A DNA stretch of 64,000 bases. Source: Cellulophaga fucicola (lineage in GTDB: Bacteria > Bacteroidota > Bacteroidia > Flavobacteriales > Flavobacteriaceae). The stretch lies in NCBI RefSeq assembly GCF_900119145.1, contig NZ_FPIY01000002.1:441579-505578 (forward strand). The letters run 5' to 3'. Below are positions 1-64,000 of the stretch, piece after piece. Within the stretch, counting starts at the first letter, position 1. Each line of letters opens with the position of its first letter. The notes beneath the pieces are model-generated. The model was given only the letters and a program-made list of their open reading frames with translations. It had not been told where the DNA came from and ran no database searches. The position numbers and the translations under genes are program-made.

Positions 1-46
1 GGATGAACTGCGCTTCGCTTGTTGATCCCTAAAAGCTCCGCTTTGA

Positions 47-109
47 AAACAAAGAATCCAAAGTTAAAAATACAAGTAAACTTGATTTTTAACTTTGGAT
101 TCTTTGTTT
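47..109. repeat. Large perfect inverted repeat downstream of tRNA-Arg, possible terminator
   Basis: Bases 47-71 and 85-109 are exact reverse complements (25 bp). Inside them CAAG (73-76) pairs with CTTG (81-84), leaving a 4-nt loop. The element begins 6 bp past the 3' end of the tRNA, so it could terminate the tRNA transcript, but neither side has a clean U-run outside the stem. The 46 bases before it hold short GC-rich inverted motifs and no recognisable gene. The structure is seen directly; the function is inferred. Confidence 0.7.
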
Positions 110-114
110 ATTCG

Positions 115-188
115 TGACCCCGGAGGGATTCAAACCCCCAACCCTCAGAGCCGAAATCTGATGCGCTATTCAGTTGCGCCACGGGGCC
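115..188 (-). tRNA. tRNA-Arg (anticodon TCG)
   Basis: The reverse strand folds as a full cloverleaf. The acceptor stem is GGCCCCG against CGGGGTC (one G-U pair) with discriminator A. The D arm is GCGC/GCGC, the anticodon stem TCAGA/TCTGA with loop TTTCGGC, and the T arm GGGGG/CCCTC with loop TTTGAAT. Loop positions 34-36 read TCG, which decodes the arginine codon CGA. No CCA is encoded. The gene sits 22 bp past the stop of yqeY on the same strand and may be co-transcribed with it. Confidence 0.93.
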
Positions 189-210
189 TTAATTGACCTA
201 AAAAAATGTT

Positions 211-660
211 TTAAGCTAATTTGTTTTTTACAATAGTAGATATTGTTTTTCCGTCTGCCTTACCGGCTAACTGAGAAGATACCATACCCATAACCTTACC
301 CATATCTTTCATCCCTTCTGCACCTGTTGTTGCTATTACACTTTCTACAACTGTTGCGATTTCATCCTCTGACATCTGCTCTGGTAAAAATTGCGATATA
401 ACTTCCGCTTGTGCTAATTCTGGAGCAGCTAAATCTTCTCTACCCTGCTCTGCATATATAGCAGCACTATCCTTACGTTGCTTAACAAGCTTCTGTATAA
501 TTTTAATTTCTTCCTCTTCACTTAATTCTGTTTTAGCACCAGATTCTGTTTGCGCCATTAGTAAAACAGATTTTATAGCTCGTAATGATTCTAAAGCTAC
601 GCTATCTTTAGCTTTCATAGCTGTTTTCATTGCCGTCATTACATCTTGTTGTAAGCTCAT
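211..660 (-). CDS. YqeY/GatB-like domain protein
   Basis: This 149-residue protein matches the YqeY family over its whole length. It has an N-terminal helical half starting MSLQQDVMTAMKTAMKAKD and a C-terminal half (about residues 95-149, with GMKDMGKVMGMV and GKADGKTIS) that resembles the tRNA-binding tail of the amidotransferase subunit GatB. YqeY proteins are thought to act around tRNA-dependent amidation, but their reaction is not established. The gene lies downstream of ftsZ behind a terminator-like hairpin and just before a tRNA gene, so it may use its own promoter. Family assignment is secure; the precise role is not. Confidence 0.88.
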   Translation of the reverse strand: MSLQQDVMTAMKTAMKAKDSVALESLRAIKSVLLMAQTESGAKTELSEEEEIKIIQKLVKQRKDSAAIYAEQGREDLAAPELAQAEVISQFLPEQMSEDEIATVVESVIATTGAEGMKDMGKVMGMVSSQLAGKADGKTISTIVKNKLA

Positions 661-687
661 AATCTATAATTTTTTGGAATACGAAGA

Positions 688-729
688 TAAAAAAATAAAC
701 CCGAAAACAATTATTGCTTTCGGGTTTAT
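688..729 (-). terminator. Intrinsic terminator after ftsZ
   Basis: On the minus strand ATAAACCCGAAA (729-718) pairs with TTTCGGGTTTAT (706-695) around an 11-nt loop and runs into a T-rich stretch (about 694-688). It lies 31 bp past the ftsZ stop and before yqeY, and so closes the dcw operon. Confidence 0.82.
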
Positions 730-759
730 ACACTAAATTATATAGTCTAAAAAACTACA

Positions 760-2733
760 TTAATCTACATTATCGTGTAAATAAGAATTATTAGAACGTA
801 GCTGAATATCATCTCCGTCATCACTTAAAGTAGTTCTAGACATTCTATTCTCTGGGTTATTCTGATTTAAATCTACACCTTGACGTAAATAAGCTGGTTT
901 AGTTTCCATATCATTTACATTATTAATATTGTTTTTAAACTTATGATTAAAGTCTTTTAACTTTCTTCTACGCTCATCTGCTCTATTTTTAAGCAAATCT
1001 TCTATTGGCGTATTCATTGGATCCACATCTAAATCTAACTCCTTTACTTCTGGAGCAGGTGCTGCTTTTGGAGCTTCTGCTACTTTCTGAACAACTGTTT
1101 TTCTTTCAAAAGCCAATTCTTCGTCTACAATTTTAGGTTCAAATTTTTCAGCTTTAGATTTAGCTCCTGTAAGCTCTTTCTCTAACTCCATATAGTCATC
1201 TAAACTATATCTTTTTTCTCCTTCTTTATTTAATTCTAAAACAGGAACAACCTCTACATGGTCTTTAACATCCATATCATTTACATCTTCATCTAAACTA
1301 AATGTAATTGTATGTTCTTTTTCTTCCTCTTCTACTTTTTGTTCTCTACGTGGAATATCATCAAAGCTAAATGCAAATTGATCTTCATCTTGCACAACTT
1401 TTACTTCTTCTGCATCTACAACATTAAAATCATTTACATCAACAATAACAAAATCTTCTTCTTTAGGCACTTCTGCTATTACTTCGTCATAAAAAACATT
1501 AAAGTTTTTTATATAGTTTGTTGTTGGTATTAAATCCATTTCTGGCTTTTCTTCTTCGAACAATGTATGCTTAATAACTTCTGGCTCAGCAGGTGTAACT
1601 TCCTTTTTAACAGGACTAGTCTCTGGCTCCACAACCTCGTATACAACATTAGCAGCAGCAGGCGTTAAATTGTGCACTGCTTTTTGCTCATCTTCTAAAG
1701 TGTGAATTATTTTTTTAGACTCAGTGTTTACTATATCATCTTGCTGATCTACATTAAAACCCGTAGCAATAACCGTTACAGCGATTGCGTCTCCTAAGCC
1801 CTCATCTTCACCAACACCCATAATAATGTTAGCTCCGTGACCTGCTTCTGTTTGAATATGATCGTTAATTTCACCTATTTCATCAATAGTAATCTCCTGA
1901 GCTCCGGATACTATTAATAATAATACGTTTTTAGCACCCGCAATTTTATTATCGTTTAATAACGGAGAGTCTAATGCTTTAGTAATGGCTTCATGCGCTC
2001 TAGAAGAACCAGATGCATTTGCAGAACCCATTATTGCAGTACCACTATTAGATAATACTGTTTTAGCGTCACGTAAATCTATGTTTTGCGTGTAATGATG
2101 CGTTATTACCTCTGCTATTCCACGGGCAGCAGTAGCTAATACTTCATCTGCTTTAGAGAAACCAGCTTTAAATCCTAAATTACCGTATACTTCTCTAAGT
2201 TTATTATTATTAATAACAATTAATGAATCTACATTAGCACGAAGTTTTTCTATACCAGTCTGAGCTTGCTGGCATCTCATTTTTCCTTCGAACAGAAAAG
2301 GCATTGTTACAATACCCACAGTTAGGATATCCATACCTTTTGCTTGTTTTGCTATTACAGGAGCAGCACCAGTACCTGTACCACCACCCATACCGGCAGT
2401 AATAAAAACCATTTTAGTATTAGAATCTAACATACTTTTTATGTCTTCCATACTTTCTATAGCTGCTTGTTCACCAACTTCTGGATTTGCACCTGCGCCC
2501 AAACCTTCTGTTAATGTTACACCTAATCTTATTTTATTAGGCACTGTACTATTTTCTAGTGCTTGTGAGTCTGTATTACAAACTATAAAATCTACACCAT
2601 TTATCCCGGCTTGGAACATGTGATTAATGGCATTACTACCACCGCCACCTACACCAATGACTTTGATTACGTTACTTTGATTTTTAGGCAAATCAAAAGA
2701 AATATTACTTTCTAATTCAGCGTTCTTGCTCAT
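760..2733 (-). CDS. ftsZ: Cell division protein FtsZ
   Basis: FtsZ is the tubulin-like GTPase that forms the Z ring at midcell. The GTP-binding signature GGGTGTG is at residues 116-122. The catalytic T7 loop NIDLRD is at 217-222, so the GTPase domain (about 20-335) looks fully functional. At 657 residues it is far longer than the roughly 380 of Escherichia coli. The extra length is a long acidic, low-complexity linker (about 340-600) rich in Glu, Val and Asp, followed by a basic segment (about 585-610, with NRADERRRKLKDF) and an atypical C-terminal peptide ending HDNVD. Long tails are common in Bacteroidota. It is the last gene of the dcw operon, 47 bp after ftsA, with a terminator behind it. 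Confidence 0.97.
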   Translation of the reverse strand: MSKNAELESNISFDLPKNQSNVIKVIGVGGGGSNAINHMFQAGINGVDFIVCNTDSQALENSTVPNKIRLGVTLTEGLGAGANPEVGEQAAIESMEDIKSMLDSNTKMVFITAGMGGGTGTGAAPVIAKQAKGMDILTVGIVTMPFLFEGKMRCQQAQTGIEKLRANVDSLIVINNNKLREVYGNLGFKAGFSKADEVLATAARGIAEVITHHYTQNIDLRDAKTVLSNSGTAIMGSANASGSSRAHEAITKALDSPLLNDNKIAGAKNVLLLIVSGAQEITIDEIGEINDHIQTEAGHGANIIMGVGEDEGLGDAIAVTVIATGFNVDQQDDIVNTESKKIIHTLEDEQKAVHNLTPAAANVVYEVVEPETSPVKKEVTPAEPEVIKHTLFEEEKPEMDLIPTTNYIKNFNVFYDEVIAEVPKEEDFVIVDVNDFNVVDAEEVKVVQDEDQFAFSFDDIPRREQKVEEEEKEHTITFSLDEDVNDMDVKDHVEVVPVLELNKEGEKRYSLDDYMELEKELTGAKSKAEKFEPKIVDEELAFERKTVVQKVAEAPKAAPAPEVKELDLDVDPMNTPIEDLLKNRADERRRKLKDFNHKFKNNINNVNDMETKPAYLRQGVDLNQNNPENRMSRTTLSDDGDDIQLRSNNSYLHDNVD

Positions 2734-2780
2734 ACTGTTATTTTACTGAGTTACTCTTTTTTCAATTTTCTATATATGCG

Positions 2781-4145
2781 TTACTCTGCATTATCCAAAA
2801 AGTCTTTCAACTTATCAGACCATTTCTCAAAAATGGATTTACGTTCTATTTTTACTTCTTTTTTAGGAGCCGCTTCGTTAGCCTCTTCTTGCTTATAGTC
2901 ACCCTCACCAGCACTTACATTCTCTACAGCAGCAATTTCTTCTGCTTCTTCTTTAGCTTCTAACGCTACAGCCTTATTTTTTGCATTGGTTTCAATTGCA
3001 TTCATTAACAAACCAACACCTGTTGCATATAACGGACTAGCAATATCTTGGTCTGAATCTCCTGCCAAATGCTCGTTAGGATAACCAATTCTAGTATCCA
3101 TACCTGTTATATACTCTACTAATTGCTTTAAATGTTTTAATTGGCTACCTCCACCAGTTAAAACAATACCTCCAATTAATTTTTTCTTTTGGTCTTCATG
3201 TCCATAATTTTTTATTTCCATGTACACCTGCTCTATAATTTCTACAACGCGAGCGTGTATAATTTTAGAAAGGTTTTTAAGTGTAATTTCTTTAGGTTCC
3301 CTACCTCTTAACCCAGGGATAGAAACTATTTCATTATCCTTATTTTCTCCAGGCCAAGCAGAACCAAATTTTATTTTTAGCAACTCAGCTTGTTTTTCTA
3401 TAATAGAACAACCCTCTCTTATATCTTCTGTAATAACATTACCTCCAAAAGGGATTACAGCAGTATGCCTAATAATACCATCTTTAAAAATGGCAACATC
3501 TGTTGTACCACCTCCTATATCTATTAATGCTATACCTGCTTCTTTTTCTTCTTGACTTAATACTGCATTTGCAGAAGCCAAAGGTTCTAATGTAATACTA
3601 CCCAAATCTAGGCCTGCACTTTTAATACATCTGCCTACATTTTTAATAGATGAAACCTGACCTACTACTACATGGAAGTTGGCCTCTAACCTACCACCAT
3701 ACATACCAATAGGCTCCTTAATCTCTGCTTGTCCGTCTACTTTATATTCTTGTGGCAATACATGAATAATTTCTTCACCAGGAAGCATTATTAATTTATA
3801 AACCTGATTTACAAGTATATCTACATCATCTTCATTAATAACTTGCTCAGAATCTGGTCTAGTAATATAATCGCTATGTTGTAAACTACGAATATGCTGA
3901 CCAGCAATACCAACAACCACAGAGCTTATTTTTAAGCCAGAAGCAGCTTCTGCCTCCTCTACTGCTTGCTGTATAGACTTTATAGTTTGTGTAATATTAT
4001 TTACTACACCTCTATGCACACCAAGACTCTTAGATTTACCAATACCTAAAACCTCAATTTTACCGTACTCGTTTTCTTTACCAATAATGGCAACAATCTT
4101 AGTTGTTCCTATATCTAATCCTACTGAATATTTACCTGGTTCCAT
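2781..4145 (-). CDS. ftsA: Cell division protein FtsA
   Basis: FtsA is the actin-like ATPase that ties FtsZ filaments to the membrane. The phosphate-binding motif GLDIGTTKIVAIIG is near residues 9-22, the second actin-type motif IDIGGGTTDVAIF is around 207-219, and the adenosine motif GGIVLTGGGSQL is near 325. Residues about 395-435 are an acidic Ala/Glu-rich linker. The last 18 residues (SIFEKWSDKLKDFLDNAE) form an amphipathic helix of the kind that inserts in the membrane. Length 454 fits Bacteroidota homologues. The gene follows ftsQ by 3 bp and precedes ftsZ in the same transcript. Confidence 0.97.
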   Translation of the reverse strand: MEPGKYSVGLDIGTTKIVAIIGKENEYGKIEVLGIGKSKSLGVHRGVVNNITQTIKSIQQAVEEAEAASGLKISSVVVGIAGQHIRSLQHSDYITRPDSEQVINEDDVDILVNQVYKLIMLPGEEIIHVLPQEYKVDGQAEIKEPIGMYGGRLEANFHVVVGQVSSIKNVGRCIKSAGLDLGSITLEPLASANAVLSQEEKEAGIALIDIGGGTTDVAIFKDGIIRHTAVIPFGGNVITEDIREGCSIIEKQAELLKIKFGSAWPGENKDNEIVSIPGLRGREPKEITLKNLSKIIHARVVEIIEQVYMEIKNYGHEDQKKKLIGGIVLTGGGSQLKHLKQLVEYITGMDTRIGYPNEHLAGDSDQDIASPLYATGVGLLMNAIETNAKNKAVALEAKEEAEEIAAVENVSAGEGDYKQEEANEAAPKKEVKIERKSIFEKWSDKLKDFLDNAE

Positions 4146-4148
4146 AAC

Positions 4149-4868
4149 TTAAATTTTGGTGCACACCACTTGATTATTATACTCTAAACTAACAGCTTTA
4201 TAACCACCTAAAGCTTTATCTTTTATTGCTTTACTATAAAAAGCTTTGTAATTATTAAACTTAGCTTCTAAATTGTTAACGCTACCCAAATTCACAACAT
4301 AATCTTCTAACCGAAGCTTTAATTGCAAATCATTAGTGTCTACAACGTTTATACCAATAATGTTTTTCTTTAAAAAATCATCGGCATTAATAAAATTCAG
4401 AAAAGCATAGCAATTCTGAAGACTTTCATCTGTAATCTTACCAGTAATAATTGGCACCCTTGCAGAATGGTTGCTAGATAAAGGCATACGTTTACCATCG
4501 TCATCCAAATAAAAATTAGAATTCCCTTCTATACGCCCTAAAGGTTTGCGTTGAACAATTTTAGATGTAAGCCCCCCATTTACAGTAAGATAAACCTGAG
4601 CACTCTTAACCATTTCATTGGCCTCTAAAACCTTTTCCACTTTATTCAAAACTAACGCATCTTTTGGCACGTTTGTAAGGCTTCCCAGATTTTGTATTAA
4701 CAATTTATTAACCGTTTGCTGAGTTATAAACAAATTGTCTTCACCTATAAATTCTACTGTGGAATTTATTATTTTTTTAGATTGATGTCTTTCCACGCAA
4801 AAAGTGTATACTCCTGATAACAAGACTAAAAGAAACCCAAGTTTTATGTAATTCCAATTTATCTTCAT
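4149..4868 (-). CDS. ftsQ: Cell division protein FtsQ/DivIB
   Basis: This is a bitopic divisome protein that links cytoplasmic Z-ring proteins to the periplasmic FtsI/FtsL/FtsW machinery. Residues about 9-26 form one transmembrane helix after a short basic N-terminus. The next 75 or so residues (VEFIGEDNLFITQQTVNKLL onward) fit a POTRA-type fold, followed by the beta domain. Sequence conservation in this family is low, so the call leans on topology, size (239 residues) and position between murC and ftsA. The ATG overlaps the end of murC by 4 bp. Confidence 0.88.
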   Translation of the reverse strand: MKINWNYIKLGFLLVLLSGVYTFCVERHQSKKIINSTVEFIGEDNLFITQQTVNKLLIQNLGSLTNVPKDALVLNKVEKVLEANEMVKSAQVYLTVNGGLTSKIVQRKPLGRIEGNSNFYLDDDGKRMPLSSNHSARVPIITGKITDESLQNCYAFLNFINADDFLKKNIIGINVVDTNDLQLKLRLEDYVVNLGSVNNLEAKFNNYKAFYSKAIKDKALGGYKAVSLEYNNQVVCTKI

Positions 4869-6211
4869 TCTACAAAAGCATTTTTAATTTTATCAATCTC
4901 TTGTCCAATATCTCCCGCACCCATAGCAACTAAAACTTCAGGAGCTTGTCTTTTTATTTCATTTATTAAATCTATTTTAGAACAGATTTTTTTATTCGGA
5001 TTATTTATTTTACTCAACAACCATTCAGATGTAACACCTTCAATTGGCTCTTCTCTTGCCGGATAAATATCTAACAAAATAATACTCTGAAATTGCGACA
5101 AACTAGCTGCAAAATCATCTATAAAATCTTTTGTTCTAGAAAACAAGTGTGGCTGAAAAACAGCAACGGTATTTTTATTTGGATGCATTTCTGATACTGC
5201 ATCGTAAACTGCATTTACCTCTGTAGGATGATGTGCATAATCATCTATAAAAACAAAATTATCTTGTTTAATACGGTATGAAAACCTACGTTCTACCCCC
5301 TTAAAAGAGCCTAACGCAGCAGCTACTACATTTGGAGATTTGCCAGCTTCTAAAGCCATAGCAAATGCAACTAAACCATTTAACAAATTGTGTCTTCCTG
5401 GTTTATTAAATTTTACACCATTAATAACCGAATCTGGTGTTTTTATATTAAAAATATAAGACCCGTTTTTAATTTTTATATCTGTTATACAGAAATCAGA
5501 ATCATCTTCAATTCCGTATGTAATACCCTCTAAAGGCAAACCGTTACGAACAAATAATTTACCACCCGGTTCTAACCTATTTACATACGCCACAAAAGCA
5601 TCTTTTAGATCATCACCAGTGCCATAAATATCCAAGTGATCTGCATCCATAGAAGTAACACAAGCTACATTTGGCGATAACTGCAAAAATGACCTATCAA
5701 ACTCATCTGCTTCAACTACAGAATAATCGTTCCCTTCTAATAAAAAATTACTATTAAAATCCTCTGATATACCACCTAAAAAAGCAGTAATTGGAGTACC
5801 TGTAGCATGTAATAAATGTGCTAAAATACTAGACGTTGTAGTTTTACCGTGCGTACCTGCAACACCAAAACAGAACGTATTTTTTGTGATGAGACCTAAA
5901 ACCTCAGATCTTTTTTTAACACCAAAACCTGCCGTTAAATAGTAATTTAATTCTAAATGATTTTTAGGCAAAGCCGGTGTAAACACAACCAACGTAGCAC
6001 CTAAATCTTTGTATTTTTTAGGTATTAAATCTACGTTATCTTCATAATGTATTTCTATACCAGACGCAACAAGCTCTTTAGTTAAAGGAGTTTCAGTTTT
6101 ATCGTAACCAGCAACCTCTTTACCAATAAATTTAAAATAGCGAGCCAAGGCAGACATACCTATACCACCTATACCCAAAAAATAAACGCTATGTATATCT
6201 TTTAAATTCAT
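4865..6211 (-). CDS. murC: UDP-N-acetylmuramate--L-alanine ligase
   Basis: MurC adds the first amino acid, L-alanine, to UDP-MurNAc in the cytoplasm. The N-terminal dinucleotide-like loop [11 protein letters not shown] is at residues 13-23 and the ATP-binding loop [13 protein letters not shown] at 116-128. The C-terminal Mur ligase domain contains [10 protein letters not shown]. Length is 448. The start overlaps murG by 4 bp and the end overlaps ftsQ, typical of translational coupling in this cluster. Confidence 0.97.
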
Positions 6212-7299
6212 TTTTTTAATAACTTTTCTACTTCTAAAGCAATGTTTTTTGTTGCATTTGGAAACGCTTGCTTTTTTATATTTTCACTTAATTTTAGTTG
6301 CTGCTCTTTACTACTTAATAAATCAGTAAAAACAGTTTTAAAATTTAAGTCTAATTCTTTTTCTCTAAGCAATATTGCAGCATTCTTATCTGCATACGCT
6401 AATGCATTTTTTGTTTGATGATCTTCTGCAACATTTGGCGACGGAATAAATATTACAGGCTTACCCACTATACTTAATTCTGACACAGAACCTGCTCCTG
6501 CTCTAGAAATAATTACATCTGCAGCAGCGTAAGCATAATCCATTTTATTTAAAAAATCGAATACCAAAACATCATCAGTCTGACAGTTTTTATACTCGTC
6601 ATAATACAACTTACCACACTGCCAAACAACCTGTATACCTAAAGACTTAAACAAAGGCAATTGCTCTTTAATTAGCACATTAACTCTTCTTGCACCTAGA
6701 CTACCTCCCAAAACAAGCAAAACTGGTTTCTCTGCATTTAAACCAAAGAATTCTAAAGCTTCTTGCTTAGAGACATTCATCTCCACTAAATCTTTACGAA
6801 CAGGATTACCTGTTTTTATAATTTTATCTACTGGAAAAAAACGGTCCATACCATCATAAGCAACACAGATTTTCTTCACTTTATTGGCCAATAATTTATT
6901 GGTAACACCCGCATAAGAATTCTGCTCCTGCAATACACAAGGAATATCTTTACCCGCAGCCATACGTAATAATGGTCCGCTTGCAAAACCACCAGTACCG
7001 ATTACTGCATCTGGCTTAAATTTCTTTACTATACCTCTTGCTTTTAACAAACTGCTAACCAATTTAATTGGAAATAGCATATTCTTAAACGTAAGTTTAC
7101 GTTGCAATCCAGAAATCCATAACCCTTCTATTTTATAGCCGGCTTGTGGCACTTTTTCCATTTCCATTCTGTCTTTAGCCCCTACAAACAAAAACTCAGC
7201 ATCAGGATACATATCCTTAAGCTCGTTTGCTATAGCTATAGCCGGATAAATATGTCCGCCTGTGCCTCCGCCAGATAATATAAATTTATAATTGCCCAC
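6208..7299 (-). CDS. murG: UDP-N-acetylglucosamine transferase MurG (lipid II synthase)
   Basis: MurG is the GT28 glycosyltransferase that moves GlcNAc onto lipid I to make lipid II at the inner face of the membrane. The glycine-rich loop [18 protein letters not shown] (residues 10-27), the second loop [10 protein letters not shown] and the donor-binding stretch [11 protein letters not shown] are all present. The start is GTG, placed where homologues begin ([12 protein letters not shown]), and overlaps the ftsW stop by 14 bp. Length 363 is normal. Confidence 0.97.
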
Positions 7300-8479
7300 T
7301 TAACACTTCTAAAGGATTAGACTCATCTACAACTTCAACTTCTTTTTCTGGATTTTTATTACTTGCACTAAGCACAATACCTATTGCCAAACACGTCATC
7401 CAGATAGACGTACCACCACTACTAATAAGCGGCAATGTTTGTCCTGTTACAGGAAATAACTCCACTGCAACGGCCATATTTATAAATGCTTGAAAAACTA
7501 TAGGTAAGCCTACACCTACCGCTAATAATTTACCAAACACTGTTGGATTTGAATTGGCAACTACCACTATTCTAAACAATAACAAGAGGTAAAAAAACAT
7601 TACCACCAAACCACCAACTAACCCATATTCTTCAACAATAATAGCATAAATAAAATCTGAAGAACTCTGCGGTAAAAAGTTTTTTTGCACACTTTTACCC
7701 GAGCCTTTTCCAAGAATACCACCAGAAGCAATTGCAATTTTAGCGCGCTCTATTTGGTAATCTTCACTTGTATCTTCACCATTAGCAAAATTAGATATCC
7801 TATTTTCCCAGGTATCAATTCTATTATCAAACAAATCCGGAACTGCTTTAGCTACAAGCACAAACAATGCTAAACAAGCAATACCACTCCCCACAATACC
7901 TAACAAATATTTAATAGGATATCCACCTAAAAAAGTAAGCATTAACACCATAAAAAATATAATAGCTGCTGTAGAAAAGTTTGCTGGCAGTATTAATACA
8001 ACAACTAAAAAAACAGGCACCCATAAAGGCAAAATACTCTCTTTAAAAGTTACTGTCTTGTTTTTTATTTTAGCCAAATAACGTGCAACATAGATCATTA
8101 ATACAACTGCAGCCAATGTAGACGTCTGAAAAGAAACACCCACAAACGGAATATTAATCCACCTACTAGCATTTGCTCCACCAATTGTTTTTCCCTGAGC
8201 CAATGTATACCCCAAAAGCAACAAAACAATAGGCATTGCTATTAATGACAAGCCTTTAAAAAAGTGCATTGGTATTCTATGCACTGCGTAAATAATACCA
8301 AAACCAAGTAATAACAGAAAAGCATGTTTAACCAAATGACTAACTGCCGTACCGTTACCTACCACATATACTAGATTACTACTAGCGCTGTAGACTGGTA
8401 AAAACGAAAACAATGCCAATAGGGCAACTATGCCCCAAATAGCCTTATCTCCTTTTATATTTTTGATAGCATCTAACAC
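7286..8479 (-). CDS. ftsW: Peptidoglycan polymerase FtsW (SEDS family)
   Basis: This multi-pass membrane protein of 397 residues belongs to the SEDS family. It contains the family stretches [36 protein letters not shown] and the C-terminal [12 protein letters not shown]. FtsW polymerises glycan strands at the septum together with FtsI. About ten hydrophobic segments are visible. Placement between murD and murG favours FtsW over the elongation paralogue RodA. A GTG start lies 3 bp after the murD stop. Confidence 0.93.
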
Positions 8480-8482
8480 CTC

Positions 8483-9817
8483 TTATAAACTTTTAACTGC
8501 TGCTTTAAATTGATTTCCTCTGTCTTCGTAATTTTCAAATAAATCGAAACTAGCACAAGCTGGCGATAACAATACTGTATCTCCACGCTGACCAATTTTA
8601 TACGCCATTTTAACAGCTTCATCCATTCTTTGTGTTTCCACAACTAAATCTACAACGTTACCAAATTCTTCAATAATTTTAGAGTTATCTACGCCCAAAC
8701 AGATAATAGCCTTAACTTTTTCTCTTACCAAAGGCATTAATGACTTATAGTCGTTACCCTTATCCACACCACCAACGATCCAAACGGTAGCTGTTTTCAT
8801 ACTTTCTAAGGCATAATACGTAGCATTAACATTAGTTGCTTTAGAATCGTTTATATATGTAACATGCGCAATCTTTAACACATTTTCTAAACGGTGCGCC
8901 GCACCCTGAAAATTCTCTATACTAGCTCTAATAGTTGCTTTTCTTATACTCACTAATTTAGAAGCTGCCGAAGCCGCCATTGTGTTTTTTAAATTGTGTT
9001 TTCCTTCTAAAGCTAAGTTATCTGTCGTCATCTCTATTGTATTATTTTGGGTCGTTATATGTATATTATTGTTCTTTAAACAAACACCTTCTTCAAGTTC
9101 TTTTTCTATTGAAAAGGGTATTAATTTTGATTTAACTGGGTGTTTCTCTAACCAACTTACAAGCACTTCATCATCTGCGTCATAGATTAAAAAATCTTCT
9201 TCTGTCTGGTTCTCTGCTATTCTAAATTTTGATGCGATATAGTTATCAAACTCATAATCATATCTATCTAAATGATCTGGTGTAATATTTGTAATAATTG
9301 CGATATGCGGCTTAAAATCTACAATACCATCTAATTGAAAACTACTAATCTCTAACACATAATAGTCAAAGTTGTTTTCTGCAACCATTTTAGCATAACT
9401 ATCTCCAATATTACCAGCCATACCAATATGCAAACCAGCTTCTTTAAAAATATGGTTCACCATCATTGTAGTAGTAGTTTTACCATTACTACCCGTTATA
9501 CCAATAATAGTTGCATCTGTATATTGCGTCGCAAATTCAATCTCCGAAATCACTGGTACATTTAGCTCTACTAGCTTTTTAACTAGCGCTACCTTATCTG
9601 GTATACCCGGGCTTTTCATTACTAAATCTGCATTTAAAATTTTAGATTCCGTATGCTGTTCTTCTTCCCAGTCTATCTCAAAATGCTTAAGAACTTCTTT
9701 ATATTTATCTTTTATTTTTCCTTTATCAGACACAAAAACATCGTATCCCTTTTTCAATCCTAAAAGCGCCGTACCAACACCACTTTCTCCACCACCAAGA
9801 ATTACCAACCTCTTCAC
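8483..9817 (-). CDS. murD: UDP-N-acetylmuramoyl-L-alanine--D-glutamate ligase
   Basis: MurD adds D-glutamate to UDP-MurNAc-L-Ala. The ATP loop GITGSNGKTTTTMM is at residues 106-119, the N-terminal nucleotide-like motif LGGGESGVGTALLG near 7-20, and the C-terminal ligase part includes YINDSKATNVNAT and LLSPACASFDLFENYEDRG. Length 444 is standard. GTG is the likely start, 1 bp from the mraY stop. Confidence 0.97.
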   Translation of the reverse strand: MKRLVILGGGESGVGTALLGLKKGYDVFVSDKGKIKDKYKEVLKHFEIDWEEEQHTESKILNADLVMKSPGIPDKVALVKKLVELNVPVISEIEFATQYTDATIIGITGSNGKTTTTMMVNHIFKEAGLHIGMAGNIGDSYAKMVAENNFDYYVLEISSFQLDGIVDFKPHIAIITNITPDHLDRYDYEFDNYIASKFRIAENQTEEDFLIYDADDEVLVSWLEKHPVKSKLIPFSIEKELEEGVCLKNNNIHITTQNNTIEMTTDNLALEGKHNLKNTMAASAASKLVSIRKATIRASIENFQGAAHRLENVLKIAHVTYINDSKATNVNATYYALESMKTATVWIVGGVDKGNDYKSLMPLVREKVKAIICLGVDNSKIIEEFGNVVDLVVETQRMDEAVKMAYKIGQRGDTVLLSPACASFDLFENYEDRGNQFKAAVKSL

Positions 9818-9818
9818 C

Positions 9819-11042
9819 TTATCTTACTTTTAAGGTTACAAAAGTGATAATAGCAAGTAGTATGCTCACAATCCAAAAACGGGTTACAATTTTAGTTTCG
9901 TGGTATCCTTTTTTCTGATAATGATGATGTAAAGGCGCCATTAAAAATATACGCTTACCCACACCAGAAACTTTCTTTGTATACTTAAAATATCCAACCT
10001 GTAGCATTACAGAAATAGATTCCGCAAAGAAGATTCCGCACAATACAGGGATAATTAATTCTTTACGTACAATTATTGCAATAACAGCAATAACACCACC
10101 GATTGTTAAACTACCAGTATCTCCCATAAATACACTTGCCGGATACGTATTATACCAGAGAAACCCAATAAGAGCGCCCACAAAAGCAGCTATAAAAACC
10201 ACAACTTCTCCAGATCTAGGAATAAACATTATATCTAAATAATCTGAAAATATTATGTTACCAGAAACCCAAGCAAAAATGCCCAATGTAAATACTATAA
10301 TTGCAGATGTACCCGCTGCTAAACCATCTATACCATCAGTTAAATTTGCACCGTTAGATACTGCTGTTACAATAAAAATTACAATAGGTATAAAAATTAA
10401 CCAACCATAATCTGCTGCACCATCTCCCATCCAAGAAATTAAACTTGTATAGTCTAACTCATTGTTTTTTATCAAAGGCACAGTCGTTATCATAGACTTA
10501 ATCTCTGGTACTGCTATTGGCATAACCTCAGATCCTTTTTGCACAATACCAGCTATAGCATTTTCTTTAATAGTAACTTCTGGATGAAAATAAAGTGTAC
10601 TACCTACAATAAGCCCTAATACAACCTGACCAAGTATTTTAAACTTACCCTTTAAACCCTCTTTATCCTTTTTAAATGTTTTTATATAATCATCTATAAA
10701 ACCAATAACTCCCATCCAAAGCATAGTAACTATTAGGAGTATTATATATATGTTATCTAATCTAGCAAACAGTAATACAGGAATTAAGGTTGATAAAATA
10801 ATTATTAACCCACCCATTGTTGGTGTACCAGCTTTTTGTTTTTGACCTTCTAAACCTAAATCCCTAACCGTTTCTCCAATTTGCTTTTTCTGAAGAAAAA
10901 CAATTATTTTTTTACCGTAAACAGTAGCAATCAACAACGAAACTATTATAGCCATAGCAGCTCTAAAAGTTATAAACTGAAACAAACTAGCTCCCGTTAA
11001 CTGATACTCTTTTTCTAAAAACTCAAATAAATAATATAACAT
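9819..11042 (-). CDS. mraY: Phospho-N-acetylmuramoyl-pentapeptide transferase MraY
   Basis: This polytopic enzyme makes lipid I by joining UDP-MurNAc-pentapeptide to undecaprenyl phosphate. Family motifs are [20 protein letters not shown] (catalytic Asp pair at residues 117-118), [11 protein letters not shown] (234-244), and the His-rich loop [11 protein letters not shown] near the C-terminus. At 407 residues it is about 45 longer than the Escherichia coli enzyme. The excess is a non-hydrophobic insert at about residues 153-205, between the conserved cores. The start is ATG, 26 bp after murE. Confidence 0.97.
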
Positions 11043-11067
11043 ATATTGTTTCTTGTATAACTAGCTT

Positions 11068-12531
11068 TTACTTTTCTAAACTGGCTAATAGTTCTTTTAC
11101 AATTTTATAATCATCAAAATCTATGCGCACACCATTTGTTTCTTGGTATGTTTCATGTCCTTTGCCAGCAATAAGAATTATGTCTTTTGGCTGCGCCAAT
11201 TGACAAGCAGTTCTTATTGCTTGTTCTCTATTCTCTATAGACAACATTTTACGCGTGTTTTGCGCCTCTACACCAGCTTCTATTTCAGTTATTATTTCTG
11301 AAGGAGATTCCGTTCTAGGATTATCTGATGTAAAAATTACTTTACTGCTCATTTCTGAAGCAATATGACCCATAACCGGACGTTTTGACTTGTCTCTGTC
11401 GCCACCACACCCCACAACGGTGATAACGTCTTCATTCCCAGTCCTCAATGCATTGATAGTGTTCAGTACATTCTTTAAAGCATCCGGCGTATGAGCATAA
11501 TCTACTATGGCAGTAATATTTTTCTCTGATATATAATATTGAAATCTTCCGTCTACGTTTTCTAACTCACTTAAAAGACGCAGAACTTCCATTTTCTCTA
11601 AACCTAATAATTGTGCCGTACCATAAATAGCCAACATATTATAGGCATTAAAATCACCAATTAATTTAGACCACAATTCATTATCATCTATCTTAAGCAA
11701 TTGCCCGTTAAACTGATTTTCTAAAATCTGCGCTCTAAAATCGGCATATGTTTTTAACGCATATGTCTGCTTCTTAGCTTTTGTATTCTGAAGCATTACT
11801 GCCCCATTTTTATCATCTATATTAGTAAGCGCAAAAGCTGATTTTGGCAAACCGTCAAAAAGCATTTTTTTAGTATCCCTATACTCTGCAAATGTTTTAT
11901 GATAATCTAAATGATCATGAGATAAGTTCGTAAAAACTGCCCCCTCAAAAACCAATCCTTCAATTCTTTTTTGATGAATACCGTGAGAGCTAACTTCCAT
12001 AAAACAAAACTCTACTCCAACATCGTTCATCTCTGCTAAAGCCTTATTTATAGTTAAAGCATCTGGCGTTGTATGCGTTGCTTTAATTTCCTTATCATCT
12101 ATCATTATTTTAATAGTTGACAATAAGCCCACCTTATATCCTGCTTTTTTAAATAACTGATACAACAAACTACTAATTGTTGTTTTACCATTTGTACCAG
12201 TTACACCAACCAACTTTAAATTTTTAGAAGGATTCCCATAAAAATTAGAAGCCATTATAGCTAAAGCCGCATTACCATTATTTACTTGCACATAGGTTAC
12301 TCCATTTACTAAATTACTAGGCAAAGTCTCACAAACAATAGTATTTGCACCAGATTTTAATGCTGTATCTATATAGTTATGACCATCTACCAAAGTTCCT
12401 TTAATAGCAATAAACACATCGTCTAACCCTACTTTTCTAGAGTCAAAACAAATGGCATTAACCATAACATCTGTAGTACCGTTAACAGCAACGATACCTA
12501 CACCATACAATATGTCTTTTAATAATTTCAC
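11068..12531 (-). CDS. murE: UDP-N-acetylmuramoyl-tripeptide ligase MurE (meso-diaminopimelate type)
   Basis: MurE adds the third stem-peptide residue. The ATP loop GVTGTNGKTTISS is at residues 109-121. In the C-terminal domain the sequence reads TSDNPRTESP. The DNPR signature marks enzymes using meso-diaminopimelate rather than lysine, so the wall is probably of the usual Gram-negative A1-gamma type. Length is 487. The GTG start overlaps the ftsI stop by 4 bp. No murF is present in the cluster, as is usual in Bacteroidota. Confidence 0.97.
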   Translation of the reverse strand: MKLLKDILYGVGIVAVNGTTDVMVNAICFDSRKVGLDDVFIAIKGTLVDGHNYIDTALKSGANTIVCETLPSNLVNGVTYVQVNNGNAALAIMASNFYGNPSKNLKLVGVTGTNGKTTISSLLYQLFKKAGYKVGLLSTIKIMIDDKEIKATHTTPDALTINKALAEMNDVGVEFCFMEVSSHGIHQKRIEGLVFEGAVFTNLSHDHLDYHKTFAEYRDTKKMLFDGLPKSAFALTNIDDKNGAVMLQNTKAKKQTYALKTYADFRAQILENQFNGQLLKIDDNELWSKLIGDFNAYNMLAIYGTAQLLGLEKMEVLRLLSELENVDGRFQYYISEKNITAIVDYAHTPDALKNVLNTINALRTGNEDVITVVGCGGDRDKSKRPVMGHIASEMSSKVIFTSDNPRTESPSEIITEIEAGVEAQNTRKMLSIENREQAIRTACQLAQPKDIILIAGKGHETYQETNGVRIDFDDYKIVKELLASLEK

Positions 12532-14534
12532 GATAATTCTAACGTTATTTTAGACACTCCATTTATTGCCGTTCCATGAGCAACAGACTGTGCTTTTACT
12601 TTTCCGTTTCCTTTTACTACTACCTTAATACCCATATTCTCTAAAAGAGAAACAGCATCCATACCACTCATACCTTTTACATTAGGCACTTTGCTATATT
12701 TTTTTTGCGCACTTTTATAGTACGCCATATAATTACCATCTAAAGTTTTATTAGACACAGCCAAACCTTTAACTATATCTGTCTTAGGCGATGTTGCATA
12801 AATTTTATGCGCAACAGATTTAAATACTGGGCCAGCAACATCTGCTCCGTAAAAACCTGCTTTTTTATCTGGATCATGCACTACAACAATGCAAGAGTAT
12901 TTAGGGTCATCTGCCGGAAAATAACCCGAAAAAGAAGATATATACTGCAACTTATTTGGGTCTTTAGCTACATAATTTTTCTGCGCGGTACCTGTTTTAC
13001 CTGCCATTGAAAAATTTGGAGAATACAAGCCATGACCTGTACCTTTTTTACTCTCTACAACATTTTTTAATAGCGCTTGCACTTTCTTAACAGTTTCCTC
13101 TGAACAAATCGCAGGGTTTATTACCTCTTTATCAAACTTATAAATGGTTTTATTCCATTCCTTAACCTCTTTAATTAACCTAGGCCTAACCATTTCCCCG
13201 CCATTAGCAATAGCGTTGTAAAAAGTTAGTATTTGCAACGGCGTTAAAGACACCTCGTACCCGTGAGACATCCAAGCTAAAGAAATACCAGACCAACCTT
13301 TATCTCCTGGATACCTAATAACTGGTTTTCCTTCTCCTTTAATAGGTAAATCTAAATCCCTATTTAAATTCATCTCCATTAAACGATTCACAAACTTTTC
13401 TGGGTTATTCTTATACCCATTATGTATTACTTTAGCAAAAGCAGTGTTAGAAGAGTATTCAAAAGCTTTACCAAAAGATATTTTACCATAACCACCCCAT
13501 TTAGAGTCGCGCACAGTTCTATCATATATTTTCCAACGCCCATTTTCTGTATCTATCACGGTACTTGTGTCTGCAATTTTATCTTCTAAAGCAGTAACCA
13601 TAGACATTAACTTAAATGTAGATCCCGGCTCAGAAGACTCTCCAATTGCATAATTTAAACGCTCGTAATACGTTCCGTTAGACGAACGCCCTAGATTAGA
13701 TATAGCTTTAACCTCTCCTGTTGCTACCTCCATTACAATTACACAACCGTGATCTGCACTATATTTTTCTAGCTGCCCCAACAATGCGTGGTGCGCTATA
13801 TCTTGTATATTAATATCTATTGTAGAAACAACATCGTAACCATCTTTTGGCTCAACATCATTATCTGGCCCAATAGGCTTCCATTGTCCTTTTGCTATCT
13901 TCTGCTTTAACCTTCTTCCCTCTTCACCACGTAAATACTCTCCAAAAGCACCTTCTAAACCTACTCTTGTATAATGCCCTTCTTCGTCTACACGCTCATA
14001 ACCAACACTACGCTCTGCAATTTTCCCTAACGGATGCTCACGAACTGTTTTCTGCTCAACTATGATTCCACCTCTATTTGGACCTTTTTCAAAAAGCGGA
14101 AATTTTTTTATTTTGATGTAATCTGAATAATCCAGATTACGAGCAATAAGCTTGTATCTATTTTTATTAGATCTCGCCTTCCTTAATAGTTGCTGGTAAT
14201 ATGAAGATGACCTATTAAACATTTTACCCAACTCAATAGACAAAGGTTTTATGTTTTCATTAAAATCTGAATTACGAACCGTAACCGCATCAAACCTTAT
14301 AGTATATTTAGAAACAGATGTTGCCAACAAACTACCATCATCAGAAATTAGATTTCCTCTATTTGGCTCTATAACAAAAACACGCTCTGTACGATCCAAA
14401 GCTAATTGACGGTACTTATCGCCATCAACAAATTGTATGCTAATTAGCTTTACAGCCACTGCAATAGCAAATAGAAACAGAAAGCCTGCAACTATATACA
14501 AACGGGTTAATATATTTTTCTCTGTTGTCGGCAC
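12528..14534 (-). CDS. ftsI: Penicillin-binding protein FtsI/PBP3 with PASTA domain
   Basis: FtsI is the class B transpeptidase that cross-links septal peptidoglycan. A single N-terminal membrane anchor (about residues 12-34) is followed by the dimerisation domain and the transpeptidase domain. Active-site motifs are STFK with Ser305, SSN in EYSSNTAF, and KTG at 513-515. Residues about 610-668 form one PASTA domain (VPNVKGMSGMDAVSLLENMG), a feature of Bacteroidota and Gram-positive enzymes that is absent in Escherichia coli FtsI. Length 668. The GTG start shares its first base with the last base of the ftsL stop codon. Confidence 0.95.
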   Translation of the reverse strand: MPTTEKNILTRLYIVAGFLFLFAIAVAVKLISIQFVDGDKYRQLALDRTERVFVIEPNRGNLISDDGSLLATSVSKYTIRFDAVTVRNSDFNENIKPLSIELGKMFNRSSSYYQQLLRKARSNKNRYKLIARNLDYSDYIKIKKFPLFEKGPNRGGIIVEQKTVREHPLGKIAERSVGYERVDEEGHYTRVGLEGAFGEYLRGEEGRRLKQKIAKGQWKPIGPDNDVEPKDGYDVVSTIDINIQDIAHHALLGQLEKYSADHGCVIVMEVATGEVKAISNLGRSSNGTYYERLNYAIGESSEPGSTFKLMSMVTALEDKIADTSTVIDTENGRWKIYDRTVRDSKWGGYGKISFGKAFEYSSNTAFAKVIHNGYKNNPEKFVNRLMEMNLNRDLDLPIKGEGKPVIRYPGDKGWSGISLAWMSHGYEVSLTPLQILTFYNAIANGGEMVRPRLIKEVKEWNKTIYKFDKEVINPAICSEETVKKVQALLKNVVESKKGTGHGLYSPNFSMAGKTGTAQKNYVAKDPNKLQYISSFSGYFPADDPKYSCIVVVHDPDKKAGFYGADVAGPVFKSVAHKIYATSPKTDIVKGLAVSNKTLDGNYMAYYKSAQKKYSKVPNVKGMSGMDAVSLLENMGIKVVVKGNGKVKAQSVAHGTAINGVSKITLELS

Positions 14535-14851
14535 TATTTAACTGGTATTACTCTTATTTTCTTTGGTGGTGTTTCTGACGGATATAAGTCTCTCTTCTTT
14601 ACCTCTTCTACTATTGAAGACTCTAGTTTTAACTCTTGTAAATTAGATCGTCCGTCTAAAAATTGACTTCGTAACTCCTTAACTTCTTCACTTAAGAATG
14701 CTATTTTATGCACTTTAGCATCTGCACTGTGCGCACTAGCAATCATTAATGCAGCTAAGAAAGAAGCAAAAAGGATAAACATCCAGTTTTTAGGAGCGTC
14801 ACCACTCACTAAAAACTTACCTTTTAATATGTCTAATAATCCTTTTCTCAT
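14534..14851 (-). CDS. ftsL: FtsL-like divisome protein
   Basis: This 105-residue protein has one transmembrane helix (about residues 23-41, MFILFASFLAALMIASAHSA) and a short periplasmic helical part (about 45-85) suited to a coiled coil. It has almost no sequence signature. The call rests on size, topology and exact position between rsmH and ftsI, where FtsL lies in other dcw clusters. FtsL acts with FtsB and FtsQ to activate FtsW/FtsI. The ATG overlaps the rsmH stop by 1 bp (TAATG). Confidence 0.8.
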   Translation of the reverse strand: MRKGLLDILKGKFLVSGDAPKNWMFILFASFLAALMIASAHSADAKVHKIAFLSEEVKELRSQFLDGRSNLQELKLESSIVEEVKKRDLYPSETPPKKIRVIPVK

Positions 14852-15747
14852 TACTTACGCTCGGCAATTCTTAATTTTGCACTTCTAGCTCTATTGTTTT
14901 TAGCTATTTCTTCTTTAGATGGCACTATTAAACCACCAACTTTTTTAAATGGAACATCTATATTTCCATAAAAATCTTTCTCCGGCTCACCATCAAACTG
15001 GCCAGCTCGTATAAATCTTTTCACTAATCTATCTTCTAAAGAGTGGTAACTAATTAAACTTAATCTACCACCTGTCTCTAACAAATCTTGCGTTTGCTCC
15101 AAAAACTCTTTAATTACTTGTATTTCCTGATTTACCTCTATACGTATAGCCTGGTAAATTTGAGCAAGTATTTTATGCTCTTTAAATGCTGGTAAGTATT
15201 TTTTCAGAATCGTTTTTAATTGATCTGTAGTTTTTATACCACCATCTACTCTATTCTCTATAATAGTATTTGCCATAGCATTAGCGTTCCTTAAATCGCC
15301 ATACTGAAACAATACTTTTCTTAAATCATCATAAGAATACTGATTTACCACATCAAAAGCAGAAACCGTATTTTTTTGACTCATTCTCATATCTAAATCA
15401 GCATCAAAACGAGTAGAAAATCCTCTTTCAGCTTTATCAAACTGATGAGAAGAAACTCCAAAATCACCTAGAATCCCATCTACTTTACGAATACCGTGAA
15501 ATTTCAAAAACTGTTTTAAAAACCTAAAGTTCTCGTTAATCAACAAAAACCGGTCATCTTCTAACGCATTTGCCAAAGCATCTTCATCCTGATCAAAACC
15601 TATTAACCTTCCTTTTTCCCCTAGCCTACTCAATATTTCTTTTGAATGTCCGCCACCACCAAAGGTCACATCAACATACACTCCGTCTTCCTTAATATTA
15701 AGACCGTCTATTGATTCTTTTAATAAAACTGGATTATGATAACTCAT
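14851..15747 (-). CDS. rsmH: 16S rRNA (cytosine(1402)-N(4))-methyltransferase RsmH
   Basis: RsmH (MraW) methylates N4 of C1402 in 16S rRNA, using S-adenosylmethionine bound at the DVTFGGGGHSKEIL loop. Other family motifs are GDFGVSSHQFD, GFSTRFDADLDMRM and SLISYHSLEDRLVKRF. I place the start at the ATG at 15747 (MSYHNPVLLKES), where homologues begin, giving 298 residues; a GTG nine bases upstream is possible. Either start overlaps the end of mraZ, by 14 or 23 bp. Confidence 0.95.
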   Translation of the reverse strand: MSYHNPVLLKESIDGLNIKEDGVYVDVTFGGGGHSKEILSRLGEKGRLIGFDQDEDALANALEDDRFLLINENFRFLKQFLKFHGIRKVDGILGDFGVSSHQFDKAERGFSTRFDADLDMRMSQKNTVSAFDVVNQYSYDDLRKVLFQYGDLRNANAMANTIIENRVDGGIKTTDQLKTILKKYLPAFKEHKILAQIYQAIRIEVNQEIQVIKEFLEQTQDLLETGGRLSLISYHSLEDRLVKRFIRAGQFDGEPEKDFYGNIDVPFKKVGGLIVPSKEEIAKNNRARSAKLRIAERK

Positions 15748-16198
15748 CTTCTTCACCTCCCATTACTTCTTCTGCCAAATCCGCAAAATTTTCTGCGTCT
15801 TCCTCAATTACTTTTTCATAACTATCCTTATCCCAAATTTCAATAATATTAATAGCCGAACTCAACACCACTTCTTTAGTAATATTTGCTATTTCTATTA
15901 AATTTTTTGGAATTAAAAGACGCCCTGTGGCATCTAACTCTACAATCTTAACCCCAGCAGAAAAACGACGTATAAAGTCATTATTTTTTTTCTTGAAGCG
16001 GTTTTTCTTGTTCATCTTCTCCATTAGAAGATTCCATTCTTCCATAGGGTACAACTCTAAACAAGGCTGAAAAACAGAACGTTTTATCACAAAACCTTTA
16101 TTTAGAACACTGGCCATCTGACCCTTAAGAGCTGAAGGTACCATGACCCTACCCTTAACGTCTGCTTTGCACTCGTATGTTCCTATGAAGTTTACCAT
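15734..16198 (-). CDS. mraZ: Transcriptional regulator MraZ
   Basis: MraZ is a DNA-binding protein built from two SpoVT-AbrB-like domains. The repeats are visible at the N-terminus (ECKADVKGRVMVPSALK) and in the middle (VELDATGRLLIPKNL). In other bacteria it forms a ring and binds short direct repeats in its own promoter, regulating the dcw operon. Such repeats are present here at 16245-16270. It is the first gene of the cluster. Length 154 is normal. Confidence 0.95.
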   Translation of the reverse strand: MVNFIGTYECKADVKGRVMVPSALKGQMASVLNKGFVIKRSVFQPCLELYPMEEWNLLMEKMNKKNRFKKKNNDFIRRFSAGVKIVELDATGRLLIPKNLIEIANITKEVVLSSAINIIEIWDKDSYEKVIEEDAENFADLAEEVMGGEEDELS

Positions 16199-16228
16199 TT
16201 AAAATCAGCTGAATTTTAAAACTGATAT

Positions 16229-16236
16229 CAAAGATA
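16229..16236 (-). promoter_or_regulatory. dcw operon promoter, -7 element
   Basis: The minus strand reads TATCTTTG, an exact match to the Bacteroidota consensus TAnnTTTG, 31 bp upstream of the mraZ ATG. The region where the -33 element should fall is occupied by the GTGGTA repeats, so bound MraZ would compete with RNA polymerase. Confidence 0.7.
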
Positions 16237-16244
16237 AAAATAAT

Positions 16245-16270
16245 TACCACAAATTACCACTAAATACCAC
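16245..16270 (-). promoter_or_regulatory. Predicted MraZ operator: three GTGGTA repeats
   Basis: On the minus strand three copies of GTGGTA start exactly 10 bp apart (at 16270, 16260 and 16250). They are in phase on one DNA face and sit immediately upstream of the -7 box. MraZ of other phyla binds short G-rich direct repeats spaced one helical turn in its own promoter. That knowledge plus the position supports an autoregulatory operator; binding itself is inferred. Confidence 0.68.
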
Positions 16271-16399
16271 ATTGTTAATAAGTTTACCCACCCAAGAAGA
16301 CACTTTTAGACTAACAACCTAAAAAACAGGATGTAAAGTGGTGGTAGATTTCTAATTTTATCAATGGAAAAGAATGACAATTCTTTTTACGGAAATGCC

Positions 16400-16407
16400 T
16401 ATATTTG
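16400..16407 (+). promoter_or_regulatory. Promoter -7 element of the alpha/beta hydrolase gene
   Basis: TATATTTG matches TAnnTTTG exactly and lies 30 bp before the ATG at 16438. An alternative TTG start at 16405 would lie inside this box and is therefore unlikely. Confidence 0.6.
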
Positions 16408-16437
16408 CTACTTAATAGCATAAGAGCTATCCTATTA

Positions 16438-17202
16438 ATGGAAGAAAAGATTATTACAGAAGGCAAATACAGATATATAGAAATTGGAGAAGGTACCCCA
16501 TTAATTATTTTACATGGTTTAATGGGCGGACTAAGTAATTTTCAAGGTGTTATGGAACATTTTCCTGCAAAAGGATACAAAGTTTTAGTACCTGAATTAC
16601 CTATTTACGACAAACCTCTACTTAAAACAACTGTAAAAAGTTTTGCTAAATTTGTACAAGAATTTATTATACACAAAGGACTTACAGACGTTATTTTACT
16701 AGGTAACTCTTTGGGCGGACATATTGGATTATTACATACAAAATTACACCCAGAAACAGTAAAAGCTTTAGTTATTACAGGAAGTTCTGGATTGTACGAA
16801 AGTGCAATGGGTGATGGTTACCCAAGGAGAGGAGATTACGAGTTTATTAAGAAAAAAGCACAAGATGTTTTTTACGACCCTGAAGTTGCAACTAAGGAAA
16901 TTGTAGACGAAGTTTTTGCCACTGTTAACGACCGTATTAAACTTGTAAAAACCCTTGCTATAGCAAAAAGTGCTATTAGACACAATATGGCTAAGGATTT
17001 ACCAAAAATGAAAACACCAACTTGTATTATTTGGGGTGAAGACGATACCGTAACACCACCAGACGTAGCAAGAGATTTTGATAAACTTTTACCAAATTCT
17101 AATTTATATTGGATTGAAAAATGTGGACATGCACCAATGATGGAGCACCCAGATAAATTTAATACAATACTAGCTCAATGGTTGCAAGAGCATAAATTGT
17201 AA
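16438..17202 (+). CDS. Alpha/beta hydrolase
   Basis: This 254-residue cytoplasmic hydrolase has the alpha/beta fold. The oxyanion HG is at residues 26-27, the nucleophile elbow GNSLGG has Ser91, the acid is probably Asp203 (WGEDDTVTP), and the catalytic His is His231 (CGHAPMMEHP). The triad is therefore complete. The substrate cannot be told from sequence; ester or C-C bond cleavage are both possible in this family. I chose the ATG at 16438 over a TTG at 16405 because the latter overlaps the promoter. The gene is divergent from mraZ and followed by engB after 25 bp, probably one transcript. Confidence 0.85.
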   Translation: MEEKIITEGKYRYIEIGEGTPLIILHGLMGGLSNFQGVMEHFPAKGYKVLVPELPIYDKPLLKTTVKSFAKFVQEFIIHKGLTDVILLGNSLGGHIGLLHTKLHPETVKALVITGSSGLYESAMGDGYPRRGDYEFIKKKAQDVFYDPEVATKEIVDEVFATVNDRIKLVKTLAIAKSAIRHNMAKDLPKMKTPTCIIWGEDDTVTPPDVARDFDKLLPNSNLYWIEKCGHAPMMEHPDKFNTILAQWLQEHKL

Positions 17203-17227
17203 GCCTAACTACTAAAAACTACTACCC

Positions 17228-17848
17228 TTGAAAATAAAATCTGCTAGCTTTGTAATGAGTAACTCTAATGTTAGGACTTGCCCAAGCGATCCTATACCCG
17301 AGTATGCTTTTATTGGCAGATCTAACGTTGGTAAATCATCGTTAATAAATATGCTAATGCAAAAAAAGAGCTTAGCTAAAACTTCGGGTAGACCTGGAAA
17401 AACGCAGTTAATAAATCACTTTAGAATAAACGACAATTGGTTCCTAGTAGATTTACCTGGTTACGGCTATGCTCGTGTATCTAAAAGAGACAAAAAAACT
17501 TTTCAGAAATACATTACAGACTACTTTAAAGAAAGAGTACAACTTGTGTGCGCTTTTGTTTTAATAGACATACGCCACGAACCACAAAAAGTCGATTTAG
17601 AGTTTTTAGAATGGATGGGCGAAAATCAAATTCCGTTTGCTTTAATCTTTACAAAAGCAGATAAATTAAAACCACAAGTAATACAAAAGCAAGCAGATAA
17701 ATACATAAATGCATTACTAGATGGTATCTGGGAAGATGCGCCACAATATTTTATAACATCTTCTTCTAACAACTTAGGAAGAGAAGAAGTTTTAGAATTT
17801 ATTGGAGGTATTAATGATGAATTTTTTAAAGCTACCGCTGCTAAGTAA
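17228..17848 (+). CDS. engB: Ribosome biogenesis GTPase EngB/YihA
   Basis: EngB is a small essential GTPase involved in 50S subunit assembly. The G1 loop GRSNVGKSS is at residues 30-38, G3 is DLPGYGYA (75-82) and G4 is TKADKLKP. The start codon is TTG, supported because the conserved N-terminus (MKIKSASFVMSNS) begins there. Length 206 is typical. The 3' end overlaps the convergent hypothetical gene by 8 bp. Confidence 0.95.
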   Translation: MKIKSASFVMSNSNVRTCPSDPIPEYAFIGRSNVGKSSLINMLMQKKSLAKTSGRPGKTQLINHFRINDNWFLVDLPGYGYARVSKRDKKTFQKYITDYFKERVQLVCAFVLIDIRHEPQKVDLEFLEWMGENQIPFALIFTKADKLKPQVIQKQADKYINALLDGIWEDAPQYFITSSSNNLGREEVLEFIGGINDEFFKATAAK

Positions 17849-18215
17849 GCTCTGTTTCCTTGGCATTAATTAAATCTATTAAATCTTCTGCTTTTTTAAG
17901 CTGATTTAACTCTTCAGTTGGTATAAAATTTTTCAACACACCACTTTCATCTTTTAGAACTACTGGCAAACTTGTGTTTAAAAATTCACTTTTAGGATAC
18001 TGCTTTTTAAATTCATCCTTGTGTAAAAACTCAAATTCTAAGCTGGTTTCCTCTCTAAAATTTTTCCAAATCGTATTCTCTTTAAAGACTCCAAAAGTAA
18101 TATCACATAAATTACAATTGTAAGTAGACGGACTAAATATTTTATGAGCACTATCTAGCATAGAACTACCCAAACCAGAATTAGCATTATAAATAAACAC
18201 AATTTTTTGCGACAT
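17841..18215 (-). CDS. Conserved hypothetical protein with CxxC motif
   Basis: This is a small soluble protein of 124 residues starting MSQKIVFIYNANSGLGSSML, with a CNLC motif at residues 34-37 followed by DITFGVF. The layout (beta strand, helix, CxxC, then a conserved VLKDESG segment) loosely recalls a thioredoxin-like fold, but I cannot assign a function. Related flavobacterial proteins are sometimes labelled GTPase, without visible GTPase motifs here. The ATG at 18215 is preferred over a TTG 27 bases upstream. It is convergent with engB. Confidence 0.65.
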   Translation of the reverse strand: MSQKIVFIYNANSGLGSSMLDSAHKIFSPSTYNCNLCDITFGVFKENTIWKNFREETSLEFEFLHKDEFKKQYPKSEFLNTSLPVVLKDESGVLKNFIPTEELNQLKKAEDLIDLINAKETELT

Positions 18216-18343
18216 ACTATTACATTTTATATTGTTAGTCAAAAATCAAGAGAAGGACTTACAACACAAAACAATTAATATTTTGTTAATTTTAGCTAAT
18301 ACAATTTTTAATCCATAGCAAATAAAGTATTTTCGCAGAAGGT

Positions 18344-18658
18344 ATGAAACTAAAAGAAATTACATTATCGGTTTTTAGCCTTGTAATGATTGGGTTCCTT
18401 TTATTAGGATCGCAAAACGTACATACGCTAATTTACCACTCTGCAGATGATGATAGCGATGCTATTGTACACTGTGAGCAGTGTGATTTTATTTACACAA
18501 ACAACCACACCTCTTTTCTAGATCTAGGATACACTACTGTAAGTATACCATACATCTACACAGAAAACCATAAACCTCTTATAAGCAATTACAAAGAGCC
18601 GTATGCTAAAGATTTATTTACCTCTTATTACCTTAGCAGGCCACCGCCAACAGCTTAA
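18344..18658 (+). CDS. Small exported protein with HCxxC motif, metal-uptake cassette
   Basis: This protein of 104 residues has a single N-terminal hydrophobic segment (about 7-23) that is a signal peptide or anchor. The exported part carries HCEQC (His43, Cys44, Cys47), an acidic stretch (DDDSD) just before it, and His55. These look like metal ligands. It sits 73 bp before a TonB-dependent receptor of the zinc-receptor type and a lipoprotein, all on the same strand. A role in binding or sensing a metal in the periplasm is inferred. I do not recognise a named family. A weak promoter-like TATTTTCG lies at 18329-18336. Confidence 0.7.
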   Translation: MKLKEITLSVFSLVMIGFLLLGSQNVHTLIYHSADDDSDAIVHCEQCDFIYTNNHTSFLDLGYTTVSIPYIYTENHKPLISNYKEPYAKDLFTSYYLSRPPPTA

Positions 18659-18731
18659 TTACAACATCATTTTCTTCCTATAAATTTTATACGGAAGATT
18701 ATTTATTTTATTACATATAACACATACAATT

Positions 18732-21128
18732 ATGCGACATACGCTAACAATACTCTGTATTTTAGTTTGTCAGTCATTTGTGTTTGCTCAAGATTGCAAT
18801 AATATTCTTTTAGGAGAAATTATAGACTTTCATGACAAAACACCTTTGGCAGATGCTATTATACAAGTAAAAGGAAACAAAGAACAAGTATATTCAGACG
18901 AGTTTGGAAAGTTTACCATAAAGAACCTATGCAACGGATCTATAGAATTAGAGATCTCTCATCCGGAATGTAGTACGCGTTTTATAATGGTAGAAATTAA
19001 TGGTAATACCCATAAAAAAATAACTTTAGAACATCATTTAGAAGAGTTAAATGAAGTTAAGGTTATAGGTTCAACTATTAACAAAACCAATTCTGCTCAA
19101 GAGAAAACCCTTAAAACAGAACAGTTAGAACGTTTTGGAAGCAGCAACTTAGGTGATGCACTTAAACAAATAAACGGAGTATCTAGCTTAAATACAGGCT
19201 CTAATATTGTAAAGCCAGTAATACAAGGCTTAAGTGGTAGTCGCGTTCTTATTCTTAACAATGGCACACGTATGCAAGATATGGAATGGGGTGCAGAACA
19301 CGCCCCAAACATAGATATTAATGCTGCCAACAAAGTTACTATTGTAAAAGGATCTGCCGCATTGCAATACGGAGGTGACGCTATAGGAGGAATTATTTTA
19401 CTTGACCAAAATAGAATCCCTAAAAAAGACACTATTTATGGTAAAACACTTGTAAACGGAGTATCTAATGGGCAAGGTGGAAACATATCTACCGAACTCA
19501 CAAAAGCATATGAAAATGGTTTTTATGTAAAAGGACAGGCTTCTTATAAAAAATTAGGAGATGTTGAAGCTCCAGATTACGTTTTATCTAACACAGGAGT
19601 TTCTCAATTTGGCGCTAGCATAAATTTTGGAAAACTTGGTTTTGAGAGTGGATGGAGCGCCTACTACTCATACTTTGACACAAATATTGGCATTTTAAGC
19701 GCATCTCATATAGGTAATGTAGACGATTTAATTACCGCTATTAATAGTGATGAACCAAGCAAAATAAGCGACTTCACTTACGATATTAAAGAACCTAGAC
19801 AAAATGTAAAACACCATTTAGGAAAGCTTAAATACTACAAACGTTTTGAAGGTTTAGGAAAACTAAATATACAATATGACATACAACAAAACCATAGGTT
19901 TGAGTATGATATACGTGTGGGAGACGACAAAGGAAAAGCTTCTTTAGATCTTAAGCTTACAACACAAACACTTGCTGCAGATATAAATATTGATGCTTTT
20001 GAAAAGCAAAAATTTTCTTTTGGGATTCTAGGCAGATATCAAGAAAATTTTCCTAATCCAGAAACTGGTGTACGTCGTTTAATTCCTGACTACGAAAAAG
20101 TAGATTTTGGAGTTTTTGCAACTACAGAATATAAATTTTCTGATGCCACTACTCTAGATGCGGGTATTAGGTATGATTACAGTAAAATTGATGCTCAAAA
20201 GTTTTACATAACCTCTAGATGGGAAGAACGTGGTTATGATGAAGATTACAGCGATATAGTTGTTAGCGATCGTAGCACTCAACTTTTAACAAACCCTAAA
20301 TTTAGCTACCATAATTTTTCTGCTTCTGCAGGCTTAAAACATAGATTTAGCAATGAAAATCAGTTTAGATTTAATTACTCCTTAGCACAACGTGCTCCAA
20401 ATCCGTCTGAATTATTTAGTGATGGACTGCACCACTCTGCTGCACGTATAGAATTAGGTGATTTACGCATTAAAAGCGAAACATCACATAGATTATCATT
20501 AAGCCTAGGAAAAGACACCTACACTTGGGGCTACGAGGTTTCACCTTACTATAACCTTATATCAGACTTTATTCTTTTAGAACCAACTGGTGTAGAATTC
20601 TCTTTACGCGGCGCTTTTCCTGTTTGGGAATACAGACAAACAGATGCTCGTTTACTTGGTGTAGACGCATCTATCTATAATAACTGGACAAACAATTGGA
20701 GAACAGATCATAAATTTTCTATAGTTAAAGGAAAAGACAGAACTAAAAACGAAGCTTTAATTAACATTCCTTCTGCTCGTTTACAAAACCAAATAACGTT
20801 TGCTAAACAAGAATGGAACAACTTTAATATTAGCCTACAAAGTGAATATGTATTTAAACAAAATGAATACATAGATAATATTATGGTATACTCACCACAA
20901 CAAGACCAAGAAGTAGAACTAGATATAAACACACCACCAAGTGCTTACCATTTATTAAAATTAGATTCAGAAATGAAGTTTGATTTAAAAAACACAAAAG
21001 CACTAACAGTTGGCCTTGGCATAAACAATTTATTAAACACAGAATATAGAGACTACCTTAACAGACAACGTTATTTTACAGACGATTTAGGAAGGTCTTT
21101 TACACTTAGATTAAAATTAAATTACTAA
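18732..21128 (+). CDS. TonB-dependent receptor, probable zinc/metal type (ZnuD-like)
   Basis: This 798-residue outer-membrane protein has a signal peptide (1-19, ending FVFAQ), a carboxypeptidase-regulatory-like domain (about 24-105), a plug (about 115-230) and a 22-strand barrel ending in the aromatic FTLRLKLNY. The plug stretches GLSGSRVLILNNGTRMQDM, EWGAEHAPNID and GSAALQYGGDAIGGII resemble the ZnuD group of zinc receptors. Energy would come from TonB-ExbBD, not encoded here. It is flanked by a small HCxxC protein and a lipoprotein, which supports metal uptake. Substrate identity (zinc rather than copper or iron) is an inference. Confidence 0.85.
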   Translation: MRHTLTILCILVCQSFVFAQDCNNILLGEIIDFHDKTPLADAIIQVKGNKEQVYSDEFGKFTIKNLCNGSIELEISHPECSTRFIMVEINGNTHKKITLEHHLEELNEVKVIGSTINKTNSAQEKTLKTEQLERFGSSNLGDALKQINGVSSLNTGSNIVKPVIQGLSGSRVLILNNGTRMQDMEWGAEHAPNIDINAANKVTIVKGSAALQYGGDAIGGIILLDQNRIPKKDTIYGKTLVNGVSNGQGGNISTELTKAYENGFYVKGQASYKKLGDVEAPDYVLSNTGVSQFGASINFGKLGFESGWSAYYSYFDTNIGILSASHIGNVDDLITAINSDEPSKISDFTYDIKEPRQNVKHHLGKLKYYKRFEGLGKLNIQYDIQQNHRFEYDIRVGDDKGKASLDLKLTTQTLAADINIDAFEKQKFSFGILGRYQENFPNPETGVRRLIPDYEKVDFGVFATTEYKFSDATTLDAGIRYDYSKIDAQKFYITSRWEERGYDEDYSDIVVSDRSTQLLTNPKFSYHNFSASAGLKHRFSNENQFRFNYSLAQRAPNPSELFSDGLHHSAARIELGDLRIKSETSHRLSLSLGKDTYTWGYEVSPYYNLISDFILLEPTGVEFSLRGAFPVWEYRQTDARLLGVDASIYNNWTNNWRTDHKFSIVKGKDRTKNEALINIPSARLQNQITFAKQEWNNFNISLQSEYVFKQNEYIDNIMVYSPQQDQEVELDINTPPSAYHLLKLDSEMKFDLKNTKALTVGLGINNLLNTEYRDYLNRQRYFTDDLGRSFTLRLKLNY

Positions 21129-21147
21129 TACTAAAACAATTGACAAA

Positions 21148-21723
21148 ATGATTAAAAGAAACACAATTTTAAAAAACATTAAAAAAGTAAGCTTAATTGC
21201 ATTCTCTAGTATTGCTTTAATTTCTTGTTCTGATGATGACGATGCACCAGAAGAACAAAATGAAGAAGAAGTAATAACAACAGTAATAGTAAAACTTACA
21301 CCAGAAGCAGGAGGCACAGCAGTGACTCTAATGTCTAAAGACGATGATGGTGCTGATGGTCCAAACGCTCCTGTAATTACAGTTGAAAACTTAGCAGCTA
21401 ATACAATCTACAACGGCACTATTACTTTACTAAACGAAACTGAAAGCCCTGCTGAAGATATTACACTAGAAGTAGCAGAAGAAGATGATGATCACCAATT
21501 CTTTTACGCTGTTTCTGGAGCCATTAGTAATACAGAGTACACAGATATGGATGAAGATGGCAACCCTGTAGGCATAACTTTTACACTTTCTACTACAGAT
21601 GCTGGTGCCGCTACATTAGGCGTTACTTTAAGACACGAACCTAAAAAACCTAACGATGGTACTTTAACAGATGCAGGTGGAGCTACTGATGTAGAACAAA
21701 CTTTTTCTGTAACAGTAGAATAA
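21148..21723 (+). CDS. Surface lipoprotein partner of the metal receptor
   Basis: This lipoprotein of 191 residues has a type II signal peptide (SIALISC, Cys27). A very acidic segment (SDDDDAPEEQNEEE) follows, then beta-rich sequence with HHEFF-like EEDDDHQFFYAVSG near the middle and RHEPKKPNDG near the end. Homologues next to such receptors are annotated as type 1 periplasmic binding fold superfamily proteins, a name that says little. It starts 19 bp after the receptor, so co-expression is likely. An outer-surface metal-capturing role is inferred from the acidic and His-containing segments. Confidence 0.72.
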   Translation: MIKRNTILKNIKKVSLIAFSSIALISCSDDDDAPEEQNEEEVITTVIVKLTPEAGGTAVTLMSKDDDGADGPNAPVITVENLAANTIYNGTITLLNETESPAEDITLEVAEEDDDHQFFYAVSGAISNTEYTDMDEDGNPVGITFTLSTTDAGAATLGVTLRHEPKKPNDGTLTDAGGATDVEQTFSVTVE

Positions 21724-21744
21724 ACTTATAAAGTTATAGCATAA

Positions 21745-21774
21745 AAAAACTCCCAGAGAAATCTGGGAGTTTTT
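21745..21774. terminator. Bidirectional terminator between the metal cassette and gldC
   Basis: AAAAACTCCCAGA (21745-21757) pairs perfectly with TCTGGGAGTTTTT (21762-21774) over 13 bp with a 4-nt loop. A-runs and T-runs flank it, so it can stop transcripts from both convergent sides. Confidence 0.9.
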
Positions 21775-21795
21775 AGTTTTAAAACAATAACTGTT

Positions 21796-22131
21796 TTATT
21801 TTTTTAGCTCTAGTTTCTCGGCAAAATAATCACAAAAATCTCTCATTGTTGCTGTCATCTTTTCATCTTGTGTTGCCTTCAAAAAAGTATCAGACATAGA
21901 TACAAGTGTCTGGTGAAAAAATACCTTCATCTCATCTACAGGCATATCCTTTGTCCACAAATCTATCTTTAGAGACTCTTGGTTTTTATTATCCCACACA
22001 GATAAAAGCATAGCTTTTACTTCCTCATTCTCTATACCACCATCTTGCGCAGACCAGTTTAAGGTTTCTGGCACTCTGTTTTCATCTAGCCCAACAGTTA
22101 ATTTAATCTCTGACGTATGTATTTTTGACAT
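21796..22131 (-). CDS. gldC: Gliding motility protein GldC
   Basis: This 111-residue protein matches GldC along its length (MSKIHTSEIKLTVGLDENRV at the start, MRDFCDYFAEKLELKK at the end). GldC is a small cytoplasmic protein that supports gliding and type IX secretion in Flavobacterium; its exact job is unknown. It is translationally coupled to gldB (TAATG overlap), the arrangement seen in other gliding flavobacteria. Confidence 0.92.
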   Translation of the reverse strand: MSKIHTSEIKLTVGLDENRVPETLNWSAQDGGIENEEVKAMLLSVWDNKNQESLKIDLWTKDMPVDEMKVFFHQTLVSMSDTFLKATQDEKMTATMRDFCDYFAEKLELKK

Positions 22132-23096
22132 TATCTCTTCGGTTTATAATTAGATTTCTTAAAAATTTCTTCTGCAGACAAATTTAGCATCTGCTGTAAA
22201 GTTACTTCATTATTATTCATAAAAGAACGCACTATTTGCCATCCTAAAAAACGACCTAGTCTTCCTGGCGACTCACTATCTAACTCTAATTGAAACTTAG
22301 AAAAAGGCGCAGGATCTAAAAATCTTTTATTTAAATTTTTATCAGTACTGTATAAATACTGGTTTTGTATATAATTACGCCATATCTGTTCTTCATTAAC
22401 AAAGGCCCAATCTAGATCTTCTTGACTATATTTTATCTTTTCTGCATCAGTCACAAAAGGGATTAACTTATCTTTTACATATAATTCCTTACCATAATAC
22501 ACTAATTGCCCTAAAAATGTCCTGTCTCTTGTAGGGTAAGGCACTACTTTTTTTGCATAAGCATTAGCTACATCTGTAATAAGATATTTTTTATCTAGAC
22601 CTTCTGCTATATAATTTTGTAATCCTTGGTAAAACTTATGATCGCTACCCAAGTAATTATCCAACCCCAACAACAAAAGCTTATTAGTAAGTATAACTGG
22701 GCTATTGTAATTAACATCAGATATTACCGTAACAACCTTAGGCTCTATCTCTTCTGGGAAAAAATATTTTACGTGTTGGTAAAACATTTTTAGGTCTTGA
22801 GACTCCTTTTTAAAGTCGCCAAAAGTAGAATTAACTTCTTTTAACAAAGAAATTTGTAATGTATCTCTTAGTTTATCGACCCATATACTATCTGGGTATT
22901 GCGACGGAAATAAGTAAGGATACTTTTCTTTTAGCGCAGGAATATCTGCTGGTTTAGCATCAGCAATTTCTCTGTCAAATCTAGAAATATCTAAAGCAAC
23001 AGTAACTTTAGCTATCTCTTTTGCTTCCTTAGATTCTTGTTTACAACTCAAAAAAAGAGTAAAAACAAAAAAAAGTATATAAAATGGTTGTCTCAT
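22131..23096 (-). CDS. gldB: Gliding motility lipoprotein GldB
   Basis: GldB is a lipoprotein required for gliding motility. The signal peptide ends in the lipobox LFLSC with Cys18. The mature part includes RFDREIADAKPADIPALKEK and the C-terminal GRLGRFLGWQIVRSFM, characteristic of the family. Length 321. It heads a two-gene unit with gldC and is divergent from nadE. Presence of gldA, gldB and gldC in one window suggests the cell can glide or at least keeps the T9SS-linked apparatus. Confidence 0.92.
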   Translation of the reverse strand: MRQPFYILFFVFTLFLSCKQESKEAKEIAKVTVALDISRFDREIADAKPADIPALKEKYPYLFPSQYPDSIWVDKLRDTLQISLLKEVNSTFGDFKKESQDLKMFYQHVKYFFPEEIEPKVVTVISDVNYNSPVILTNKLLLLGLDNYLGSDHKFYQGLQNYIAEGLDKKYLITDVANAYAKKVVPYPTRDRTFLGQLVYYGKELYVKDKLIPFVTDAEKIKYSQEDLDWAFVNEEQIWRNYIQNQYLYSTDKNLNKRFLDPAPFSKFQLELDSESPGRLGRFLGWQIVRSFMNNNEVTLQQMLNLSAEEIFKKSNYKPKR

Positions 23097-23156
23097 TTAA
23101 AAGTAATTACGGTATCATTTTAATATTAGAATGTTACAGTTTATTTTTACGGGATA

Positions 23157-23164
23157 CAAAGTTA
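23157..23164 (-). promoter_or_regulatory. gldB promoter, -7 element
   Basis: The minus strand reads TAACTTTG, an exact TAnnTTTG match, 61 bp before the gldB start. No convincing -33 box at the right spacing was seen. Confidence 0.5.
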
Positions 23165-23192
23165 ACGGTTTTCAACGTAATAAAGGAATTCA

Positions 23193-23981
23193 ATGCAAAC
23201 AGAAAAAGTAACCAACCATATTGTACAGTGGCTTAAAGATTATGCAACCAAAGCAAACATAAAAGGATTTGTAATAGGAATATCTGGAGGAATAGATTCA
23301 GCTGTTACATCTACTTTATGCGCAAAAACAGGATTAGAGTTACTTTGCTTAGAAATGCCAATACACCAAGCATTAAGTCATGTAAGCAGAGCTAGTAAAC
23401 ATATAGACTGGTTACAAGATAACTTTAGCAACGTTAAAAGGCTAGAAGTTAACTTAACACCGGTATTTGATAGTTTTATTGAAACATTGCCAGAAGTTAA
23501 AAATGAAGAAGAGCGTTTTTTGTCTTTGGCAAACGCTAGAGCAAGGCTAAGAATGACAACTTTATATTATTTTGCAGGATTACATGGCTATCTAGTTGCC
23601 GGAACAGGTAATAAGGTAGAAGATTTTGGTGTAGGTTTTTATACTAAGTATGGTGATGGCGGTGTAGACATTAGCCCTATTGCAGATTTAATGAAAAGCG
23701 AGGTTTATGCAATTGCCCAATTAGCAGGCGTTAATTCTGACATAATTGAGGCAGCTCCTACAGACGGGCTTTGGGGAGATGATAGAACAGATGAAGACCA
23801 AATTGGAGCATCTTATCCAGAATTAGAATGGGCTATGCATGAGGATGATAAGAAAAAAACAGAAAATGATTTTACAGGAAGACAAAAAGAGGTCTTTATA
23901 TTATACAAAAAACTAAACAGAGCTAACCAACACAAAATGAATCCAATACCTATTTGCGAGATTCCAAATGACTTAAAATAG
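23193..23981 (+). CDS. nadE: NH3-dependent NAD(+) synthetase
   Basis: NadE makes NAD from deamido-NAD, ATP and ammonia. The PP-loop ATPase motif SGGIDS is at residues 31-36, and GTGNKVEDFGVGFYTKYGDG and PTDGLWGDDRTDEDQIG are typical of the family. At 262 residues it lacks the glutaminase domain, so it depends on free ammonia. The neighbourhood gldC-gldB-nadE-response regulator recurs in flavobacteria. The 170 bp after it hold only a short TTGTTGAACAA palindrome. Confidence 0.95.
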   Translation: MQTEKVTNHIVQWLKDYATKANIKGFVIGISGGIDSAVTSTLCAKTGLELLCLEMPIHQALSHVSRASKHIDWLQDNFSNVKRLEVNLTPVFDSFIETLPEVKNEEERFLSLANARARLRMTTLYYFAGLHGYLVAGTGNKVEDFGVGFYTKYGDGGVDISPIADLMKSEVYAIAQLAGVNSDIIEAAPTDGLWGDDRTDEDQIGASYPELEWAMHEDDKKKTENDFTGRQKEVFILYKKLNRANQHKMNPIPICEIPNDLK

Positions 23982-24151
23982 TCAGTCATCCCGAATAACG
24001 TATTGTAAAACGAAAAAAAGTTAAATAATAGTAAAATCTAACAAAAAAGTTCCATTTTTGTTGAACAAACATACAATTTAACCTTACATCACTTGTCAGA
24101 ATTAGTTTAAGACTGATAGGTTATGCTTAAATTTAATTAAAACCAAAAAAA

Positions 24152-24781
24152 ATGAAAACAGTATTTATTGCAGATAGTCACCCTGTTGTGCAAGTGGGCA
24201 TTACGCAGATGTTGAGTATGGAGACGGGATTTAAAGTAATTGGCACTGCTAAATCTTCTTCAGAACTTTTTGAGAAACTGGAAAATGAAACTCCAGATGT
24301 CTTAATGTTAGAGATGGATTTCCCTGAGATTAATGGGATTGCTTGTTTAAGAAAGATGAAGAAGAACCACCCAGATGTTAAAGTACTTATGTACAGTGGA
24401 CAGTCTGAGGATGTTTACGCTATTAGTTCTATTAGAGCTGGTGCTCAAGGATATTTATCTAAGAACGCAGATTTAGACTACATAGTTGCAGCACTAGAAA
24501 AAATTAGTGATGGCAAAATGTTTATTACAAATGAACTTGCTCAAAGATTAGCCTTTGATGAGGGAACACAGAAACCTAGAAGATTATTTAGAAAACTATC
24601 TACAAGAGAAATAGAAGTTTTAAAAATGCTTGCTAGCGGTAAAAGAAACAAAGATGTTGCTTTAGGTCTTGGTTTAAATGAAAAAACCATTAGCACATAC
24701 AAAGCTCGTTTAATGAAAAAATTAAATGTAGACAATATGGTAGACTTATTACAACAAGCAAAAGCTTTAGATATTTTCTAG
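24152..24781 (+). CDS. LuxR-type response regulator with atypical receiver domain
   Basis: This protein of 209 residues has an N-terminal receiver domain (1-120) and a C-terminal LuxR-type helix-turn-helix (about 145-209, with LSTREIEVLKMLASGKRNKD). The phospho-acceptor Asp is replaced: the usual LLDLxMPxxxG reads LMLEMDFPEING, giving Glu54. Only one acidic-pocket Asp is kept (ADSHPVV). The domain probably cannot be phosphorylated in the normal way, and Glu may mimic the active state. No histidine kinase is adjacent. Its targets are unknown. The DNA-binding half looks intact. Confidence 0.88.
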   Translation: MKTVFIADSHPVVQVGITQMLSMETGFKVIGTAKSSSELFEKLENETPDVLMLEMDFPEINGIACLRKMKKNHPDVKVLMYSGQSEDVYAISSIRAGAQGYLSKNADLDYIVAALEKISDGKMFITNELAQRLAFDEGTQKPRRLFRKLSTREIEVLKMLASGKRNKDVALGLGLNEKTISTYKARLMKKLNVDNMVDLLQQAKALDIF

Positions 24782-24805
24782 CAAACGGAAAATTCTTACT
24801 TAATT

Positions 24806-24832
24806 AAAAAACCAGCATTTTGCTGGTTTTTT
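24806..24832 (+). terminator. Terminator after the response regulator gene
   Basis: AAAAAACCAGCA pairs with TGCTGGTTTTTT over 12 bp around a TTT loop, 25 bp after the stop. The T-run is part of the stem and continues just after it. Confidence 0.9.
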
Positions 24833-24895
24833 GCTTTTCCTAAGTCAAACATTAAAAATTAGCATATAGAATGTTATTTAAATGCCATAGATATA

Positions 24896-24903
24896 TAAAT
24901 TTG
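24896..24903 (+). promoter_or_regulatory. Promoter -7 element of the metallo-hydrolase gene
   Basis: TAAATTTG matches TAnnTTTG exactly, 26 bp before the ATG at 24930. Confidence 0.5.
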
Positions 24904-24929
24904 CTATTAAAATGTACTAGCCTTAAAAT

Positions 24930-26063
24930 ATGCTAAAACGAATTTTAAAAAAAATGATGATTACAATCTTAGTTATAATAGGGTTATTAATAGTTGTATA
25001 CTTTTTGTTTACCAGCTTTTACCCAAGCTTTGGTGGTGATGTCTCTAAAGAACGAAAAATTACTTACCAAAAATCACAACAATATAAAGACGGCAAATTT
25101 AACAACACACTACCTGTTCCTAAAGATTTAAGTTTTTCTGAAACACTTTCGTTAGCTTACAAGTTCTTCACAACAAAAGTGCCTAACGGAAGACCTAACA
25201 AAGATATTAAAGCACATAAAATAGATTCTGCCAGCGTTGCTAATTACAATAAAGACACGCGTTTAATATGGTACGGTCACTCTTCTTTTTTACTACAGAT
25301 AGATAAAAAAAACATATTACTAGACCCTATGCTTGGTAAAGTAGCGGCTCCTCACCCACTTTTAGGCGGCAATAGGTTTAATAAAGATTTTCCTTTACCA
25401 CTAGAAAAACTAACCCATATAGATGCTGTTCTTTTTTCTCATGATCATTATGACCATTTAGATTACGAAACAATCTTAAAAATAAAGGACAAGACAAAGC
25501 ATTTTTATGTGCCGCTTGGCGTAGGTGCACATTTAGAAGCTTGGGGAGTACCAACAAACAAAATAACCGAGTTAGACTGGTGGCAAGATATTACACTAGA
25601 AAGCCTAACTTTTGTCTGTACGCCTGCACAGCATTTTTCTGGAAGAAAATTAAACAACAACCAAAGTACACTTTGGAGTTCTTGGGTAATACAATCTAAA
25701 GAAGATAATATTTATTTTAGCGGCGATAGCGGTTACGCACCACACTTTAAAGAAATTGGCGAAAAATACGGTCCTTTTGATATTGCATTAATGGAATGCG
25801 GACAATATAACCAAATGTGGGCAGACATACATATGACACCAGAAGAGACAGCACAAGCCGGCTTAGACGTTAAAGCTAAAAAGATAATGCCAATACACTG
25901 GGCAGGCTTTAAATTAGCCCTACACGATTGGACAGATCCAATTACACGAGTAAAAGCAAAAGCAAATGAACTTAACTTAGAAGTAATTACTCCTGAAATT
26001 GGAGAAGAGATTCTAGTAAAGAACAATAGTAACACCTATTTAGACTGGTGGACTAAATTCTAA
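24930..26063 (+). CDS. Membrane-anchored MBL-fold hydrolase (NAPE-PLD/UlaG-like)
   Basis: This protein of 377 residues has one N-terminal transmembrane helix (about 11-29) and a metallo-beta-lactamase domain from about residue 110. Metal ligands are HDHYDH (171-176), later GDSGY and MPIHW. The WYGHSSFLLQID opening and LLDPML are typical of the branch that includes UlaG and N-acylphosphatidylethanolamine phospholipase D. A phospholipid or lactone substrate is possible, but I cannot decide. The gene is monocistronic, with its own promoter, and convergent with dnaG (22 bp apart). Confidence 0.82.
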   Translation: MLKRILKKMMITILVIIGLLIVVYFLFTSFYPSFGGDVSKERKITYQKSQQYKDGKFNNTLPVPKDLSFSETLSLAYKFFTTKVPNGRPNKDIKAHKIDSASVANYNKDTRLIWYGHSSFLLQIDKKNILLDPMLGKVAAPHPLLGGNRFNKDFPLPLEKLTHIDAVLFSHDHYDHLDYETILKIKDKTKHFYVPLGVGAHLEAWGVPTNKITELDWWQDITLESLTFVCTPAQHFSGRKLNNNQSTLWSSWVIQSKEDNIYFSGDSGYAPHFKEIGEKYGPFDIALMECGQYNQMWADIHMTPEETAQAGLDVKAKKIMPIHWAGFKLALHDWTDPITRVKAKANELNLEVITPEIGEEILVKNNSNTYLDWWTKF

Positions 26064-26085
26064 ATTTACTACACAATAAAATAAC

Positions 26086-28059
26086 TTAAGACAATACTCT
26101 TGCCAGCTTTTTACCTAGTAAAGAATTTAAGCTTAAATAATTCATAATTTCTTGTAATATCTCTTTATTATCTGCATTTGGATTCTGAGTTTGCTCCTGC
26201 AGCTCTCCTATTCGTTTTTTAATTAAATAACAACGTAATGTTAAAATAGTTTCGCTAACCAACTGACCAATACCTACAGATTTTGCTTTGGGGTAAATTT
26301 CTTTACGCCCCCAATCATGCAATATGTATTTTTCTTCTTCCATTAATATTGATGAAATCTCTGATACTAAATCCTGGTTTAGCTCACCTATAAACCTGCT
26401 GGCTTCAAAATGTTCTTTTTCATTTAAGTTTTCTATCAACTTATAATAGATGTCTTTAAACTTTGCATTTGTAAGTTCAATTTCATCTTCTTGAAGGTCT
26501 AAGAAAATTTTCTCAAAAACTCTTGCTTGCACTACTTCTTTTTCAAGAATTAGATCTCCCTTTTCATCTTCTTTTAGTAATAAATCATCAAACTCTTGTG
26601 TAGTGTCACCATACAGCAAAAGTAATTCTATAATTTTTTTCTCTAAAACATACTGTACATCTAGCTTCTCTTGTACAGCTTCGTTCTTAACTACCTGGAA
26701 AGGTTTTTGCTCTTGTTTTTGTTTTTTCTCTACATCGGCAATGTCTTTTTTGCCAATCTGCGCAAGCGTATTAAAAAGAACAGCTTCAGAAATATTCATT
26801 AACTGAGCACATTCTTGTATATAAATTTCTTTCTTAATTCTGTCTGGAATTTTAGAAATACTATTTACAATATCTCGTACAGTTTCTGCTTTTTTAATAG
26901 GATCATTTGCGCTTTCCTTAATTAACAGAGAGGCTTTAAACTGTATAAAATCTTTTGAGTTATTTTCTAAATATGCAAGTACATCTTCTAATGAGTTATT
27001 TTTAGAAAAGCTATCTGGATCTTCACCTTCAGGAAAAGTACAAACCCTAACATTCATCCCCTGCTCTAGAATTAAATCTATACCACGTAAAGATGCTCTT
27101 AGACCAGCTGCATCACCATCAAACAAAACAGTAATATTTTTAGTTAGCCTATTTACTAATCGTATTTGGTCTGCTGTTAAAGCTGTACCACTAGAAGCTA
27201 CAACATTATGTATTCCTCTTTGATGAAATTGTATTACATCTGTATACCCTTCTACTAAATAACAATTATCTTCTTTTGCAATTGCTTGTTTGGCGTGGTA
27301 AATACCATAAAGAACTTTACTTTTATGGTAAATATCACTCTCTGGCGAGTTTAAATATTTAGCTGCCTTTTTATCATTAGTTAAAATACGGCCACCAAAA
27401 CCTAAGACCCTACCACTCATAGATTGTATAGGGAACATTACACGCCCTTTAAACCTATCAAACTTTCTATCTTCTTGTCCTTCTTGTTTTTTAACAATAG
27501 ACAAGCCTGTTTTTTCTAAATATTCTAATTTATATCCTTTATCTAAAGCTGTATTTGTAAAGGAATCCCACTGATCTAGACAATAACCTAATCCAAAACT
27601 TTTAATAGTTTCGTCTGTAAAGCCACGTTCTTTAAAATAACTTAAACCTATAGCCTTACCTAACTCACGTTCCCAAAGAACTTCGGAGAAATACTTTTGT
27701 GCATACTCAGACACCAAGTACATACTCTCTTTTTCATCTGCCTGCTCTTTTTGCTCGTCTGTTCGTTCTGTTTCTTCTATCTCTATATTGTACTTTTTTG
27801 CCAAGTACTTTATAGCTTCTGGGTACGTAAAATGCTCGTGCTCCATTAAAAAAGCAACCACATTACCACCTTTTCCGCTACTAAAGTCTTTCCAAATTTG
27901 TTTTACAGGAGACACCATAAAACTAGGAGAACGCTCATCTGTAAACGGACTTAGTCCTTTAAAGTTAGTACCCGATTTTTTTAACTGTACAAAATCGCCA
28001 ATAACCTCCTCTAAACGAGCAGTTTCGTAAACTTGGTCTATACTAGATTTAGAAATCAA
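26086..28059 (-). CDS. dnaG: DNA primase DnaG without zinc ligands
   Basis: DnaG makes RNA primers at the replication fork. The TOPRIM catalytic parts are clear (LVEGYTDVIQFHQ, LFDGDAAGLRA). The N-terminal zinc-binding domain keeps its fold-like pattern but not its ligands. Where others read CPFH and CxxC, this protein reads SPFT (Ser37, Thr40) and DFSS (Asp58, Ser61), so all four metal-binding residues are gone. Related Bacteroidota sequences appear to share this. The C-terminal helicase-interacting region is divergent. Length 657 is normal. Confidence 0.95.
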   Translation of the reverse strand: MISKSSIDQVYETARLEEVIGDFVQLKKSGTNFKGLSPFTDERSPSFMVSPVKQIWKDFSSGKGGNVVAFLMEHEHFTYPEAIKYLAKKYNIEIEETERTDEQKEQADEKESMYLVSEYAQKYFSEVLWERELGKAIGLSYFKERGFTDETIKSFGLGYCLDQWDSFTNTALDKGYKLEYLEKTGLSIVKKQEGQEDRKFDRFKGRVMFPIQSMSGRVLGFGGRILTNDKKAAKYLNSPESDIYHKSKVLYGIYHAKQAIAKEDNCYLVEGYTDVIQFHQRGIHNVVASSGTALTADQIRLVNRLTKNITVLFDGDAAGLRASLRGIDLILEQGMNVRVCTFPEGEDPDSFSKNNSLEDVLAYLENNSKDFIQFKASLLIKESANDPIKKAETVRDIVNSISKIPDRIKKEIYIQECAQLMNISEAVLFNTLAQIGKKDIADVEKKQKQEQKPFQVVKNEAVQEKLDVQYVLEKKIIELLLLYGDTTQEFDDLLLKEDEKGDLILEKEVVQARVFEKIFLDLQEDEIELTNAKFKDIYYKLIENLNEKEHFEASRFIGELNQDLVSEISSILMEEEKYILHDWGRKEIYPKAKSVGIGQLVSETILTLRCYLIKKRIGELQEQTQNPNADNKEILQEIMNYLSLNSLLGKKLARVLS

Positions 28060-28145
28060 TTTTTAATAAATTTTAAATAAGAGGGTAAATATAACGAACT
28101 AAATCCATAATACTACACCTAACAAACTATGTATTTTTTACTCTC

Positions 28146-28216
28146 ACCCCTGTTTTCAGGGTATGTATTTTGGCTAGGCAAGGGGTAATTTAAACTCCAT
28201 AATGGCCGCACCTTTG
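28146..28216 (+). promoter_or_regulatory. Palindrome-plus-promoter module of the 28266 gene
   Basis: An imperfect palindrome CCCTGTTTTCAGGG (28148-28161) lies upstream of a promoter-like GGCCGCACCTTTG (28204-28216). The same two elements recur at 32558-32572 and 32614-32626 with identical spacing. The second part resembles a degenerate -7 element; the first is a candidate activator site about 60 bp upstream of it. Confidence 0.5.
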
Positions 28217-28265
28217 CTGTATCAAAATATAACAAACAAAATTAATCTAAAAAAAATCAAAAATT

Positions 28266-28691
28266 ATGAGTTGGGGAATTTCATTAATACTATTAAGCAT
28301 TTTAGCAGTACCGTCTTTATTACTTTCTAAAAAACCAAATGCAAAAGAATTATTAGAAAAATTTGAACCTTATCAAGGTTGGATAGGAATGGTTTTTTGT
28401 TTCTGGGGTATCTGGGGTATTGTTAGTGCTATTTTAACTATTGGTTGGTTAAGCACATGGCCAATATTATGGATTACTTATCTTGTTGGTAACATTGTAA
28501 CTGCTGCTTTAGGCTTTATGCTTGGGTATGGTTTAATTAACAAGTACGTACTATCTAAAAACGAAGCTGCTAAAGCTAAGGCTGAAGTAATGAGAGCTAA
28601 AATTGCACCAAAACAAGGTAAATTAGGTTTAATTGGTCTTGTACTTGGAGCTTGGATGATAGTATCTTCTTTCTTATTTGTAGTATCTTAA
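28266..28691 (+). CDS. Four-helix membrane protein of unknown function
   Basis: This 141-residue protein has four hydrophobic segments (about 3-21, 36-60, 65-90 and 118-140). Between helices three and four lies a charged stretch rich in Ala and Lys ([20 protein letters not shown]). A conserved-looking [14 protein letters not shown] is in helix two. I recognise no family. It is a single-gene unit between dnaG and a strong bidirectional terminator. Its upstream region matches that of the LipL32-like gene at 32672 in architecture, which suggests shared regulation and perhaps a shared envelope role. Confidence 0.75.
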
Positions 28692-28734
28692 TACATACCA
28701 CAAATACATATAAAAATTTATTTAGTTGATGAAG

Positions 28735-28848
28735 AAGAATCTTGTCTTGTTAAAATTGTCTCCGTAGTTTTACTTGTTCAAGATTCTTTATTTTAACTTA
28801 AAACAAGAAAAAACCCTAAGATATTATCTTAGGGTTTTTTCTTGTTTT
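28735..28848. terminator. Tandem hairpins ending in a perfect 23-bp bidirectional terminator
   Basis: Bases 28800-28822 and 28826-28848 are exact reverse complements (23 bp, 3-nt loop) with GGGTTTTTTCTTG on one side and its mirror on the other, so both convergent genes can end here. Just before it, AAGAATCTTG (28735-28744) can pair with CAAGATTCTT (28779-28788) across 34 nt, making a second weaker hairpin. Confidence 0.88.
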
Positions 28849-28862
28849 AAACATAGATAAGA

Positions 28863-29927
28863 TTACAGATCAAATCGCAAGCCTAAAGAAATATTATGCT
28901 GCTCTACTAACGCATCTTTAAATATAGGATTAAGATCGTATTTAATATAAAGTAATGTTTCGCCAACACCTGCGTAAGCACTTAAACCATATATTAAATC
29001 GGACGTGTTATAATCTCTCTTAAATTTATCTTTTACTTTTTTACCATTTTCTTTATACTTAAGTTTTTGACGTGTACCAATATTAAACCCCCCATAAGCA
29101 CCAATACCAAACCTAAACTTTTTATCTAGGTAATAACGCATTGTATTTTCTGTCTCTACTTTATTAGATGATCCAAACTCGAAATGAACAGGAAATACTA
29201 AATTATCCATTCTTAACTTAGACTTATCCAAATCGTATTCAAATTCTTGTAATTCTGTTTGGTCATCATTTTCAACAAAATATTGGTTACCTTCTGGCTT
29301 TAAACCATTAAACTGAAAAGAAAAACCGTAATGCAAACGCACTGCATTAGAATTCTTAAACAGTCTAGTTCTCCAGGTTACACCCATTTCAAAAAAACGG
29401 CTACCTCCAATTTTATAAGGAGAATCATCTAAAGATTGCCCGTCCACAATAGCATTATTTAAACCTACCGCCCATACAAAGTCTGACTTTGTTCTAATAT
29501 CATATTTAACCTCTTCCTTATCCTTACTTACATAAAACAAAGACTTATCATTTATTTTTATATCAAAAATATCTACCCCCATTTTAGTTCCTAAAGAATC
29601 TAATGTAGCCAACTTATCTGTACCATTACGTTCTAGTAAAGAAATTTTATTATCTATAATAGCAATTCTATTTTCTATATTTAATGCGCGTTTTTTAGCT
29701 GCTTCCTTTTTTAAATTTTGAGCATCCAGAGACGTAATTTCGTTTTTATCTAAACGTTTTGCAATAGCTTCTATCTCTATTTTTAAAGCTTCTTTCTCGT
29801 ATACTTTAATTTGTTCTTTTTCTTTTAAAAGAACATCAATTTTAGTCTTAATTTCTTCTTGTGCAACCATATTTTGCATACAAAATGCCGCTAATAAAAG
29901 AAAAATGTAGTGTGTAGTTTTTTTCAT
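28863..29927 (-). CDS. Outer-membrane beta-barrel protein with N-terminal coiled coil
   Basis: This exported protein of 354 residues has a signal peptide at 1-23 (ending NMVAQ). Residues about 25-105 are highly charged and helical, with regular Glu, Lys, Ile and Leu spacing that suggests a coiled coil. The rest is beta-rich with alternating hydrophobic residues and ends HNISLGLRFDL, as porin-like barrels do. It lies after the ECF sigma and anti-sigma-like genes on the same strand (104 bp gap), so it may belong to their regulon. The substrate or function is unknown. Confidence 0.78.
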   Translation of the reverse strand: MKKTTHYIFLLLAAFCMQNMVAQEEIKTKIDVLLKEKEQIKVYEKEALKIEIEAIAKRLDKNEITSLDAQNLKKEAAKKRALNIENRIAIIDNKISLLERNGTDKLATLDSLGTKMGVDIFDIKINDKSLFYVSKDKEEVKYDIRTKSDFVWAVGLNNAIVDGQSLDDSPYKIGGSRFFEMGVTWRTRLFKNSNAVRLHYGFSFQFNGLKPEGNQYFVENDDQTELQEFEYDLDKSKLRMDNLVFPVHFEFGSSNKVETENTMRYYLDKKFRFGIGAYGGFNIGTRQKLKYKENGKKVKDKFKRDYNTSDLIYGLSAYAGVGETLLYIKYDLNPIFKDALVEQHNISLGLRFDL

Positions 29928-30031
29928 AATGATTAAAATTTAGATGTGTTTTATTACTCTTCTAGCATATTGCGTTTACAATACACCAGAAGAACAGTAT
30001 AAAACTCTGATTGATGAATGATTATTTTTGG

Positions 30032-30796
30032 TTAATTGGTACGTGCCGCTACAGCCGTTTTTAATTTTAAGTAACGCTCTTTTAAATTATCGAAAATTTT
30101 ATTTCTAAAGCTTTTATCTAATTCACTTTCTGCCTCTAGCAACAATGCCATAGCATCTACAGACATACCCTCTTGCATCGCTTTTTCTACAACTATTTCT
30201 TGTTGTGCTTTCCGCAATAAAGAGTCTACTTCTGCATTTGTTACTGCTATATTATTCTCTTTTAACAAGGCTAATTTCTCCATTACAACATTTAGCTTCT
30301 TATCTAGAATTGCTTCTTCCGGAGTAGTAGTTTTTACTTGCAAAATTTTAGTTTCTTGATCTGTAATTGCTACATCTTCATTAGAATTCTGCAAATTAGC
30401 ATCTAGTATATCTTTTGCTTCCTCTTTTAACATATCTTTTTTCTTAGATTCTTCAACCTTTTCTGTAGCAACTACCACTGTATTGGTTTCAACATTATTT
30501 TTAAAAGAATCTTTCTTTAAAGTTGAAGATGCTTCTTTATTTACATCTACTTTATCCCCATCTACAACTTGCGGCTGCATATCTAAACTATTAGGTGCAT
30601 TAAAAAACCAAACCGAAGCTATTAATAAACCAATAATACAGGCTGCAATTGCATAATACACAGGCTTTTTATTCTTATTTTTTTTTGGTTCATTATCTAA
30701 ACCTGCAGCAATTTTAGACCAAGCGTTTTTAGATGGGTTAATTTCCCGCCCCTGAAGCTTGTCTTTTAAATGTTCTTCAAATTTTAAAGGTGCCAT
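30032..30796 (-). CDS. Membrane protein next to ECF sigma, candidate anti-sigma factor
   Basis: This protein of 254 residues has a cytoplasmic N-terminus of about 45 residues (MAPLKFEEHLKDKLQGREI), one transmembrane helix (about 47-66) and a long charged periplasmic part rich in Glu, Lys and Asn with little predicted structure. It follows the ECF sigma gene by 11 bp. In Bacteroidota this position is usually held by a regulator of the sigma factor. No canonical anti-sigma zinc motif (HxxxCxxC) is present, so the assignment is from context and topology. Confidence 0.65.
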   Translation of the reverse strand: MAPLKFEEHLKDKLQGREINPSKNAWSKIAAGLDNEPKKNKNKKPVYYAIAACIIGLLIASVWFFNAPNSLDMQPQVVDGDKVDVNKEASSTLKKDSFKNNVETNTVVVATEKVEESKKKDMLKEEAKDILDANLQNSNEDVAITDQETKILQVKTTTPEEAILDKKLNVVMEKLALLKENNIAVTNAEVDSLLRKAQQEIVVEKAMQEGMSVDAMALLLEAESELDKSFRNKIFDNLKERYLKLKTAVAARTN

Positions 30797-30807
30797 TTTA
30801 TTTACTT

Positions 30808-31377
30808 TTAAGATTCTATTTTTACAGAACCTGATTCTTTTATTTTTTCTAACTTCTCCTGCAACATTTTTCTAGCTTTAAAGAGTTGCGATCTAGAAGT
30901 GTTTTCAGAAATTTGCAATTGTTCTGCTATTTCAGAATGTTTGTACCCTTCTATAGCATACATTACAAAAACTACTTTGTAGCCCTCTGGAAGTGCATCT
31001 ATTAATAACTGCACTTGCTCCACATCTAAATCTGGAGAGCTAGTTATATGTTTTGGAGTAGAACGCTCGTAAACCTCATCATCAAAAATTATATGTTGCT
31101 TTTTACGAAGAAACGTAATACTCTCTCTCACCATAATTTTACGAATCCACCCCTCAAAACTCCCCTCAAACTTAAATGTATCTAAATGTTTAAATACTTT
31201 TAAAAATGCTGACACCATAACATCCTCAGCAAACTGAAGATCTTTAATATACTGCCTGCAAACACCCAGCATTTTAGGAGCGTATTTGTTGTACAAACGC
31301 TCTTGCGCTTCCCTGTCTGATGCAGCAGCCTTTTTTATAAGCGAATTCTCGTTATTATAGAGTTTAATAATTTTCAC
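30808..31377 (-). CDS. RNA polymerase sigma factor, ECF subfamily
   Basis: This 189-residue sigma-70 family protein has region 2 at about residues 20-90 (YNKYAPKMLGVCRQYIKD, AEDVMVSAFLKVFKHL, GWIRKIMVRESITFLRK) and region 4 at about 120-175 (LPEGYKVVFVMYAIEGYKHS, EIAEQLQISENTSRSQLFKA). Regions 1 and 3 are absent, as in ECF factors. The upstream promoter at 31397-31428 has an ECF-like shape and may be recognised by this factor itself. It probably controls the downstream membrane protein and barrel protein genes in an envelope response. Confidence 0.9.
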   Translation of the reverse strand: MKIIKLYNNENSLIKKAAASDREAQERLYNKYAPKMLGVCRQYIKDLQFAEDVMVSAFLKVFKHLDTFKFEGSFEGWIRKIMVRESITFLRKKQHIIFDDEVYERSTPKHITSSPDLDVEQVQLLIDALPEGYKVVFVMYAIEGYKHSEIAEQLQISENTSRSQLFKARKMLQEKLEKIKESGSVKIES

Positions 31378-31396
31378 ATTAATGGTGTTCTATTAG

Positions 31397-31428
31397 TATA
31401 GACAACAAACATTAGAATAACGTTGCCT
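31397..31428 (-). promoter_or_regulatory. ECF-type promoter of the sigma factor gene
   Basis: On the minus strand AGGCAACGTT (31428-31419) and GTCTATA (31403-31397) are separated by an ECF-like distance (18 bp between GCAAC and GTCTA). GCAAC with GTCT is the pattern seen before many Bacteroidota ECF genes, so autoregulation is likely. It ends 20 bp from the start codon. Confidence 0.45.
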
Positions 31429-31436
31429 GAAAAATA

Positions 31437-31456
31437 AATTTATTTTAAAATAAATT
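31437..31456. repeat. Perfect 20-bp AT palindrome after the polyprenyl synthase gene
   Basis: The sequence AATTTATTTTAAAATAAATT is its own reverse complement. It lies 33 bp past the synthase stop and just upstream of the ECF promoter. It could be a weak terminator stem or an operator; at this AT content, chance is also possible. Confidence 0.4.
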
Positions 31457-31488
31457 ACAAGATATTGATTATCAATCAAATAAAAGTG

Positions 31489-32466
31489 TTATTTTTTTCT
31501 ATCTACTACGTAGTTTACCATTAGTTCTAGCGAACTTTTATAGTCTGATGGAGGATATTTTTCTAATAAAGCAAGTGCTTCGGCTTTAAAAGTGAGCATT
31601 TTTTCTTCGGCATATGCCAAACCACCACTTTCTTTAACAAAGTTAATTACTTCTTTAACTCGTTTTTTATCCTTATTATGTTTTTTAACTGAATTTATTA
31701 ACCAGCTTTTTTCTTTTTTAGAGCAATTGTTTAAAGTATAAATTAACGGAAGCGTCATTTTTTGCTCTTTAATATCTATTCCTGTAGGCTTACCAATTGC
31801 CTCATCTCCATAATCAAACAAATCATCTTTTATTTGAAAAGCCATACCTATTAGTTCTCCAAATTTTCTAAATGTTTCTACATCATCAGAACCTGGATTT
31901 ACAGAACAAGCACCTAAACTACAGCAAGCAGCAATAAGAGTTGCTGTTTTTTGCCTAATTATTTCGTAATAAATATCTTCTGTAATATCTAACCTTCTTG
32001 CTTTTTCAATCTGTAGTAACTCACCCTCACTCATTTCTCTTACTGCAACAGAAATAATTTTTAAAAGGTCAAAATCTTCGTTATCTATAGAAAGCAGCAA
32101 TCCTTTAGAAAGTAAGTAATCGCCAACTAGTACTGCTATTTTGTTTTTCCAAAGTGCATTAACAGAGAAAAAACCACGACGCTTATTACTATCATCTACA
32201 ACATCGTCATGGACTAAAGTAGCTGTATGTATTAACTCTATAACAGATGCTCCACGGTATGTGCGTTCGTTTACTTTACCACCAGAAACTAGTTTTGCTG
32301 TTAAAAAAACAAACATAGGTCGCATTTGCTTCCCTTTTCTATTTACTATGTAATAGGTAATTCTGTTAAGTAAGGCCACCTTAGAAGACATAGATTCATG
32401 AAACTTTTTTTCAAAAAGTTCCATTTCTTTATTTACGGGGTCCTTTATTTGTGCTACAATTTTCAA
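31489..32466 (-). CDS. Polyprenyl diphosphate synthase
   Basis: This all-trans prenyltransferase of 325 residues probably makes the side chain of menaquinone. The first Asp-rich motif is DDVVDD (87-92) within HDDVVDDSNKRRG and the second is IKDDLFDYG. GKQMRPMF near residue 47 binds isopentenyl diphosphate. Residues before the first Asp motif are small (TATLVH), which favours a long product, but exact chain length cannot be read. The likely start is TTG at 32466, since the conserved N-terminus begins there (MKIVAQIKDPVNKEMELFEK). Confidence 0.9.
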   Translation of the reverse strand: MKIVAQIKDPVNKEMELFEKKFHESMSSKVALLNRITYYIVNRKGKQMRPMFVFLTAKLVSGGKVNERTYRGASVIELIHTATLVHDDVVDDSNKRRGFFSVNALWKNKIAVLVGDYLLSKGLLLSIDNEDFDLLKIISVAVREMSEGELLQIEKARRLDITEDIYYEIIRQKTATLIAACCSLGACSVNPGSDDVETFRKFGELIGMAFQIKDDLFDYGDEAIGKPTGIDIKEQKMTLPLIYTLNNCSKKEKSWLINSVKKHNKDKKRVKEVINFVKESGGLAYAEEKMLTFKAEALALLEKYPPSDYKSSLELMVNYVVDRKK

Positions 32467-32555
32467 AAAGGCAGTTAGTTAAATTTGGAAAGGTAAAAGT
32501 AATTAAAATATTATATTCCTAAGCATTCATTTACATTTTAGTAACAACTTGGAAT

Positions 32556-32626
32556 ATCCCTGAATACTGGGGTACAACTTTCCCTACAAAAAGTGCTATT
32601 TGTTTTGTTTAATAGCCGCATCTTTG
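32556..32626 (+). promoter_or_regulatory. Palindrome-plus-promoter module of the LipL32-like gene
   Basis: ATCCCTGAATACTGGGG (32556-32572) followed by TAGCCGCATCTTTG (32613-32626). Aligned without gaps to 28146-28216, the CCCTG and CTTTG elements fall at the same relative positions, and 15 of the last 17 bases are the same. CATCTTTG differs from TAnnTTTG at one fixed position. Confidence 0.55.
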
Positions 32627-32671
32627 TAATGTTATTATTAACGAACAATTTAAAAATTAAATCACACTAAG

Positions 32672-33355
32672 ATGAAAAAAAATCTATTTGTAGCTGCAAT
32701 GTTACTTTTTAGCTGTAGCGCTATTGTTAATGCACAAAAACTAAAGAAATTTGGTAGTTCTATTGAGAAAAAAGTAGGTCCAAAAACAATTAAAGTTCCT
32801 TACACAGACAACATTAGCTACTTAGGTTATGCTAGCCCTGGTAATGAAGATGAAACAAAAGACAACAAAAAATTCTATTACATATACGTATGGGTGCCAT
32901 TAGCTGCTCCTGAATTAGGTGTAAGAATGGTTTCTCCTGCAAATGGTGAAAAAATTAAAGATGCTGTAAAATCTGCAGATTTTGATGAGCATTCTTCTAC
33001 AAAAGACTTTTTTGATACGTATATTACTTTAGAAAGATCTGATATTATTTCTGCTGCAAACATTACTACAGAAGGTGCTAAAAATGCTAACTGGGTTACT
33101 TTAGCTTCTAATGATGATACTTCTGAGCTTCCAAAGCAGCCAAGTGGTAGTAGCTATAATTCTTTACTACGTTACAAAAGTGAAGTAAGCAACCCTACAA
33201 AAGCAATAACTGCTGGTTTATACAGAGTTGGTTTTACTACATACAAAAGAGGTGAAGTTAAAGGTACGTTCTTAGCAGAAGTTGCTGCTCCTATTAAAAT
33301 ACCAGGAGTTGTAATGGCCAAAACTATTGATGAGCTAAAAGCTCAAATGAAATAA
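32672..33355 (+). CDS. LipL32-family secreted protein
   Basis: This exported protein of 227 residues has a signal peptide at 1-21 (ending IVNAQ; a Cys at 15 sits in a poor lipobox, so signal peptidase I cleavage is more likely). Segments match LipL32, the major surface lipoprotein of Leptospira: FYYIYVWVPLAAPELGVRMV, FFDTYITLERSDII, SSYNSLLRYK and LYRVGFTTYKRGEVKGTF. LipL32 binds calcium and host matrix proteins through an acidic loop. The matching loop here is shorter (NDDTSELPKQ). The role in a marine bacterium is unknown; an envelope or surface protein is inferred. Single-gene unit with its own promoter and terminator. Confidence 0.85.
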   Translation: MKKNLFVAAMLLFSCSAIVNAQKLKKFGSSIEKKVGPKTIKVPYTDNISYLGYASPGNEDETKDNKKFYYIYVWVPLAAPELGVRMVSPANGEKIKDAVKSADFDEHSSTKDFFDTYITLERSDIISAANITTEGAKNANWVTLASNDDTSELPKQPSGSSYNSLLRYKSEVSNPTKAITAGLYRVGFTTYKRGEVKGTFLAEVAAPIKIPGVVMAKTIDELKAQMK

Positions 33356-33392
33356 GAAAAATCATTAAAGTGGTTAATGTGTTTTTTTGGAG

Positions 33393-33424
33393 AAAGCAGG
33401 TGATTTAATTCACCTGCTTTTTTA
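33393..33424 (+). terminator. Terminator after the LipL32-like gene
   Basis: AAAGCAGGTGA (33393-33403) pairs with TCACCTGCTTT (33410-33420) over 11 bp and runs into TTTATTTTT. It lies 38 bp past the stop. Confidence 0.9.
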
Positions 33425-33434
33425 TTTTTAGTCT

Positions 33435-34481
33435 TTAATTACTTTTATTAGCAAGTTGCCCACAAGCTGCATCTATATCTTTACCCCTAGAACGCCTAAC
33501 AGTAACAGTTATACCACTACGCTCTAAAGTAGTCACGTACATATCTATAGCCTTATTAGAAGCCTGTTGAAACTCCCCGTCGTCTATTGGGTTGTATTCT
33601 ATTAAATTAACTTTTGATGGTGCAAACCTGCAAAACTCTACCAATGCATTAGCATCATTTTGCGTATCGTTAATACCATCCCAAACTACATACTCGTATG
33701 TAATTCTACTCTTTGTTTTAGAATACCAGTATTGTAGCGCCTCTCTTAAATCTTTTAATGGAAACGTTGCATTAAAAGGCATAATAGAAGTTCTTATCTC
33801 GTCTATAGCAGAATGTAGAGAAACGGCAAGTTTAAACTTAACCTCATCATCTGCCATTTTCTTAATCATTTTAGGAACACCAGAGGTAGAAACAATAATT
33901 CTTTTTGGAGACATTGCTAAACCTTCTGGAGACGTAATTTTATCTATCGCTTTTAAAACGTTATTGTAGTTCATTAATGGTTCTCCCATTCCCATAAACA
34001 CAATGTTACTTAACTTACGATCAAAATACAATCTACTTTCGTTATCTATAGCAACGACTTGATCATATATCTCATCTGGATTTAAGTTACGCATACGTTT
34101 TAACCTAGATGTAGCACAAAATCTACAATCTAAACTACAACCTACTTGACTAGATACACAGGCTGTTGTTCTTGTTTTTGTAGGTATTAATACCGACTCT
34201 ACGATTAAGCCATCATGCAATTGCACGGCATTTTTAATAGTACCGTCACTACTACGTTGCATCTGATCTACTTTGATATGATTTATAACAAAATTAGTAT
34301 CTAATTGATGCCTAGTTTCCTTAGACAAGTTTGTCATTGCCTCAAAAGAATGCGCACCTTTTTGCCATAACCACTCGTATACCTGGTTACCTCTAAAGGC
34401 TTTATCTCCTTGAGCTACAAAAAATGCTCTTATTTGTTCCTTAGTTAAGGCTCGTATGTCTTTTTTCTTAATTGTTTCCAC
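33435..34481 (-). CDS. rlmN: Dual-specificity 23S rRNA/tRNA adenine-C2 methyltransferase RlmN
   Basis: RlmN is a radical SAM enzyme that methylates C2 of A2503 in 23S rRNA and A37 in tRNAs. The iron-sulfur motif CxxxCxxC is at residues 115-122 (CSLDCRFC), and the catalytic Cys near the C-terminus is Cys340 (AACGQLA). The motif GMGEPLMNY is also present. Length 348. It lies 93 bp after queA with a hairpin in between, and closes the leftward housekeeping run. Confidence 0.96.
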   Translation of the reverse strand: METIKKKDIRALTKEQIRAFFVAQGDKAFRGNQVYEWLWQKGAHSFEAMTNLSKETRHQLDTNFVINHIKVDQMQRSSDGTIKNAVQLHDGLIVESVLIPTKTRTTACVSSQVGCSLDCRFCATSRLKRMRNLNPDEIYDQVVAIDNESRLYFDRKLSNIVFMGMGEPLMNYNNVLKAIDKITSPEGLAMSPKRIIVSTSGVPKMIKKMADDEVKFKLAVSLHSAIDEIRTSIMPFNATFPLKDLREALQYWYSKTKSRITYEYVVWDGINDTQNDANALVEFCRFAPSKVNLIEYNPIDDGEFQQASNKAIDMYVTTLERSGITVTVRRSRGKDIDAACGQLANKSN

Positions 34482-34507
34482 AGTACTAAAGGTAGTAGAT
34501 AAAAGTT

Positions 34508-34549
34508 AATCCCGCCAATTTCTATTCATAATAGAAAACTGACGGGATT
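34508..34549 (-). terminator. Hairpin between queA and rlmN
   Basis: AATCCCG (34508-34514) and TTTCTAT (34519-34525) pair with CGGGATT (34543-34549) and ATAGAAA (34531-34537), with an internal mismatch. On the minus strand a weak T-rich tail follows. It is probably a terminator of queA, possibly leaky. Confidence 0.6.
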
Positions 34550-34574
34550 TAAATAGTATTTAATAAAATGCTAA

Positions 34575-35624
34575 TTATACAATTAACATTGCATCTCCGT
34601 AAGAGTAAAATTTATAGCTTTCTAATATAGCCTCTTTGTATGCTTTTTTCATAAGGTCGTGACCAATAAAAGCAGATACCATCATTAACAAAGTAGATTT
34701 TGGTAGGTGAAAGTTTGTAACCATAGAGTTAGCAATACTAAAATCGTATGGAGGAAATATAAACTTGTTTGTCCATCCTTCATGAGTATTTAAACGTCCG
34801 TTAGAAGAAACTGCGCTTTCTAAACCACGCATAGCTGTTGTGCCTACTGCACAAATTCTACGTTTTCTATCTAAAGCAGAATTCACTATCTCTGTAGCTT
34901 TTTCATCTATAATTAGTTCTTCGCTGTCCATTTTGTGTTTAGACAAATCTTCTACCTCTACTGGGTTAAAAGTACCCAAACCAACATGCAATGTTAACTC
35001 TGCAAAGTCTACTCCTTTTATCTCTAATCTTTTTAATAAGTGTTTAGAAAAGTGCAAACCTGCTGTTGGCGCAGCTACAGCACCTTCGTGCTTAGCGTAT
35101 ATTGTTTGGTATCTATCTTCATCAGACTCTTCTACATCTCTTTTAATGTATTTAGGAAGTGGTGTTTCTCCTAAGTCTTTTAATTTTTGTCTAAAGTCTG
35201 TGTAAGATCCATCATATAAAAAACGTAATGTTCTACCTCTAGATGTAGTGTTATCTATAACCTCTGCGACTAGTGTTTCATCATCACCAAAATATAACTT
35301 ATTACCAATTCTTATTTTACGAGCAGGATCTACTAAAACATCCCATAAACGTTGTTCTGCGTTTAACTCACGTAACAAGAACACCTCTATTCTTGCTCCA
35401 GTTTTTTCTTTATTACCGTATAAACGAGCAGGAAAAACTTTTGTATTGTTTAAAACCATTACATCACCTTCATCAAAATAATTGATAAGGTCCTTGAACA
35501 TTTTGTGTTCAATTTTTCCGGTTTCTCTATGTATTACCATCAATTTAGCTTCGTCCCTATGCTCAGATGGGTATTCTGCTAACAAATTGTCTGGAAGTTC
35601 AAAATTAAAGCTCGATAGTTTCAT
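34575..35624 (-). CDS. queA: S-adenosylmethionine:tRNA ribosyltransferase-isomerase
   Basis: QueA transfers the ribosyl part of SAM to preQ1-modified tRNA, giving epoxyqueuosine. Typical stretches are [45 protein letters not shown] and [11 protein letters not shown]. Length 349 is standard. It has its own promoter at 35760-35791 with a leader of about 130 nt. I looked for a preQ1 riboswitch there and did not find one. Confidence 0.96.
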
Positions 35625-35759
35625 TTAGTATTTTTTATTTTTGTTAACGGTTATACATAACCTTTTGAAAACCAATCTTTATAGTTTTTAAGCATTTAGA
35701 AATCGATTTAAAATCTAAACAACTTACACATACAATTTTAATTTTCATTTATGCGATTG

Positions 35760-35791
35760 CAAATATACTATCCTAGCATAGGCGTTGTCAA
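35760..35791 (-). promoter_or_regulatory. queA promoter
   Basis: On the minus strand TTG (35791-35789) and TATATTTG (35767-35760) are 21 bp apart, a good fit to the Bacteroidota -33/-7 pattern. The resulting leader is about 130 nt, unusually long for this window. Confidence 0.62.
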
Positions 35792-35825
35792 GTAAAAGAG
35801 CAATTAAATAACATAATATCAGTTA

Positions 35826-37055
35826 TTAGGCATCTTTTATGGCAATTTGAAGCTGTTTTAAATCTGTCCAGAAATCAGGATACGATTTAGACACCACTCC
35901 AGCATCGTTTATAATAATACTTGTTTTTAATGCTAATGGAGCAAAAGCCATTCCCATTCTATGATCATTATATGTATCTATGGCAATATCTTTATGTATT
36001 GTATTAGATGCCTTTATAGTTAAACTATTGTTTGTAACTGTAATAGCTGCGCCTAACTTTGTAAGTTCTGTTTTTAGCGCCTCTAACCTATCTGTCTCTT
36101 TAATTTTTAGCGTGTGTAAACCTGTTAAGTGACATCCCAAACCTAAACCAAAAGTTGTTACCGCTATGGTTTGCGCTATATCTGGAGCATTACTTAAATC
36201 TTTTGTAATTATAGCCTCTACAGCTTTACTTACTTTTTTAAGTACAATTTTGTTATCTAAAAATATTGTTTCTACTCCAAAATCCTTATAAATATCAGCT
36301 AAAACACTATCTCCTTGTAAACTATCTTTTTTATATGCTGATAAGGTAATCTCTGTACCAACAGCACACAACGCTACAATACTGTAATAGTAAGATGCTG
36401 AACTCCAATCTGACTCCACAACTAAGGTAGACTTAGATATTTCTTTTTTAGAACTTACCTTAATAGTGTTACCCACAAAAGAATTTTTTACTCCTATTTG
36501 CGTTAATAAAGCAAGTGTCATTTTTATATAAGGCACAGAAGTAATTTTACCCACTAGCTCTAACTCTAAGCCATTATCTAAACTTGGAGCTGTTAACAGC
36601 AAAGAAGATATATACTGACTACTAATATCTGCCGGTAAGCTTACTTTTTGCTTTTCTATTTTTTTCCCTTTTATATGCAAAGGCGGATATCCTTCGTTCT
36701 CTAAATATGTTATATCTGCCCCTAAAGATTTTAAAGCGTCTACTAAAACACCAATTGGTCTTTCCGTCATACGTTTTGAACCTGTAAGCACTACCTCTTT
36801 ACCTGCTTGAGACGAAAAATAGGTAGTTAAAAAACGCATTGCGGTACCCGCATGATGAATATCTACTTCTCCTTTAGACACTTTAATCCCTTTTTGCATT
36901 ACAATAGCATCATCAGAATTAGAAAGATTTTGTATTTTAATATTTGGATATAATGCCTGTAACAATAACAAACGATTAGACTCGCTTTTACTACCAGTAA
37001 TTTTTATAGCTGATTTAAGTGTACTAGATGCCGGTGGGGAAAGATGTAATTTCAA
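35826..37055 (-). CDS. aroA: 3-phosphoshikimate 1-carboxyvinyltransferase (EPSP synthase)
   Basis: AroA joins phosphoenolpyruvate to shikimate 3-phosphate in the chorismate pathway. The N-terminal SKSESNRLLLLQAL and GTAMRFLTTYFSS bind substrate, and the C-terminal KETDRLEALKTELTKLGA and YNDHRMGMAFA are conserved catalytic regions. At 409 residues it is slightly short, as in other Bacteroidota. It follows the MazG-like gene by 34 bp. It is unlinked to the other aromatic genes at 43.5-47.5 kb. Confidence 0.95.
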   Translation of the reverse strand: MKLHLSPPASSTLKSAIKITGSKSESNRLLLLQALYPNIKIQNLSNSDDAIVMQKGIKVSKGEVDIHHAGTAMRFLTTYFSSQAGKEVVLTGSKRMTERPIGVLVDALKSLGADITYLENEGYPPLHIKGKKIEKQKVSLPADISSQYISSLLLTAPSLDNGLELELVGKITSVPYIKMTLALLTQIGVKNSFVGNTIKVSSKKEISKSTLVVESDWSSASYYYSIVALCAVGTEITLSAYKKDSLQGDSVLADIYKDFGVETIFLDNKIVLKKVSKAVEAIITKDLSNAPDIAQTIAVTTFGLGLGCHLTGLHTLKIKETDRLEALKTELTKLGAAITVTNNSLTIKASNTIHKDIAIDTYNDHRMGMAFAPLALKTSIIINDAGVVSKSYPDFWTDLKQLQIAIKDA

Positions 37056-37089
37056 TGTAAAATACTTTAGATGATTATAATATGGGGAC

Positions 37090-37416
37090 TTATTTTAATT
37101 TTTGATTGTTATGATGACGGTCGTGATCTCTTTTTGTTTTAAGATCTAACTTTTTATCAAAAGCATCTTGCAAATCTATACCTGTTTGATTGGCCAGACA
37201 CAAAACAACGAACATAACATCTGCTAATTCTTCTCCTAAATCTTTATTCTTATCAGATTCTTTTTCACTTTGTTCCCCATAACGACGCGCAATTATACGT
37301 GCAACCTCACCTACTTCCTCTGTAAGTTGTGCCATATTAGTAAGCTCGTTAAAATAACGTACTCCGTGTTCTTTTATCCAATTATCTACTTCTTGTTGTG
37401 CGTTTTGTATGTTCAT
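37090..37416 (-). CDS. MazG-like nucleotide pyrophosphohydrolase
   Basis: This small all-alpha NTP pyrophosphohydrolase has 108 residues. The metal-binding motif EEVGE (residues 29-33) is followed by EELAD, together the ExxE and ExxD pattern of the MazG superfamily. It likely cleans non-canonical nucleotides; the true substrate is unknown. It shares a TAATG overlap with the DUF3857 gene upstream and precedes aroA. Dtd and RsgA lie further upstream in the same direction. Confidence 0.88.
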   Translation of the reverse strand: MNIQNAQQEVDNWIKEHGVRYFNELTNMAQLTEEVGEVARIIARRYGEQSEKESDKNKDLGEELADVMFVVLCLANQTGIDLQDAFDKKLDLKTKRDHDRHHNNQKLK

Positions 37417-39431
37417 TATATTTTGGTTAAAACTACTTTTTCATTTTCCTTCTCAATCATAAGCTTAAAATAGTTCTTTACTGTTAAATAATAATTTGGA
37501 GTTATAATCGAATTATTTATTGACTCTTTAACCAATAAATGAATCTGATTATTTTTTTCACTAACATTAAATACAAACGATCCTAATTGATCTGGTAAAG
37601 CTAAACTTTTTACTTCTGGTATTGACTCAACCTTATATCCAACAGGAAGATCTATTATTATTCTATAGGTTGTCTCTGACGGATAACTAAAGTCTATCGG
37701 ATAACTCCTTTCTTCTAACTTAAAAGGATTGCTTTTTGTTCTATAAAACAACATTGGAGAAAAATAAATTTTATCACCAATAACATCTGCCTGACTCTCT
37801 TTTACAAATTTATAACTTTCAAGCACTGGTTTACCCAAATCGTTACTATTTTTTACTTCAAAATCCGATATTTCTAGATCTAAGGATTTTTCAATCTTTT
37901 CTATATAACTATCTTCATCTGCCTCGTTGTAACTATTTCTGTAAATTCTTGCATTATGCAGTTTAGATGCCTTTCTAAGTGAACCCGATAATTCACCACT
38001 TGCATTTAATTTAGCCGCCATCATTATAACTTTTGTAGATTCTGAACTAGGATACAAACCTACAGTAGTTGACTCACCTTCTTTAGTTATAATTCTGCCT
38101 TCCCAGTTTAACACCCTCGTAGGCAATACATTTGGCATACTATACAAACTTGTCGCATCTAATAAAACTACACCATTACCTGTGTCTATAGCACAAATAA
38201 CATAGTTATAACCTTCTCTAGTAGGGAATATAGGCACACCATTACCTCTAGTACTCACCAAAACCGGATTAGCATTTAAACCTGCGTACCTTAGCATAGA
38301 AGTTAGCATTAGATTAATATCTGCAACATTACCTACACTTTCTTTATATGCTTTACGTACACCGTTGTATGTATACTTACCATAAATACCATTCCATTTT
38401 ACCTTACTTTTTACATAATTATAGATTACGGCTGCTTTTTGCATAGGATCTGATAATGAAGAAACTAAAGGGTCTATATCTTGATTGTAATAGCCTGTTT
38501 TATTTAATTCGGCTCCAAAACTAGGACTATCATAAATTGTTTTTACAACATCTTTCCAAGTTGAAGAATAATACTTAGGAATACTATTAGGATATTGAAC
38601 ATAAGAAAGCTCATATTTTACAGCTGCTCTGTAATTATTTATATTGTTAATATAAGGCTCTTCTTTTAAAGCTGGTATATTAGTTAAATCATATATATGC
38701 CTATTCTCTACAAAATTTATTTTATCATTATTAAAAGTAGTGCTCACTGTTTTAGATGGCATATCTGATCTTGTTTTACTCTTTATATTCAAACTAGAAT
38801 TTACGCTAGTTTTTTTAGGGTAAATACCCAAATAACCTTTAGAGTTTAATTTATAATTAAAGTATTCAGGGGAAGAAAAACTAGATTCTAATTTATTTAC
38901 AGGTATGCTATGTTGAAAAATAAACTCATCTACATTAAAAATAAAAGGAGAATTAATTTTATACCTATACTCTATCACACTTCCATCTTTAATGTTTGGC
39001 ATTGTAAATTTAGTCTGGTCATAAAACTCGGATACTTCCGAATCAAAAACACCATCTTTTTTTAATTTTGATTCCTCGATTTTATTGCCAACAAGGTTAT
39101 AAGTAACAGCCTTTAAACCTATTATTTTTTCTCTATTTCCTTGTGATGCTTTATAAAGTGGTATTGCTTTAGTTGCAAAATCATACCCTTCTTTGTTGTA
39201 AATCTTTATTCTCTCATAAACTTCAGTTACTAATTCAAAGCCACTATTATCTAAATACCTAAAATAACACTTCTTATGTTTATATAAGTAAGCTGCACTT
39301 GCAGATGAATCTATTGGATGTATTTTTTCTTGAAGTTCCTCTACAGAAACTTTGCCAAAATCGAAATCTTGAGCAGATATTAGGTTAATAACTAAACTGA
39401 ATAGTACTACTAAACTGTATTTTTTAATCAT
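37416..39431 (-). CDS. DUF3857 transglutaminase-like protein, catalytic residues lost
   Basis: This exported protein of 671 residues has a signal peptide (1-20, ending NLISAQ), an N-terminal DUF3857 domain (about 55-230) and a transglutaminase-like domain (about 300-430), then beta-rich sequence. At the place of the catalytic Cys the sequence is GNVADIN with Val369; the His position holds Tyr410; only Asp425 (LLDATS) remains. It is therefore probably not an enzyme but a binding protein of the same fold. It is paired with an apparently active paralogue 45 bp upstream. Confidence 0.85.
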   Translation of the reverse strand: MIKKYSLVVLFSLVINLISAQDFDFGKVSVEELQEKIHPIDSSASAAYLYKHKKCYFRYLDNSGFELVTEVYERIKIYNKEGYDFATKAIPLYKASQGNREKIIGLKAVTYNLVGNKIEESKLKKDGVFDSEVSEFYDQTKFTMPNIKDGSVIEYRYKINSPFIFNVDEFIFQHSIPVNKLESSFSSPEYFNYKLNSKGYLGIYPKKTSVNSSLNIKSKTRSDMPSKTVSTTFNNDKINFVENRHIYDLTNIPALKEEPYINNINNYRAAVKYELSYVQYPNSIPKYYSSTWKDVVKTIYDSPSFGAELNKTGYYNQDIDPLVSSLSDPMQKAAVIYNYVKSKVKWNGIYGKYTYNGVRKAYKESVGNVADINLMLTSMLRYAGLNANPVLVSTRGNGVPIFPTREGYNYVICAIDTGNGVVLLDATSLYSMPNVLPTRVLNWEGRIITKEGESTTVGLYPSSESTKVIMMAAKLNASGELSGSLRKASKLHNARIYRNSYNEADEDSYIEKIEKSLDLEISDFEVKNSNDLGKPVLESYKFVKESQADVIGDKIYFSPMLFYRTKSNPFKLEERSYPIDFSYPSETTYRIIIDLPVGYKVESIPEVKSLALPDQLGSFVFNVSEKNNQIHLLVKESINNSIITPNYYLTVKNYFKLMIEKENEKVVLTKI

Positions 39432-39476
39432 AATAAATTGGGTTATTTGGTTGTGGGGTTCTGGTTAACTTTTGGT

Positions 39477-41390
39477 TTATTTTTTTACTAAAACAATTTT
39501 TGCATTGTCTGTTAACGATATTTTTTTTCTAAAATCTCTGTAAGAGTTATATTTTTCTTTAGAATAAAAACCTTCTTTTATTAGCAATGTCCTTTTATAT
39601 GTAATGCTCATTTCATCAACTGACAATTGCAAAGAAGTTTTATACGTTCCAAACTCATTATCTACATTAGTTGCATTAGGCATTGCTTCTACTTTATAAT
39701 CTGAAGGTATACTTATAACAAATTCGTCTTCATCTAAATAACCTCTCTGCACTTCAAAAGGTAATTTTCTTGTTCTAACCCTATCTGGAACATTGTTGTT
39801 CTTATTAAAAACATTAGGAACAAATAAAATTCTTTCACCACTTATAGATGAGTAATTAGTTGCTTTTACACCAAGTTTTTCTGTAAATGCAATATCATCT
39901 ACATTGTTATTAAAACTATACTTGCCAACATTAAGATTGTTTATATAACTCCAATAAGATTTATAATGTTTATGCACATCATCAGAGTTTTTTACTTCTA
40001 AGCTAAACCTATTATCATACTGTATGCCTTTTGTTACCAACTCCAAATCAGCAGATAAATCTCCCTTATTATTTAGTACTACATTGGCATTAGTCTTCTG
40101 GTAATTGTCTTCATTTAAATACGCTTGTGTTTGCACCAACTCACCTCCATCTGGTTTAATTACATGTACCAACCTACCGTCTGTAAAATCACCTAAAAAA
40201 CCAAAAGGATGTATTTGAGAAGTACAATCTATCCAATAATATTTACCATTACTCTCTACCGCTAAAATAACATGATTACCATCTGCCAGTGAAGCAAAGT
40301 CTTTTTTAAAATCTACTTTATCATTACCCGCTTCTACATGTGTATAATATGCTGTTACCCCAACAACATCTAGTAATGCCATTGTGTAGTTAGAAAGACC
40401 TTTACAATCACCATACTTAACCCTATCTACATCTATAGCTGCTATTGGTTGCATACCACCAATACCAACTTGCACACTTATATATCTAGTATTTTCTTGT
40501 ACATATTTATATACAATTCTTGCCTTTTCTATATCTGTTGTTGCATCTTTTGTTAATGACCTTATTACATCCTTAGTCGATTCTAGCAATTCATCTCTAT
40601 CGACTAATAATTTAGAGTACATCCATTTTCCAAGATCTTGCCAATTATGTATACTAGCATAATAACCACCATAAGTAAAGTTTACTGGTCTTATCAATAA
40701 CTTTGGCGCAATTTTAGTAAAAGACGGACTTAAACTTTCTTTTTTTAAGGCAACAATATTACTGGCTACATAAGTACTAATACCAGGATTTACAGTTTTC
40801 TTTACATCAACACCTTCTATGTTTACTTCTTTAATTTCTGGCTTTAAATCTTCACTATCATAAATAACAGTATACTTACTTTTCTCCATACTTGTATAAA
40901 AGCCATCTAAAAAATACCAACTAGGAGAAAGCTCTCCTGTGTTAGATGTAGTATACTCATATGTGAATTCTACAGTGTAAGGGTAGGAAATAGCAGTATA
41001 ATCTAAATATTTGACTCGTGAATCCGAGTATAAAGTACTACCATCTACAGCACTAACATCTGTAAAGTCTTTTTCTCTAAACTTATCTATCTGTTTTCCT
41101 AATTGATTGTAAACAATTGCTTGCAGGCTATTTATTTTACGATCATCATCATAGCCAATATAAGTATGTGTGCTATTAGCTCCGTATTTATTTAAAACAG
41201 TAACAACTCTTTTTAAAGCAACTGTCATTTTAGTTTTCGAAATGATATGAATATTCATTTCGTCTAACCGAACAACAGCATTTGCGTTCTTAGTTAAATT
41301 TGGAGTTATTAATAAAGATTGATAATTAGAATCCTGTGCTTTAACCAGTTGAAAAAACACAAGTAAAACGAAAGTCAAAATTATACGCAT
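39477..41390 (-). CDS. DUF3857 transglutaminase-like protein, intact triad
   Basis: This exported protein of 637 residues has a signal peptide at 1-18 (ending LVKAQ), DUF3857 (about 50-220) and a transglutaminase core. The catalytic triad is intact: Cys329 in YGDCKGLSNY, His373 in GNHVILAV and Asp388 in WIDCTS. Substrates are not known for these periplasmic proteins; peptide or protein cleavage or cross-linking is possible. It precedes the inactive paralogue, and the two probably form one unit in the dtd-mazG-aroA run. Confidence 0.87.
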   Translation of the reverse strand: MRIILTFVLLVFFQLVKAQDSNYQSLLITPNLTKNANAVVRLDEMNIHIISKTKMTVALKRVVTVLNKYGANSTHTYIGYDDDRKINSLQAIVYNQLGKQIDKFREKDFTDVSAVDGSTLYSDSRVKYLDYTAISYPYTVEFTYEYTTSNTGELSPSWYFLDGFYTSMEKSKYTVIYDSEDLKPEIKEVNIEGVDVKKTVNPGISTYVASNIVALKKESLSPSFTKIAPKLLIRPVNFTYGGYYASIHNWQDLGKWMYSKLLVDRDELLESTKDVIRSLTKDATTDIEKARIVYKYVQENTRYISVQVGIGGMQPIAAIDVDRVKYGDCKGLSNYTMALLDVVGVTAYYTHVEAGNDKVDFKKDFASLADGNHVILAVESNGKYYWIDCTSQIHPFGFLGDFTDGRLVHVIKPDGGELVQTQAYLNEDNYQKTNANVVLNNKGDLSADLELVTKGIQYDNRFSLEVKNSDDVHKHYKSYWSYINNLNVGKYSFNNNVDDIAFTEKLGVKATNYSSISGERILFVPNVFNKNNNVPDRVRTRKLPFEVQRGYLDEDEFVISIPSDYKVEAMPNATNVDNEFGTYKTSLQLSVDEMSITYKRTLLIKEGFYSKEKYNSYRDFRKKISLTDNAKIVLVKK

Positions 41391-41454
41391 TGGTTTGGTT
41401 TGGTTGCGGATAAAATAACAAAAAACCTACAATTCCTACAAATTTTAAATGAGA

Positions 41455-41907
41455 TTATTCTTTATTTTTTGTATCTATCAAAATAGTAACAGGACCATCA
41501 TTAAGTAAATCTACTTTCATATCTGCGCCAAAAACTCCTGTGCCTACTTTTTTATTTACGTCAGATTCTATTTGTTGTATAAATTGCTCGTATAAAGGTA
41601 TTGCAACTTCTGGTCTTGCTGCTTTTATGTAAGATGGTCTATTGCCTTTTTTGGTGGCAGCGTGTAGTGTAAACTGACTCACAACTATAGCATCGCCATT
41701 AACATCTAATAGAGACTTGTTCATAACACCAGCCTCATCATTAAAAATTCTAAGATTTGCTATTTTACGAGACAACCACTCAATATCTTCTTGAGTATCC
41801 TCTGTCTCTATACCTAGTAAAATTAAAAGACCTAAATTTATTTTAGAAATAATTTTGTCTTCTACGGTAACGCTAGCCCTTGTTACCCTTTGTACTACTG
41901 CTCTCAT
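41455..41907 (-). CDS. dtd: D-aminoacyl-tRNA deacylase
   Basis: Dtd removes D-amino acids (and glycine from tRNA-Ala) from mischarged tRNA. The family signatures are at the start (MRAVVQRVTRASV), in the middle (SQFTLHA) and near the C-terminus (GVFGADMKVDLLNDGPVTI), including the Gly-Pro-like cross-subunit element region NRPSYIKAARPE. Length 150 is standard. The start overlaps the rsgA stop by 4 bp. Confidence 0.95.
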   Translation of the reverse strand: MRAVVQRVTRASVTVEDKIISKINLGLLILLGIETEDTQEDIEWLSRKIANLRIFNDEAGVMNKSLLDVNGDAIVVSQFTLHAATKKGNRPSYIKAARPEVAIPLYEQFIQQIESDVNKKVGTGVFGADMKVDLLNDGPVTILIDTKNKE

Positions 41908-42857
41908 TTTTTATCTCCGTAAATATCTTGTCTGTAGTTTTCTTCTTCACCATTTACCATTTGCACATAGCTCTTATACCTGCTCCAAGCAACTTCATCA
42001 TTCTCTAAAGCATCTTTTACAGCACATTTGGGCTCATCTATATGTAAGCAGTTGTTAAACTTACATTCGCTTTTTAAAGCAAAAAATTCAGGAAAATAGT
42101 TACCTATTTCTACCTTTTCCATATCTACAATACCAAAACCACGTATACCTGGTGTATCTATAATTTGTGCATCAAAATCTAAATCGTACATTTCTGCAAA
42201 GGTTGTAGTATGTTGCCCTTGCATATGTTGTTCTGATATCTCTTTGGTTTTTATATCTAGATTATTGTCTATAGTATTTACCAAAGTTGATTTACCCACA
42301 CCAGAATGACCAGAAAACATACTTATTTTCCCTGTCATCATCTCTTTTACCTTATCTACATTTTTACCAGTTTTAGCAGATATACCTACACAAGTATACC
42401 CAATACTACGGTATAATGCAGCTAAATATTTAACATCCAGAAGTTCTTCCTCGTCATAAGAATCTATCTTATTAAATAATAAAACTGCTGGTATTCTATA
42501 CGCCTCTGCCGTTACTAAAAAACGATCTATAAAACTTGTAAATGTTTGCGGGTTATTAAGAGTTACCATTAAAAATACCTGATCTAAATTTGCCGCAATA
42601 ATGTGGGTCTGCTTAGATAGGTTTACAGATTTACGTACAATGTAATTTTTACGGTATTTAATTTCTGTAATAGTAGCATTGGTCTCGTCTCCACTTTTTT
42701 CTAAATCAAAAGAAACTCTATCGCCTACCGCAATTGGGTTGGTACTTTTTATTCCTTTTAAACGAAACTTACCCTTTATTCTACAGTCGTAAAATACGCC
42801 ATCGTCTGCTTTTACAGTATACCAACTTCCAGTAGATTTATAGACAGTTCCAATCAT
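41904..42857 (-). CDS. rsgA: Ribosome small subunit-dependent GTPase RsgA
   Basis: RsgA is a circularly permuted GTPase that checks late 30S maturation. It has an N-terminal OB-fold (about 1-70) and then G motifs in permuted order: LFNKIDSYDEEE (G4), GHSGVGKSTLVN (G1) and DTPGIRGFGI (G3). A C-terminal zinc-binding part contains CKFNNCLHIDEPKCAV. All ligands (three Cys and one His) are present. Length 317 is normal. It heads the leftward run through dtd. Confidence 0.96.
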   Translation of the reverse strand: MIGTVYKSTGSWYTVKADDGVFYDCRIKGKFRLKGIKSTNPIAVGDRVSFDLEKSGDETNATITEIKYRKNYIVRKSVNLSKQTHIIAANLDQVFLMVTLNNPQTFTSFIDRFLVTAEAYRIPAVLLFNKIDSYDEEELLDVKYLAALYRSIGYTCVGISAKTGKNVDKVKEMMTGKISMFSGHSGVGKSTLVNTIDNNLDIKTKEISEQHMQGQHTTTFAEMYDLDFDAQIIDTPGIRGFGIVDMEKVEIGNYFPEFFALKSECKFNNCLHIDEPKCAVKDALENDEVAWSRYKSYVQMVNGEEENYRQDIYGDKK

Positions 42858-42912
42858 TTATTCTTATTTATTATTCTTTCTTTTTACAAAGAAACAATAT
42901 AACTAGTATACT

Positions 42913-42930
42913 TTGGCATTTTTCTTGCTT
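42913..42930 (+). promoter_or_regulatory. Sigma-54 promoter
   Basis: TTTGGCATTTTTCTTGCTT matches the -24/-12 consensus TTGGCAC-N-TTGC. The invariant GG (42915-42916) and GC (42927-42928) are separated by exactly 10 bases. It lies 38 bp before the ATG at 42969. No enhancer-binding protein gene is visible in the window. Confidence 0.72.
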
Positions 42931-42968
42931 ATAGTAACAACTTACAAACAACAAACAAATTTACAATT

Positions 42969-43412
42969 ATGAAAAAATTATTATTTTTTGCATTTATTCT
43001 TTGTCTTTCAACAGTAGATTTATCTGCACAACAATTTAAAGTTATTACAAGTGTAGAGTCTATTGTTCCTAACGGATTAGGTAGATCTAGAATAATTTCT
43101 GCTAATGAAGAAAAAGATTATAAAGAATATACTTCTACACAAACAGAAGAAGACAATACAAGAAATAAATCTAAAAGAGGTGACATTAGAGTAAAAGGTT
43201 TTGATGAAACAAAATTGCTAAACTTTTATAACGTAGGCGGAATTAGATTTCAAAATATAGCTGCCAATGATGCCATAATCACTTCTAAAATTAACGCAAT
43301 GGTTGCAGAAGGATGGGAACTTGCCTTTGTTACCAGCGGTGTTGAAAGTGAAAGTGGTAAAGGAGATGGCAAAGGTATTTTTATTACCAGATATATTTTT
43401 AAGAAAAAATAA
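42969..43412 (+). CDS. Small secreted protein under sigma-54 control, DUF4177-like C-terminus
   Basis: This protein of 147 residues has a clear signal peptide (1-20, ending VDLSAQ). The middle is very polar (EEKDYKEYTSTQTEEDNTRN). The C-terminal part (about 85-147) reads KINAMVAEGWELAFVTSGVE and ends FITRYIFKKK, which resembles the AEGWEL core of DUF4177-type proteins. No enzymatic residues are evident. It stands alone between divergent rsgA and a terminator. The function is unknown; sigma-54 control suggests a conditional envelope or stress role. Confidence 0.75.
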   Translation: MKKLLFFAFILCLSTVDLSAQQFKVITSVESIVPNGLGRSRIISANEEKDYKEYTSTQTEEDNTRNKSKRGDIRVKGFDETKLLNFYNVGGIRFQNIAANDAIITSKINAMVAEGWELAFVTSGVESESGKGDGKGIFITRYIFKKK

Positions 43413-43430
43413 ATTCTTAAAACCTTTATT

Positions 43431-43463
43431 AAAATCCCGATGTAGTACACATCGGGATTTTTT
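43431..43463. terminator. Bidirectional terminator between 42969 gene and the aromatic operon
   Basis: AAAATCCCGATGT (43431-43443) pairs perfectly with ACATCGGGATTTT (43449-43461) over 13 bp with a 5-nt loop, followed by more T. It serves the plus-strand gene and the end of the leftward aromatic operon. Confidence 0.92.
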
Positions 43464-43474
43464 TATACTCTAAA

Positions 43475-44557
43475 TTATCCTTTAATAATTTTTTCTTGGT
43501 GGTTAATAGATTCTTGATGTATTGCTTTAAACATTTTTAAAACAAATTCTTCACTTAAACCTTTAGACTCTCCTTCTAAAATCATAGCTCCTAAAATCTC
43601 GTTCCATCTTGTAGATTGCAAAACAGCAACGTTCTTTTCTTTTTTAAGTGCTCCAATTCCGTCAGAAATTTTCATTCTTTTACCTAAAGTTTCAATTAGC
43701 TGCGCATCTATAACATCTATCTGTGCACGTAAATTACTTAGGTCTTTATTGTATTCTGCTTCAGGATCAGATTCTTTTCTTATTCTTAAGTCGCGCATAA
43801 TTTGCACTAATTTTTCTGGTGTTACTTGTTGTGCAGCATCACTCCATGCATTGTCCGGATCAAAATGTGTTTCTATCATTAAACCATCAAAATTAAGATC
43901 TAAAGCTGTTTGAGACACATCAAAAATCATCTCTCTATTTCCAGTAATGTGTGACGGATCGTTAATTAAAGGTAAATCTGGAAACCTGTTTTTAAATTCA
44001 ATAGCCAATTGCCATTCTGGAATGTTTCTATATTTAGTTTTCTCATAAGTAGAAAAACCTCTGTGTATTGCACCTAAGTTTTTAATACCAGCTGTATGTA
44101 AACGCTCTATACCACCTAACCACAAAGATAAATCTGGGTTAATTGGGTTTTTAACCAATACAATTTTATCTGTACCAGCTAAAGCATCTGCAATTTCTTG
44201 CATTATAAAAGGACTTACAGATGTACGTGCTCCAATCCACAATAAATCTATATCATGCTCTAAAGCCAGTTCAACATGTGCTCTATTAGCTACCTCAGTA
44301 CAAGTTTTCATACCTGTTTCTGCTTTTACTTTTTGCAACCACTTAAGACCTAATAAACCTACGCCTTCAAAATTCCCAGGACGAGTTCTTGGCTTCCAAA
44401 TACCTGCTCTGTAATAACTTACATCTGTATCTTTTAATTGATGAGCAATTTTTAAAACTTGCTCTTCAGTTTCAGCACTACACGGCCCTGCTATTACTAG
44501 TGGATGATCTAGCTTCATGTCATCCAACCATGTTCTCATTTCTTTTGAATTTTCCAT
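43475..44557 (-). CDS. Bifunctional DAHP synthase / chorismate mutase
   Basis: This protein of 360 residues combines two steps of aromatic synthesis. Residues about 1-262 are a DAHP synthase of the KDO8P-like class (VIAGPCSAETEEQV, YYRAGIWKPRTRPGNFEG, LPLINDPSHITGNREMI). Residues about 270-355 are an AroQ-type chorismate mutase (LRAQIDVIDAQLIETLGKRM, followed by KISDGIGALKKE). In related fusions the mutase part also serves as the allosteric domain. It is the last gene of the operon, 5 bp after tyrA, so the entry enzyme falls under the same Phe-leader control as pheA. Confidence 0.93.
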   Translation of the reverse strand: MENSKEMRTWLDDMKLDHPLVIAGPCSAETEEQVLKIAHQLKDTDVSYYRAGIWKPRTRPGNFEGVGLLGLKWLQKVKAETGMKTCTEVANRAHVELALEHDIDLLWIGARTSVSPFIMQEIADALAGTDKIVLVKNPINPDLSLWLGGIERLHTAGIKNLGAIHRGFSTYEKTKYRNIPEWQLAIEFKNRFPDLPLINDPSHITGNREMIFDVSQTALDLNFDGLMIETHFDPDNAWSDAAQQVTPEKLVQIMRDLRIRKESDPEAEYNKDLSNLRAQIDVIDAQLIETLGKRMKISDGIGALKKEKNVAVLQSTRWNEILGAMILEGESKGLSEEFVLKMFKAIHQESINHQEKIIKG

Positions 44558-44562
44558 CTTAC

Positions 44563-45423
44563 TTAATTTTTATTCTGGGGTATTCCGTTTAATATTTCTT
44601 TTATCTTATTTGCACTATCCATCTCGTCATAAATACCCTGATAATTATCTTCTAAAATCATCTTTTTAAAGGCTTCTAGATTCTGGATGTATTCTTCTAA
44701 TGTTTCTAGAACATTTGTTTTATTCTGTTTAAAAATTGGTGTCCACATTGCTGGTGAACTTTTTGCCAAACGCACAGTACTCTCAAATCCACTCCCGGCC
44801 ATATCAAATATATCACGTTCATTCTTTTCTTTCTCAATAACCGTCTTTCCTAACATAAAAGAACTAATGTGAGATAAATGAGACACATAGGCTATGTGTT
44901 TATCGTGCGCATCTGCATTCATATACCTAATGCGCATTCCCATTTTCTGAAAAATATCTAACGCTCTTTCTTGTAATTTAAAAGCCGTTTTTTCTACTTC
45001 GCAGATAATATTTGTTTTTCCCTTAAACAAATTTTCTATAGCTGCAGACGGACCAGAAAACTCTGTTCCTGCAATTGGATGACACGCTATAAAATTTCTT
45101 CTTTTAGGGTGATTTTCTACTTCTTTACAAATTAAACCCTTTGTAGAACCAGCATCTAAAACAATTGCATTATCTGTAACTGCATCTAGTATTTTTGGCA
45201 ATTCTACTACCATAACATCTACAGGAATACTAACTATTACCATATCTGCCAACTCTAAATCTTTATAGGTTGCTTTCTGGTCTATTACACCTAAAGAAAT
45301 TGCCTCTTCTAAATGTGCATCGTTAATATCTACACCATAAATTTTAGCGTTAGCATCTATTCGTTTAATATCCTTGGCCATTGAGCCACCTATTAATCCT
45401 ATGCCAACTACAAATACGTTCAT
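44563..45423 (-). CDS. tyrA: Prephenate dehydrogenase
   Basis: TyrA oxidises prephenate to 4-hydroxyphenylpyruvate for tyrosine. The NAD-binding loop GIGLIGGSMAKDI is at residues 7-19, and the substrate region includes IACHPIAGTEFSGPSAA and HIAYVSHLSH with the catalytic His. Length 286 covers the catalytic core only, without an ACT domain, so it lacks an evident Tyr feedback site. It is 81 bp after the aminotransferase gene in the same operon. Confidence 0.93.
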   Translation of the reverse strand: MNVFVVGIGLIGGSMAKDIKRIDANAKIYGVDINDAHLEEAISLGVIDQKATYKDLELADMVIVSIPVDVMVVELPKILDAVTDNAIVLDAGSTKGLICKEVENHPKRRNFIACHPIAGTEFSGPSAAIENLFKGKTNIICEVEKTAFKLQERALDIFQKMGMRIRYMNADAHDKHIAYVSHLSHISSFMLGKTVIEKEKNERDIFDMAGSGFESTVRLAKSSPAMWTPIFKQNKTNVLETLEEYIQNLEAFKKMILEDNYQGIYDEMDSANKIKEILNGIPQNKN

Positions 45424-45504
45424 TCTTTGTTATATATAAGAGAGAAATTTATTAGTCGTAAAAATTAAAATACCTTTTAACTAAAACTACTTTTCTCTAT
45501 TTCT

Positions 45505-46647
45505 TTAAAATCTACTAATTGCTTCTTTTATTTTATCTTGAGTAACACATAACGAAAAGCGTATATAACCTTCTCCATTGCTACCAAAAATTGTTCCTGG
45601 CGTTATAAATACATTTTTGCTATACAATACTTCATCTATAAATTCTTCTGATGAAACACTACCCGTTGGCAGCTTTGCCCAAACAAACATACCTACTGCA
45701 TTTTTATCGTATGTACAATTTAATTTATCTGCTAATTGAAAAATTAAATCTCTACGACTAGCATATACTTTATTTAAGTCTGAGAACCAATCTTTACTAC
45801 TTTTTAAAGCTGCTATTGCTCCTTTTTGTATGCCATAAAACATACCAGAATCCATATTACTTTTTACTTTTAAGACTGCATCTAAATGCTCTTTATTTCC
45901 TAAAACCATACCTACACGCCAGCCAGCCATATTAAACGTCTTACTTAAAGAGTTTAACTCTAAAGCACAATCTTTGGCGCTCTCTATACTTAAAATACTT
46001 GTTGGTGCATTGTTTAAAACAAAACTATAAGGATTGTCATTTACCAATAGAATATTATTTTTTAAGGCAAATGCAACTAACTTTTGTAATTGTTCTTTAG
46101 TTGCCACAGCTCCTGTAGGCATATGCGGGTAACACACCCACATTATTTTTACTTTAGACAAATCTTGTTTTTCTAAAGCGTCTAAATCTGGAAACCAATT
46201 ATTCTCTGCAACCAAATCATAATACAAAGGTTCTGCACCAACTAAATTAGTTACAGATGTGTATGTTGGGTATCCCGGATTTGGAATTAATGCTGCATCA
46301 CCTACATTTAAAAAGGCCATACTAATATGTAAAATACCTTCTTTAGAGCCCATTAATGGTAAAATCTCGTTAGCTGGATCTACATTTACATTAAAGTTAG
46401 ACTTGTAAAAGGCAGCTATACTTTCTCTTAATTCTGGCAATCCTTGGTAACTCTGGTATTGGTGTGCACCAGCATCATCTACAGCATTTTTTATGGCATC
46501 TACAACAACTTTAGAAGGTGCTAAATCTGGACTTCCGATTCCCATATTAATAATAGGTCTTCCTTCTGCCACTAAACCACGTACCTCTCTAAGTTTTTTA
46601 GAAAAATAGTATTCTTGAATGTGTGCTAATCTATCTGCGGTTTTCAT
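45505..46647 (-). CDS. Pyridoxal-phosphate aminotransferase (aromatic operon)
   Basis: This fold-type I aminotransferase of 380 residues has the PLP-binding Lys in SLSKTFNMAGWRVG, the conserved NPGYPTY and the C-terminal Arg in YIRFSLC that binds the substrate carboxylate. By position between pheA and tyrA it most likely transaminates phenylpyruvate and 4-hydroxyphenylpyruvate. An aspartate or LL-diaminopimelate type activity cannot be excluded by sequence alone. The start overlaps the pheA stop by 4 bp. Confidence 0.9.
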   Translation of the reverse strand: MKTADRLAHIQEYYFSKKLREVRGLVAEGRPIINMGIGSPDLAPSKVVVDAIKNAVDDAGAHQYQSYQGLPELRESIAAFYKSNFNVNVDPANEILPLMGSKEGILHISMAFLNVGDAALIPNPGYPTYTSVTNLVGAEPLYYDLVAENNWFPDLDALEKQDLSKVKIMWVCYPHMPTGAVATKEQLQKLVAFALKNNILLVNDNPYSFVLNNAPTSILSIESAKDCALELNSLSKTFNMAGWRVGMVLGNKEHLDAVLKVKSNMDSGMFYGIQKGAIAALKSSKDWFSDLNKVYASRRDLIFQLADKLNCTYDKNAVGMFVWAKLPTGSVSSEEFIDEVLYSKNVFITPGTIFGSNGEGYIRFSLCVTQDKIKEAISRF

Positions 46648-47471
46648 TCTCTTCCGTTTTTGTATTCACCTAAAATCTTAAACTCTTCGGCCATTATTTC
46701 TAATAAAGCCTTTGCTTTTTTATAATCTTTATACTTTAAAAAAGTAACATCTACAAAGAACGAGTACTTCCAAGGCTGCTCTATAACTGGCAAGGATTGT
46801 ATTTTTGTTAAATTTAAATTACAATCGCTCATTACATTTAAAACAGCTGCTAAACTACCTCGTTTATGATCTAACACAAAACGTAGAGACGCCTTATTAA
46901 TTTCTTCTTCTGGCAGTTCTTTATTTTCTTTTTTAAGAATGATAAAACGTGTTGCATTATTAGATATCGTTTGTATCTCAGATGCTATAACCTCTAAACT
47001 ATACAGTTCAGAAGCAACTTTAGGCGCTATTGCTGCTATACCTGTTAAACTATTTTCTTCTATACGTTGAGCTGTTTCTGCTGTATCTACAGACTCAACC
47101 AACTTTATATGCGGATAAGCTTTTAAAAATTCTTTACACTGCAACAATGCCATTGGGTGTGAGTGTACTTCTTTTATATCCTCGATTTTTTGACCTTTTA
47201 AAGCCATTAAATGATGGTGAATGTTTAAATAATGCTCACCAATAATGTGTAGATCATTATTATAAACCAATGCATAATTAGGTATTATAGATCCTGCAAT
47301 AGAATTTTCTATAGCCATAACCGCCTTGTCTGCATAGCCCGTCATTAATTGATGAATTAGCTCATCAAAAGAAAGACACTCTACCAATTCTACCTCTTCA
47401 CTAAAAAACTCATTAGCTACTTGGTGGTGGTTAGAACCCTTTATACCCTGTATTGCTATTTTTAATGCCAT
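46644..47471 (-). CDS. pheA: Prephenate dehydratase with altered ACT regulatory domain
   Basis: PheA converts prephenate to phenylpyruvate. The catalytic TRF motif is at about residues 174-176 (NNATRFIIL) and AIENSIAGSI is near 54. The C-terminal ACT domain (about 193-270) keeps its fold pattern, but the Phe-binding signatures differ: GALV is GSLA and ESRP is QSLP (KIQSLP). Phe feedback inhibition may therefore be weak. I start at the ATG at 47471 rather than the GTG one codon before, giving 275 residues. It is the first structural gene behind the attenuator. Confidence 0.93.
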   Translation of the reverse strand: MALKIAIQGIKGSNHHQVANEFFSEEVELVECLSFDELIHQLMTGYADKAVMAIENSIAGSIIPNYALVYNNDLHIIGEHYLNIHHHLMALKGQKIEDIKEVHSHPMALLQCKEFLKAYPHIKLVESVDTAETAQRIEENSLTGIAAIAPKVASELYSLEVIASEIQTISNNATRFIILKKENKELPEEEINKASLRFVLDHKRGSLAAVLNVMSDCNLNLTKIQSLPVIEQPWKYSFFVDVTFLKYKDYKKAKALLEIMAEEFKILGEYKNGRE

Positions 47472-47510
47472 CACTTTTTTATCTACTTAAACTTCACTTT
47501 TTTGCATAAA

Positions 47511-47537
47511 AAAAGTCCCGTTATGTACGGGACTTTT
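47511..47537 (-). terminator. Attenuator terminator of the pheA operon
   Basis: AAAAGTCCCGT (minus strand, 47537-47527) pairs with ACGGGACTTTT (47521-47511), an 11-bp perfect stem with a 5-nt loop. The U-run of the stem end continues to seven T in a row. It lies 40 bp upstream of pheA and 24 bp after the leader peptide stop, so it can only affect transcription into pheA. Confidence 0.9.
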
Positions 47538-47575
47538 ATTTATATCTATATTTAAAATATACTACAACAGTCCCG
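47528..47575 (-). promoter_or_regulatory. Antiterminator pairing of the pheA attenuator
   Basis: The transcript contains CGGGACT twice: in the leader peptide coding region (47575-47569) and in the terminator 3' arm (47520-47514). The terminator 5' arm AGTCCCG (47534-47528) can pair with either. Pairing with the upstream copy blocks the terminator. The upstream copy is inside codons 20-22 of the leader, so a ribosome that reaches the stop codon covers it. Confidence 0.82.
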
Positions 47576-47633
47576 CACCTCTCTTAAAAAAGAAGTAAAA
47601 ATAAAAACCGTTCCAGAAATATCTTGTGTTCAT
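47562..47633 (-). CDS. Phe/Tyr-rich leader peptide of the aromatic operon
   Basis: This is a 23-codon reading frame with ATG at 47633 and TAG at 47564-47562. Residues 5-16 read YFWNGFYFYFFF; in all there are six Phe, three Tyr and one Trp. The end (KRGAGLL) overlaps the antiterminator arm. Too short for a function of its own, it fits a leader peptide whose translation measures charged tRNA-Phe. Upstream it is AT-rich with a weak promoter candidate (TAAAATTTG near 47680). No name has been given to it as far as I know. Confidence 0.85.
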   Translation of the reverse strand: MNTRYFWNGFYFYFFFKRGAGLL

Positions 47634-47867
47634 TATTCGTGTAATATATGGCTAAGGTAATTATTAAATTTAAAAAACAAATTTTATTATTCTTTTTTTT
47701 AGCACATCTAACATTATTTAATACTACTGTTATTTTTTTAACATAAAATTAAGATATCGATTTTCACAAACGTTAATATTATGTTAATAACAATTACGCT
47801 TAACCCTTAAAAAAGGAATACAATTCCTATTCCTTTTAAAAACAAAATTCACTTATTTACGTTATTT
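47634..47867. other. AT-rich intergenic region between the pheA leader and gldA
   Basis: The stretch between pheA and gldA (47472-47885) holds the attenuator, then about 170 bp of AT-rich DNA with no further coding potential, then an inverted repeat (47811-47837) and the gldA promoter. The pheA promoter must lie here, but no exact TAnnTTTG match was seen on the minus strand. Confidence 0.6.
47811..47837. repeat. Inverted repeat upstream of gldA
   Basis: AAAAGGAATA (47811-47820) and TATTCCTTTT (47828-47837) are exact reverse complements. A second ATTCC inside the loop (47823-47827) can pair with the same GGAAT, so two hairpins compete. It lies 26 bp before the gldA -7 box. Confidence 0.6.
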
Positions 47868-47870
47868 TTG
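47863..47870 (+). promoter_or_regulatory. gldA promoter, -7 element
   Basis: TATTTTTG matches TAnnTTTG exactly. A TTG at 47868 lies inside it, so translation more likely begins at the ATG at 47886. Confidence 0.58.
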
Positions 47871-47885
47871 ATAAAAAATATAGGT

Positions 47886-48776
47886 ATGTCTATTTCTGTA
47901 CAAAACATCAGCAAAACATTTGGGAACCAAAAAGCATTAGATAATGTTACTTTCTCTATTAATAAAGGAGAAATTGTTGGCTTTTTAGGTCCTAACGGAG
48001 CAGGTAAGTCTACACTTATGAAAATACTTACTACCTACATTTTAGCAGACAGTGGAGATGCACAAGTAAATGACTATAGTGTAGCAGATAAAATTAATGT
48101 ACAAAAAAGCATTGGGTACTTACCAGAACACAATCCGCTTTATTTAGATATGTATGTAAAAGAGTACTTAGCTTTTAACGCAAATGTATATAAGGTATCT
48201 AAAGCAAGAATTGCTGAAGTTATAGAACAAACTGGTTTAACTCCTGAAGCACACAAGAAGATAGATCAACTATCTAAAGGATATAGACAGCGTGTTGGCT
48301 TAGCTGCAGCTTTGTTACACAATCCTGAGGTATTAATACTAGATGAACCAACTACTGGTTTAGATCCTAACCAACTATTAGAAATACGTAAACTTATTAA
48401 AGAAATTGGTAAAGAAAAAACCATTTTACTATCTACACATATTATGAAAGAAGTAGAAGCAGTTTGCGACCGTGTGGTAATTATTAATAAAGGTGTTATT
48501 GTTGCTGATAAAAAATTAAACGAACTTAGAGACTCAACTGAGCAAATTATAGAAGTAGAATTTGATTATAGAGTTGAAGAGCAATTACTAAACAGGTTGC
48601 CAAATGTAGTTACTGTTAAAAATACTGCTGGTTTTGTTTACGAAATTACATTTGATACTGATGTAGATATGCGCCCTGCTGTTTTTGATTTTGCACACGA
48701 CAACCAATTAAAAACATTACAACTTAGTCGTAAAAACAAAAACTTAGAAAGTTTATTTACAGAAATTACAAACTAA
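47886..48776 (+). CDS. gldA: Gliding motility ABC transporter ATP-binding protein GldA
   Basis: This ABC ATPase of 296 residues has Walker A GPNGAGKST, signature LSKGYRQRVGLA, Walker B VLILDEPTTGLDPNQL and switch LLSTHIMKE. GldA works with GldF and GldG in gliding flavobacteria; those partners are not next to it here, as usual for this family. The match to GldA rather than a generic ABC protein rests on the whole-length pattern (MSISVQNISKTFGNQKALDN and the C-terminal part). I use the ATG at 47886. The end overlaps the convergent serine hydrolase by 11 bp. Confidence 0.88.
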   Translation: MSISVQNISKTFGNQKALDNVTFSINKGEIVGFLGPNGAGKSTLMKILTTYILADSGDAQVNDYSVADKINVQKSIGYLPEHNPLYLDMYVKEYLAFNANVYKVSKARIAEVIEQTGLTPEAHKKIDQLSKGYRQRVGLAAALLHNPEVLILDEPTTGLDPNQLLEIRKLIKEIGKEKTILLSTHIMKEVEAVCDRVVIINKGVIVADKKLNELRDSTEQIIEVEFDYRVEEQLLNRLPNVVTVKNTAGFVYEITFDTDVDMRPAVFDFAHDNQLKTLQLSRKNKNLESLFTEITN

Positions 48777-49854
48777 GCTCTTTAGATTTTTCTACAAACT
48801 CCAGTACAACCTCATCTAACACATCTTGTATATTAGGGTTAGTACAATTGGTTAGTATGCTTATTACTAAACCTTGCTTAGGATACACAAAAAAGTTTGA
48901 GTAACCACCTACGCCATTACCAATATGGCCATAATACGCATTACCTTTTTTATCCGTACTTACTTGCCAACCCAAACCGTAGTATGTAGACTCGCCTATT
49001 ATTTTTTCAGCAGTTAAAAATTGTTGTTGCGTAGCTTCTTGTAAAAAACCACCTTTTAAATATGCGTTTCCTAATTTAACAATATCTGTTGCTGTTGATA
49101 AAAAACCACCACCAGCAAGCTTGTAGTAATTATTAACCTCCATTGCTTTTCTAAAATCGGATCTTCTTTTAGAATAAAACTCAGTAATGTACGGAATCGG
49201 TTTTCCTTTTACCTCAGCATATGTATTTTGCATTTGTAAAGGATCTAAAACTCTTTTTTGCACATACTCTTCAAACGGAATATCACTAGCCTCTTGCATT
49301 GCTAATGACAATAAAACCCAATCATAACTATTGTAATGGTAATTTATCCCTGGCTTAAAAAGCAAATCATCATCCTTAAAAATAGTGATACTCTCTTTAA
49401 TGGCATATGGTACATTTAAACCATACTCTTTACCTCTGTACCCACGTATACCTGCGGTATGACTAGCCAATTGCCTAATTGTAAAGTCGCACTCTTTTTT
49501 AGGGTAATAAGGAACATAGGTATAAAAAGATTCCTCTAAATCTATAATACCCTCTTGTACCATTAAAGCTAAAGCAGTTGCTGCAATGGGTTTAGAGACA
49601 CTTGCGATTCTAAAAACTGAAGTATTAGGGTTAATTTGTGTTTTCTTTTCTATATTAGAAAACCCATACCCTTTATTAAAAATAGCTTTATCGTCTTGTG
49701 TTACTGTAATAGCAATACCTGGAACTTTGGTATTACTGATTAAAGACTGTAATAAATTATCAATTTTATTATAACTTGTATATTGAGAAGATTCTTTTGG
49801 TTTAGAACCACCAATTCTGTTAGAAAAATAAGAAAAGAATCTTTTAAAACCCAA
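48766..49854 (-). CDS. Serine hydrolase of the beta-lactamase/PBP4* family
   Basis: This 362-residue class C beta-lactamase-like protein has the nucleophile motif SVSK (Ser85, Lys88), a Tyr element YNS (in YHYNSYDW, where related proteins have YSN) and GHIGNG in place of KTG. Such proteins include DD-peptidases and esterases; I cannot choose. There is no signal peptide in this reading. The start is uncertain: TTG at 49854 is the only usual codon after an in-frame stop. It follows the DUF2807 gene by 19 bp. Confidence 0.82.
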   Translation of the reverse strand: MGFKRFFSYFSNRIGGSKPKESSQYTSYNKIDNLLQSLISNTKVPGIAITVTQDDKAIFNKGYGFSNIEKKTQINPNTSVFRIASVSKPIAATALALMVQEGIIDLEESFYTYVPYYPKKECDFTIRQLASHTAGIRGYRGKEYGLNVPYAIKESITIFKDDDLLFKPGINYHYNSYDWVLLSLAMQEASDIPFEEYVQKRVLDPLQMQNTYAEVKGKPIPYITEFYSKRRSDFRKAMEVNNYYKLAGGGFLSTATDIVKLGNAYLKGGFLQEATQQQFLTAEKIIGESTYYGLGWQVSTDKKGNAYYGHIGNGVGGYSNFFVYPKQGLVISILTNCTNPNIQDVLDEVVLEFVEKSKELSL

Positions 49855-49873
49855 TGTTAAGTAGTTTTAGTTA

Positions 49874-50680
49874 TTACTCTTTAAATATAAGCTTTCCTTT
49901 GTAAAGTACTTCTACATCTACAACAGCTGGCTTATTATAGCTAATAACATCACCAACACCTTTAATTGTACCAGAAATACTTTCTTGAGGGTTTACTAAC
50001 ATATCATTAGAGCTTCTATGGTTTACACTTACATTTTTAGCTATTAAATTTTCTGCATTTAATCTAGAGTCACCCGCAGCAAAAACTACATTTAAACTTT
50101 CGGCCGTTCCTTTTAATTGAAAATACGCCGCACCGTTAGAAACTATAGAAACTTTAGTTCCAGAAAGTTCTAAATTAAAAGATCCTGTTGTAAAGTCGGC
50201 CTCTGGATTTCCAAAATCTTCAGATAAAAGAGATAAATTAGAATAGCTTAAAACTCCATCACTAGTAATACCCAAACCAGTACTACTACGTATAGATGTT
50301 ATATTTGGTGCAGTTACATAAAAGGTAGTTAAACCATAGTCTCTAGTAAAATTACATCCGTTAGTGTTGGTTAGTAAAAGTCTACCATCTACAACCTCTG
50401 CGTTAATATCGTTACGTAAATATTCTCCTGTTTCTACTTCTACCTTCTGTATTGGTCCCTCTTTTAAAACAAGTGCACTATTTTCAAAAACTGTAATGGC
50501 AGTAAATTCATCAACTATAATTTCTTCTTTTATTATATCTCCTGCATTCTGAAAACAATCAGATACATTTTCACTATTACAACCATACATTAAAACAAGT
50601 GTTAAAGTGTATAGTATAATAGATTTACCCGTAATTTGTAATCCTATATTTTTAATCGATTTTCTTGTAATCATCTTCAT
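49874..50680 (-). CDS. DUF2807 (head GIN domain) lipoprotein
   Basis: This exported protein of 268 residues has a beta-helix-like DUF2807 domain. An N-terminal hydrophobic stretch ends LVLMYGC, a plausible lipobox. The domain is shown by EIIVDEFTAITVFENSALVL and the repeated turn pattern with SIRSSTGLGITSDG. The function of this family is unknown; it is often found in envelope operons of Bacteroidota. I prefer the ATG at 50680, since the start at 50707 would overlap the upstream gene. It lies 4 bp after the PagL-like gene. Confidence 0.8.
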   Translation of the reverse strand: MKMITRKSIKNIGLQITGKSIILYTLTLVLMYGCNSENVSDCFQNAGDIIKEEIIVDEFTAITVFENSALVLKEGPIQKVEVETGEYLRNDINAEVVDGRLLLTNTNGCNFTRDYGLTTFYVTAPNITSIRSSTGLGITSDGVLSYSNLSLLSEDFGNPEADFTTGSFNLELSGTKVSIVSNGAAYFQLKGTAESLNVVFAAGDSRLNAENLIAKNVSVNHRSSNDMLVNPQESISGTIKGVGDVISYNKPAVVDVEVLYKGKLIFKE

Positions 50681-50684
50681 ATTT

Positions 50685-51773
50685 TTAAAAATGGATTCCA
50701 ACTCCAAATTCTACGGCTTCTGCTTTAGCTGCATGAGCCTTTAAGGTAACAGCACCAAAAACTTTATCACCAAAATAACGCTTCAACCCTATTCTGTTAT
50801 ACATTCTCCCTTCAAAATCAAACGGATAATATACATAATATCCTAACTGAGCTACCACAGACATTTGGTTTATATACAACTCGTGACCTACAAAAACACC
50901 TACACGTTTATAATCGTCATTAGGATCTACATTTTTCTCTGGAAAAGCAATTGAATTGTACACAATTAACTCTTTTAAAAACTTAGAAAAGAAAACATCT
51001 GCTCCTAACTGAAAACCACTTTTTCTACCTATTCTCTTATCTGCATAAGCAGATAAAATATAAAATGGAGATTGTCCTAATCCAATAACATCACTTTCAT
51101 TAATACCTCCTCTAAAGGCAACATTAAAATGTATAGGCTGTTTGTAATTGGTAGTATCGTTAACCGTAGTATACTTTATTTTTTTACCTCCGTCTAAATC
51201 GTACGTTAGTCCTGCATTTAGTGCAATGGTATTTGTAGATGTATTTGGTGCTTTAAAGTTTGCATTAGAATAATGAATTAATGTTAGTCCGGCTTTAAAA
51301 CCTAAACCCTTATAAATATTCTCTTTCTGATAATTAACCATTAGGTACGTAGAACTTAAAATATCAGAACCATAAGCATTATTTCTAAAGTTAGTTACCT
51401 TATCATACGGGTTGGTTGTATATGCCAAACCCTGACCAACTCTAAGCTGTACATTGCGTTTAAAAAAATAGAAGTTATAATGCGCATATGCACCATAGTT
51501 TTTACCCAAGGTACTATTATTCATATCTTGGTAAATAAACGAATATCCTAAATCTGGATAGTTATAAAGTTGTTGCCAAGCTTCATCTCCAAACGTTTTT
51601 TTATTATAGCTTAAAATTAAACCTGCAGGATGCGCGGCTATTAAATGAGAAATACTGTTATTATGTAGTGCTATAGAACCATAAAACTGATTAGCATCTA
51701 TAACTATTTTACTCTTCTGCTGCGCAAAACAACCAACAGAAAACAGGGAAATAAAAAGGATTCTTATATTCAT
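50685..51773 (-). CDS. PagL-like lipid A deacylase (acyloxyacyl hydrolase family)
   Basis: This outer-membrane protein of 362 residues has a signal peptide (1-18, ending VGCFAQ). The region LTLIHYSNANFK carries the His-Tyr-Ser-Asn signature in which PagL uses His and Ser for 3-O-deacylation of lipid A. The protein is longer than PagL of Pseudomonas (about 170) and the remainder is beta-rich barrel sequence, ending VEFGVGIHF. Lipid A remodelling is therefore likely, not proven. I start at the ATG at 51773 because a start at 51791 adds residues before the signal peptide. Confidence 0.78.
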   Translation of the reverse strand: MNIRILFISLFSVGCFAQQKSKIVIDANQFYGSIALHNNSISHLIAAHPAGLILSYNKKTFGDEAWQQLYNYPDLGYSFIYQDMNNSTLGKNYGAYAHYNFYFFKRNVQLRVGQGLAYTTNPYDKVTNFRNNAYGSDILSSTYLMVNYQKENIYKGLGFKAGLTLIHYSNANFKAPNTSTNTIALNAGLTYDLDGGKKIKYTTVNDTTNYKQPIHFNVAFRGGINESDVIGLGQSPFYILSAYADKRIGRKSGFQLGADVFFSKFLKELIVYNSIAFPEKNVDPNDDYKRVGVFVGHELYINQMSVVAQLGYYVYYPFDFEGRMYNRIGLKRYFGDKVFGAVTLKAHAAKAEAVEFGVGIHF

Positions 51774-51790
51774 CGCGTGCAAAAATAGCA

Positions 51791-51855
51791 ATTTTAGACC
51801 TATGCCTAATATTTATAGGCTAATACTTACAAAAATAAAAACACAGGTCTAAAAT
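51791..51855. repeat. Nested inverted repeats between metF and the PagL-like gene
   Basis: ATTTTAGACCT (51791-51801) and AGGTCTAAAAT (51845-51855) are exact reverse complements enclosing a smaller GCCTA/TAGGC hairpin (51804-51820). The structure begins 2 bp after the metF stop. It is probably a terminator or a processing site separating the two units. Confidence 0.6.
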
Positions 51856-51857
51856 CA

Positions 51858-52811
51858 TTAAAAAAGCTGACTTGCAATAGCCTTAACATTATCAGACTTA
51901 CCCATAGAATAGTAATGCAAAACAGGAACACCAGCCGCTTTTAATTCTTTAGATTGTTGCACAGCCCAATCTATACCAACCTGTCTAACAGATTTATTAT
52001 CCTTACAATCTTCTACTGCATCTACTAAATCTTGTGGTAGATCTATTTTAAAAACCTGGGGCAATAATTGCAAATGTCTTTTTACTGCAATTGGCTTTAT
52101 ACCCGGAATAATTGGCACATTAATTCCAAAATCTTTTGCCGCTTTTACAAAAGAGAAGTACTTTTCATTATCAAAAAACATTTGTGTAACCACATAATCT
52201 GCACCAGCATCTACCTTTTGTTTTAAACGTTTTAAATCTGTTAGTAAAGAAGGAGCCTCTATATGTTTCTCTGGGTAACCAGCAACACCAATACAGAAAT
52301 CGGCACAATTATCTGTCTCAATAACCTCGTGTAAATAAGAACCACAATTTAGTTTCTGTATCTGGTCTACCAAACTCACAGCATATTGGTGTCCGCCTTT
52401 TGTAGGCTCAAAATACTGTTCCTCTCGCATAGCATCACCACGTAGTGCCATTACATTATCAATACCTAAATAGTGACAATCTACTAACAAATATTCTGTT
52501 TCTTCTCTTGTAAAACCACCACATAAAACATGCGGAACCGTATCTACATCATATTTATGTTTTATAGACGCACAAATACCAACCGTTCCTGGTCGCATAC
52601 GTGTTAACTTCTTATCTAATAAACCATCTCTATCTATATAAATATATTCTTCTCTAGACGTAGTAACATCTATAAAAGGTGGCTTAAATTCCATTAGCGG
52701 ATCTATGTTTCCGTACAATTCCTGAATATTTCTACCCTTAACAGGCGGTATAATCTCAAAAGAAAATAAGGTCTTCCCTTTTGCGTTTTTAATATGGTCG
52801 GTTACTTTCAT
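51858..52811 (-). CDS. metF: 5,10-methylenetetrahydrofolate reductase
   Basis: MetF reduces methylene-THF to methyl-THF, the methyl donor for MetH. The TIM-barrel FAD enzyme shows FSFEIIPPVKG near the start, NVMALRGD, GVAGYPEKHIEAPS and ADYVVTQMFFDNEKYFSFV. Length 317 is typical. It lies 120 bp after the larger metH part, with a structured element in between, and is likely co-transcribed under the SAM riboswitch. Confidence 0.96.
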   Translation of the reverse strand: MKVTDHIKNAKGKTLFSFEIIPPVKGRNIQELYGNIDPLMEFKPPFIDVTTSREEYIYIDRDGLLDKKLTRMRPGTVGICASIKHKYDVDTVPHVLCGGFTREETEYLLVDCHYLGIDNVMALRGDAMREEQYFEPTKGGHQYAVSLVDQIQKLNCGSYLHEVIETDNCADFCIGVAGYPEKHIEAPSLLTDLKRLKQKVDAGADYVVTQMFFDNEKYFSFVKAAKDFGINVPIIPGIKPIAVKRHLQLLPQVFKIDLPQDLVDAVEDCKDNKSVRQVGIDWAVQQSKELKAAGVPVLHYYSMGKSDNVKAIASQLF

Positions 52812-52834
52812 CTCTTTACTTTATTTCTTTATTG

Positions 52835-52919
52835 GCGTTCCTACGGTCGGGCTTTCGGTAGTCGCTTTTTATAGGTAAAAACTATAAAAGAGCTTCAACA
52901 ATACCTTAATCCCTAACGC
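52835..52919 (-). ncRNA. Structured repeat-like element between metH and metF
   Basis: Read on the minus strand, GCGTT (52919-52915) pairs with AACGC (52839-52835) at the ends, and CTTTTATAG pairs with CTATAAAAAG (one bulge) inside. Conserved-looking boxes are AGGGATTAAGG and GCGACTACCGAAAGCCCGAC. I recall similar elements scattered between genes of many flavobacteria; whether this corresponds to a named RNA family such as Flavo-1 I cannot tell. It is more GC-rich than its surroundings. Confidence 0.55.
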
Positions 52920-52931
52920 AGCAACATAACA

Positions 52932-55622
52932 TTAATCATCTGCTATATTTGGCGCTAACCATTTTAAAGCAACTTCTAATTCTATATTTTTACGAGTAGC
53001 AAAATCTGCTACCTGATCTTCTTTTATTTTCCCAACTCCAAAATAACGCGCCTCTGGATTTCCAAAATAATAACCAGAGACCGATGCCGCTGGCCACATA
53101 GCCAAACTATCTGTAAGCTCTACACCTATAGTTTCTTTAACTTTAAGAATATCCCAAATAGTAGGTTTCTCTAAATGATCTGGACACGCAGGATATCCTG
53201 GTGCTGGTCTAATACCTTTGTACTCTTCTTTAATTAAAGCCTCATTATCTAAAGCTTCATTGCTAGCATAACCCCAATGTGTAGTTCTAATTTCTTTATG
53301 TAGGCATTCTGCAAAAGCCTCTGCTAATCTATCAGCCAAAGCTTTTACCATAATAGAATTATAATCGTCTAAATCTTTACGGTACTGCTCTGCTATTTCT
53401 TCTGCCCCAAATCCTGTACTTACACAAAAACACCCCATATAATCTTCTATCCCAGTTTCTATTGGCGCAACAAAATCTGACAACGAGAAATTAGGTTTAC
53501 CTGCATACTTTTTTAACTGCTGACGCAAAGTTCTAAATGTATGTTCACCATTTGGCGTTTCTAACACTATATCATCATCATTAATAGTATTGGCTTTAAA
53601 CAAACCAAAAACAGCTTTTGCAGTAAGTAGTTTTTCATCTATAAGTTTTGTTAGCATTTCTTTAGCTTCAGCAAATAAATCTGTTGCCTGCGTACCTACA
53701 ATTTCATCTGTTAAAATATCTGGATACTTGCCGTGCAATTCCCAACTTCTAAAAAATGGTGTCCAATCTATAAACTCTCTAAGCTTATTTAAATCGTAAT
53801 CTTCTATAATCTGAATACCTAATTGGTTGGGCTTTACAATCTCAGACGTTTTCCAATCTATCTTATACTTGTTTTTACGCGCTGCCTCTATAGACAAATA
53901 CTCTTTATGTTTTGTACGTTTTAAAAACTGTTTTCTAAACTCTTCGTAATCTAGTTTTATAGTTTCTTTATACTTTTCTCCTGTCTCTTTCTTAAGCAAA
54001 TCTCCAACAACAGTTACTGCTCTAGATGCATCGTTTACATAAACAACAGCATTTTTATATTGAGGGTCAATTTTTACAGCAGTATGTGCTTTACTTGTAG
54101 TTGCGCCACCAATTAACAAAGGCACACTAAAATTCTGACGCTCCATTTCTTTGGCTAAAAAAACCATTTCATCTAAAGACGGTGTTATCAATCCGCTTAA
54201 ACCTATAACATCTACGTTGTGCTCTTTTGCTGCTTGTATAATTTTCTCTGGTGGCACCATTACACCTAAATCAACAATCTCATAATTATTACAAGCCAAG
54301 ACCACACCCACAATATTTTTACCAATATCATGTACATCTCCTTTTACGGTAGCCATTAATATTTTACCAGCATTTTTAGAATCTCCTTCTTGCGGGTTTC
54401 TAAGTTTCTCTTCTTCTATATAAGGCAGTAAATAAGCAACTGCTTTTTTCATTACTCGTGCCGACTTTACAACCTGCGGTAAAAACATTTTTCCGCTACC
54501 AAACAGATCACCAACAACGTTCATCCCAGTCATTAAATGACCTTCTATAACTTCTATTGGTTTGTCTACACTTTGCCTAGCGGCCTCTATATCTTCAACT
54601 ATATATTGATCTATTCCTTTTACCAAAGCTCTTGTAATACGATTCTGTATTGGTTCTTCTCTCCAAGATAAGTCTACCTTATTCTCTTTTGCTTTACCAA
54701 TTACAGTCTCTGCAAAATCTAGCAAACGTTCCGTAGCATCGTCTCTACGGTTTAACATTACATCTTCTACGCGCTCTAATAAATCTTTAGGAATATCATC
54801 ATAAACCTCTAACATTGTTGGATTTACAATACCCATATTCATCCCTGCTTGTATAGCGTGGTATAAAAAAACCGAGTGCATAGCCTCACGAACAGGGTTA
54901 TTACCTCTAAAAGAGAACGACACATTACTAACACCACCACTTACACTACAATGCGGTAAGTTTTCTTTAACCCAAGCGGTAGCTTCTATAAAGTCTATAG
55001 CATTAAGCTTATGCTCGTCCATACCTGTAGCAACAGGAAATATATTTAAATCAAAAATTATATCTTCAGGAGCAAAGTTTACCTTCTCTACTAAAACGTC
55101 ATAAGATCTTTTTGCTATTTCTATACGTCTTTGGTAATTATCTGCTTGCCCAACCTCATCAAAAGCCATTACAATTACAGCAGCACCATAACGCTTTATA
55201 AGTTTTGCATGGTGTATAAATTCTGCTTCGCCTTCTTTAAGACTTATAGAGTTTACCACGCATTTACCTTGCACCACTTGCAAGCCTGCTTCTATAATTT
55301 CCCATTTAGAACTGTCTATCATTATAGGAACCCTAGAAATATCTGGCTCGGCAATAATTAGATTTAAGAACTTAACCATAGCTTCTTTGCCATCTATAAG
55401 TCCGTCATCCATATTAATGTCTATAATTTGCGCACCACCTTCTACTTGGTCACGTGCAACATCTAGTGCCTCCTCGAATCTCTCTTCTTTTATTAATCTT
55501 AAAAACTTTTTAGAACCAGCTACATTGGTACGCTCACCTACATTTATAAAGTTGGTTTCTGGCGTTACCACTAAAGGCTCTAGTCCGGATAATTTTAAAT
55601 ATTTAGGTTTTAGATCTTTCAT
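52932..55622 (-). CDS. metH: Methionine synthase MetH, C-terminal part (folate, cobalamin, activation domains)
   Basis: This protein of 896 residues contains the methyltetrahydrofolate-binding domain (about 15-300, [17 protein letters not shown]), the cobalamin-binding module with the axial ligand motif [11 protein letters not shown] (His) and the SAM-dependent reactivation domain (about 590-896, [20 protein letters not shown]). It lacks the homocysteine-binding domain, which is encoded separately 1 bp upstream. Together they make a full cobalamin-dependent methionine synthase. The start is ATG in a different frame from the upstream gene. Confidence 0.95.
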
Positions 55623-55623
55623 A

Positions 55624-56628
55624 CTACGCAGTTTCTAAAGAAATATTTCTGGGTTTGTAATCTTTTACCATGTTGGCAATAGCACTAATATGTTCTGGTG
55701 TTGTACCACAACAACCGCCTACAATATTTACCAAACTCTTTTCTACATATTCTTTTATTTGTTCTGCCATTTGTTCCGCAGTCTCATCATACTCACCAAA
55801 AGCATTTGGCAAACCTGCATTTGGATGCGCAGAAACACCAAAATCTGTTTTTGCTGCCAATACCTCTAAATGCGGTACTAATTGGTTTGCTCCTAAAGCA
55901 CAATTAAAACCAACAGATAAAATAGAAATATGACTAATAGATATTAAAAAAGCTTCTGCTGTTTGCCCAGATAATGTTCTGCCAGAGGCATCTGTAATTG
56001 TACCACTTACCATTATAGGCACATCTATATTACGTTCTTCTTTTACTTCTTCTATTGCAAAAAGTGCTGCTTTTGCGTTAAGTGTATCAAAAATGGTCTC
56101 TACAAGTAAAATATCTACACCACCATCTAACAAAGCTTCGGTTTGCTGCTTGTATGCTATTCTAAGTTCGTCAAAAGTTACACCTCTAAAACCTGGATCG
56201 TTTACATCTGGAGACATACTTGCCGTTTTATTGGTTGGCCCTATGCTACCAGCTACAAACCTTGGTTTGTGTGGTTCTTTAGCGGTAAACTCATCTGCTA
56301 CTTGCTTTGCAATACGTGCCGACTCGTAATTTAGCTCGTACACTAAATCTTCCATAAAATAGTCTGCCATTGCTATGGTTGTACCAGAGAATGTGTTGGT
56401 TTCTACAATGTCTGCCCCAGCGGCAAAATATTTACGGTGTACTTCTGCTATAGCTTCTGGTTGAGTTAGAGAGAGTAAATCGTTATTACCTTGTAATGGG
56501 TGTTCCCAGTCTGCAAAACGTTTGCCTCTAAAATCTTCTTCTGTAAATTTGTAGCGCTGCAGCATTGTACCCATGGCACCGTCTAGCACTAAAATTCTTT
56601 CTTTTAATATGTCTTGTATCTTTTTCAT
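55624..56628 (-). CDS. Methionine synthase MetH, homocysteine-binding part
   Basis: This 334-residue homocysteine S-methyltransferase domain protein corresponds to the N-terminal quarter of MetH. Zinc-binding Cys residues are in GFNCALGA and [11 protein letters not shown]. The start [13 protein letters not shown] is canonical. It ends at TAG with one base before the ATG of the next gene. The split is a true gene boundary, common in flavobacteria, though in Escherichia coli one protein has both parts. It is the first gene behind the SAM-I riboswitch. Confidence 0.93.
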
Positions 56629-56733
56629 TTTACCGTTGAATCACTTTTGCGTTAAGCATTGAAGCGGCATCTTTTTGGTGCAACGGTTTGTAAAACCTGT
56701 TTGCTTAACCAAAAAATACAGCAAAAAGCCTGG

Positions 56734-56757
56734 CCATTTGTGCTTGCTAACAAATGG
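56734..56757 (-). terminator. Hairpin between SAM riboswitch and metH
   Basis: CCATTTGT and ACAAATGG pair over 8 bp (56757-56750 with 56741-56734, minus strand), followed by CCAGGCTTTTTGCTG. It may be the expression platform of the riboswitch. The T-run is offset by several bases, and an alternative AGCAA/TTGCT pairing is possible, so the mechanism is unclear. Confidence 0.45.
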
Positions 56758-56824
56758 AACGCTATAAATAAAAATATCAAGTAAGGTAAAAAGAGGAGAC
56801 TGTGAATGTCTTTCTAATTTGTGA

Positions 56825-56938
56825 GTTATCTGCCGTGTTGTTTTGTAACAACGTAGTAGAATGTAGCACCTTCTTTAAATAAGAATAAAGGGTTGCTAAG
56901 GTTTCATTGGGTCTAATCCCTCCACCTTTCTTGATAAC
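56825..56938 (-). promoter_or_regulatory. SAM-I (S-box) riboswitch
   Basis: On the minus strand the aptamer begins GTTATCAAGAAAGGTGGAGG and continues GATTAGACCCAATGAAACC, TTAGCAACC and AAGGTGCTACATTC, the conserved core of the S-box. Its end GATAAC (56830-56825) pairs with GTTATC (56938-56933) to close P1. It precedes both metH genes and metF. High S-adenosylmethionine should reduce their expression; the expression platform is not certain. Confidence 0.93.
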
Positions 56939-57016
56939 GTTTTCAGTCTATTAATGAACTAATTGAGCCGCAAAGTAACAGCACAACTTTATTATAACCA
57001 AATATTGTTGGTTATT

Positions 57017-57056
57017 TTTAAGCCTATATGCATTTTTTACACATATAGGCTTAAAA
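57017..57056. repeat. 15-bp inverted repeat behind the ferredoxin-NADP reductase gene
   Basis: TTTTAAGCCTATATG and CATATAGGCTTAAAA are reverse complements separated by about 10 nt. It ends about 9 bp after the reductase stop and is probably its terminator, though no U-run follows the stem on the minus strand. The right edge is given to within a base or two. Confidence 0.6.
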
Positions 57057-57064
57057 TTGTAATA

Positions 57065-58126
57065 TTATGATATGCTTTGGATTACTTCTTTTTTTGCTTC
57101 TTTTTTAGAACCATCAAAACCTTCTACACCACCTACGGTTGTGTATTTCATTACGTATCTTTTACCTGGATTTATAATTTGATAAGCGCTTTGGCACATT
57201 ACCGCAGCTTCATGAAAACCAGATAAAATTAATTTTAATTTACCTTTATAAGTGTTTACATCTCCAATTGCGTATACGCCTGGAATATTTGTTTGGTAGT
57301 CGTAAGAGTTATCTACTTTTATGGCATTTTTTTCTATCTCTAATCCCCAATTTCCTATTGGCCCTAGTTTAGGTGACAAACCAAATAATGGAATAAAATT
57401 ATCTACCTCTACATAGCTTTCTCCTTTTTCTTCGTCGTTATATTTTACAACAACTGCTTCTAGGTTATCGTCTCCATATAACTTGGTTACTTGTGCCTCT
57501 GTAAACAGTTTTATTTTACCAGACTTTGCTAGTTCGGCTGCTTTTTCTACTGAGTCTAACGCTCCTCTAAACTCATTTCTTCTGTGCACTAAAGACACTT
57601 CTGATGCTACGTCTGCTAAAAAAATTGCCCAGTCTAAAGCAGAATCTCCACCACCAGCAATAAGTACTTTTTTATCGCGATAAACCTCCGGATCTTTAAT
57701 CATATAAGCAACACCCTTATCTTCAAAATTAAGGATATTATCTATCTGCGGTTTTCTAGGTTCAAAAGAACCTAAACCACCTGCAATTACAACTACTGGC
57801 GCATTGTGTTTTGTACCTTTATTTGTTGTTACTACAAACGTACCATCTTCTAACTTATCTAAAGTATCTGCTCTTTCTGCTAATGTAAAACCAGGTTCAA
57901 AAGATTTTATTTGCTCCATTAAATTAGTCACCAAATCACCCGCTAGTACTTCTGGAAAACCAGGAATATCATAAATTGGTTTCTTTGGGTAAAGCTCTGA
58001 ACATTGTCCGCCTGGTTGTGGTAATGCATCTATTAAATGACATTTAAGCTTTAATAAACCTGCTTCAAAAACTGTAAACAATCCTGTTGGTCCTGCACCT
58101 ATAATTAATATATCTGTCTTAATCAT
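57065..58126 (-). CDS. Ferredoxin--NADP(+) reductase (thioredoxin reductase-like, YumC type)
   Basis: This flavoprotein of 353 residues has two nucleotide-binding loops: FAD (IIGAGPTGLFTVFEAG, residues 6-21) and NAD(P)H (IAGGGDSALDWAI, about 155-167). The redox CxxC of thioredoxin reductase is absent between them, which marks the YumC/FNR2 type. It transfers electrons between NADPH and ferredoxin. Its place beside the siroheme sulfite reductase suggests that it feeds that enzyme through ferredoxin. Length is standard. Confidence 0.9.
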   Translation of the reverse strand: MIKTDILIIGAGPTGLFTVFEAGLLKLKCHLIDALPQPGGQCSELYPKKPIYDIPGFPEVLAGDLVTNLMEQIKSFEPGFTLAERADTLDKLEDGTFVVTTNKGTKHNAPVVVIAGGLGSFEPRKPQIDNILNFEDKGVAYMIKDPEVYRDKKVLIAGGGDSALDWAIFLADVASEVSLVHRRNEFRGALDSVEKAAELAKSGKIKLFTEAQVTKLYGDDNLEAVVVKYNDEEKGESYVEVDNFIPLFGLSPKLGPIGNWGLEIEKNAIKVDNSYDYQTNIPGVYAIGDVNTYKGKLKLILSGFHEAAVMCQSAYQIINPGKRYVMKYTTVGGVEGFDGSKKEAKKEVIQSIS

Positions 58127-58164
58127 AATTTATGTTTAATATTGAGCCTTTGCTCCTTTATGCT

Positions 58165-58749
58165 TTACTTCTCTTTTTTATCTACTAACGAACTGGTAAT
58201 CTGATTCATCTTATCTACTTTTTCTTCAAAATCACCTTTTATGGTTTTTCTGTAGTCGTTTAAGTTTTGAACCATTTTATTAATATCTTCTGGTATTACG
58301 TCTTCAAAAAACTGACGTAAACGTTTTGCTGTTGTTGGCGACTTACCATTGGTAGAAATTCCAATTTTTACATTGCCCTTTGTAACAATTCCGCCCATAT
58401 AAAAATCGCAATACGGAGGGTTATCTGCTACATTCACTAATTTAAACTGAGCTCTACAATCTTTATATACCTGAACATTAACTTCTACATTATCTGTAGT
58501 TGCAACCACCATATGTTTGGCATCTAAATAACCAACATTGTACACATCTGTAATAGTGGTGACATTAAATTTATTTGCCAGTTCTAGTGTTTTTTCTGCA
58601 TACCAAGGAGAAACCATTGTTACAACAGCATCTGGACTTGACTTGGTTAAAAAACGTAGTTTTTCTTCTGCCACATTACCACCACCTACAATTAGCACGT
58701 GTAGTTGAGACGTTTTTAAAAAAACCGGATATAAATTATTGCGTTCCAT
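58165..58749 (-). CDS. Precorrin-2 dehydrogenase / sirohydrochlorin ferrochelatase
   Basis: This protein of 194 residues matches the N-terminal part of CysG and Met8p. The NAD loop VLIVGGGNVAEEKLRFL is near residues 18-34, and GKSPTTAKRLRQFFED resembles the catalytic region. It oxidises precorrin-2 and inserts iron to give siroheme. The partner methyltransferase is the next gene upstream (63 bp). The C-terminal methyltransferase domain found in CysG is encoded separately. Confidence 0.9.
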   Translation of the reverse strand: MERNNLYPVFLKTSQLHVLIVGGGNVAEEKLRFLTKSSPDAVVTMVSPWYAEKTLELANKFNVTTITDVYNVGYLDAKHMVVATTDNVEVNVQVYKDCRAQFKLVNVADNPPYCDFYMGGIVTKGNVKIGISTNGKSPTTAKRLRQFFEDVIPEDINKMVQNLNDYRKTIKGDFEEKVDKMNQITSSLVDKKEK

Positions 58750-58812
58750 TACTCTGTTTTTAGTGTTATCATTTTGTTTACTTCTTCAAAAATAACCAAT
58801 TAGCTACAACAC

Positions 58813-59595
58813 TTAATTTACTACAGCTTCTTTTATTTTTACTTCTTGTTGTACTTTTTGCAATTGTGCTCTATGCCTAACAACCTCTCCAATTACAATA
58901 ATTGCAGGATTAGACAACTCATTTTCTTGCACTACTTTTTCTATGGTTGATATGGTACCAACGCCAACTTTTTCATTAGCTGTTGTTCCGTTTTGTATAA
59001 TAGCTACCGGTGTTTCTGCTTTACCTTCTTGCTGAAATAATTCTACTATTTCTGACAATTTACCCATACCCATTAAAATTACTACTGTTGCGCTAGACTT
59101 TGCAGCCAAATGTACATCTGTAGATAATTTATGGTTTTTAGTTGTTCCTGTAATTACCCAAAAACTCTCTGAAGCTCCTCTTTTTGTAACTGGTATATTT
59201 TGAAAAGCTGGTACTGCAATTGAAGAAGATATGCCTGGAACCATAGCTACTGCTACACCGTGACTAGCGGCATACTCCATTTCTTCTGAGCCACGACCAA
59301 AAATAAATGGGTCGCCACCTTTTAAGCGCACTACATTACCGTGACTTTTTGCCCTACTAACAATAAGCTCATTAATTTGCTCTTGTTGGTAAGCATAACA
59401 TCCTTTTCTTTTGCCTACAAAAATTTGCTCTGCATTGGCAGCATACTCTAGTAAATCTTGATTCACCAAAGCATCAAACAAAACAACATCTGCATTTTGC
59501 AATGCTTTTATAGCTTTTAGCGTAATAAGCTCTGCATCTCCCGGACCTGCACCAACAACTGTTAGCAACCCTTTTATGTTTTGTTTGTTTGCCAT
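58813..59595 (-). CDS. cobA: Uroporphyrinogen-III C-methyltransferase
   Basis: This 260-residue SAM-dependent methyltransferase makes precorrin-2, the first step to siroheme. Family motifs are VGAGPGDAELITLKA, RLKGGDPFIFGRG and PGISSSIAVPA. It belongs with the sulfite reductase gene, 4 bp upstream, and the dehydrogenase/ferrochelatase gene downstream. Confidence 0.95.
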   Translation of the reverse strand: MANKQNIKGLLTVVGAGPGDAELITLKAIKALQNADVVLFDALVNQDLLEYAANAEQIFVGKRKGCYAYQQEQINELIVSRAKSHGNVVRLKGGDPFIFGRGSEEMEYAASHGVAVAMVPGISSSIAVPAFQNIPVTKRGASESFWVITGTTKNHKLSTDVHLAAKSSATVVILMGMGKLSEIVELFQQEGKAETPVAIIQNGTTANEKVGVGTISTIEKVVQENELSNPAIIVIGEVVRHRAQLQKVQQEVKIKEAVVN

Positions 59596-59599
59596 AATT

Positions 59600-61690
59600 T
59601 TAAGCTTCTGCTAATTCTTTTTCTCTATATTTTTGTACTACTTCTAAAAACACTTTAGAATCTTTAAGGTATGCTTCTGCAAACTCTTGTGTTGGTTTGT
59701 TACTTTTTATTTGCAACGCCAACTCCTCAAAAGAAGTTTTTAATTCTATTAAACCATTGGTCACAAAATGAGTATCAAAATCTTTTATAATACTTATATG
59801 TGTGTTTGTTTTTGTGTTCTGCGCTGTAAGCAATGCTTTAGCTGAGTTTACCATTGCAGAATACGAATGAAAAATACTTGCAGACCATTTTTTATCTTCT
59901 AATGCTATTGCAGCATTTTCTATTTTTTCTTCACTCTCGAATAATAAAGTCGCAATTAAATCTATAACAACACCTGCACACTCACCTACACCAATAGCTT
60001 TTTCATAACGCTCTGTATTTCCCCAGTCTATAAAATCTTCCTGAGTTAAATTATCTATAGCTGTTAAGTGCTTAAGAAAATCGTAGAAATAGTGTTCGCC
60101 TTTTTCTTTGTAGTATTCTGTAAATGATTGTCCGTTTGCATTGGCGTCAAAATCGTTTAAAATTAAACGTAGTGCCTCTGGTCCTCTTTTACTTGGCACT
60201 TTTACAACTTTATCTGCAAATACACCGTTACCATCTCCTAAATTACCACCACCTAACAATACTTGTAAAGCAGGTGCTACCAACTTATCTTTAGTACGTA
60301 CAGACATTCCTTGAAAACCTATGTTTGCCATATTGTGCTGACCACAAGCATTCATACATCCACTAATTTTAATAACAACATCTTCATTGTTTATGTATTG
60401 TGGGTATTCTGCTGTAATAACACGCTCTAACTCTGCAGCAATACCTGTACTACTTGCTATACCTAAATTACACGTATCTGTACCAGGACAAGCTGTAATG
60501 TCTGATGCCTTATTATAACCCGCTTCTACAAAACCTAATTTTTCTAATTCTGTATAAAAGAAAGGTACTAGCTCTTCTTTTACATAGGGTATTAAGATAT
60601 TTTGACGTAGTGATAAACGAAATTCTCCGGCTGCATATGCATCTACTAAATCTGCTAATTGACGTGCTTCTTCAATATAAAAATCGCCTAACTTTACTTT
60701 TATACCTAGAGCAACGTAACCTTCTTGTTTTTGAGGAACAACGTTTGTGTTTTTCCATTGCTCAAAAGCAACTGTATTTTTAATTATTACTTCTGGTACT
60801 TTAGCATTTGCTACTTTTACCTTTGGATATGCATCTACATCTATAGGAAAAGAATCTTGCGGAATTGCATTTTGTTCTTCTTCTAACAAAGCCCTAAAAC
60901 CATCTAAACCTAAATCTTTAAGTAAAAATTTCATTCGCGCTTTTGCTCTACTCTTACGTTCACCATATCTATCAAAAACACGAATAACACCATCCATTAA
61001 CGGAATAATTTTATCGGCTTCTAAAAAGGTATATAATTCTTCTGCATGGCGTGGCTGCGAACCTAAACCACCAGCTAAAAGCACTTTAAATCCTCTAACT
61101 CCATTTTCAATTTTAGCTATAAAACCAAGATCATGCATATAAGAAAGTCCCGTATCTGCATCACTAGAAGAGAAAGAAACTTTAAATTTTCTTCCCATTT
61201 CTTGACTAATAGGATTTCTTAAAAAATACTGAAACATTGCGTGTGCATACGGAGACACATCAAAAGGTTCGTCTACATCTATACCAGCAGTTTCACTAGC
61301 AGTTATATTACGTACTGCATTACCACAAGCCTCTCTAATAGTAATATCATCTTTAGCCAATTGCGCCCATAATTCTGGTGTACGCTCTATATCTACATAA
61401 TGTATTTGTATATCTTGACGCGTAGTAATATGTAAACGTCCTGTAGAATATTCTTCAGACACATCGCAAATACGTTTTAGTTGTGTAGACGTTACTTTTC
61501 CGTAAGGTAGTTTTATACGAATCATTTGTACGCCTGGCTGACGCTGACCATAGATCCCACGAGCCAAACGCAAGCTTCTAAACTTTTCTTCGTCTAATTT
61601 ACCGTCGTTAAACTGTCTAATTTTAGCTTCTAAATCAATAATATCTTTAGCTACTACTGGGTTTTCTATTTCTGTTCTAAAACTTTGCAT
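59600..61690 (-). CDS. Siroheme sulfite (or nitrite) reductase, ferredoxin type, with HEPN-like C-terminal tail
   Basis: This enzyme of 696 residues reduces sulfite to sulfide (or nitrite to ammonia) with siroheme and a [4Fe-4S] cluster. Ligands are Cys401 and Cys407 (CPGTDTC), and Cys445 and Cys449 (CMNAC). Two ferredoxin-like halves are visible (LPYGKVTSTQLKRI and VKLGDFYIEEARQLADL). Context (CysDN, siroheme genes) favours sulfite. The last 130 residues (about 565-696) are an extra helical domain (SASIFHSYSAMVNSAKALL), which homologues' annotations call HEPN. Its role is unknown. Confidence 0.9.
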   Translation of the reverse strand: MQSFRTEIENPVVAKDIIDLEAKIRQFNDGKLDEEKFRSLRLARGIYGQRQPGVQMIRIKLPYGKVTSTQLKRICDVSEEYSTGRLHITTRQDIQIHYVDIERTPELWAQLAKDDITIREACGNAVRNITASETAGIDVDEPFDVSPYAHAMFQYFLRNPISQEMGRKFKVSFSSSDADTGLSYMHDLGFIAKIENGVRGFKVLLAGGLGSQPRHAEELYTFLEADKIIPLMDGVIRVFDRYGERKSRAKARMKFLLKDLGLDGFRALLEEEQNAIPQDSFPIDVDAYPKVKVANAKVPEVIIKNTVAFEQWKNTNVVPQKQEGYVALGIKVKLGDFYIEEARQLADLVDAYAAGEFRLSLRQNILIPYVKEELVPFFYTELEKLGFVEAGYNKASDITACPGTDTCNLGIASSTGIAAELERVITAEYPQYINNEDVVIKISGCMNACGQHNMANIGFQGMSVRTKDKLVAPALQVLLGGGNLGDGNGVFADKVVKVPSKRGPEALRLILNDFDANANGQSFTEYYKEKGEHYFYDFLKHLTAIDNLTQEDFIDWGNTERYEKAIGVGECAGVVIDLIATLLFESEEKIENAAIALEDKKWSASIFHSYSAMVNSAKALLTAQNTKTNTHISIIKDFDTHFVTNGLIELKTSFEELALQIKSNKPTQEFAEAYLKDSKVFLEVVQKYREKELAEA

Positions 61691-61752
61691 CTGTCTGTTA
61701 TTATAGCTTTTTATAATTACTATTATCCTATAGGTCTAATAGGATTTTAGAT

Positions 61753-61781
61753 AAAAGAATGCTTAAAAAAAGCATTCTTTT
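61753..61781. terminator. Hairpin between cysN and the sulfite reductase gene
   Basis: AAAAGAATGCT (61753-61763) pairs with AGCATTCTTTT (61771-61781) over 11 bp with T-rich ends. It lies 16 bp past the cysN stop. It may uncouple cysDN from the reductase genes or stabilise the message. Confidence 0.75.
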
Positions 61782-61796
61782 TAGTATTTCTTCAAC

Positions 61797-63044
61797 TTAA
61801 TTTATAAATCCTGCACCAGCCGTTGTATTGGTTTGTGCATCAATTAAAATAAAAGCTCCGTTAGATTTATTATCGTTATAACTATCAAAATAAATAGGCT
61901 TGCTAAGTTTTATACTTACTTCTCCTATTTCGTTTAGAGATAGTTTGTTCTTGTTTTCTTGCTCTCCTGTATAATCTGTTGCAATAACACTGTTTATGCT
62001 GTCTATTTTAGATAGTACACGGTTGGTGTTGTGCTGTACAATATACTTTGTTCCTGGCACTAGGTTTTTACTATCCATCCAACAAACAGTAGCTGTAACT
62101 TGCTTTTCTATTTTTGGAAGTTCATCTGTTTTAACCAACATATCTCCTCTAGTAACATTAATATCACCCTCTAAAGTTATGTTTACAGAGCTACCTGCAG
62201 GTGCCTCTTCATAAGAGGTATCAAAAAAGAAAATCTCTTTTATTTTAGATTGAGTTAAAGAAGGTAAAACTGTTACAGCATCTCCAACTTTTAAACTACC
62301 ACCAGTAATTTTACCAGCGTATCCTCTAAAATCGTGAAACTCGTCTGTTTTTGGTCTAATTACTGTTTGTACAGGAAAACGAACCTTACCAGCGTCATAA
62401 ACATCTTGCGCCTCTAATTCTTCTAAATGCCCTAAAATTGTATCTCCATTGTACCAAGACATTGCATCCGTTTTGTCTACAATATTGTCACCTTTTAAGG
62501 CACTAACAGGAATATAACTAACTATTTGTTCTCCATAAGTACTCTTAGCATTTAGTGCTTCAAAATCTTTTTTGATGTTATTAAACACCTCTTCTGAATA
62601 ATCTACTAAATCCATTTTATTAACAGCAACAATTATGTTTTTTACACGTAATAAATTATTGATAAAAAAGTGGCGGTATGTTTGCTCTATAACACCTTTT
62701 CTGGCATCTATTAAAATGATAGCTACCTGAGAAGTTGATGCACCTGTAACCATATTTCTGGTATATTCTACGTGACCAGGTGTATCTGCAATAATGTAAC
62801 TTTTAGTTGGTGTTGAGAAATAGATATGAGCAACATCTATAGTAATACCTTGCTCACGTTCTGCAACTAAACCATCTGTAGCTAATGAAAAATCTAGGTA
62901 ATCGTACCCACGTTGTTCACTACTCTTTTTAATGGCTTCTAATTTATCTTCGGTAAGCGATTTTGTATCGTAAAGCAACCTACCAATTAAGGTACTTTTA
63001 CCATCATCTACACTACCTGCTGTTGCTATTTTTAGTACGTTCAT
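61797..63044 (-). CDS. cysN: Sulfate adenylyltransferase subunit 1 (GTPase)
   Basis: CysN is the GTPase that drives sulfate activation by CysD. G motifs are GSVDDGKSTLIG (G1), DTPGHVEYTRN (G3) and NKMDLV (G4), followed by EF-Tu-like domains. At 415 residues it lacks the APS kinase (CysC) domain found fused in many bacteria, so the pathway may go through APS or PAPS reductase encoded elsewhere. It lies 95 bp after cysD. Confidence 0.95.
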   Translation of the reverse strand: MNVLKIATAGSVDDGKSTLIGRLLYDTKSLTEDKLEAIKKSSEQRGYDYLDFSLATDGLVAEREQGITIDVAHIYFSTPTKSYIIADTPGHVEYTRNMVTGASTSQVAIILIDARKGVIEQTYRHFFINNLLRVKNIIVAVNKMDLVDYSEEVFNNIKKDFEALNAKSTYGEQIVSYIPVSALKGDNIVDKTDAMSWYNGDTILGHLEELEAQDVYDAGKVRFPVQTVIRPKTDEFHDFRGYAGKITGGSLKVGDAVTVLPSLTQSKIKEIFFFDTSYEEAPAGSSVNITLEGDINVTRGDMLVKTDELPKIEKQVTATVCWMDSKNLVPGTKYIVQHNTNRVLSKIDSINSVIATDYTGEQENKNKLSLNEIGEVSIKLSKPIYFDSYNDNKSNGAFILIDAQTNTTAGAGFIN

Positions 63045-63139
63045 TTTATGTGTATTAAGTATTAAGTAGCAAGTACAAGACTTTATTACTCTTACTTTTT
63101 GTTTTAAACTTATTTTTTAACTTGTATACTTTGGACTTA

Positions 63140-64000
63140 CTAAAAGTATCCTTGTTGTTTTCTTTTCTCCATAGCAGCTTCAGAACGCTTATCATCTATA
63201 CGTGCACCACGTTCAGAAATTTTAGAATCCCTAATTTCTTCTACTACCTTATCTATAGAATCTGCTTTAGATAAGACGGCCGCTGTACAAGACATATCGC
63301 CAACTGTTCTAAAACGAACCCAACGTTCTTCTACAACCTCATCTTCTGCTCTAAAAACAACATCATCTTCTGCAGACCAGATTAATCCATCTCTTAAAAA
63401 TATATTTCTTTTGTGTGCAAAATAGATAGATGGAATTTCGATATCCTCTTTCTGAATATAGCTCCACACATCTAACTCTGTCCAGTTACTAATAGGAAAA
63501 ACACGTACATTTTGTCCTATTTCTATGGTACCGTTTAACATATCAAACAATTCTGGTCTTTGGTTTTTTTCATCCCATTGTCCAAAATCGTCACGAACAG
63601 AAAAAATACGTTCTTTAGCTCTCGCTTTTTCTTCATCTCTACGAGCACCACCAATACAAGCATCGAACTTAAATTCTTCAATAGCATCTAAAAGCGTAGT
63701 AGTCTGCAACATATTTCTACTTGCATACTTCCCCGTTTCTTCTACTACTTTTCCTTGATCTATAGAATCTTGTACATTTCTTACAATAAGCTCTACACCC
63801 AATTCTTTAACCAATTTATCTCTAAAAGCAATAGTTTCAGGAAAATTATGTCCTGTATCTATATGCATTAACGGAAAAGGAATTTTTGCTGGCCAAAATG
63901 CTTTTTGAGCCAAACGTACTAGTGTAATACTATCTTTTCCTCCAGAAAACAATAATACAGGTTTTTCAAACTGTGCTACTACTTCTCTAAAAATGTAAAT
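63140..64000 (-). CDS. cysD: Sulfate adenylyltransferase subunit 2 (5' end outside window)
   Basis: CysD, a PP-loop enzyme, makes adenosine 5'-phosphosulfate from ATP and sulfate. The PP-loop FSGGKDSITLVRLA, GGARRDEEKARAKER and the C-terminal KRSEAAMEKRKQQGYF identify it. The frame stays open to the window edge, with IYIFREVVAQFEKPVL before the PP-loop, as in complete CysD. The TTG at 63952 therefore is not the start; the true start lies beyond base 64000. About 15 residues are probably missing. Confidence 0.95.
   Translation of the reverse strand: MYIFREVVAQFEKPVLLFSGGKDSITLVRLAQKAFWPAKIPFPLMHIDTGHNFPETIAFRDKLVKELGVELIVRNVQDSIDQGKVVEETGKYASRNMLQTTTLLDAIEEFKFDACIGGARRDEEKARAKERIFSVRDDFGQWDEKNQRPELFDMLNGTIEIGQNVRVFPISNWTELDVWSYIQKEDIEIPSIYFAHKRNIFLRDGLIWSAEDDVVFRAEDEVVEERWVRFRTVGDMSCTAAVLSKADSIDKVVEEIRDSKISERGARIDDKRSEAAMEKRKQQGYF

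Follow-up and report, generated by a model that had tools for sequence, protein, structure and literature searches.

The pheA operon of Cellulophaga fucicola is very probably controlled by a ribosome-mediated (leader-peptide) transcription attenuator, a reading of the phenylalanine and tyrosine operon that draws on sequence comparison and folding models and in which we place high confidence. The candidate element combines a promoter-like site, a 23-codon leader and a terminator in front of pheA, and the 5′ arm of the terminator is predicted to have two alternative pairing partners. Comparison among relatives shows that the arrangement is conserved and that segments 2, 3, and 4 change together. 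Positions below are those of the window, the whole stretch of 64,000 nucleotides that was analyzed.

Layout of the leader and its operon

The leader, the terminator, and the four genes behind them lie on the minus strand, and the nearest upstream neighbor is encoded on the plus strand:

47868-48776, plus: ABC transporter ORF (Pfam ABC_tran), neighbor upstream of the leader
47652..47680, minus: inferred promoter, with TTG (47680-47678), an 18-nt spacer, and TACCTTAG (47659-47652)
47633-47562, minus: leader ORF of 23 codons, encoding MNTRYFWNGFYFYFFFKRGAGLL, with stop codon TAG at 47564-47562
47586..47621, minus: control codons 5-16 of the leader (YFWNGFYFYFFF)
47604..47616, minus: segment 1, from the end of codon 6 through codon 10, core of the 1:2 hairpin, whose partners are segment 2 and the leader stop codon
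47575-47569, minus: segment 2, CGGGACT, codons 20-22 of the leader
47576-47527, minus: antiterminator hairpin (2:3) of about 19 bp, from the fold of the RNA with codon 16 in the A site
47537-47508, minus: whole terminator, 11 bp plus seven Ts, between leader and pheA
47537-47527, minus: segment 3, terminator 5′ arm, AAAAGUCCCGU
47526-47522, minus: terminator loop
47521-47511, minus: segment 4, terminator 3′ arm, with the second CGGGACT copy
47514-47508, minus: U-run of the terminator, seven Ts
46647..47471, minus: pheA, prephenate dehydratase (Pfam PDT, PRK11898)
45505..46647, minus: class I/II aminotransferase (Pfam PF00155)
44563..45423, minus: tyrA, prephenate dehydrogenase (PRK08507, above cut-off)
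43475..44557, minus: DAHP synthase fused to chorismate mutase (Pfam PF00793 and PF01817)

The original prediction described a 23-codon frame with 10 aromatic residues, an 11-bp terminator with a U-run, and one CGGGACT heptamer in both leader codons 20-22 and the terminator 3′ arm, and all three are found at the positions above. Codons for F, Y, or W make up 10 of the 23 in the leader and all fall within codons 5-16. The RNA folds much better than dinucleotide shuffles (z-score −5.15, none of 200 shuffles being as good), and the antiterminator hairpin is predicted to reach −21.7 to −21.8 kcal/mol at 25 °C. The start of pheA is placed at the ATG at 47471 (the ORF listing has a GTG one codon upstream), and its product scores 200.7 bits against PRK11898, which has a cut-off of 219.

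The inferred promoter has counterparts in relatives: of 190 unique leaders, 128 have a TTG-N17..22-TAnnTTnG pattern no more than 90 nt 5′ of their start, compared with 12 of 950 shuffled sequences. TAnnTTTG is described in a Flavobacterium psychrophilum transcriptome study as the −7 box of the flavobacterial primary sigma factor (PMC9723704, in part). Transcription is expected to start near 47647, a position set by the putative promoter.

In the proposed mechanism, a shortage of charged tRNA-Phe or tRNA-Tyr would make the ribosome wait within codons 5-16, where, judging from the folds, it would open the 1:2 hairpin and free segment 2. Free segment 2 would then pair with segment 3 as the antiterminator, and RNA polymerase would continue into pheA. 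With a good supply, a ribosome at the stop codon would mask segment 2, segments 3 and 4 would pair, and transcription would end. The aromatic run ends one or two codons ahead of the point at which the ribosome would be expected to mask segment 2. Here we infer leader translation, transcription-translation coupling, and a starvation response of termination.

Conservation in Flavobacteriaceae

In order to evaluate conservation, upstream regions of pheA were searched by a strict rule, namely a short ORF with at least six aromatic residues in 12 and a terminator within 90 nt. The 216 loci comprise 30 from 60 relatives, the best 80 named contigs among the matches listed, 26 more from the family search, and 80 hand-picked from the tables of the relatives and the family search to spread over genera. 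One locus (L212) had no tblastn match in the locus script, so 215 were counted. PheA was matched in 269 of 299 family genomes; the loci read are part of these, and their choice leans to close PheA relatives.

An aromatic leader ORF followed by a terminator was found before pheA in 208 of 215 loci, with 168 distinct leader peptides among the 208, and in 198 of 205 unique upstream regions. The rule held in all 80 named loci and in 73 of 79 hand-picked ones, compared with 1 of 1,075 dinucleotide shuffles and 1 of 215 reverse strands. Within the window, the pheA leader itself was the single hit among 63 regions upstream of ORFs of at least 100 aa. The three genes 3′ of pheA share its strand in 75 of the 80 named loci. 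Two genomes from the window’s genus have, in the rows given by the detection rule, the same leader and terminator as Cellulophaga tyrosinoxydans (L053) and as Cellulophaga baltica (L054), in keeping with a placement of the window in Cellulophaga.

The strict rule overlooks leaders with loops longer than 10 nt or short U-runs, and seven loci failed it. Under relaxed rules, a leader and hairpin were also seen in L197, L209, and L210, which are excluded from the 208, and a leader is present in L188. The relaxed look revealed neither a convincing leader nor a hairpin upstream of pheA in L023, L205, and L211. The 450 nt upstream of pheA in L023 hold repeated units with GCGGGAT-type hairpins in place of the leader. 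Two close relatives (L006 and L007) carry a natural variant in stop position, with an earlier leader stop just before or within the GGGACT segment. One Flavobacterium-type locus (L139) has a Flavo-1 RNA (RF01705, 78.6 bits) at 686-763, near the pheA start.

Nearly all close relatives examined have a leader with a switchable terminator, and therefore the cell probably senses its own amino-acid supply through the speed of the ribosome on the leader.

Covariation of the pairing segments

Segments 2, 3, and 4 read CGGGACT/AGTCCCG/CGGGACT in the window and GGATT/AATCC/GGATT in Flavobacterium; a third group has CGAGAC/GTCTCG/CGAGAC. Heptamer pairs of the terminator (3:4) are kept in 1311 of 1319 alignment cells with 112 both-side changes, in loci chosen for having a hairpin. 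For the antiterminator (2:3), 78.9% of cells are paired in the alignment, compared with 18.6-60.0% when the segments are slid; about 40 rows lie one position out of register, so these 2:3 percentages are too low. Because of the misregistered rows, a register-free test was added for 191 unique leaders. Own arms scored 17.03, compared with 13.47 for arms dealt among species (sd 0.18, maximum 13.87 of 200), and in 172 of 191 leaders the own arm did better than foreign arms on average. Segments 2 and 3 thus match better within species than between species.

The antiterminator and terminator are mutually exclusive through their common segment 3, and they covary. This agrees with the original prediction, which had proposed that AGTCCCG can pair with only one CGGGACT copy and had named conservation of the frame and alternative stem in relatives as a check; both are kept. 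The alternative pairing envisaged there stands, but the antiterminator extends beyond the shared heptamer to about 19 bp.

Ribosome position is predicted to select the structure

We placed the leading edge of a model ribosome at a distance of 15 nt, counted from the first base of its P-site codon, and folded the ribosome-free RNA at 25 °C in a transcript ending at segment 3. In the window, pairing of segment 3 stays at 0.97 while the A site holds any of codons 10-16, drops to 0.62 for codon 17 and 0.13 for codon 18, and is 0.16 for a ribosome at the stop. Among the 208 leaders, segment 3 is predicted to pair in 204 when the last aromatic codon occupies the A site, to stay unpaired in 206 when the ribosome is at the stop, and to behave in both ways in 202. 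The earlier proposal that a ribosome stalled on Phe codons frees segment 2 while one at the stop covers it is thereby borne out in the model. The predicted switch point lies one or two codons past the last aromatic codon in 185 of 208 leaders. In silico, then, ribosome position selects the structure.

Both behaviors were seen in 185 of 191 unique leaders, compared with 135 of 573 sequences with the spacer shuffled. Replacing the terminator arm (8 nt) with that of another species produced a modest drop, to 459 of 573; this control is weak because most arms are alike across species.

The same model places the switch of E. coli pheL at the codon after the last Phe, and those of trpL and thrL a few codons past the control codons, while hisL is poorly reproduced (0.17 at the last His). 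For RNA at equilibrium with no ribosome, segment 3 is predicted to be paired in 146 of 208 leaders. This modeled state differs between the window (0.93) and E. coli pheL (0.31); thrL and trpL are both at 0.03. A start-codon mutant of the E. coli trp leader is reported to terminate more.

Phenylalanine and tyrosine codons are both conserved

The final aromatic codon and its three predecessors encode F, Y, or W in 191, 190, 191, and 191 of 191 unique leaders. Over the 13 codons that end with the last aromatic codon, the mean numbers are 5.8 for Phe, 2.8 for Tyr, and 0.66 for Trp; in this stretch, Tyr is absent from one leader and Trp from 66. Position −3 is Tyr in 157 of 191 leaders, and the last three are mostly Phe. 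The placement of Tyr codons is as conserved as that of Phe, and therefore the leader should sense both, while Trp seems optional. Phe and Tyr are products of the operon behind the leader. The original label of a Phe-leader is correct as to the conserved Phe codons but too narrow, since Tyr codons are equally conserved in place.

A possible 1:2 hairpin

In the minimum-energy fold of the leader, codons 6-10 pair with codons 20-24, so that a 1:2 hairpin can form, at least in the folding model. The original prediction had described a minimal form with no separate 1:2 hairpin. That form, an attenuator with no working 1:2 hairpin in which an untranslated leader would be read through by default, seems rather unlikely to us, although several results are in line with it. 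Segment 3 is paired in the modeled no-ribosome state of most leaders, including that of the window (0.93); RNAalifold applied to 88 leaders did not return the 1:2 helix, its output being an inner 6-bp hairpin only; and segment 2 is still paired in 151 of 191 leaders whose upstream part was shuffled. Against it, 188 of 191 leader-only RNAs have segment 2 paired with sequence upstream of it, in the window with codons 6-10. Among 88 unique 23-codon leaders, pairs of the 1:2 helix are kept in 2138 of 2464 cells, compared with 49-53% when slid, and the 12 core pairs are each kept in 75-88 leaders. The window also matches the whole Rfam Phe_leader model, if weakly, and the order of events during transcription would favor formation of 1:2 first.

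Alternative explanations

An ordinary terminator of an upstream gene, joined to an aromatic ORF that arose by chance, was considered and rejected as extremely improbable. Hairpins with U-runs are indeed common, one strand of the window having 29 terminator-like sites and the other 20, but the next upstream gene (47868-48776) runs the opposite way, and the terminator therefore cannot serve it; moreover, 208 of the 215 pheA loci combine leader and terminator, as do 1 of 1,075 shuffles. It is similarly hard to credit that the leader peptide is a small protein with an action of its own to which the RNA switch is secondary. The 23-codon type is alike across several genera, but the 208 loci encode 168 distinct peptides that vary in length and tail, with F/Y placement constant, and the tails of Flavobacterium and other clades are unrelated.

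A switch driven by a regulatory protein or by direct ligand binding, which the ORF would merely accompany, has only a very slim chance of being correct. In its favor, segment 3 pairs with segment 2 in the absence of a ribosome in 146 of 208 modeled leaders, so that another effector could choose between the structures, and a SAM riboswitch elsewhere in the window indicates that the genome uses ligand-bound leaders. On the other hand, the interval 47460-47700 gave no match at the Rfam gathering threshold to a T-box or any other riboswitch, and the riboswitch reading was set aside. Furthermore, 185 of 208 leaders have their last aromatic codon one or two codons short of the masking point, and only a ribosome explains this simply. 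Ribosome-mediated attenuation is the preferred reading of the element.

Relation to known attenuators

The layout resembles that of E. coli pheL (Rfam RF01859, Phe_leader), which has the same Phe-rich leader ORF, a terminator before pheA, and an antiterminator. In a permissive search the window gave an end-to-end but weak match to RF01859 (32.9 bits, E = 5e-4; gathering score 55), and 6 of 20 relatives matched at E ≤ 0.5, the best at 38.8 bits and likewise below the gathering score. Unlike pheL, the flavobacterial leader has Tyr codons besides Phe, and its operon also holds the aminotransferase, tyrA, and DAHP synthase. Leaders with codons for several amino acids that are products of one operon are known from E. 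coli thrL and ilvGMEDA; the flavobacterial pair differs in being Phe plus Tyr and in belonging to another phylum. The leader offers an account of how the synthesis of Phe and Tyr might be controlled in organisms where the E. coli Tyr regulators are not known to occur. Comparative work on attenuation by Lopatovskaya and colleagues (2010) may list cases from Bacteroidota.

The original prediction, whose author knew of no described case for this operon in flavobacteria, overstated its novelty. The 2021 transcriptome of F. psychrophilum includes a structured 5′ element at pheA that is conserved in other Flavobacteriaceae genera and has no Rfam match, and a separate sentence speaks of “strong clues” of leader-peptide attenuation at amino-acid operons of that species (PMC9723704). 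That element coincides with ours in gene, family, conservation in other genera, and lack of an Rfam match; in the relevant passages of the report it is not itself termed an attenuator, and these passages give no leader peptide, antiterminator, or ribosome geometry. The pheA locus of F. psychrophilum itself lies outside the examined set. Elsewhere in the phylum, Bacteroides thetaiotaomicron is described as having long 5′ UTRs with short ORFs that are reminiscent of attenuation leaders (PMC7366714), and leader genes in Bacteroidetes are discussed in general terms in a further source (PMC4833913). A literature search, with subscription journals mostly outside its reach, found no experiment on the pheA leader element. 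The pheA leader is a well-supported case of a known mechanism, already hinted at in part in print.

The leader offers a natural test of transcription-translation coupling in Bacteroidota, and its geometry is sharp enough for codon-by-codon prediction of where a stalled ribosome should switch the operon. The leader family, with many members and a basis in both sequence and structure, offers material for an Rfam entry.

Other amino-acid operons and the class Bacteroidia

Three further leaders, each followed by a terminator, were recognized in the same genome:

L257, 1189-1301, reverse strand: hisG leader, MRNNNTHHHHFTPCYQAS, then terminator
L258, 1321-1431: trpE leader, MKITTNIWWWNNLRQTS, then terminator
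L260, 1045-1165: ilvD leader, MKTNNIIIIVLVIIISLWG, then terminator

The folding model predicts a switch for the trpE leader, whose value falls from 0.72 at the last Trp codon to 0.04 with the ribosome at the stop. The predicted switch is partial for hisG, from 0.85 (last His) to 0.41 (stop), and absent for ilvD, from 0.94 (last Ile) to 0.68 (stop). Neither L261 nor L262 showed a thrA leader, but in L262 the gene start possibly lies outside the examined stretch.

PheA was matched in 41 of 149 genomes of the class Bacteroidia. The class set consists of 37 upstream regions, namely 36 (one from the window’s own family) and L212. The strict rule was met by 18 of the 37, and relaxed rules added a leader and hairpin in four outside this count (L229, L242, L246, and L248). 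A relaxed look at the remainder gave two ambiguous regions, one hairpin alone, one leader alone, and 11 with neither leader nor hairpin. The ribosome-position folding test was passed by 16 of the 18 strict-rule leaders.

We give roughly even odds to the broader proposal that leader-peptide attenuation is the general mode of control for amino-acid operons in Flavobacteriaceae, and for pheA throughout the class Bacteroidia, with joint sensing of Phe and Tyr by one leader. Bacteroidota are described as starting translation without Shine-Dalgarno pairing (PMC9723704, in part). If the proposal is true, ribosomes closely trail RNA polymerase in bacteria that initiate in this way, and some leaders are read through by default when untranslated, unlike the E. 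coli models.

Across the window, matches at the Rfam gathering threshold are a SAM riboswitch at 56823-56940 on the minus strand (RF00162, 70 bits) and a tRNA at 115-188.
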